Shown piece after piece: positions 1 through 32,144 of a stretch of 32,144 nucleotides of DNA. The first letter of the stretch is position 1; the number at the start of each line of letters is the position of its first letter. The position numbers and the translations under genes are program-made. This stretch comes from Candidatus Limnocylindrales bacterium (GTDB lineage Bacteria > Chloroflexota > Limnocylindria > Limnocylindrales > CSP1-4). The notes under the pieces are model-generated. The model did not search any database. It was not told where the DNA came from and saw nothing but the letters and a program-made list of their open reading frames with translations. The stretch lies in NCBI GenBank assembly GCA_025450915.1, contig JANWLH010000125.1, forward strand, positions 1 to 32,144, given 5' to 3'.

Positions 1-1406
1 AGCAGGCCCCGCCAATCCGGCGGTCCGTCGCTGACCAGCGGCTGGGCGAGCTGGCCCGGAGGCTGGTAGGCCGCCTCACGGGCGGATGCGGCCCGCCACA
101 CGTCGCGCAGGCCGTCGGCCCCGACCAGGTCGTAGAGGCGGCCCGCGAGGGTGACCGAGGCCGCCCGTCCGTAGAGGTCGCCAAGGTCCGAGGTCTGGGC
201 CGTGCCCGTCGCGGGCGACGCCGCCGGTCCGGCCAGGGCATCGTCGCCCGACCAGGTGTTGAGGGGCAGCGCCGCGGCCGCGAGGAGCGGCGTGATCGAT
301 TCGTCGCGGGGCTTGAGCCTGAGCGTCGTCGCGACGCGATTGCCGTAGAAGATCGCGAAGCCATCGTCGATCCAGCGATCGGCGAAGAGCGAGCCGTCGA
401 ACCACAGGTGGGCCAGCTCGTGGATCGCAATCGTGTTGTCGGCGGTGTAGGCGACCTGGATCGTCCCGGTGTCGGGCTCGTAGGTCGCCGCGTAGCCGTC
501 GATCGTCCGGGGCAGGGCCTCCTCGATCGCGACGACCGGCGTGCTCGGCTGGTAGGGCAGTCCGATCTCGGTGGCCAGGAGGGGCAGTGCCGATCGGACC
601 AGCTTCGACATTCGCAGTCCCCAGGCCGGATCGTCGGGCCAGGCTCGCACCAGGACGCTGACGGGCTGGGCGCTGATCAGGAGGTCGACCTTCGTCTCGA
701 CGAACGTGCTCGGCTTGTCGGCCGCGACGGTCGCGTTGAAGGCGAGCGGATCCGGGATCGCGCCGGAGGTCAGCGAGATCGTGCCGTTCGTGGCGGTGAC
801 CGGCGGTCCGAGCGGACCGGACACGACGCGCACGTCGTAGCCGGCCGGAAAGCGGACGACGACCGACGAGCCGGCGAGGCCCGCCGAACCGAAGGCCCAG
901 ACCGGGAACGTGATCAGCGACGGCCCAACGCGGATCGGCCGGCCAGCCGATCCGCCCGGATCGGGCAGGTCGAACGCGAGCGTGACGCTCGTCGTGTGGC
1001 CCGACCCGAGCGCGACGCCGAGGCCCACGGAGAGGACCTGCTGGACCGAGGTCCGGCTGACGACCGTGACGCCGGCCTTCTTCGTGCCCGCGGTCGCCGA
1101 GACGTTCTTCGCCGTCGGCGGGACCGTGACGTCGGTCCGGTTGAACGTGTGCCGGGCGATGACCGAGTCGCCCAGGTGGTTCGTGACGGACAGCTGGACG
1201 GTCACATGGACGAGGCGGCTCGCGGGACGCACGTCGTACGTTGCCGCACCCACCATCGTGAGGCTGGGTCCGGCTGCATCGGCGACGGCCGGTCCGGAGC
1301 CCAGGCCCACCGGCGCTCCGAAGAACAGCGCCATTCCGGCCACGAATCCGGCGACGAGACGGACCGCGATCGACGCCGCCGGCCTCCGCCGTCGCGTCGG
1401 GATCAC
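1..1406 (-). CDS. Secreted or membrane-anchored gluzincin-like metallopeptidase (partial, runs off the window start)
   Basis: Minus-strand frame open from GTG at 1406 to position 1. It reads MIPTRRRRPAASIAVRLVAGFVAGMALFFG (signal/TM-like) and later IAIHELAHLWFDGSLFADRWIDDGFAIFYGNRVAT (HEXXH motif). It was not listed in the ORF track because no stop lies in the window. The GTG overlaps the TGA of the upstream gene (GTGA). Confidence 0.75.
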   Translation of the reverse strand, partial: MIPTRRRRPAASIAVRLVAGFVAGMALFFGAPVGLGSGPAVADAAGPSLTMVGAATYDVRPASRLVHVTVQLSVTNHLGDSVIARHTFNRTDVTVPPTAKNVSATAGTKKAGVTVVSRTSVQQVLSVGLGVALGSGHTTSVTLAFDLPDPGGSAGRPIRVGPSLITFPVWAFGSAGLAGSSVVVRFPAGYDVRVVSGPLGPPVTATNGTISLTSGAIPDPLAFNATVAADKPSTFVETKVDLLISAQPVSVLVRAWPDDPAWGLRMSKLVRSALPLLATEIGLPYQPSTPVVAIEEALPRTIDGYAATYEPDTGTIQVAYTADNTIAIHELAHLWFDGSLFADRWIDDGFAIFYGNRVATTLRLKPRDESITPLLAAAALPLNTWSGDDALAGPAASPATGTAQTSDLGDLYGRAASVTLAGRLYDLVGADGLRDVWRAASAREAAYQPPGQLAQPLVSDGPPDWRGL

Positions 1407-1921
1407 GACCCGAGCAGCTCCGGCAGTCGCGCGGCGTAGCGCTCGAACAGCTCGGGATTTCGCCCGACCCGACCGGCTTGATCGGGGATCCGGCCACCGA
1501 TCCACAGCCAGCCGGCCGACTCCTCGAGGAGTGCGTCGCAGATTGCGAGCGATCGAGCCAGCGCCACGCCGAGCTCGTCGCGGTCGAGGATCCGGAACGG
1601 GATCTCGGTGCTCAGCGTCGGCCGGCCGTCCTCGGCCAGCGAGAACTTGACGAACGGGAACTCGTCATTCCAGCGGAGCAGCCGGTGGTACGACTTGCGC
1701 AGGCCGTCGCCGATCGGCGGCGCGAAATGGACCCACGTGATCAGCCCGAGGGACGGGTCGAGGATCACCGTGAAGCGAACGTCGAAGCGTCGCCGCCCAT
1801 CGAGCGTGACGTCCCAGGCCACGACCGAGTCACGATCGACGCGGGCGGTCGGCGCGATCCCGAGCTCCCCGAACCAGCCCTCGATCTCGGCGGCGGTCGG
1901 CGTCCAGTCCGGCGGTGACAT
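1403..1921 (-). CDS. YbjN / type III secretion chaperone-like domain protein
   Basis: 172-aa ORF with normal composition. Its sequence (VRFTVILDPSLGLITWVHFAPP...LLRWNDEFPFVKFSLAEDGRPTLSTEIPFRILDRDELGVALARSL) resembles the YbjN fold. TAGACT lies 7 nt before the ATG. Confidence 0.65.
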   Translation of the reverse strand: MSPPDWTPTAAEIEGWFGELGIAPTARVDRDSVVAWDVTLDGRRRFDVRFTVILDPSLGLITWVHFAPPIGDGLRKSYHRLLRWNDEFPFVKFSLAEDGRPTLSTEIPFRILDRDELGVALARSLAICDALLEESAGWLWIGGRIPDQAGRVGRNPELFERYAARLPELLGS

Positions 1922-1981
1922 GGGGCGGAGTCTAGCCCACGCTCCCGCGCGCGTCGGCCGGTGCCTCGGCTCCGGCCTGGC

Positions 1982-3337
1982 CTAGCCCGCTGCGCCCTCG
2001 GCATTCCCGCGGCCGGGCCGTGCGCCGGCCGGCGCGCCGATGACCTTGGCGGGGGTTCGCGGCTCGACGTGATCGCGCGGGTGGACGACCGAATCGCCGC
2101 TCCGGACGACCCGGCTCGGGAAGTCGGCCGCCCGCACCTCGCCGCCGATCTTGACGTTCCGGCCGATGCGCTGGCCGCGGGGGATGGTCGCCCGCTTGCC
2201 GACGACCGTGATTCCGGTGTTCAGGCGGCCCGGCTCCTGGCGATTGGGCGATCCGTCCGGGCCGTCGCCGACGACGGCGCCGGGGCCGACCAGGACCTCC
2301 TTGTCGAGGATCGCCCGGTCGATGATCGCGCCTTGCCGGATCACCGAGTCGAACATCACGATCGAGTCACGGACGACTGCCCCGACCTCGACACGGACGC
2401 CCGGGGAGAGGACGCTGTTCACGACCGTCCCGTTCACGATGCAGCCGTGGCTGATCAGGCTGCGGTGAACCTGGGCGGTCTCGCCGATCTTGGCCGGAGC
2501 GCGCTCCTCCGACCGGGTATGGATCAGCCAGCTGCGGTCGTACAGGTCAAGCTCGGGCCGCTCGGCGACCAGGGCCATGTTCGCTTCCCAGTACGACTGG
2601 ATCGTGCCGACGTCCTGCCAGTAGCCGTCGAAGCGGTAGCCGAAGACCCGCCCGCCGCCCTCGATCATCGCCGGCACGACGTTGCCGCCGAAGTCGGGCC
2701 GATCGTCGGTCAGCCACTTCTTCAGCGCCCGCTTGCTGAAGACATAGACGCCCATGCTGGCCAGGTCACTCCTGGGCGCCTTGGGCTTCTCCTGGAACTC
2801 GGTGATCCGCATGTTCTCGTCCATCGCCAGGATGCCCATCCGGGTCGCGTCGGCGAGGGGCACGCGCCGGACGGCAATCGTGACGTCGGCGCGCTTGCGG
2901 CGGTGGGCGGCGATGAACGGCGTGTAGTCCATCTTGTAGATGTGGTCGCCGGCCAGGACGAGGACCGTATCGCACGGATCGTGCTCGATCACGTTCCAGT
3001 TCTGGAGGACGGCATCGGCCGTGCCCCGGTACCACTCGGCGACCCGGCCCCTCGAGATGTACGGCTGGAGCATCTTCACGCCGCCGGTGTTCCGGTCGAG
3101 GTCCCACGGCCGGCCGAGTCCGATGTGGTCGTTGAGCGAGCGCGGGTTGTACTGGGTCAGGACGACGACGTTGTCGATCCCCGAGTTGACGCAGTTGCTC
3201 AGGGTGAAGTCGATGATCCGGTACTTGCCGCCGAAGGGCACGGCGGGCTTGGCCCGCACCGAGGAGAGGATCGAGAGGCGCTCGCCTTCGCCGCCCGCCA
3301 GGATCACGGCCATCGTGGGCTTCACAGCGTCCTCCAT
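1982..3337 (-). CDS. glgC: Glucose-1-phosphate adenylyltransferase
   Basis: [45 protein letters not shown] and a C-terminal left-handed beta-helix-like region; classic GlgC. Confidence 0.95.
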
Positions 3338-3376
3338 CGGATCGCGGATCCCGGTCGCGAGCGCGGCCTCGCCCCG

Positions 3377-3407
3377 ATTCTAGTCCCCCGGCCTCGCCCA
3401 CGGTCAA
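3377..3407 (-). promoter_or_regulatory. Putative glgC promoter: TTGACC-N19-TAGAAT
   Basis: Reverse complement of 3402-3407 is TTGACC and of 3377-3382 is TAGAAT, about 40 nt upstream of the glgC ATG. Confidence 0.4.
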
Positions 3408-3412
3408 GAGAA

Positions 3413-3426
3413 CCGGTTACAACCGG
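3413..3426. promoter_or_regulatory. Perfect inverted repeat CCGGTT-AC-AACCGG upstream of the putative glgC -35
   Basis: Read directly from the sequence. AACCGGTT core, adjacent to the predicted -35 element. Confidence 0.4.
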
Positions 3427-3454
3427 GTGAACGTTCGGATCGCGATTCGTCAAC

Positions 3455-3469
3455 GGCAGGAGGCCTGCC
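3455..3469 (-). terminator. Short GC-rich hairpin GGCAGG-AGG-CCTGCC just downstream of the M23 peptidase stop
   Basis: Perfect 6-bp stem with a 3-nt loop between the M23 stop (3476) and the glgC start. No clear U-tract. Confidence 0.3.
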
Positions 3470-3475
3470 ACCCGC

Positions 3476-4786
3476 CTAGAGGAAGAGACGGGGATTGACG
3501 TAGTCGCCGTTGAGCTGGGTCATGAAGTGGAGGTGCGGGCCGGTCGTATTGCCGGTCATCCCGACGTAGGCGATCACCTGCCCGGCCGTCACCCACTGGC
3601 CCACCCTGACCGGGATCGTGTGGCCCCGGCGGTCGTCGACATGGGCGTACCAGGTGATCAGCTTCGTCGAGTGGGCGATCATCACGACCCACGCTCCGTC
3701 GGAGAGCGGCCCGGCGAACACCACCCGGCCGTCACCGGCGGCGTGGATCGGCGTGTCCATCGGATCGGCGATGTCGATGCCGTTATGGAAGTGGGCGCAT
3801 GAGCCCAGGGGCGGCTCGGACGGGAAGCCCGTGCACCCGAACTCCTGGGTCACGGTCCCCGAGATCGGCCAGCGGAGCGTCCCGTTGTACTGCGACGGGA
3901 TCCCGCCGTTGTTGCCGCCGGCGGCGAGGATCTGCTGGATCTTCTGGGAGATCCTGGCTTCGGCGGCCGCTTCGGCGTTGATCGCCTTGCGCAGCGCGGC
4001 CGCGTTGCTCGACAGCTTGTTGTACGTCGCCAGCTGCAGCGCGAGGGCCTTCGAGGTTGCCTTCTGGAGGAGGGCCAGCTGGGCCTTGGCCGCGTTCAGT
4101 GCGGCGAGCGACGTATCCAGCTGGACCTTCTGGGCGGCGGTCTGCTGGGCGAGCTGCTGGGTCTGGATGCGGGTCGAGGTCACCGTCTCGTTGAGCGCGA
4201 ACAGGGTGGCCTGGTCCGATGCGACCTGGCTGGCCAGCACGTGGTCCTGGTTGCCGACATCGATCAGGTTGCCGATATCACCGAGCGCGTCGGTGAACGA
4301 GGCGGCCGACAGGATCGTCTCGAGGAGCGACGTCCGGTCCTGGTCGTAGGCCGCCTTGATGTGGTCGGCGAGGAGGGCCTTGGCCTGGGCGAGGTCGGCG
4401 GCCTTCTGCTGCTCCTCGCGATCGAGCCCGACGAGGGCGAGGTCGAGGTTGTTGAGGTCGGTGACCTGCTGGTTGTACTGGGCCTCGACCGCGTTCACCT
4501 TGGCCTGGGTCGCCGCGACGTTTGCCTTGACATCGACGAGGTCCGAGTTGATTCCGATCAGCTTGGTCTTCGTGACCGCCAGCGACGCCGCGAGGTCGGC
4601 CTGCAGGGACGCCAGCTCGGCCATGTGTGCCTTCTGGGCAGCGAGCTGGGCAGCAATCGCCTTCTGCTGCGCCTGGGCCTGCGACAGGTCGTCGCCCCGG
4701 ACCAGGTCGGGCGTGAAGGATCCGCCGAGCAGCGAAGCGATGAAAGCGGCGGCGAGAAGCGGGCGGATCAGTCGAGCGGTCGTCAT
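3476..4786 (-). CDS. Coiled-coil murein hydrolase activator / M23 family metallopeptidase (EnvC/PcsB-like)
   Basis: Signal peptide MTTARLIRPLLAAAFIASLLGGSF, a long coiled coil, and C-terminal HFHNGIDIADPMDTPIHAAGDGRVVFAG...YVGMTGNTTGPHLHFMTQLNGDYVNP (M23/LytM). Start chosen at ATG 4786 rather than the ORF-track 4951. Confidence 0.9.
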   Translation of the reverse strand: MTTARLIRPLLAAAFIASLLGGSFTPDLVRGDDLSQAQAQQKAIAAQLAAQKAHMAELASLQADLAASLAVTKTKLIGINSDLVDVKANVAATQAKVNAVEAQYNQQVTDLNNLDLALVGLDREEQQKAADLAQAKALLADHIKAAYDQDRTSLLETILSAASFTDALGDIGNLIDVGNQDHVLASQVASDQATLFALNETVTSTRIQTQQLAQQTAAQKVQLDTSLAALNAAKAQLALLQKATSKALALQLATYNKLSSNAAALRKAINAEAAAEARISQKIQQILAAGGNNGGIPSQYNGTLRWPISGTVTQEFGCTGFPSEPPLGSCAHFHNGIDIADPMDTPIHAAGDGRVVFAGPLSDGAWVVMIAHSTKLITWYAHVDDRRGHTIPVRVGQWVTAGQVIAYVGMTGNTTGPHLHFMTQLNGDYVNPRLFL

Positions 4787-4954
4787 CGAGCGAGCGATCT
4801 CCGTTGACGCGTCCCGGACGCGGGTGGCGGACGTCGTCGCCGGTTGAACGCCGTCCGAACGGGACCCGTCCGGGACGACTCCGGCACCGAGGCATGATAC
4901 CCCGGTCGTCCACCCTACCCCGATTCGGCGATGGCGGCTACCCGGACCCATCTC

Positions 4955-5599
4955 CTAGGACTGGAGGAGCACCGCCCAGAACGCGCCGAGGATCAGGAAC
5001 GGTCCGTACGGGATGAAGCTCTTCAAGCCGATCCGGCGGGTCACCAGCAGGGCGATGATCACGACCCCCGAGATCAGGACGCCGACGATCACCCCGAATG
5101 CCGTCCGCTCGAGGCCGGCCAGCAGGCCGACACCGAAGAGCAGCTTCACGTCGCCGAGGCCCAGGGCGCCCGGGCCGAACGGCAGCGACAGGACGAAGAA
5201 GATCGCCGGGATCACGATCGCGCCGATGAGCGCGGGCAGCATCGCACCGGGCAGCGCATGGCCGATCAGCGGGTTCAGGCCGAGCAGCCCATAGACGATC
5301 GCGAACCCGGCAAACGGCAGGGTCAACTCGTCGGGCAACAGCCGCTGGTCGAGGTCCGTCGCGAGGAGCAGGATCAGGGCCAGGAAGACGAGGACATAGA
5401 TCAGGGTGCTGCCCGCGTCCGGGAAGCGGTGCCCGAGGAGGCCCATGGCCAGCGCCCCGACCAGCGCCACGACCACCGTTCGCCAGTCGACGCTCCGGAT
5501 CGAGCCGTCCTCGTGCGCCGGCCAGCGGGCGGCGATCCGGTCCGCGACGAGGCCCCACACCAGCCCGAGCACGGCGAGGCCGGCCATCAGGAGCGTCAT
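4955..5599 (-). CDS. A24 family prepilin peptidase lacking the N-terminal tetracysteine zinc motif
   Basis: Catalytic Asp motifs ATDLDQRLLPDELTLP and GLGDVKLLFG in a polytopic membrane protein. No CXXC pairs in the N-terminal part. Confidence 0.85.
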   Translation of the reverse strand: MTLLMAGLAVLGLVWGLVADRIAARWPAHEDGSIRSVDWRTVVVALVGALAMGLLGHRFPDAGSTLIYVLVFLALILLLATDLDQRLLPDELTLPFAGFAIVYGLLGLNPLIGHALPGAMLPALIGAIVIPAIFFVLSLPFGPGALGLGDVKLLFGVGLLAGLERTAFGVIVGVLISGVVIIALLVTRRIGLKSFIPYGPFLILGAFWAVLLQS

Positions 5600-5647
5600 C
5601 GCGACCGGCAGCCCCCGGCGGTCAGGATGGTTGCCGGGCCCGGCCGA

Positions 5648-7153
5648 TCACCGGGCGCCGGCGAGAGCCAGTTCGACGAGCGTTGCGTGGGAGACGCCGT
5701 TGGAGCCACGGGCCGCGAAGGGCAGGGCCTTCCGGAAGTAGCCGGTGCCGCCGATGTCCAGGTGGACCCAGGGCTTCGTCCGGAACTCGCGCAGGAAGAG
5801 GCCGCTCTTGACGAGCGAGCCCTCGGCCGAGCCGGAGTTCTGGAGATCGCCATACCAGCTGTCCATCTCGGAGACGTAGTCGTCGACGAGCGGGATCTGC
5901 CAGTAGCGCTCGCCGGCCGTGTCACCGGCGGCCATGACCGCGTCATACCACGGCTGGGGAGTCCCGAAGGCGCCCGTGATCAGGTGGCCGAGGGCCCGCG
6001 AGACGGCTCCAGTCAGGGTCGCGACGTCGACCAGGTGGGTGGCCCCGAGCTGCTCGGCATACGTCAGCGCGTCGCCCAGGATCAGCCGGCCCTCGGCGTC
6101 GGTGTTGGTGATGTCGACCTGCTTGCCGTTCAGGGCGCGGACGATGTCGCCCGGCCGGGTCGAGTGGGGTCCGGGCATGTTCTCGACGGCCGGGGCGATC
6201 GCCAGCAGCGGCGTGCCGGGGGCCAGGCGGGCGACCGTCTCGATCGCCGCAATGACCGTCGCGGCGCCGGTCTTGTCCATCTTCATCTCTTCCATCCGGT
6301 CGGCTGGCTTGATCGAGATGCCGCCGGAATCGAAGCACACGCCCTTGCCGACGATCGCCAGGTGGCGCCCGAGCGCGTCGAGCTCGCCGGCCTTGCCGGA
6401 GCGCATGACGATCATCCGAGGCGGATTGTCGCTGCCCCGCCCGACGGCCAGGAACATGCCCATCCCCAGCTCCGCGGCGCGGGCCGGCTCGATCACGTCG
6501 ATCGACAGTCCGTTGCGCGCGGCGATGTCCTGGGCCGCCTCGGCGAGGACGATCGGGCTGACGTCGTTGCTGGCCCGGTTGGCCAGGGTCCGGGCGACAT
6601 TGGCGCCCTCGCCGATGATCCGCCCACGCTCGGCCGCCCGCTCCAGCGCCGCCGCGTCGCCGCCCGGCACGACCAGGACCAGCTCGTCGAGCGTCGGGGG
6701 GGCCGACTCGACCGAGGCGAGATAGATCGCCTTGGGCTCGTAGCCGCCCTCGACGACGCCCCGCACCAGGAGCTCGACGACGACCGTCTCGCCACCGTCG
6801 ATATGGCGGGCGAGGTCGCCCGGCCAGATCGCCAGGGAGTGGACGGTGCGCCCACCCAGGCGGCGCTCGATCGAGGCGCCCAGGCGATGGACGATCTCGC
6901 GGGTGATCGACTCGGCTTCGCCGGCCCCGACGACGAGCAGCCGGCCAGCCGGCAGGTCGCCGGCCGCGGCGAGCGCGGCGTGATAGCGCTTGCCGGTCAG
7001 CTCGCCGAAGGCGGCCAGCTTGGCGAGCTCGCCGTCGCTGCGCCGGTTGAGCTCGCCGAGGGGGCCCTCGAACGCCGGTTCGCCGATGATTGGCACGGCC
7101 AGCACGTCGGCAGTTGCCTGCGACGGCTGGTCGGTGATGATCCGAAGCTGCAT
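5648..7153 (-). CDS. pepA: Leucyl aminopeptidase (M17 family)
   Basis: VGKGVCFDSGGISIKPADRMEEMKMDKTGAATV and NTDAEGRLILGDALTYAEQL signature. Confidence 0.95.
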   Translation of the reverse strand: MQLRIITDQPSQATADVLAVPIIGEPAFEGPLGELNRRSDGELAKLAAFGELTGKRYHAALAAAGDLPAGRLLVVGAGEAESITREIVHRLGASIERRLGGRTVHSLAIWPGDLARHIDGGETVVVELLVRGVVEGGYEPKAIYLASVESAPPTLDELVLVVPGGDAAALERAAERGRIIGEGANVARTLANRASNDVSPIVLAEAAQDIAARNGLSIDVIEPARAAELGMGMFLAVGRGSDNPPRMIVMRSGKAGELDALGRHLAIVGKGVCFDSGGISIKPADRMEEMKMDKTGAATVIAAIETVARLAPGTPLLAIAPAVENMPGPHSTRPGDIVRALNGKQVDITNTDAEGRLILGDALTYAEQLGATHLVDVATLTGAVSRALGHLITGAFGTPQPWYDAVMAAGDTAGERYWQIPLVDDYVSEMDSWYGDLQNSGSAEGSLVKSGLFLREFRTKPWVHLDIGGTGYFRKALPFAARGSNGVSHATLVELALAGAR

Positions 7154-7231
7154 GCGCGCGCGAACCTCCAGGTCGGACGGCCCGACCTGCGAGTCGGGGA
7201 TTCTCGTGACCTGGGGCAGTGTACCGTCCGG

Positions 7232-8266
7232 TCAGGGTCCTGTAGACGGGCTGGCTGCCTGGATGAGGGCGACCGCCGTCGCGAGACTGTTCTTGGCGTC
7301 CTCGATCGTGATCACGGCCTGGTTGAGCCCGCCCCGGGCAAGGTCGTCGAGGATCACCTCCAGCCCGCGGGTGTCGGGTGGCAGGTTCTGCTTGGCGACC
7401 GACAGCGCCGCGAAGGCTGCCTGGATCGCAGGGGTCACCTTGTGGGGCGAGGCCTCGAGGAGCTTGTAGAGCGTCGCCGCGGCCGTGTCGAAGGCCGCGT
7501 TGCGGTCGATCCACTGGCTGAGGATCGAGACGTCGACCGTGTTGGCCAAAGCGTCGCGGCGGGTGGCTGCCGAGGCCAGGGCGGCTTTCGCCTTGATCAG
7601 GGCAGCTCGCGCCTGGGCGTACTTGGCCGTGCTGCCCAGCCTGACCGCCTGGCCGGCATACGTGTCGTGGTCGGCCAGGTCCTTGGTCAGGGCCGTCGCC
7701 ACGCTGCTCCCGGTCGTGAGCTCGACCCACGAGGTCTCGAGGTCAGCCGTCGTCGAGAGCGCCACCGTGATCGCGTCGTAGCGCTGGCGCTCGGCGGCGC
7801 CGATCGCCGTCTCGTCGGCCGTGCCGATCACCGGCAGGGTCACCAGCGCCACTCTGATGGCAGCCGTGTCCGCGGAGATCTTCGCAACCTGGGTCGTGCC
7901 ACTGGCGATTGCCGCGTTCAGCTGGGTCGTGTCCCGGTTCACGAGGTCGGCGATCGCATCCCGGCCGAACTCGCCGAGCTGGTTGACCTCGCCGGTCAGG
8001 TCGGTCAGCTTGTCGGCGGCAGCCGCCAGCCCCGGGGCGACGGCCTGGTCGGCCGCCCAGGTCAGCTCGGGCCGGCTGCCATCGGCGGGTGAGCGGCTCA
8101 TCCCGGTCACGATCCCGGCCGTACCGAGGCTGAGCACGAGGGCGCCGGCCACCCAGCCGATCCGGGCCAGGCGGGTAAGAGCGCGCGATGGTGGTTGGGC
8201 CTCGGGCCCGACCGGCTCCCCGGGATACGCCGGCGTCACCTCCGCCAGGGGCAGGGGCCCGCTCAT
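7232..8266 (-). CDS. Hypothetical single-pass membrane protein with an Ala-rich helical extracytoplasmic region
   Basis: Good coding composition and one TM segment (IGWVAGALVLSLGTAGIVTG). The start overlaps the stop of the upstream epimerase gene. Confidence 0.65.
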   Translation of the reverse strand: MSGPLPLAEVTPAYPGEPVGPEAQPPSRALTRLARIGWVAGALVLSLGTAGIVTGMSRSPADGSRPELTWAADQAVAPGLAAAADKLTDLTGEVNQLGEFGRDAIADLVNRDTTQLNAAIASGTTQVAKISADTAAIRVALVTLPVIGTADETAIGAAERQRYDAITVALSTTADLETSWVELTTGSSVATALTKDLADHDTYAGQAVRLGSTAKYAQARAALIKAKAALASAATRRDALANTVDVSILSQWIDRNAAFDTAAATLYKLLEASPHKVTPAIQAAFAALSVAKQNLPPDTRGLEVILDDLARGGLNQAVITIEDAKNSLATAVALIQAASPSTGP

Positions 8267-9210
8267 GCCGCCGGCGGCTCCTGGTCGCGCCGCTTCCGGG
8301 CGAGGTAGCCAAGGTTGCCGGCCATCTCGCGGGGCGCGATTCCGAAGGCCGCCTGGTAGCTGTCGAGCTGGCCGATGTTGTCGAGCTTCAGCTGGCGAAG
8401 CTGGTCAGTGGCCACGGGAAACGGGATTCGGAGCCGCTCGGCCGACCCGGCGACAAGCGCGATCAGCGCGACGGGCACCGGGAGCACGGCACGCCGCCGG
8501 CCCATCCCTCGGAGCACCTCGCGGGTGATCTCGGTGTAGGTCCAGTAGCGCGGGCCGCCGAGCTCGAGGCTCTGGCCGATCGTGTCGGGACGCTCGAGCG
8601 TCAGCCGCATCGCCGTTGCGAGGTCGCTCACGGCGATCGGCTGGAAGCGGCTCTTGCCGTTGCCGGGCACCGGCACCACCCCGGGCGAGATCCTGACGAG
8701 GTCGGCGACGATGTTGAAGAAGCCGTCGCGCTCGCCCCACATGAGCGACGGTTTGAGGATCGTCCAGTCGAGCGGGCTGCTCCTGACGAGGAGCTCGGCG
8801 CGCGCCTTCGAGCTCGCGTAATGCAGCTTCGGGTCGTCGACCACGCCGAGCGCACCCAGGTGGACGAGGCGCCGGATCCCGGCCGCCCGGGCCGCCTCGA
8901 TCACGTTGCCCGTACCCTCGACGTTGACCCGGTTCAGGCTGCGGCCCCCGTCGAGGTCCCGGGCCAGGGCGACGAGGTGGACGACGATGTCGACGCCGGC
9001 CATCGCGGATGCCAGGCTGGCCGGCTCATTGACGTCGCCCGACCGGACCTCGAGCTGCTCGCGGGCCGCAGCCGGGAGCCGTCCCCGGACCGTTTCGCCG
9101 GTGGCCCCGGAGCGTACGAGGGCCATGACGCGGTGTCCGCCGGAGATCAGCTCGGGGACGACGTGGCTGCCGACGAAGCCGCTCGCACCGGTCACAAGTA
9201 CGGTGGTCAT
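8263..9210 (-). CDS. NAD(P)-dependent epimerase/dehydratase, NDUFA9-like (complex I NDUFA9 subunit family)
   Basis: MTTVLVTGASGFVGSHVVPELISGGHRVMALVR Rossmann motif; NRVNVEGTGNVIEAARAAGIRRLVHLGALGV; FQPIAVSDLATAM. Start chosen at ATG 9210. Confidence 0.85.
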   Translation of the reverse strand: MTTVLVTGASGFVGSHVVPELISGGHRVMALVRSGATGETVRGRLPAAAREQLEVRSGDVNEPASLASAMAGVDIVVHLVALARDLDGGRSLNRVNVEGTGNVIEAARAAGIRRLVHLGALGVVDDPKLHYASSKARAELLVRSSPLDWTILKPSLMWGERDGFFNIVADLVRISPGVVPVPGNGKSRFQPIAVSDLATAMRLTLERPDTIGQSLELGGPRYWTYTEITREVLRGMGRRRAVLPVPVALIALVAGSAERLRIPFPVATDQLRQLKLDNIGQLDSYQAAFGIAPREMAGNLGYLARKRRDQEPPAA

Positions 9211-9216
9211 GCCCTG

Positions 9217-9226
9217 AGCGTAGCAT
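9217..9226. promoter_or_regulatory. Overlapping divergent -10 elements: TACGCT (minus, 9222-9217) and TAGCAT (plus, 9221-9226)
   Basis: Each hexamer is exactly 6 nt upstream of its start codon (ATG 9210 minus; GTG 9233 plus). Confidence 0.45.
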
Positions 9227-9232
9227 CGCCCC

Positions 9233-10330
9233 GTGATCCCATCGAACGGGCCGGTCCGCACCGGCGCCGGCGCGCTCCGGCGGCTCACGGCGGCGATGCC
9301 CAAGGCCGAGCTCCATCTCCACCTCGATGGATCCCTGCGGGTCGAGACCGCCCTCGCCCTGGCCCGGAGCAGGGGGATCGACGCCCCGCGGACCTACGAC
9401 GCGATGTTCGAGGCCCTGGTCGGTCCACCGCGAATGGCATCGCAGGCCGATCTCCTGACCCGATTCGACCTCCCGATCGCGCTCCTCCAGGACGCCGAGG
9501 CACTCGAGCAGGCGACGCTCGAGCTCGTCGAGGCGAAGGCCGCCGACAACGTCCGCTACGTCGAGATTCGCTGGGGACCCGCGCTCCACGTCCGGCGCGG
9601 CCTGTCGCTGGGCGACGGGATTGCCGCGGTGTGCCGGGGTGCCGCCGCCGGCGAGCGCCGGACGGGGACGACCGTCCGGCTCATCTGCACCGCGCTGCGC
9701 AGTCATGACCCGGAGGCCTCGATCGAGCTGGCCGAGACGGCCGCGGCCTTCCGGGACCAGGGCCTGACCGGCTGGGACCTCGCCGGCCCGGAGGCTGCCA
9801 ACCCTGATCCGCTGGCGTTCGCGTCGGCCTTCGCGGCTGCTCGAGCGGGCGGCCTGCGGATCACCCTGCATGCCGGGGAGTGGGGTGGCGCCGGCCAGGT
9901 CCGTCGGGCGCTGGCGCTCGATCCCGAGCGCATCGCCCATGGTCCCGGGGCGGTCGACGACCCGGAGCTGATGGCCGAGCTGGTGGCGCGCGGGGTGACC
10001 CTCGACCTCTGCCCCACGAGCAACGTCCAGGCCGGGATCGTGGCCTCGGTGGCGGACCACCCGCTGGCCCGGCTCCATCGGGCCGGCGTCCCGGTCAGCC
10101 TGTCGACCGACGACAGCACGGTCTCCGACATCCTCCTGTCCGAGGAATACGCCGGCGCGGTCGAGGCGATCGGCCTCAGCCTCGCCGAGCTATGGGCGAT
10201 CGACCGGCATGGCCTCGCCGCGGCCTTTGCCGAGCCCGCAGTCCTGCGGCCGCTGGCGGACGAGTTCGACCGGTGGGCGGCGGGAATCCCCGAGCTCGGC
10301 AGTCCCGCCCGGACGCCTGCGCCGGGCTAG
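9233..10330 (+). CDS. add: Adenosine deaminase family protein
   Basis: MPKAELHLHLDGSLR, ITLHAGEWGGAG, RIAHG, LDLCPTSNVQ, SLSTDDSTVSDILLSEEY. An alternative start is ATG 9296. Confidence 0.88.
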   Translation: MIPSNGPVRTGAGALRRLTAAMPKAELHLHLDGSLRVETALALARSRGIDAPRTYDAMFEALVGPPRMASQADLLTRFDLPIALLQDAEALEQATLELVEAKAADNVRYVEIRWGPALHVRRGLSLGDGIAAVCRGAAAGERRTGTTVRLICTALRSHDPEASIELAETAAAFRDQGLTGWDLAGPEAANPDPLAFASAFAAARAGGLRITLHAGEWGGAGQVRRALALDPERIAHGPGAVDDPELMAELVARGVTLDLCPTSNVQAGIVASVADHPLARLHRAGVPVSLSTDDSTVSDILLSEEYAGAVEAIGLSLAELWAIDRHGLAAAFAEPAVLRPLADEFDRWAAGIPELGSPARTPAPG

Positions 10331-10337
10331 CCGGCGC
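10319..10337. terminator. Bidirectional hairpin GCGCCGG-GCTAG-CCGGCGC with both convergent stop codons in the loop
   Basis: Perfect 7-bp GC stem. The loop holds the overlapping TAG stops of the add gene (10328-10330) and the HAD gene (complement of 10327-10329). Confidence 0.45.
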
Positions 10338-11169
10338 TCAGCCTGGCCAGCGCGGCTTCGAGCTCGGCGGCGTCGGCGGCGATCGCGTCTGGTGCGTTCG
10401 GACCCTGGAGCGCCTCGACATCGGCCCGGCTCGATACACCGGTCAGCATCAGGACGCAGCGCGCTCCGACCGCCCGGGCGGCCTGGAGATCCGTGAGGAT
10501 CCCGTCACCGATCATGACCGCGTCGCGAGGATCGACGCCGGCGACCCTGGCGGCTTCCACGAGGAGGAGCGGCGCCGGCTTGCCGATCGAGACGGGCGTG
10601 ACCCCGCTGGCCGCCTCGACTGCGGCCACGACCGCGCCCGAGCCCGGCATCAGGCCGCGCTCGGTCGGATAGATCGGGTCACGGTTCGTCGCGATGAACC
10701 GGGCGCCGGCCCGAATCGACGTCGCGGCGACGGCCAGCCGCTCCCAGCTGAGCTCGGGGTCGAGGCCGACGACGACGGCGCCCGGCCGGCCGCTCGCCTC
10801 GAACCGGTCCATGCCGTCGCGGACGACGAGCTCCGCGGCGGCACCGGCCATCACGACCTGGAAGCCGACATCGGCAAGCTCCCGACCGAGCCCCGGTCCA
10901 CCGAGGGCCAGGACGCGCTCGAGGCCCGGATCGATCTCGCGCAGGTAGAGGGCTGTCGCCCGCGGCGAGCTGACCACGCGGTCGGCCGACACCGGGGCGC
11001 CCATCGACCTGAGCCGATCGACGTAGTCCGCCCGGTACCACATCGAGTTGTTCGTGACGTAGACGACATCGTCGCCGGCCGCGGATCGCCGGGTGAGCAG
11101 GTCCGCGATCCCGGGAATCGGTTCAGTGCCGCGATAGACGACGCCATCAAGATCGACGAGCAGGAGCAC
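10327..11169 (-). CDS. HAD-IIA family hydrolase (NagD / 4-nitrophenylphosphatase-like)
   Basis: LLLVDLDGVVYRG, YVTNNS, IGKPAPLLLVEAARVAGVDPRDAVMIGDGILTDLQAARAVG. GTG start with TAGGCT 6 nt upstream. Confidence 0.9.
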   Translation of the reverse strand: MLLLVDLDGVVYRGTEPIPGIADLLTRRSAAGDDVVYVTNNSMWYRADYVDRLRSMGAPVSADRVVSSPRATALYLREIDPGLERVLALGGPGLGRELADVGFQVVMAGAAAELVVRDGMDRFEASGRPGAVVVGLDPELSWERLAVAATSIRAGARFIATNRDPIYPTERGLMPGSGAVVAAVEAASGVTPVSIGKPAPLLLVEAARVAGVDPRDAVMIGDGILTDLQAARAVGARCVLMLTGVSSRADVEALQGPNAPDAIAADAAELEAALARLSAG

Positions 11170-11218
11170 TGGCGAAGCCTACAGGCGCGGACCGTCGCGC
11201 CGCCGGGCGACGATCCGG

Positions 11219-11914
11219 GTGGGGCGTGTCACGATGACCCGCGTGAACCGCCAATCCGGGCAGCCTCCCGCCCGGCATTCCGCCCGACCTCCCGCCCGAC
11301 CAGGCCCCGATCCGCTCGCCGGGGTCGAACGGCTGCTGATCGACGGCACGAACCTCCTCTACAAGATGAGCCGGACCGGGTCCGCAGCGCAGCCACCGGC
11401 TGCCCTGATCGGCCGGTTGCGAGCGGTCATCCCTGCCGCCACGCGGATCGAGCTGGTCCTCGACGGCGCCCCCGAGCACGGCCTTGCCGGCGTCCGGCTG
11501 GCCCACGGGCTGACGGTCCGCCACAGCGGCCGCTACTCGGCCGATTCGCTCCTCGACCGGCTCGTCGCGGACGCGATCGGCTCAGGTGGCTCGGCCGAGG
11601 CGGCCGCCAGGCTCGGCGATCTCCTCCTTGTCGTGACCGACGACCGGGAGCTCGGGACACGGATCCTGCGTCGTGGTGCGCACGTGGCCAGCGCCGACTG
11701 GCTGATCGGGCGGCTCGAGCGGACTCGCTTGACGGCGCCGTCCGTTGGCCTGCGCCGGGCACCTGTGCTGCCCCTCGCCCAGCGAGACGACGGTCCCCAG
11801 GACGGCGGGCCCGGCTCGCCCGACGAGGAGATCGAACGGCGCGGATGGGAGCCCGGCAGGGGCGCCACGACGAAGACCGGCAATCCCCGTCGACGGGCTA
11901 GAATTCGCCCGTGA
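11219..11914 (+). CDS. NYN-domain (YacP-like) putative ribonuclease; the start may be GTG 11243
   Basis: RLLIDGTNLLYKM, ELVLDGAPE, LLLVVTDDRELGTRILRRGAHVASADWLIGRL: PIN/NYN-like acidic residues. Confidence 0.7.
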   Translation: MGRVTMTRVNRQSGQPPARHSARPPARPGPDPLAGVERLLIDGTNLLYKMSRTGSAAQPPAALIGRLRAVIPAATRIELVLDGAPEHGLAGVRLAHGLTVRHSGRYSADSLLDRLVADAIGSGGSAEAAARLGDLLLVVTDDRELGTRILRRGAHVASADWLIGRLERTRLTAPSVGLRRAPVLPLAQRDDGPQDGGPGSPDEEIERRGWEPGRGATTKTGNPRRRARIRP

Positions 11915-12393
11915 ACCTGCCCGACCAGATCAGTCACCTGTGGACGCAGGCGCTCGGCCTCATCGCGAAGGTGGTCAGTCCCGACTGGGGCTCGCTGATC
12001 GGGCTGCTGCCCTTCTTCCTGCTGATCGGGGTGATCGGGCCGCTGATCACGATCCTGGCATTGCTCTGGGTGTACTACTTCGTCCGGCGCCCGCGGACGA
12101 AGGTGCGCTTCGTCGAGGGTCCGCGCCAGGCGCTCCTCGCGGCCGACGGGTTGCCTGTCTTCCCGCCCGGCGAGCCCTATGACATCCGGAGCGGCCTGAT
12201 CTATCCGCCGGGCACGACCCAGAACGACGCCGGCGAGGTGCTCTCGGTCACCTGTCCGATGTGCGCAATCGCCCGCTTCGCCGACGTGACGACCTGCCAC
12301 AACTGCGGCCTCGTCCTCAAGGTCGATCGCAGGGTGGCCGTTCGAACCATGCAACCGGCCGGGCCGCCGCCCGGTGGAGCCGCTGCCGCCTGA
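11911..12393 (+). CDS. Membrane-anchored zinc-ribbon protein of unknown function
   Basis: TM segment LLPFFLLIGVIGPLITILALLWVYYFV, then VTCPMCAIARFADVTTCHNCGLVL (two CXXC motifs). GTG start with TAGAAT 6 nt upstream. Confidence 0.65.
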   Translation: MNLPDQISHLWTQALGLIAKVVSPDWGSLIGLLPFFLLIGVIGPLITILALLWVYYFVRRPRTKVRFVEGPRQALLAADGLPVFPPGEPYDIRSGLIYPPGTTQNDAGEVLSVTCPMCAIARFADVTTCHNCGLVLKVDRRVAVRTMQPAGPPPGGAAAA

Positions 12394-12444
12394 GCCCGGC
12401 CGGCGACCCTTGTCGAGTGGAACCGTCAACACAGGAGTAGCAGC

Positions 12445-13377
12445 GTGGCGAGTGGCTCACTGATCTTCTACACGGCGGCCGGCATCCTGCTGGTCCTGTC
12501 ATTCGGCGCCTTCGTCGTCCACGCGGTCCTGCTGGCGCACGGTCGACGGCTGGCCGCCGCCTTCAGCCCAGGCCGCCAGCCGGCGTTCGCCGGCGCGGTT
12601 TCGGGTTCGTTCGTCGACGGCCGGGACGCCGCCCTGGCCGCCGGCATGGAGCCGCGCTCGGCCGCGGCCCCGTTCGCCAGCGGGCTCACCCTGATCACGG
12701 CGATCCTCCTCGGGATCTCGATGCTGATGCGGGCGATCGTCGTCGGCAGGGGGCCGTGGGGCAACATGGAGGAGTTCACGGTCGCGTTCACGTTCACGAT
12801 CCTCGTCGGCTATCTCGTCCTCAGCCGGCGCTACCCGATCCGCTCGATCGGGTTCATCCCGACCGGCGTCGCCCTCGCCCTCTTCCTCTACAGCACGACC
12901 CTGCCCAACGAGATCATTCCCCTCGTCCCGGCGCTGGATAACGCGCCGCTGCTGACGATCCATGTCGGCATGGCCACGATTGCCTACGGCATCTTTGCCA
13001 CGAGCTTCGCGGCCGGCGTCGGGTACCTCGTCCAGGGCAACCGTGATCGGTTCGCCTGGCTGCCGTCGCACAAGGTCCTCGACGAGGTGGCCTACCGCTC
13101 GGTGATCGTCGGCTTCCCCATCTTCGCCACCATGATCATCCTGGGCAGCTTCTGGGCGTCGATCGCCTGGTCGCGCTACTGGGGCTGGGATCCGAAGGAG
13201 ACCTCGGCGCTCGTCACCTGGCTGACCTACGCGGTCTACCTCCACGCCCGAAACCAGCGCTCGTGGGCCGGCCGGCCGGCGGCGCTCCTGCTGGTCGTCG
13301 GCTTCGGAATGGTCCTGGTCACCTACTCGGGCAGCCTGTGGTTCTCCGGGCTCCACGCCTACAGCGGCCTGAACTGA
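12445..13377 (+). CDS. ccsB: Cytochrome c biogenesis protein CcsB/ResC (CcsA family, WWD-type domain)
   Basis: Polytopic protein with WGNMEEF and WASIAWSRYWGWDPKETSALVTWLTYAVYLHAR. Confidence 0.9.
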   Translation: MASGSLIFYTAAGILLVLSFGAFVVHAVLLAHGRRLAAAFSPGRQPAFAGAVSGSFVDGRDAALAAGMEPRSAAAPFASGLTLITAILLGISMLMRAIVVGRGPWGNMEEFTVAFTFTILVGYLVLSRRYPIRSIGFIPTGVALALFLYSTTLPNEIIPLVPALDNAPLLTIHVGMATIAYGIFATSFAAGVGYLVQGNRDRFAWLPSHKVLDEVAYRSVIVGFPIFATMIILGSFWASIAWSRYWGWDPKETSALVTWLTYAVYLHARNQRSWAGRPAALLLVVGFGMVLVTYSGSLWFSGLHAYSGLN

Positions 13378-13393
13378 TCGTGATTCGGCCGGC

Positions 13394-14275
13394 ATGACCA
13401 CCGGGCTGCCGGCCCGCCCGACGCCGGTCGCCGGGCCGGCGCGCCGCACCCGGTCGATTCGCGAACGGCTCGGCCCGGCCTACCGGCGGACGCGCGACCT
13501 GGCCCTGAAGCCGGTCTACGTGTTCTACCTGCAGCGTCTGCGGGTGCGGGTCCTCTCGGCGCCGCGGCCCGAGCACATCGCGGTGATCATGGACGGCAAT
13601 CGACGCTGGGCCACCGCGGAAGGCTTTGCCGATCCAGGGGCGGGCCATCGAGCCGGGGCCGAGAAGGCGCTCGAGCTGATCGACTGGTGCGCGGAGATCG
13701 GGATCCACGAGATCACCCTGTGGGCCCTGTCGCTCGAGAATCTCGGCCGGCCGGCGGACGAGGTCGGGACGATCACCGATGTGGCCGAAGAGGCCATCCG
13801 GGCGATGGCCGACGGCCGCCGCAAGACCCGCCTGCCGATCCACCTCCGGGTCATCGGACGGCGCGACCTGCTGCCGGAGGGCCTCCGCTCCGTGGTCGAA
13901 TCGTCGGCCGATCTGTCCCGGGAGGACGGCACGATGAACGTGACGATCGCCCTGGCGTACTCGGGCCGCGACGAGCTGCTCGAGGCATTCCGCGCGACGG
14001 TCCGGGCCGCCGCCGAATCCGGTGTGCCGGCCGACCGGCTGGCGGATGAGCTGACCGCGGAGTCGATCGCCGATCACCTCTACACGCGCGGGTCCTCGGA
14101 GCCCGACCTGATCATCCGGACGTCGGGCGAGGTCCGTCTCTCGGGCTTCCTGCCCTGGCAGTCGGTCTATTCCGAGCTCCAGTTCTGCGAGGCCTACTGG
14201 CCCGCCTTCCGGGAGATCGACTTCCTGCGCGCCCTGCGCACCTTCCAGCTGCGCGCGAGGCGCTTCGGGCGTTAG
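13394..14275 (+). CDS. uppS: Cis-prenyltransferase (isoprenyl/undecaprenyl diphosphate synthase)
   Basis: PEHIAVIMDGNRRWA, GHRAGAEKALELIDWC, ALSLENLGRP, DLIIRTSGEVRLSGFLPWQSVYSELQF. Confidence 0.93.
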   Translation: MTTGLPARPTPVAGPARRTRSIRERLGPAYRRTRDLALKPVYVFYLQRLRVRVLSAPRPEHIAVIMDGNRRWATAEGFADPGAGHRAGAEKALELIDWCAEIGIHEITLWALSLENLGRPADEVGTITDVAEEAIRAMADGRRKTRLPIHLRVIGRRDLLPEGLRSVVESSADLSREDGTMNVTIALAYSGRDELLEAFRATVRAAAESGVPADRLADELTAESIADHLYTRGSSEPDLIIRTSGEVRLSGFLPWQSVYSELQFCEAYWPAFREIDFLRALRTFQLRARRFGR

Positions 14276-14440
14276 TCCTCGTCCCGCGGCGCGGGCTGCC
14301 GCCCCGGCTTGACCCGCCCTGAGACTTCGGATCCCGAGCCGCAAACCGCACATTTGTCCTAATATGGGCCCCGGGATCGAGCCGCGCACGGCGCTGAGCC
14401 GAAGGCAATCAGCACCGCTGACACGGCCGAATGTCGACAC

Positions 14441-14524
14441 GCATCCACACGTTCTCCACGCCGACCAGGCACCTCTCCACAGGGCCTGGGGACCTGTCCA
14501 CGCTCCGTGCCCCAATTGCCCACA
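14441..14524 (+). promoter_or_regulatory. Helically phased cluster of TCCAC/DnaA-box-like repeats
   Basis: GCATCCACA, TTCTCCACG, CTCTCCACA, CTGTCCACG, TTGCCCACA. The (T/C)CCAC cores start at 14444, 14455, 14476, 14497 and 14519, spaced 11, 21, 21 and 22 bp, all in the same orientation. Confidence 0.4.
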
Positions 14525-14527
14525 GGC

Positions 14528-14574
14528 ACACCATGTAGCGGTATGCCAACAAAACGGACCACTAGATCTAGTGT
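14528..14574. promoter_or_regulatory. Tandem NrdR-box pair upstream of nrdJ
   Basis: ACACCATGTAGCGGTA (14528-14543, weaker) and CCACTAGATCTAGTGT (14559-14574, strong). Start-to-start distance is 31 bp, matching the known NrdR tandem-box spacing. Confidence 0.7.
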
Positions 14575-14581
14575 TTTGGGG

Positions 14582-14610
14582 TTGACGGCGCCCTGGGCCC
14601 GGCGTAATCT
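14582..14610 (+). promoter_or_regulatory. Sigma70-type promoter TTGACG-N17-TAATCT for nrdJ
   Basis: Hexamers at 14582-14587 and 14605-14610 with a 17-nt spacer, starting 7 nt after the NrdR box. Confidence 0.7.
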
Positions 14611-14890
14611 TCACGGGTCACTCGCGATGCCCCGGAGGATCGCTCGGGAGGCCGCCGGCCGTACAGGTTCGGACCTCCGCGGAAGATGATCAGCGGGCCG
14701 GATCGGGCGGCGTGATCGGAACGTTGTCGCAGCTACCGGACCGAGGACCGGCATCGCCCAAACACAGGCTTCGGTGGCCGCAATGTCCGCAGTCGAGCCA
14801 CCGCCCTAGATCGTGCTCCCAGCCGGAATGACCGGCCCTGAGCCATCCCCAGGCCATCGCCCGGGTCCTGCCGTCGACCGATCCGTCGCA

Positions 14891-14912
14891 CGACTGGATT
14901 CGGATCCAGTCG
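14891..14912 (+). other. Perfect hairpin in the nrdJ 5' leader: CGACTGGAT-TCGG-ATCCAGTCG
   Basis: 9-bp perfect stem with a TCGG loop, about 97 nt upstream of the nrdJ start codon. No U-tract. Confidence 0.6.
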
Positions 14913-15008
14913 GTTCGTTGCCGGTCGCAGACCAGGCCGGACGAGCCCACAACAGACCAGCCGCCCCACCGATCAGACGATGGGCGGATTGGAGGAGAGG
15001 AGCAACCA

Positions 15009-18000
15009 GTGGTCCGTGTCGGCCCGGAAGCGATTTCGCGCGTTGGTGAAGATGGAGCCAGTGATCCGCGGCCGGCGAGGAGCCGGGCAGGGCACTCAGG
15101 AAAGGCTGCCGGCAAGTCGGCCGGCAAGGTCCTCCTGAAGACGCAGGCCCGCCACGCCGGGCCATATGGCGTCAGCTTCGATGGCCGCCGCCCCGATGGC
15201 CGTCCGGCCAAGGGCCTGACCTTCGAGCGCCGCTGGACCCGGCCTGGCGTGCACCCCTACGACGAGATCGCCTGGGAGAACCGGACCGCGGCGATCGGCA
15301 ATGAGTCGGGCAAGCTCGTCTTCGAGCAGAAGGACGTCGAAGTCCCGAGCTTCTGGAGCCAGCTGGCCACGAACGTCGTCGTCAGCAAGTACTTCCGCGG
15401 CCACGTCGGCACGCCCGAGCGCGAGACGAGCGTTCGGCAGCTGATCGACCGGGTTGTCAACACGATCGCCGCGTGGGCCGAGACCCAGCACTACTTCGCG
15501 TCGGACGAGGACCTGGCCACGTTCAAGGCCGAGCTCGCCTACGTGCTCGTCCACCAGAAGATGAGCTTCAACTCGCCGGTCTGGTTCAACGTGGGCATCG
15601 AGGCCCGGCCGCAGTGCTCGGCCTGCTTCATCAACTCGGTCCAGGACTCGATGAGCAGCATCATGGACCTGGCCAAGACCGAGGCGATGCTCTTCAAGTT
15701 CGGCTCAGGGGCCGGCTCCAACCTGAGCCCGATCCGATCGTCGCGTGAGCGGATGTCGGGCGGCGGCACCGCGTCCGGTCCGGTGAGCTTCATGCGCGGC
15801 TACGACGCCTTCGCCGGGGTCGTGAAGTCCGGTGGCAAGACCCGCCGGGCGGCCAAGATGGTCATCCTCGACGCCGACCATCCGGACGTCCTGGACTTCA
15901 TCGACTCGAAGATGCTCGAGGAGAAGAAGGCCTGGGCGCTGATCGAGCAGGGGTATGACCCGTCGTTCACCGGCGAGGCCTACGGCTCGGTCTCGTTCCA
16001 GAACGCCAACCACTCGGTCCGGGTCACCGACGAGTTCATGAACGCCGTCGAGGCCGACGGCGACTGGACGACCCACGCAGTGGTCGACGGCGCCCCGATG
16101 GGCACGTACAAGGCCCGTGACATCTTCAAGCGAATGGCCGATGCCGCCCACCTGTGCGGCGACCCCGGGATCCAGTACGACACGACGATCAACGACTGGC
16201 ATACCTCGGCCAACTCGGACCGGATCTACGCCTCGAATCCGTGCTCCGAGTACATGTTCCTCAATGACACGGCGTGCAACCTCGCCAGTCTCAACCTGAT
16301 GCAGTTCGTCCGCGAGGACGGCGAGTTCGACGTCGAGTCCTACCGCTACGCCGCCCGGCTGACGATCACGGCCCAGGAGATCCTGGTCGACAACGCCAGC
16401 TATCCGACGCCGCGGATCGAGGAGAACTCGCATCGCTTCCGGCCGCTCGGGCTGGGCTACGCCAACCTTGGCGCCCTGCTGATGAGCCGCGGGCTGGCCT
16501 ACGACAGCGACGAAGGCCGCAACTACGCGGCCGCCCTCACCGCGATCATGCACGGCGAGGCGTATCGCCAGAGTGCGGTCATCGCCCGCGATCACGGCGG
16601 CCCGTTCAACGACTATCCGATCAACCGTGCTCCATTCCTGCGGGTGATCGGCAAGCATCGTGACGCGGCCTATCGGATCCCGGCCGACCAGGCCGTCCCG
16701 GCCGACATGATCGAGGCTGCCCGTGCCGTCTTCGACGACGCCCTGGACCTCGGCCAGGAACATGGCTATCGGAACGCCCAGGTGACGGTCCTGGCGCCGA
16801 CCGGCACGATCGCCTTCATGATGGATTGCGATACCACCGGCGTGGAGCCGGACATCGCGCTCATCAAGTACAAGAAACTCGTCGGCGAGGGCTTCCTCAA
16901 GATCGTCAACCAGACGGTCCCGGCGGCGCTGCGCAAGCTCGGCTATGCCCCCGAGCAGGTCGAGGACATCCTCACCTACATCAACGACCGCGAGACGATC
17001 GAGGGTGCGCCGCACCTCAAGGCCGAGCACCTGTCCGTCTTCGATTGCGCGTTCAAGCCGGTCAACGGCGAGCGCTCGATCGCCTACATGGGCCACGTCC
17101 GGATGATGGGCGCGATCCAGCCGTTCATCTCGGGTGCGATCAGCAAGACCGTCAACATGCCGGAAGCCGCCACGCCGGAGCAGATCCAGGAGGTCTACCT
17201 CCAGGGTTGGAAGCTCGGGCTGAAGGCAATCGCCATCTACCGCGACGGCAGCAAGCGAAGCCAGCCGCTGAGCACGGGCAAGAAGAAGGATGTCGACGAC
17301 GAGGTCGACACCGGCGTCGTCGCCGAGCTCCGGGCCCAGCTCGCCGTGGCCCAGGCCGAGGCGAAGAAGCCCCATCGCCGGCGCCTGCCGGTCGAGCGGG
17401 CGGCGGTCACCCACAAGTTCGACGTCGCCGGCCACGAGGGCTACATCACCGTCGGGCTCTATCCCGATGGCCAGCCCGGCGAGATCTTCCTGAAGATGGC
17501 CAAGGAGGGCTCGACGGTCTCCGGCCTGATGGACTCGCTGGCCACCTCGGTCAGCCTGGCCCTCCAGTACGGCGTGCCGCTGCGTGACCTGGTCAACAAG
17601 TTTGCCCACGTCCGGTTCGAGCCGAGCGGCTTCACCGGCAACCAGGAGATCCCGATCGCCAAGTCGATCGTCGACTACGTCTTCCGCTGGATGGGCAGCA
17701 GGTTCCTGCCGGCCGACGAGAAGGCGCAGATCGGGCTGATCGACCGCGGCGCGGTCGTCGAGTCCGCACCGGTCTCGTTCGGTGCCGTCTCGCTGGCCAG
17801 CGCACCCGAGTCGGACGCCCCGGCCGCCGCCGAGGAGTCCGATCAGAATGAGACTGGCCGCCCGACGGCCGTCGCCCTCGAGGTCGCGCCGATCTCGATC
17901 AGCCTGCCGGTCGTCGAGTCGGCCGGACATTCGGTCACGGGCAATGGCCATTCGAACGGCAACGGCAATGGCAACGGTCATGCGGCCGTCGCCAGTGGTT

Positions 18001-18134
18001 CGCTGGGTACGACCCGGGTCGCCTTCAAGGTCCAGGAGGACTCACCCTCCTGCGCCGAATGCGGCTCGATCATGGTCCGCAACGGCAGCTGCTACAAGTG
18101 CCTCAACTGCGGGTCGACGTCCGGCTGCAGCTAG
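15009..18134 (+). CDS. nrdJ: Adenosylcobalamin-dependent (class II) ribonucleoside-diphosphate reductase with TSCPD domain and Cys-rich C-terminus
   Basis: [83 protein letters not shown], C-terminal [21 protein letters not shown]. Purine-rich RBS (GGAGGAGAGG) before GTG 15009. Confidence 0.95.
   Translation: [1041 protein letters not shown]
17935..17990 (+). repeat. In-frame GGCAAY-type hexanucleotide repeat coding a Gly-Asn linker ([14 protein letters not shown])
   Basis: Visible DNA repeat ggcaatggccattcgaacggcaacggcaatggcaacggtcat inside nrdJ. Confidence 0.7.
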
Positions 18135-18161
18135 AGGACTCGGGGCGCATCTCCCTGGGGC

Positions 18162-18207
18162 AGAGGCCGCTGGTCACCCGACCGGCGGCCTCTCGTATCG
18201 GTACGAG
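18162..18207 (+). terminator. Double hairpin after nrdJ (14-bp stem, then 6-bp TCGG-loop stem)
   Basis: AGAGGCCGCTGGTC-ACCC-GACCGGCGGCCTCT (18162-18193, one T.G wobble), overlapped by CTCGTA-TCGG-TACGAG (18192-18207). Lies between nrdJ and the next gene. Confidence 0.6.
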
Positions 18208-18249
18208 CGCCGAAGGTTCGCCCGTCAAGCCTTGGCCTATCCTGTATCA

Positions 18250-19101
18250 ATGGCTCTCTACCAGCTGACCGAACCCCGCGATCTCGTCGCGCCGACGATG
18301 ATCGCCGCCTTCGACGGCTGGGTCGACGCCGGGACTGCGGCGACGACCGCCGCTGCGCAGGTGGCCGAGGGTGGCGACCTCGTCGCGACGTTCGAGGGCG
18401 ACCTGCTCTTCGACTATCGCGCCCGGCGTCCGGTCCTGGAGATCCGCGACGGCCGGATGTCCTCGCTCGCCTGGCGGGAGCTGACCATCCGCCACCGCCG
18501 GATCGGCGAGCGTGACCTGCTCGTGCTCACGGGGGTCGAACCGGACTTCCGCTGGCGCGAGTTCTGCGACGCGGTCCTCGACATCGCCGGCCGCCTGGGC
18601 GTCACCCAGTGGATCAGCCTCGGCGCGATCCCGGCCGCCGTGCCCCACACGCGCTCGGTTCCGATCATCGGCACCGAGTCGGAGCCCGGGCTGCTGCGCG
18701 GCAACATCCAGCCGGGGCCGGAGGGCCTGCTGCGGGTCCCGGCCGCGGCGATCTCCGTCCTCGAGATGATGATGGCCCGCTCGGGCACGACGGCCCTGGG
18801 CTATTTCGCCCAGGTCCCCCACTACGTCTCGGGGCCCTATCCGGTCGCCGCCCTGGCCCTCCTGCGCACCCTCGAACGCCATGTCGGGGTCAGCATCCCG
18901 GCCGGACCACTCGAGGACGAGGCGCGCCAGCTCGGGACGCACCTCGACACCCTGGCCAAGGGCGACGAGACGACCCGCGCCTACGTCGAGCGACTCGAGT
19001 CGATGGTCGACGAGGAGCGCCTGCCCGCCGGCGACGAGCTCATCTCGGAGATCGAGCGCTTCCTGCGCGAGACCGGCAGCGGCGGCACTCCTCGGCCCTG
19101 A
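18250..19101 (+). CDS. PAC2 family protein (proteasome assembly chaperone-like)
   Basis: PTMIAAFDGWVDAGTAATTA, VEPDFRWREFCDAVLDIA, SLGAIPAAVPHTRSVPIIGT, YVSGPYPVAALALLRTLERHVGVSIP. TATCCT 6 nt before the ATG. Confidence 0.88.
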   Translation: MALYQLTEPRDLVAPTMIAAFDGWVDAGTAATTAAAQVAEGGDLVATFEGDLLFDYRARRPVLEIRDGRMSSLAWRELTIRHRRIGERDLLVLTGVEPDFRWREFCDAVLDIAGRLGVTQWISLGAIPAAVPHTRSVPIIGTESEPGLLRGNIQPGPEGLLRVPAAAISVLEMMMARSGTTALGYFAQVPHYVSGPYPVAALALLRTLERHVGVSIPAGPLEDEARQLGTHLDTLAKGDETTRAYVERLESMVDEERLPAGDELISEIERFLRETGSGGTPRP

Positions 19102-19112
19102 GCCCTCAGGGC
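19095..19112. terminator. Bidirectional hairpin GCCCTGA-GCCC-TCAGGGC built from two convergent stop codons
   Basis: The TGA in the left arm is the PAC2 stop; the TCA in the right arm is the complement of the lipoprotein-gene stop. Confidence 0.45.
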
Positions 19113-19699
19113 AGGGCGGCCAGGCGGGGCAGGATCAGGTCGGCGGCCTTCTGGGCCGCGGCCGATGTCGGCGCCTCGATCCACAGCGCCGGATCCGCGA
19201 CATCTTTCGCGAGCTTCACGCTCAGGACCGCTTCTTCGTTGACCGGATCCGTCTCGGCGTCGGCGCCGATCGCCTCGAAGCCGGCGACCTTCAGGGTGTG
19301 TGCCCCACGGTGGAGATTGACGAGCTCGGCCTCCCCGGCAAAGCCGATCCTGTTGATCTCGACCTTGATGTACGTCCCCTGGACCATGCCCGTGGCGGTC
19401 GCGTAGACACACAGGGCGTGGTCACCCGGATCCGAGATCCCACCCGGGCTCTGCTGGAGCGTGCTGCCGAGGATCGTCGTCGCCTCGGCCGCCGACAGCA
19501 GCGAGCAGGTCTGTACGGTCGTCAGCCAGACCAGGTTCACGCTCCTGATGACCGGATCCGCGAGCGAATCAGAGGCGCTCGGGATCGGGCTGGCACTCGA
19601 TCCGGTCGGTGCGGGAGTCGCTGGAGCGACGCACCCCGCCAGTGTCGCAACGAGGGCCGCGAGGACGAGCCCGACGATCGAGATTCGCGCCAGGTGCAC
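19106..19699 (-). CDS. Putative lipoprotein of unknown function
   Basis: GTG start, signal peptide ISIVGLVLAALVATLAGCVAP with lipobox (LAGC). TAGAGT 7 nt upstream of the start. Confidence 0.75.
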   Translation of the reverse strand: MHLARISIVGLVLAALVATLAGCVAPATPAPTGSSASPIPSASDSLADPVIRSVNLVWLTTVQTCSLLSAAEATTILGSTLQQSPGGISDPGDHALCVYATATGMVQGTYIKVEINRIGFAGEAELVNLHRGAHTLKVAGFEAIGADAETDPVNEEAVLSVKLAKDVADPALWIEAPTSAAAQKAADLILPRLAALP

Positions 19700-19758
19700 G
19701 AGCGTGACTCTACCCGATCGCGATCCGCCTCCCGGACGACTCGGCTACGCTCAGTCCG

Positions 19759-20580
19759 ATGAGCGCAACAACCACGGCCATCGAGCGGTGCGCAGGCCAG
19801 GCAGTGCCGATCCGCACGGTCACGGCAACCCGCTACGTCACGGCGCTGCGCGAGGGCGGCTCGATGCCCGGCCTCGTCGAGGCCGACGATGATGGCCTTT
19901 ACGTCGTCAAGTTCCGGGGTGCCGGGCAGGGCCCCCGGGTGCTCGTCGCCGAGCTGATCGCCGGCGAGCTGGGACGGGCGCTGGGCCTGCTCGTACCGGA
20001 GATCGTCATTGTCGAGATCGACCCCGCGCTGGCTCCCGCCGAACCAGATTCGGAGATCCAGGAGCTGCTGGCCCGCAGTCCCGGGCCCAATCTCGGCCTG
20101 GACTTCCTGCCCGGTGCCCTTGCGTACCGGCCGACAACCGAGCTCGATCCCGACCTCGCCGCCCGGATCGTCTGGTTCGACGGGCTGATCACGAACGTCG
20201 ACCGCACGGCCCGCAACGTCAACCTGCTGATGTGGGGCAAGCGCCTGTGGCTCATCGATCACGGCGCCGCCCTCTATGTCCACTTCACCTGGCGCGACCC
20301 TGCGGCGCACGCGCGACGCCCGTTCCCACGGATCGCCGACCACGTCCTGCTGCCCCAGGCCTCGTCGATCGCGGCGGCCGACGAACAGCTCGCGCCGCTG
20401 GTCACGCCCGGGCTGCTCGAGGGGATCGTCGCGGCGGTCCCCGACGCCTGGCTGCTCGACGGGGCCGGCACGATGCAACGGCCCGAGGAGCATCGCCGGG
20501 CCTACGTCGACTACCTGCTCGGGCGGCTCCGCGCGCCGCGACCGTTCGTCGAGGAGGCCGATCGTGCCCGCCGGCCGTAG
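19759..20580 (+). CDS. HipA-like kinase domain protein
   Basis: GLYVVKFRGAGQGPRVLVAELIAGELGRALGLLVPEIVIVEID, WFDGLITNVDRTARNVNLLMWGKRLWLIDHGAALYVH (catalytic/metal-site-like NVDRTARNVNLL...LIDHG). Followed by a DUF3037-type gene. Confidence 0.82.
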   Translation: MSATTTAIERCAGQAVPIRTVTATRYVTALREGGSMPGLVEADDDGLYVVKFRGAGQGPRVLVAELIAGELGRALGLLVPEIVIVEIDPALAPAEPDSEIQELLARSPGPNLGLDFLPGALAYRPTTELDPDLAARIVWFDGLITNVDRTARNVNLLMWGKRLWLIDHGAALYVHFTWRDPAAHARRPFPRIADHVLLPQASSIAAADEQLAPLVTPGLLEGIVAAVPDAWLLDGAGTMQRPEEHRRAYVDYLLGRLRAPRPFVEEADRARRP

Positions 20581-20959
20581 CCCGTTCGAGTACGCGATCC
20601 TGCGGGTGATCCCCCGCGAGGACCGCGGCGAGGCGTTCAACGCCGGGATCGTCCTGCACTCCCGGCCGCGGCGGTTCCTGGCGGCCCGCGTCCATCTCGA
20701 CGTGGACATCCTGGAGGTCCTGGCGCCGGGCTGCGACCCGGCGGTCGTGCAGGCCCAGCTCGAGACGATTCCGCGGATCTGCGCCGGAGACCCGGTCGCC
20801 GGGCCGCTCGCCGCACTCAGCCGGCCAGAGCGCTTCCACTGGCTTGTATCGCCGAGCAGCACGATGGTCCAGCCGTCGGCCGTCCACACCGGCCTGACGG
20901 ACAACCCGGCGACGACCCTGGACCGCCTGTTCGAGACCCTCGTCCTGCGGCGCGCCTGA
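20564..20959 (+). CDS. DUF3037 family protein
   Basis: SPFEYAILRVIPREDRGEAFNAGIVLHSRPRRFLAARVHLD. GTG start with GAGGAGG RBS inside the 3' end of the HipA-like gene (17-bp overlap). Confidence 0.8.
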   Translation: MPAGRSPFEYAILRVIPREDRGEAFNAGIVLHSRPRRFLAARVHLDVDILEVLAPGCDPAVVQAQLETIPRICAGDPVAGPLAALSRPERFHWLVSPSSTMVQPSAVHTGLTDNPATTLDRLFETLVLRRA

Positions 20960-20982
20960 CGAACCTCGGGCCAACCGTGCGG

Positions 20983-21360
20983 TCAGGCCGGATAGCCCTC
21001 GATCGAGAGCTCGATCAGCGGGCTGGACTCGAGCATCATCCCGAGGTCGCGCCGGTTCCAGACACGAGCCACCTGCTCGAGGATCGCCTTGCGCTCGGCA
21101 TGATCGGTGACCACCCGGGCGGTCGCCGCGAGGTCCGCCTGGACCGGCCGCTTCAGGTGGATCGTCAGGGCCGGATTCGCCTCGAGATTCGCCAGCCAGC
21201 CGCGCTTCCGGGCCGGGTTCGGCACACCGCTGAGGTACAGGTGCTTGTCGAAGTTGTGCAAGACGATCTCGAGCCGTCGCTGGCGGCCGGTCTTCGCGCC
21301 GATCGTGGTGATCTCGACCGTCTGGCCATGGTCGAGCGAAGACCGGACCGCATCGTCCAT
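20983..21360 (-). CDS. Deazaflavin (F420)-dependent nitroreductase family protein, Ddn-like
   Basis: VEITTIGAKTGRQRRLEIVLHNFDKHLYLSGVPNPARKRGWLANLEANPALTIHLK. Confidence 0.82.
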   Translation of the reverse strand: MDDAVRSSLDHGQTVEITTIGAKTGRQRRLEIVLHNFDKHLYLSGVPNPARKRGWLANLEANPALTIHLKRPVQADLAATARVVTDHAERKAILEQVARVWNRRDLGMMLESSPLIELSIEGYPA

Positions 21361-21370
21361 GTCGTCTGGC

Positions 21371-22027
21371 TCAGGCCGCGGCGGGCTTGTCGATGAGGGC
21401 GCGGTAGACCGCCCACCCGCCGACCGATCCGACGAGCGGACCCACGATGTACACCCAGATCGAGCTCAGGTCGCCGCCGATCAGGGCGGACGCGAGGGAC
21501 CGCGCCGGATTGACCGAGGAGCCGGTGATCGGCACGAGCGCCAGGTGGATGACCACGAGGGTCAGCGGAATCGCGAAGGCGGCCTTGCCCGGATCGAGCT
21601 CGGTGACAGTGAGGATCACGGCGATGAAGATCGCCGTGAAGACCGCCTCGATGACGACCGCCTGGAGGTCGCTGACCGACGGGTGGCCAGTGATCGTGCC
21701 CCTGACGGCGTCCTGGCTGGACATCACGAGGACGAATGCCGCGGCGGCAATGCCCCCGATCAGCTGGGCGACCACGTAGCCGACGCCGGTCATCGGATCG
21801 AGGCGCTTGTCGAGGACGGTCGCCAGCGTCACCGCGGGATTGAAATGGCCGCCCGAGACCGCGCCCCCGATCTGGATGGCGGCGAACAAGCCGAGGCCGA
21901 ATCCGAAGGCGATGACGACGAGGTCCGGGCCGTTCGAGAACGCCTTTGTCGAGAGGATCGACATGAGGCCGATGAGGAAGAAGACGAAGGTCCCGACGAG
22001 CTCCGCGAGCAGCTTCCGGGTGTCCAT
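21371..22027 (-). CDS. MIP family channel protein (aquaporin/glycerol facilitator)
   Basis: Two NPA boxes (GGHFNPAVTLA and GSSVNPARSLA) in a polytopic membrane protein. Start chosen at ATG 22027. Confidence 0.93.
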   Translation of the reverse strand: MDTRKLLAELVGTFVFFLIGLMSILSTKAFSNGPDLVVIAFGFGLGLFAAIQIGGAVSGGHFNPAVTLATVLDKRLDPMTGVGYVVAQLIGGIAAAAFVLVMSSQDAVRGTITGHPSVSDLQAVVIEAVFTAIFIAVILTVTELDPGKAAFAIPLTLVVIHLALVPITGSSVNPARSLASALIGGDLSSIWVYIVGPLVGSVGGWAVYRALIDKPAAA

Positions 22028-22243
22028 CCGCGTGTCCAACGAGCGCCTCCATTCGCCAGCCCGAATCGGTCGTCCAGGGCCCGGCGCCGACCTCGGATGA
22101 GCCCAGTCTAACCGCAGATTTGGGCCGTCACGCGAACGGGCGCGAGGTCCCTGCAATGTGCACCGCGACGACCGTAGTGACAGCGATTGGCTCGTCTGCG
22201 AAACTCTGGCTCCACCAGGTCACCGAGCCCACGGTGAGACACG

Positions 22244-22456
22244 ATGCCGAGCCCAGACGTGTCCGAGCTCGAGCGCCTGTACCAGGCGTGGCTGCGAGCC
22301 GAGAAGGAATATCGATGTACACGCCTCGGTTCGCCCGAGGCACAGCCTGCTTTCGATGAAGTCGAGCGGGTCTGGGCGGCGTACGAGCGGGAGCTTGGCC
22401 GCGTCACGCGAGATCGAGGCAGCCTGCATGCCCGCCGGAGCGAAGGCCCCGTCTGA
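22244..22456 (+). CDS. Small hypothetical helical protein (70 aa)
   Basis: ATG ORF with plausible amphipathic sequence SELERLYQAWLRAEKEYRCTRLGSPEAQPAFDEVERVWAAYERELGRV. Confidence 0.45.
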   Translation: MPSPDVSELERLYQAWLRAEKEYRCTRLGSPEAQPAFDEVERVWAAYERELGRVTRDRGSLHARRSEGPV

Positions 22457-22516
22457 TCGTCGGAGCTCAGCGGACCGAGCGACCGCGCGGCGGGGCGTTG
22501 TTGAAGGAGTTGACCC

Positions 22517-23713
22517 GTGGATGCTGCACCGATCATCCAGGTCCTCGGCCGCCGGGTTCGGCTGGCCGTGATCGGCGGCGGGCCGGGCAGCTTCATCGGT
22601 GCGATGCATCGGACTGCCGCGCGGCTGGACGGCCGCTACGATCTCGTCGCAGGAGTCGTGTCATCGGATCCCGAGCGGTCGCGGCGGGCGGCCGCCGGCA
22701 TGGGGATCGATCCCTCGCGGGCCTATGCCGACGCGATCGCGATGCTCGACGCCGAGAGCGCTCGCCCGGACGGTGCCGACGTCGTCACGATCGCGACGCC
22801 CAACGACAGCCATCACCGCTACGCGCTGGCAGCCCTCGATCGGGGCTTCGACGTCATTTGCGACAAGCCGATGACCAACACCCTCGCCGAGGCCCTCGAG
22901 GTCGTCGACAAGGTCCGGGCGACCAACCGGGTCTTCTGCCTGACTCACAACTACACCGGCTACCCGATGGTCCGCCAGGCAAGGGCCATGGTCGCGGGCG
23001 GCCAGCTCGGTGAGGTCCGGCTCGTCCAGGTCGAATACGTCCAGGGCGGCAAGGCCGACGAAACCGACCCGGATCCAGCCGGCGGCCTGCCCTGGCGCTA
23101 TGACCCGGTCCGCGGCGGGCCGTCGCTCGTGATGGGCGACATCGGGACGCATGCCCACAACCTGGCTCGGTTCGTGAGCGGCCTCGAGGTCACCGAAGTG
23201 GCCGCCGAAATCGGGCACGTCATTCCGCAGCGCCTCGTCGACGATTACGGCGCGGCGATGCTCCGCTTCGACAACGGTGCCCGGGGCACGTTCTGGGTCA
23301 CCCAGACCGCCGCCGGCGTCGAGAACTGCCTGCGGATCCGGGTGTCGGGCACGAAGGGCAGCCTCGAGTGGGAGCAGGAGCAGCCGACGCGCTTGGCGTT
23401 CAAGCCAATCGACGGACCGGCCCGGGCCTACACCCCGAACGGGCCTGGCTCGCTGCCGGCGGCGCGCCGCGCCTGCCGGATCGTCGCTGGGCACCCGGAA
23501 GGGTTCCACGAGGGGTTCGCCAACCTCTACTCGGATGCGGCCGAGGCGATCGCAGCCCGGCGCTCGGGCGGCCGTGCCGACCCGCTCGCCCTCGACTTCC
23601 CGAACGAGCGTGATGGCGCGATCGGCGTGAGGTTCGTCGAGGCCGCCGTCGCCTCGAGCCGGGCCGGCGGCGCCTGGACGGACGCCAGGCTCGACCTTGG
23701 GCGGCGCGGGTGA
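22517..23713 (+). CDS. Gfo/Idh/MocA family oxidoreductase
   Basis: RLAVIGGGPGSFIGAMHRTAARLDGRYDLVAGVVSSDPERS, DVICDKPMTNTLAEALEV, GDIGTHAHNLARFVSG. AAGGAG RBS. Confidence 0.92.
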   Translation: MDAAPIIQVLGRRVRLAVIGGGPGSFIGAMHRTAARLDGRYDLVAGVVSSDPERSRRAAAGMGIDPSRAYADAIAMLDAESARPDGADVVTIATPNDSHHRYALAALDRGFDVICDKPMTNTLAEALEVVDKVRATNRVFCLTHNYTGYPMVRQARAMVAGGQLGEVRLVQVEYVQGGKADETDPDPAGGLPWRYDPVRGGPSLVMGDIGTHAHNLARFVSGLEVTEVAAEIGHVIPQRLVDDYGAAMLRFDNGARGTFWVTQTAAGVENCLRIRVSGTKGSLEWEQEQPTRLAFKPIDGPARAYTPNGPGSLPAARRACRIVAGHPEGFHEGFANLYSDAAEAIAARRSGGRADPLALDFPNERDGAIGVRFVEAAVASSRAGGAWTDARLDLGRRG

Positions 23714-24156
23714 TGCCAATGCCCCAGGAGATCGGATCGGTCGAGGCCCGGGAGCTGATCGCGAAGGTGGCCGCCCGGCTTGATTCTGACCGAGCCGGCG
23801 CGTCGGTGGCCATCGTCGACCCGCACGGCGAGCTCGTCGCGTTCCTGCGAACTGACGGCTGTGGCCTGGCCTCGATCAACAATGCGATCCACAAGGCCTT
23901 CACGGCGGCGCGCGAACGGGGCGAATCGGGTGCGCTCGGCGAACGTTCGCGGACGGAGGGCTTCCCGCTCTCCAATTTCGGCGATCCGCGCTACACGGGC
24001 TGGGGTGGCGGGGTCCCGATCATCGTCGGCGGCGAGGTGATCGGCGCGATCGGGATCAGCGGCTTGCCCGAAGCCGCCGATGTCGAGCTGGCCCGCTGGG
24101 CGGCCGCGAGCATCGCCGCCGGTACGACCCCAGCTCACGAGGAGGAACAGGCGTGA
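23710..24156 (+). CDS. GlcG/HbpS family heme-binding-like protein (DUF336)
   Basis: ASVAIVDPHGELVAFLRTDGCGLASINNAIHKAFTAA, GGVPIIVGGEVIGAIGISGLPEAADVELARWA. Overlaps the preceding gene. Confidence 0.85.
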   Translation: MMPMPQEIGSVEARELIAKVAARLDSDRAGASVAIVDPHGELVAFLRTDGCGLASINNAIHKAFTAARERGESGALGERSRTEGFPLSNFGDPRYTGWGGGVPIIVGGEVIGAIGISGLPEAADVELARWAAASIAAGTTPAHEEEQA

Positions 24157-25070
24157 AAGCCGAGACTGCCCCACCGACCGTCACGGTTCCCGACCATATC
24201 GAGCACCGGATCCGGATGAGCGAAGGCCGAACGGTCGCTGCTGCTGAGTGGGGCGACCCGAACGGCGTCCCGCTCTTCGCGCTGCATGGCACGCCCGGTG
24301 GCCGGATCAGCTTCTGGCAGGATCCGACGATCTACGCCCGCCACGGGCTGCGCCGAATCACCGTCGACCGGCCCGGCTACGGTGATTCGACTCGACAGCC
24401 CGGCCGGATCGTGGCCGACGTCGTGCCCGACATCGTGGCGATCGCCGATCAGCTGGGCATCAGCTCGTTTGCCGTGACGGGCGGCTCAGGTGGCGGCCCG
24501 CATGCCCTGGCCTGTGCCGCATTGCTGCCGGATCGGGTCCTGCGCTGCCTTGCCGACGTATCGATTGCGCCGTTCGGCGCCGAAGGGCTCGACTGGCTCG
24601 CCGGTCAGACCAAGGGCAACGTGGACGAGTTCGAGGCCGCCCGGCGGGGCGAGGCGGACATTCGCCGGCTGACCGAGGCCGAGTGGGCCGGGATCCGGGT
24701 GCGGCTCGACGAAGGCGACGCGAATCTCCTCGGCAACAACTACGAAATTGCCGACGCGGATCGGGCCCAGATGCTCAAGCACGCAGCCCGGATGGCGATC
24801 AACCTTCGGGCCGGCCTGGCTGGCGGCGTCGACGGCTGGGTCGACGACGACATCGCGTTCACAAAGCCGTGGGGTTTCGATGTGGCCGATATCCGGGGCA
24901 CCGTCATGCTCAGCTACGGTCGGGTCGACACCCTCGTGCCGCCCGCTCATGGCGATTGGCTGGCCGCCCACATCCCGGGCGCCAGGACGCGGGTCCTCGA
25001 ACAGGCGGGCCACATGGGCGACGACGAGACCGTCGAGCTCGACATGGCCTGGCTGGCCGGCAAGGGCTGA
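24153..25070 (+). CDS. Alpha/beta hydrolase
   Basis: PLFALHGTPGGRISF, VDRPGYGDSTRQPGR, FAVTGGSGGGPHALACAALLPDRV (GGSGGG nucleophile-elbow region). Overlaps the preceding gene. Confidence 0.88.
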   Translation: MKAETAPPTVTVPDHIEHRIRMSEGRTVAAAEWGDPNGVPLFALHGTPGGRISFWQDPTIYARHGLRRITVDRPGYGDSTRQPGRIVADVVPDIVAIADQLGISSFAVTGGSGGGPHALACAALLPDRVLRCLADVSIAPFGAEGLDWLAGQTKGNVDEFEAARRGEADIRRLTEAEWAGIRVRLDEGDANLLGNNYEIADADRAQMLKHAARMAINLRAGLAGGVDGWVDDDIAFTKPWGFDVADIRGTVMLSYGRVDTLVPPAHGDWLAAHIPGARTRVLEQAGHMGDDETVELDMAWLAGKG

Positions 25071-25142
25071 CCCGATTTGCCGGAGGGTCGACGCTCTCTC
25101 GGTTCGATGACGAACCTGCATCCGTGGTGGTTCAGCTAGTCG

Positions 25143-25583
25143 ATGTCACCGATCATGCGCTTCGATCACGTCGGGGTCACGGTCGCCGACCTCGACGCAG
25201 TGACGGCGTTCTTCGTCGGGCTGGGGTTCGAGATCGAGGGCCGGATGGACATGGCGGGCGAATTCGTCGATACCGTCATCGGCATCCCCAACTCGCAAAG
25301 CAGGATCGTGATGCTCCGGCCACCTGGCGGGGGAACGGGCCTCGAGCTATCGAGCTTCCTGCGTCCTGAACATGAACCGGGCTCACCGAAGGCCATGTCC
25401 ACGGAGCTGGGGCTGCGTAACGTCATGTTCGAAGTGGACGACATCGACACGATCCTCGAGCGGCTGGCCATGGACGGCTACGGGCTGGTCGGCGGCATCG
25501 GCCAGTACGAGCACCTCTGGCGCATGGCGTATCTGCGCGGACCCGAGGGGATCATCGTGGCCCTGGCCCAGCGACTCGACTAA
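25143..25583 (+). CDS. VOC (glyoxalase/bleomycin resistance) family protein
   Basis: MRFDHVGVTVADLDAVTAFFVGLGFEIEGR ... GPEGIIVALAQRLD. Confidence 0.88.
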   Translation: MSPIMRFDHVGVTVADLDAVTAFFVGLGFEIEGRMDMAGEFVDTVIGIPNSQSRIVMLRPPGGGTGLELSSFLRPEHEPGSPKAMSTELGLRNVMFEVDDIDTILERLAMDGYGLVGGIGQYEHLWRMAYLRGPEGIIVALAQRLD

Positions 25584-25639
25584 CCCTTTGGGCGTGGACC
25601 GCGGTTGACGCTCTGCCATGGCCGGCGGATAGTCCGGTC

Positions 25640-26183
25640 ATGGGGCGTGGACTCAAGGTCGGGTTGGGGCTCACGATCGTCGGTGTTGGGGCAACCGCCG
25701 TCGGCTTCCTCGTCCTCTTCGGGTATGCCCTCAGCGAGGTCATGGCGAACCCGGGGATCTCGCTCATCGACGGCTACTGGATCGGGCGGCTGCCGTGGAC
25801 CGCGATCGGCGTCGACTTCGTCGTGATCGGATCAACGGTCGCCGTCCTGTCCGGGACCGCCTCGTCATGGCTCGCCGGCGGCGCCGCCCGGCGGCTGGTC
25901 AGCCTCGTACCCCTGGTCGTAGCTGCGGCCTGGTGGCTGTACGCCTCGATCCAATCGTCGATCGAAGGGGCTCCATGCATGATCGAGCAGCTGTCAATGC
26001 CGAATGCCGGCGGCACCGTCTCGTGCGGCCCGCCGCCATTCGATCCCTTCGCGGTTGCCCTACTCGGCTCCGGCCGAAGCCATCCTGCTGCTCGTGCTGC
26101 CAGCGTCGATCAGTGCCGTGATCGCGCTGTCCTCGAAGCGTGCCCGGGTTGTTCCGGCTAGTCCACGTACTGCAGCGGAGTGA
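25640..26183 (+). CDS. Small multi-pass membrane protein, probably frameshifted near 26060
   Basis: Frame 0 (25640-26161) ends in non-membrane sequence [31 protein letters not shown]. The +1 frame from 26061 gives [40 protein letters not shown], a TM helix with a basic tail, ending with TGA at 26181-26183. Confidence 0.6.
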
Positions 26184-26829
26184 CCACGAAGTCGTCGGGC
26201 AGCTTCACGCCGGTCGAGTGGTCGGGGCAGTAGCCGTTGGGAACCTTCGCGAGGTACTGCTGGTGGTAGTCCTCGGCGAAGTAGAACTCGCCGAGCGGCA
26301 CGATCGCCGTCGTGACGTGGCCGTAGCCGGCCTTCGCCAGGTTCTGCTCGAAGGCGTCGCGTGACGCCTCGGCGATCCGCCGCTGGTTCTCGTCCGAGGT
26401 GAAGATCACCGAGCGGTACTGGGTGCCGGCATCGTTGCCCTGGCGCATGCCCTGGGTCGGATCATGGTTCTCCCAGAACATCGCGAGGAGCTGCTCGTAG
26501 GTGACCACCTTGGGGTCGAAGACGACGCGCACAGCCTCGGCATGGCCGGTCTTGCCGGTGCAGACCTCACGGTACGTCGGGTTCGGGGTGAAGCCGCCGG
26601 CGTAGCCCACGGCCGTGACGATGACCCCGGGCTTCTGCCAGAAGAGCTTCTCGTCGCCCCAGAAGCAGCCCATCGCGAACGTGGCGATCTCGCTGCCGTC
26701 GGGATAGGGCGGCTTGAGCCTTGCACCATTGACGTAGTGACGCTCGGGCACCTCGACGGCCTCGGCTCGACCGGGCAGGGCCTTGTCTGGATCGGGAAGA
26801 GATTGCTTGTTTGAATCGGTGAACCACAT
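26158..26829 (-). CDS. msrA: Peptide-methionine (S)-S-oxide reductase MsrA
   Basis: [73 protein letters not shown] 6 nt before the ATG. Confidence 0.95.
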
Positions 26830-27407
26830 TGCCCGATTCTACGCGGGGTTTGTGAAGCCTTCGTGACTGGGAGGGTCCTGAGGCAGCCGGGGGCCGTTGG
26901 CGTCGATGAGATAAGCCACCCGATTACGGATTCATCAATAGCCGGCTGCGACCCCAGTCTTGGCCGAGAGACGGCCGGATTCATCGATTCGGCGCCGAAG
27001 GCGCGCACGAAAATCGAGGAATGATCGTGCCGCGGATGCGCCGAGCGGCCGTGAATGGCTGACCAACCGGTGCGGTAATCGCCTCAGGTATGTGGCGAAC
27101 GCCAGATGCGCCACAACGTTCACGAATCAGGGCAACCCAGGCCGCGAGCGCCGGTCGCCGCGGTACCACGACCAACCGTAGGCACCCGACTTCCGCGGGC
27201 CCACCGCGCCCGTGTCGATCGCCAGGGGCCCGAATCACCGCCCCGCGCGGTATTGCGCCCGTCATGCAGCGATCCGGCGCCCCGAATCGCCCGAACGACC
27301 GGCTTCGACCCGGCCCGGGCGGCCGCCCAAGGTTCGTCGTGGTATTCGCCGGTGGAGCCTCACGCGACGCAGCGCAAGCCCAGCCGCAGATCGCGCCTCC
27401 GAGGCGA

Positions 27408-27980
27408 TCAGCCTTTGGCGGCGGCTCGCAGCTCGGCCTTGTGGGCGCGCTTGCCGGCCTGGTACGTGGCCAGGGCCTCAGGCGAGTCGACGTCGCCGAG
27501 CGTCGGGTGCTTGGGGAGTGCCTCGGCGAGGCCGGCCAGCTCGAGGCCATAGCGCTTGGCGAGGACCGCGGTGATCGTGCGCGCCTTCATCTCGCCGATC
27601 CCCGGCAGGCCGAGCAGCCGCTTCTGGAGGTCGCGGGCATCCCTGGCCCCGGTCCAGACCGAGGCGGCGTCGTTGCCGTAGTCGGCAGCGATCGCGGCGC
27701 ACAGGGCCTGGACCCGGCCGGCCATCGCGCCCGGGAAGCGATGGATCGCCGGGCGTTCCTGGAAGATCCCGGCCAGCTCGCCGGGATCCATGGCGGCAAT
27801 CGCTGCCGCGTCGAGCGCCTTGCCCGTGCGCCTGGTGAGCTCGAGCGGGCCGCTGAATGCCTTCTGGACCGTGACCTGCTGGTCCAGGGTGAACCCGATC
27901 AGGAGTGCCAGCGGATCCGCGGCAATCAGCCGATCGGCGGCGTCGTCGCCGGTGTAGTGGAGGCGATCGGGAGTCTTCAT
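27408..27980 (-). CDS. HhH-GPD-type base excision DNA repair protein
   Basis: MKTPDRLHYTGDDAADRLIAADPLALLIGFTLDQQVTVQKAFSGP...RLLGLPGIGEMKARTITAVLAKRYG (HhH LPGIGEMKA). Start at ATG 27980, with TACGAT 6 nt upstream. Confidence 0.88.
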   Translation of the reverse strand: MKTPDRLHYTGDDAADRLIAADPLALLIGFTLDQQVTVQKAFSGPLELTRRTGKALDAAAIAAMDPGELAGIFQERPAIHRFPGAMAGRVQALCAAIAADYGNDAASVWTGARDARDLQKRLLGLPGIGEMKARTITAVLAKRYGLELAGLAEALPKHPTLGDVDSPEALATYQAGKRAHKAELRAAAKG

Positions 27981-28036
27981 GGACCAATCGTAATCGGCCG
28001 CGCGCCGCGGTGGGTCCGTGATCCGGGCGAATCCCG

Positions 28037-28042
28037 TAGACT
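28037..28042 (+). promoter_or_regulatory. Putative -10 element TAGACT for the helicase gene
   Basis: Lies inside the ORF-track N-terminal extension of the helicase, supporting a downstream start at TTG 28114. Confidence 0.35.
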
Positions 28043-28113
28043 CGGGCACGACCCGCCCGTCCGGCAGCCTGCCCGGCGCCGCGCTCGATGGGCGCACAGG
28101 AGCCAACACCCGC

Positions 28114-29415
28114 TTGTCGTTCGATACGCTCGGCCTCTCGGCCGACATCCTCAAGGCTGTGGCCGAAGAGGGTTACACGGAGCCGACGCCCGTCCAGGCT
28201 GAGGCCATTCCCCTGGTACTCGCCGGTCGCGACGTGCTCGCGGCCGCCCAGACCGGCACCGGGAAGACGGCCGCGTTCACGCTGCCGATTCTCGAGCGCC
28301 TCAAGGCCCAGGCGAACACCAGCTTCTCGCCCGCCCGCCACCCGGTTCGGGCGCTCGTCCTGACGCCGACCCGGGAGCTGGCGATGCAGATCGCCGAGAG
28401 CGTTGCGACCTACGGCCGCTACGTCCCGTTGCGGTCGGCGGTCGTGTACGGCGGCGTCCCCATCGATCCCCAGATCAAGGAGCTCCGCGGCGGAATCGAG
28501 ATCCTCGTGGCCACGCCGGGCCGGTTGATGGACCACATGGGCCAGCGCACGGTCAACCTGAGCCAGGTCGAGGTCCTCGTCCTCGACGAGGGCGACCGGA
28601 TGCTCGACATGGGCTTCATCCCGGACATTCGCAAGATCGTGGCCGTCCTGCCCAACCGCAGCCAGACGATGCTCTTCTCGGCAACCTTCTCCGACGAGAT
28701 CCGGCGGCTGGCGAGCGAGTTCCTGACCAATCCCGCGATCGTCGAGGTCGCCCGGCGGAACACGGCCGCCGAGAACGTCGAGCAGGTCCTCTATCCAGTC
28801 GATCGCGAGCGCAAGGAGGATCTCCTCCTCTACCTCATCCGGCGCGACCACATGGAGCAGGTCCTGATCTTCACCCGGACCAAGCTCGCCGCGAGCAGGC
28901 TGGCCTCGTACCTCGACCGGCGAGGCGTCGCCGCCGTCGCGATTCACAGCGATCGCAGCCAGCCCGAGCGCACCCGGGCCCTCGAGGACTTCAAGACCGG
29001 CGAGGTGACCTGCCTCGTCGCCACGGACGTCGCGTCACGCGGCCTCGACATCGAGGAGCTGCCGTACGTCGTCAACTTCGAGCTGCCGTTCGAGCCCCAG
29101 GACTACATCCACCGGATCGGCCGAACCGGCCGGGCGGGCGCCTCCGGTGTCGCGATCTCTCTCGTCTGCATGGACGAGGTCGAGCTCCTCAAGGGCGTCC
29201 AGCGCCTGCTCAAGCGCCAGATCCCCTACCAGGTCGTCGAGGAGTTCGTGCCCGACCGCTCGGTTGAGGTTCGCCCGCTGCGCGGCTTCGGCCCTGGCGG
29301 CCGGGCCGGCTCGGGCAATGGGCGGAGCAATGGCTTCGGCGCGGGCGCCGCCACCGCCGAGCACGGCCACGCGCACCGCAAGCCGATCCGCGGCCACTCC
29401 GGAGCCTCGAGCTAG
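28114..29415 (+). CDS. DEAD-box RNA helicase, RhlE-like
   Basis: LSFDTLGLSADILKAVAEEGYTEPTPVQAEAIPLVLAGRDVLAAAQTGTGKTAAF, PTREL, VLDEGDRMLDMGF, SAT, RGLDIEELPYVVN, HRIGRTGRAG. TTG 28114 is preferred over the ORF-track GTG 28018 by homology to RhlE N-termini and an AGGAG at 28098. Confidence 0.92.
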   Translation: MSFDTLGLSADILKAVAEEGYTEPTPVQAEAIPLVLAGRDVLAAAQTGTGKTAAFTLPILERLKAQANTSFSPARHPVRALVLTPTRELAMQIAESVATYGRYVPLRSAVVYGGVPIDPQIKELRGGIEILVATPGRLMDHMGQRTVNLSQVEVLVLDEGDRMLDMGFIPDIRKIVAVLPNRSQTMLFSATFSDEIRRLASEFLTNPAIVEVARRNTAAENVEQVLYPVDRERKEDLLLYLIRRDHMEQVLIFTRTKLAASRLASYLDRRGVAAVAIHSDRSQPERTRALEDFKTGEVTCLVATDVASRGLDIEELPYVVNFELPFEPQDYIHRIGRTGRAGASGVAISLVCMDEVELLKGVQRLLKRQIPYQVVEEFVPDRSVEVRPLRGFGPGGRAGSGNGRSNGFGAGAATAEHGHAHRKPIRGHSGASS

Positions 29416-29483
29416 GCCGTTTGCCTGGGAACCGCCGCGATGAGGCGGCCGGTTACACTGGGAGTCCCGCACTGGGATCCTGA

Positions 29484-30767
29484 ATGACCGAACCTCGCTC
29501 GCTCGGCGCGGCCGAGCTCCTCCGATCCGTCGGCCTCCTCGCCGACGGGCCGGTCCGCTGGGGCAACCCAGTCCGGGTCGGCGGCCCGGGCGTCTACCTC
29601 GTCGAGCTGGCCGCGGCCCAGAAGACGGCTCCCGTCGATCACATGCTCGTGGCCCACTGGATCGAGCGGGTTCCGACCCTGACCCTCGATGGAGCCCGGC
29701 CGACCCAGCGCGAGCTCGCCGTCCGGATGGGCGAGTTCTGGCTTCCCGACGAGACGGTCCTGTACATCGGGATGACCAACCTCTCGATCGGCGGGCGTGT
29801 CGGCGCCTTGTTGAAGACCGAGCTCGGCGACCGCCGGCCGCACTCCGGCGGCCATTGGCTCAAGACCCTGACCGTGCTGCCCGAGCTGCGGGTCTGGTGG
29901 GCCTCGACCGCGGCCCCCGAGGAGTACGAGGACGCGCTCCTGGCGGCCTTCGCCCAGGGTGTCTCGCCGGCGGCCAGGGCCGCCCTCCGCGACTCCAGCG
30001 TGGTCCTGCCGTGGGCCAACCTCCAGTCCGCCACCGACGAGCGCAAGCAGCACGGGATCAAGGGCGCGCTCCTCGTCGACGAGGCGGACGGGCCCGTCTC
30101 CAAGGCCGAGCGCCTCGCCGCCGCCGCAGCAGCCAGGAGCGGCGCGACGGCGAGCGGCAAGCGATCGGCGGCCGACCCCACCCGGCGGACGGGCGTCCTC
30201 CGCTCGAGCAGTGCCCGGCCGCGGAGCACGACACCCCGGGCCGCGACCGGCAGCCGCGCCGCCGCGGCCGCGATCAAGGCGGCCGGCCGGCCGGCCGGAC
30301 CGGCCGTCCAGCTGTCAGCCGAGGGACTCATCGCCCTGCGCGCCGAGCTCGATGAGCTGATCAACGTCCAGCGGCCGGCGATCGTCGCCCGGATCGCCGC
30401 GGCCCGCGAGCTGGGCGACCTCAAGGAGAACTCCGACTACCACGAGGCCCGGCGGGAGCAGTCCTTTGCCGAGGGCCGGATCCGCCAGCTCGAGGACCAG
30501 CTCCGCAACGCCGTGGTCGTCGAGGGCACCGGCGGCAGCGTCGTGGCGATCGGTTCGACGGTCGTCGTCGAGCGGATGGACCCCGCGGGCGCCCTCGAGA
30601 CGACCAGCTTCAAGATCGTCGGCGCTGCCGAGGCGAACCCCAGGGCCGACAAGATCTCGAACGTCTCGCCGATCGGCGCGGCCCTGGTCGGTCGCAAGCC
30701 GGGTGACGCCGTCGAGGTCGTGATCCCCTCGGGTCGCATCGGGTTCCGGATCCTCGAGGTTCACTGA
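29484..30767 (+). CDS. Fusion protein: N-terminal GIY-YIG-like nuclease domain, basic Ala/Arg/Ser-rich linker, C-terminal GreA/GreB-type transcription elongation factor
   Basis: One ORF. GIY-like GPGVYLVEL (GVY codons 29589-29597), VLYIGMTNLSIGGRVGALLKTE (YIG from 29763), candidate catalytic Glu in EEYEDALLAAF; linker about 30110-30300; GreA core LRAELDELINVQRPAIVARIAAARELGDLKENSDYHEARREQSFAEGRIRQLEDQL followed by an FKBP-like C-terminal domain. Confidence 0.8.
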   Translation: MTEPRSLGAAELLRSVGLLADGPVRWGNPVRVGGPGVYLVELAAAQKTAPVDHMLVAHWIERVPTLTLDGARPTQRELAVRMGEFWLPDETVLYIGMTNLSIGGRVGALLKTELGDRRPHSGGHWLKTLTVLPELRVWWASTAAPEEYEDALLAAFAQGVSPAARAALRDSSVVLPWANLQSATDERKQHGIKGALLVDEADGPVSKAERLAAAAAARSGATASGKRSAADPTRRTGVLRSSSARPRSTTPRAATGSRAAAAAIKAAGRPAGPAVQLSAEGLIALRAELDELINVQRPAIVARIAAARELGDLKENSDYHEARREQSFAEGRIRQLEDQLRNAVVVEGTGGSVVAIGSTVVVERMDPAGALETTSFKIVGAAEANPRADKISNVSPIGAALVGRKPGDAVEVVIPSGRIGFRILEVH

Positions 30768-30771
30768 GCGA

Positions 30772-32043
30772 GTGGGGCTCCGGTTCGTCCATACGGGCGA
30801 CCTGCACCTCGACAGTCCGTTCCTCGGCCTCGGCGAGGCGGTTCCGGAGCGGATCGAATCCTCGTTGCGTGACGCCACGTTGCGCAGCTGGGACCGGATC
30901 GTCGGGCTGGCGATCGACAGCCGGGCGGACGGTGTCCTCGTCGCTGGCGACGTCTTCGAGGGAGCCAATCGGACCCTGCGTGCGCAGGTTGCGTTCCGCG
31001 ACGGCCTCGACCGGCTCGCCCGCGAGCACATCCCGTCGTTCGTCGTCACCGGCAACCACGACCCGCTCAACGGCTGGGAGCCGGCGGTCAGCTGGCCGGA
31101 CCTCGCCCATCGCTTCCCGGCGAACACGGTTACCAGCCGGCCGATGCTGCGCGACGGGGTCGAGCTCGCCCGGGTGCACGGCATCAGCTACGGCACCCGC
31201 GACATCACCCGGAACCTGGCGGCGACCTTCCGCCGCGATGGCGACGAGCCGTTCGCGATCGGACTGCTCCACGCCAACGTCGGGGGGATCGAAGGCCATG
31301 CCAACTACGCCCCGTGCTCACTGTCCGACCTCTCGGCGAGCGGGATGGACTACTGGGCGCTCGGGCACATCCACAAGCACGGGATCCTGCGCTCCGCCGA
31401 CCCGGCGATCGTCTACTGCGGCAACCCCCAGGGTCGTGACCCGGGCGAGACGGACCCGCGCGGCTGCTACCTGGTCGACGTCGACGAGCACGGACACGTC
31501 GCGGCCGAGTTCCAGGCGATGGACGTCGTCCGCTGGCAGCGGCTGAGCGTCTCGATCGACGGTGTCCCGACCGAGGAAGCCCTGATCGAGGCCGTCGGCG
31601 ACGCCATCGAGGCGGCCGCCGACGCCGCCGGTCGATCGATCGTGGCCCTCGTCACGCTCACCGGCCGCGGCCCGCTCCATGGATCACTGCGCCGGACGGC
31701 GGTCCTCCACGACCTGCACGAGCTGGTTCGCCAGCGCTTCGGGGCCGGCGAGCCTTTCGCCTGGCTCGAGACGCTCCGCGATCAGACCCGGCCGTCGATC
31801 GACCTGGCGGCCCGGCGCGAGGCCGGCGACCTCCTCGGCGAAGCGCTCCGCGAGTTCGAGCGCAGCCGGAACGCCCTCCGCCAGGGCCAGGAGGCCGATC
31901 TCCATGACCTCCTCGCCGACCTCTACGACCAGCCCCGGGTTCGGCGGGCCCTCGCCGGTGCGCAGCCATCGACGACCGACCTCCTCGCCGATCTCGATGC
32001 GGCCGAAGCCCGGGTGATCGACCTGCTCGACGAGGCCGGCTAG
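30772..32043 (+). CDS. DNA repair exonuclease, SbcD/YhaO-like metallophosphoesterase
   Basis: LRFVHTGDLHLDSPF, GVLVAGDVFEG, FVVTGNHDPLNGW, IGLLHANVGG, DYWALGHIHKHGIL. Confidence 0.9.
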   Translation: MGLRFVHTGDLHLDSPFLGLGEAVPERIESSLRDATLRSWDRIVGLAIDSRADGVLVAGDVFEGANRTLRAQVAFRDGLDRLAREHIPSFVVTGNHDPLNGWEPAVSWPDLAHRFPANTVTSRPMLRDGVELARVHGISYGTRDITRNLAATFRRDGDEPFAIGLLHANVGGIEGHANYAPCSLSDLSASGMDYWALGHIHKHGILRSADPAIVYCGNPQGRDPGETDPRGCYLVDVDEHGHVAAEFQAMDVVRWQRLSVSIDGVPTEEALIEAVGDAIEAAADAAGRSIVALVTLTGRGPLHGSLRRTAVLHDLHELVRQRFGAGEPFAWLETLRDQTRPSIDLAARREAGDLLGEALREFERSRNALRQGQEADLHDLLADLYDQPRVRRALAGAQPSTTDLLADLDAAEARVIDLLDEAG

Positions 32044-32046
32044 GCG

Positions 32047-32144
32047 ATGCGGATCGACGAGATCGCGGTCGATGGCTTCGGCCTGCTCCGTGACCGGCGC
32101 CTGGAGCCGGCACCCGGCCTCACCCTGATCCGCGGCGAGAACGA
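32047..32144 (+). CDS. AAA-type ATPase, YhaN/SbcC-like (partial, runs off the window end)
   Basis: MRIDEIAVDGFGLLRDRRLEPAPGLTLIRGENE: RecF/SbcC-type N-terminus, starting 3 nt after the SbcD-like stop. Confidence 0.75.
   Translation, partial: MRIDEIAVDGFGLLRDRRLEPAPGLTLIRGEN

Follow-up and report, generated by a model that had tools for sequence, protein, structure and literature searches.

What does a transcript cleavage factor do with a nuclease-like domain attached to its N-terminus? The coiled coil of GreA enters the secondary channel of RNA polymerase (RNAP) and triggers cleavage of backtracked RNA. The window analysed here, a complete contig (C125) of 32144 nucleotides from a Candidatus Limnocylindrales genome of 2.48 Mb that is about 70% complete, encodes a GreA joined in frame to a second domain bearing GIY-YIG-like motifs. 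A preliminary description of this DNA had proposed that the fusion could deliver a DNA or RNA nuclease to stalled RNAP. The features that bear on the question are listed below by window position.

28018-29415, + strand: upstream neighbour, a DEAD-box RNA helicase ending 68 bp before the fusion gene (named from its sequence, without a family search)
29484-30767, + strand: fusion gene for a 427-aa protein with a GIY-YIG-like domain, then a basic Ala/Arg/Ser linker, then GreA (same architecture in 80 family genomes)
29484-30074, + strand: N-terminal domain, predicted to be GIY-YIG-derived, aa 1-197 (AF2 model, hhalign, dN/dS)
29589-29609, + strand: GIY half-motif GVYLVEL, aa 36-42, with Tyr Y38 (alignment of 92)
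29757-29780, + strand: YIG half-motif VLYIGMTN, aa 92-99, with Tyr Y94 (alignment of 92)
29796-29798, + strand: R105, the conserved Arg on the helix that follows YIG (91/92 family members, 17/17 stand-alone relatives)
29928-29930, + strand: E149, catalytic (metal-binding) Glu by homology (kept in 62/92)
30018-30020, + strand: N179, motif-V Asn within LPWANL (Asn in 53/92 family members, 17/17 stand-alone relatives)
30075-30305, + strand: Ala/Arg/Ser-rich linker, predicted to be disordered (pLDDT of roughly 32-41 across aa 221-270)
30306-30764, + strand: GreA module, aa 275-427 (Pfam, NCBIfam, Foldseek)
30417-30428, + strand: GreA acidic tip, D312 and E315, equivalent to E. coli D41 and E44 (kept in 80/80 fusions)
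30772-32043, + strand: downstream neighbour, an SbcD/Mre11-like phosphoesterase starting 4 bp past the stop codon of the fusion gene (named by eye)

A single gene encodes both modules

The fusion ORF begins with an ATG and continues for 427 codons without interruption. Both modules and their motifs lie where the preliminary description had placed them. The architecture also extends well beyond this contig: the search for it in related genomes, which that description had advised, found the domain in frame with GreA in 80 genomes of the same family. Because the fusion recurs in about 80 separately assembled genomes, it is neither a chance event nor an assembly artefact. Across the fusions, the gap between the two domain matches ranges from 44 to 137 aa, with a median of 73. 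A scan for promoters and terminators found none.

Within the gene, the in-frame starts comprise a GTG at 30000 (aa 173) and then none until 30513, which already lies within GreA. With no start codon between these positions, the fusion gene cannot easily yield GreA alone.

The fused GreA is complete and has a canonical counterpart

The C-terminal half is a full GreA. In aa 275-427, a Pfam scan recovers PF03449 (E 2.3e-26) and PF01272 (E 1.4e-18), the NCBIfam models NF001263 and TIGR01462 both exceed their cut-offs, and in Foldseek the predicted structure resembles E. coli GreA (1grj; TM 0.88, E 4.1e-13, 40% identity). The acidic-tip region, GDLKENSDYHEA (aa 311-322), contains D312 and E315, and both residues are retained in every fusion; the role of the corresponding D41 and E44 in E. 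coli GreA is stated in PMC6829880. The complete GreA module with its acidic tip, as originally described, is thus upheld.

A stand-alone greA, whose presence the preliminary description had left to be checked, is found in the same genome, encoding a separate protein of 160 aa (G000:C113, L002:1468-1950). The suggestion that GreA is made only as the fusion consequently applies to the fusion gene and fails for the genome as a whole. Most family genomes likewise have two GreAs, a canonical one beside the fused one. In the GreA tree, the stand-alone GreAs of the family cluster with the GreAs found in f3, f4 and f5, three other families (support 100/99), and the fused GreAs fall apart from this clade and evolve faster. 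The separate canonical copy and the tree placement together indicate that the fused GreA is an additional, faster-evolving paralogue, whose origin could be either duplication or transfer.

Two further observations concern GreAs elsewhere in the tree. In the reduced-genome sister family f2, the GreAs of G040 and G044 (L224, L232) fall outside the canonical clade, among the fused type; they may be the other paralogue, or a long branch may have affected their placement. Genome G012 carries a divergent, foreign-looking third GreA (L210, G012:C219) that scores 93.8 bits against about 200-229 for the canonical GreAs of the family and may be a contamination of this MAG.

Ancestry of the N-terminal domain

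AF2 models aa 1-197 as a compact domain, with a pLDDT of 90 and a pTM of 0.87. The predicted elements run from a strand (GVY) through two helices to a second strand (YIG), followed by a helix (Arg), a further helix, a strand and a helix (Glu), an order that fits a GIY-YIG fold with an insertion between the half-motifs. Used directly as a query, the N-domain gave no meaningful match in Pfam, NCBIfam, PHROGs or PDB sequences, nor among plasmids and phages; Pfam and NCBIfam matches are likewise lacking in a set of 32 fused N-domains. In the fold search against the PDB, which had been proposed as a check, Foldseek with the N-domain model returned no GIY-YIG match, and no match of any kind among PDB and viral models. 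Direct hhalign comparison with UvrC reaches 3.9% only.

The connection to known nucleases runs through intermediates. By hhalign, the N-domain matches its phage relatives with a probability of 100% (E 1.6e-43) and a set of stand-alone relatives with 98.9% (E 1.2e-17). The stand-alone set in turn matches the GIY-YIG domain of UvrC with 96.7% (E 3.5e-10); column-shuffled controls give at most 3.1%. Searched against all PDB sequences, the profile of the relatives places UvrC and Endonuclease II on top, weakly (best E 0.0084), and the stand-alone relatives match PF01541 and PF20815 weakly (best E 3.3e-4 and 0.0051, respectively). Judged by this chain of profiles to UvrC, the N-domain belongs to the GIY-YIG superfamily, and the ancestry claimed in the preliminary description stands. 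A domain of another fold with coincidental motifs would account for the empty Pfam, NCBIfam, PDB and Foldseek searches and for the low direct score with UvrC. We consider this highly improbable given the homology that phage and plasmid relatives, with every motif in order, establish transitively, the low shuffled controls, the weak matches of the relatives to UvrC, Endonuclease II and the two Pfam families, and the fitting strand-helix order.

The phage relatives (L098-L103) are up to 40% identical to the fused domain over its whole length, and their gene sits between a terminase large-subunit gene and a portal gene, both named from their sequences. This phage gene has intact catalytic motifs, and the one member scanned against Pfam has no match above cut-off. 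Stand-alone relatives are also found on actinobacterial replicons and on those of Cupriavidus and Prevotella, among them plasmids of Mycolicibacterium, Rhodococcus, Streptomyces and Cupriavidus; they are hypothetical proteins wherever annotation exists, and none is fused to GreA. On a Nocardia plasmid, the stand-alone gene adjoins an opposite-strand gene of the thermonuclease family (L110:2929-3902).

The remaining UvrC architecture, namely the UVR, RNase H-like and HhH regions, is absent from the fusion protein in a Pfam scan, and a UvrC-sized GIY-YIG protein is separately encoded in the genome (G000:C166). The N-domain is under purifying selection within the genus of the window (dN/dS 0.12-0.17), and G36, E41, W59, W86 and W138 are invariant across 92 family members.

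A near-universal gene of one family

An N-domain profile matches 93 of the 177 genomes of the class, all within one family; the count becomes 92 once the match in G126, merely a stand-alone relative, is dropped. The domain is therefore carried by 92 of 107 family genomes, at one locus per genome, and is near-universal in the family. It is in frame with GreA in 80 of these 92, has a different C-terminal domain in seven (genera g12 and g19), is cut by a contig end within the linker in three, and in two lies beside a GreA with the frame broken by a masked stretch. At least one of the non-matching family genomes (G012) has a fused-type GreA that is cut at a contig end (L211). The same profile search finds the domain missing from the 70 remaining genomes of the class, and outside the family nothing comparable turned up among 301 genomes sampled from the phylum. 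Of the two weak matches obtained there, one (G197) is a protein of different architecture and the other a 51-aa chance match. The relatives of the window genome are labelled Chloroflexi MAGs, and their genera presumably belong to the Limnocylindria/Ellin6529 lineage.

The second C-terminal partner, a domain of about 80 aa, takes the place of GreA in g12 and g19 (listed for L012, L014, L158, L161, L162, L164 and L175). The same domain accompanies related GIY-YIG proteins of G030 and, at the opposite end of the protein, G197 (L080 and the L095 N-terminus listed). Its copies are about 34-43% identical by BLAST, and the scanned members have no Pfam match. Occurring in g12, g19, G030 and G197, it is a partner that this nuclease branch has repeatedly.

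The distribution bears on whether the fusion acts in conflict or defence, with GreA targeting RNAP on invader DNA and the nuclease domain attacking the invader. Relatives of the N-domain do reside on phages and plasmids, and there is a conceptual precedent in the predicted TPR-GreA/B-C-PIN conflict systems (Kaur et al. 2021, PMC8195603), which also join a predicted nuclease domain to a Gre module acting on RNAP and are the nearest published idea. Those systems differ in domains and distribution: they are widespread and contain no more of Gre than its C-domain, together with TPR, PIN and effectors that vary, whereas the fusion described here joins a full GreA to a GIY-YIG domain and counts among the near-core genes of a single family. 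It is not sporadic, has no PADLOC match, lacks TPR, PIN and EAD domains in a Pfam scan, and has no conserved defence genes nearby. A defence role thus appears quite unlikely.

Active-site residues drift while the fold is kept

The protein of the window retains Y38, Y94, G96, R105, E149 and N179, a complete canonical set, so it may itself be active. Across the family alignment, this full set is found in 11 of 92 members, comprising the genus of the window and a few other lineages. At position 36, Gly is universal (92/92), and position 38 is Tyr in 51 and Phe in 39; position 94 is Tyr in 53 and Phe in 37, and Tyr in all 17 stand-alone relatives. The catalytic Glu is lost in 30 of 92. Loss of the Arg and Glu in homologues, which the preliminary description had counted against a nuclease, is accordingly found in part, the Glu drifting and the Arg almost always kept. 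On the domain tree, the minimum number of changes is nine for E149, 20 for Y94, 12 for Y38 and eight for N179, and these four columns rank 63-88 of 195 by conservation in the fusion family, which is average. The stand-alone relatives have the equivalents of Y38, Y94, G96, R105 and N179 in 17/17 and the Glu in 16/17.

The metal-binding Glu had been placed in the string EEYEDALLAAF (aa 146-156), which does hold it. The alignment identifies it as E149, the residue that lines up with the Glu of the E-x-x-[LM]-I motif in UvrC and the stand-alone relatives, rather than either of the first two Glu; E147, considered as the catalytic residue, was dropped on this ground. Position 146 is Glu or Asp in 89/92, conservation is also good at E147 and D150, and E146, E147 or D150 might substitute for E149 in metal binding. 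As R.Hpy188I shows, GIY-YIG enzymes can tolerate replacement of the Asn and of the Tyr in YIG (PMC2630997).

Considered together, purifying selection on the N-domain, an acidic tip kept in every fusion and repeated catalytic loss indicate that the fold is maintained and that catalysis looks optional. Some lineages, the genus of the window among them, may have nuclease activity.

Neighbouring genes and the tethered-nuclease reading

Downstream of the SbcD-like gene, an SbcC-like ATPase starts at 32047 and runs to the contig end, so that the pair occupies 30772-32144. The arrangement of the fusion followed by an SbcD-like gene is confined to the genus of the window. A conserved operon with the helicase and SbcD was considered and rejected, SbcD being genus-only and the helicase just loosely nearby. 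The SbcD/SbcC-like neighbours are no more than suggestive of a link to repair.

In the original proposal, GreA would dock on stalled RNAP, where an active GIY-YIG domain would serve repair or clearance by nicking the DNA or cutting the nascent RNA. Several observations would agree with it: the window protein has all six canonical residues, the nearest relatives beyond the family are intact GIY-YIG proteins, and the SbcD-like gene lies immediately downstream, followed by the SbcC-like one, in this genus. On the other side, catalytic residues (Glu, Tyr and Asn) have been lost independently and repeatedly in the family with the fusion kept, the SbcD neighbour occurs in one genus only, and Met follows YIG in the window protein in place of the usual Lys (12/17 stand-alone relatives). 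We regard a tethered active nuclease of this kind as doubtful. A more specific version confined to lineages with a full active site, such as the genus of the window, in which GreA would rescue or locate RNAP and the GIY-YIG domain would nick DNA or an R-loop and pass it to the SbcD/SbcC-like pair, seems unlikely.

Proposed function and relation to known proteins

We favour the view that the protein is a secondary-channel factor of the GreA type and carries, on a tether, a GIY-YIG-derived module that binds nucleic acid, or docks on the polymerase, and for which cutting is optional (probability about 0.5). A binding-type role is preferred because the N-domain is under purifying selection, yet E149, Y94 and N179 have been lost repeatedly. 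The probable task of the extra domain is to hold nucleic acid or guide the polymerase rather than mainly to cut. By homology, tip and fold, the GreA half would insert its coiled coil into the secondary channel, and backtracked RNA would be cleaved. The N-terminal half would be a former nuclease of the mobile-element type on a flexible basic tether, positioned at the stalled complex to bind the polymerase or nearby DNA or RNA. Where the active site is complete, it may cut as well, a function that many lineages appear to have lost. Three points count against this view. Firstly, 11 of 92 members keep every canonical residue, which binding does not require and which speaks against a purely binding role. 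Secondly, E146, E147 or D150 may replace E149, and substitutions of the R.Hpy188I type are tolerated. Finally, Foldseek gave no GIY-YIG match.

The fusion shares with GreA (TIGR01462; PF03449 and PF01272) the coiled coil, the acidic-tip Asp and Glu, and the C-terminal FKBP-like domain, and differs in its added 200-aa N-terminal domain and linker of about 75 aa, and in being a faster-evolving copy beside a canonical GreA. With the GIY-YIG superfamily (UvrC N-domain, I-TevI, R.Hpy188I and R.Eco29kI) it shares the ordered GIY, YIG, Arg, Glu and Asn; unlike them, it has about 55 residues, including two extra helices, from GIY to YIG, and its catalytic residues drift in the fused family. The stand-alone phage and plasmid proteins are its closest sequence relatives, but lack GreA and keep nearly all catalytic residues. 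The preliminary description knew of no GIY-YIG-GreA protein, and our literature search agrees: among the papers searched, none mentions both GIY-YIG and GreA and none describes the fusion.

Work cited in PMC6829880 reports that E. coli GreA impedes DNA break repair. A GreA with a nuclease-derived domain, encoded in one genus beside SbcD/SbcC-like genes, thus allows a connection of transcription rescue with repair to be tested. The search for relatives has also brought to light a wide branch of GIY-YIG proteins, carried by phages and plasmids, that lacks annotation. If the favoured reading is true, this family has a bacterial elongation factor with a domain taken from nucleases of the selfish-element type, repeatedly stripped of catalysis with the fusion kept, and would offer a natural experiment on what a GIY-YIG-derived domain does at a stalled polymerase.
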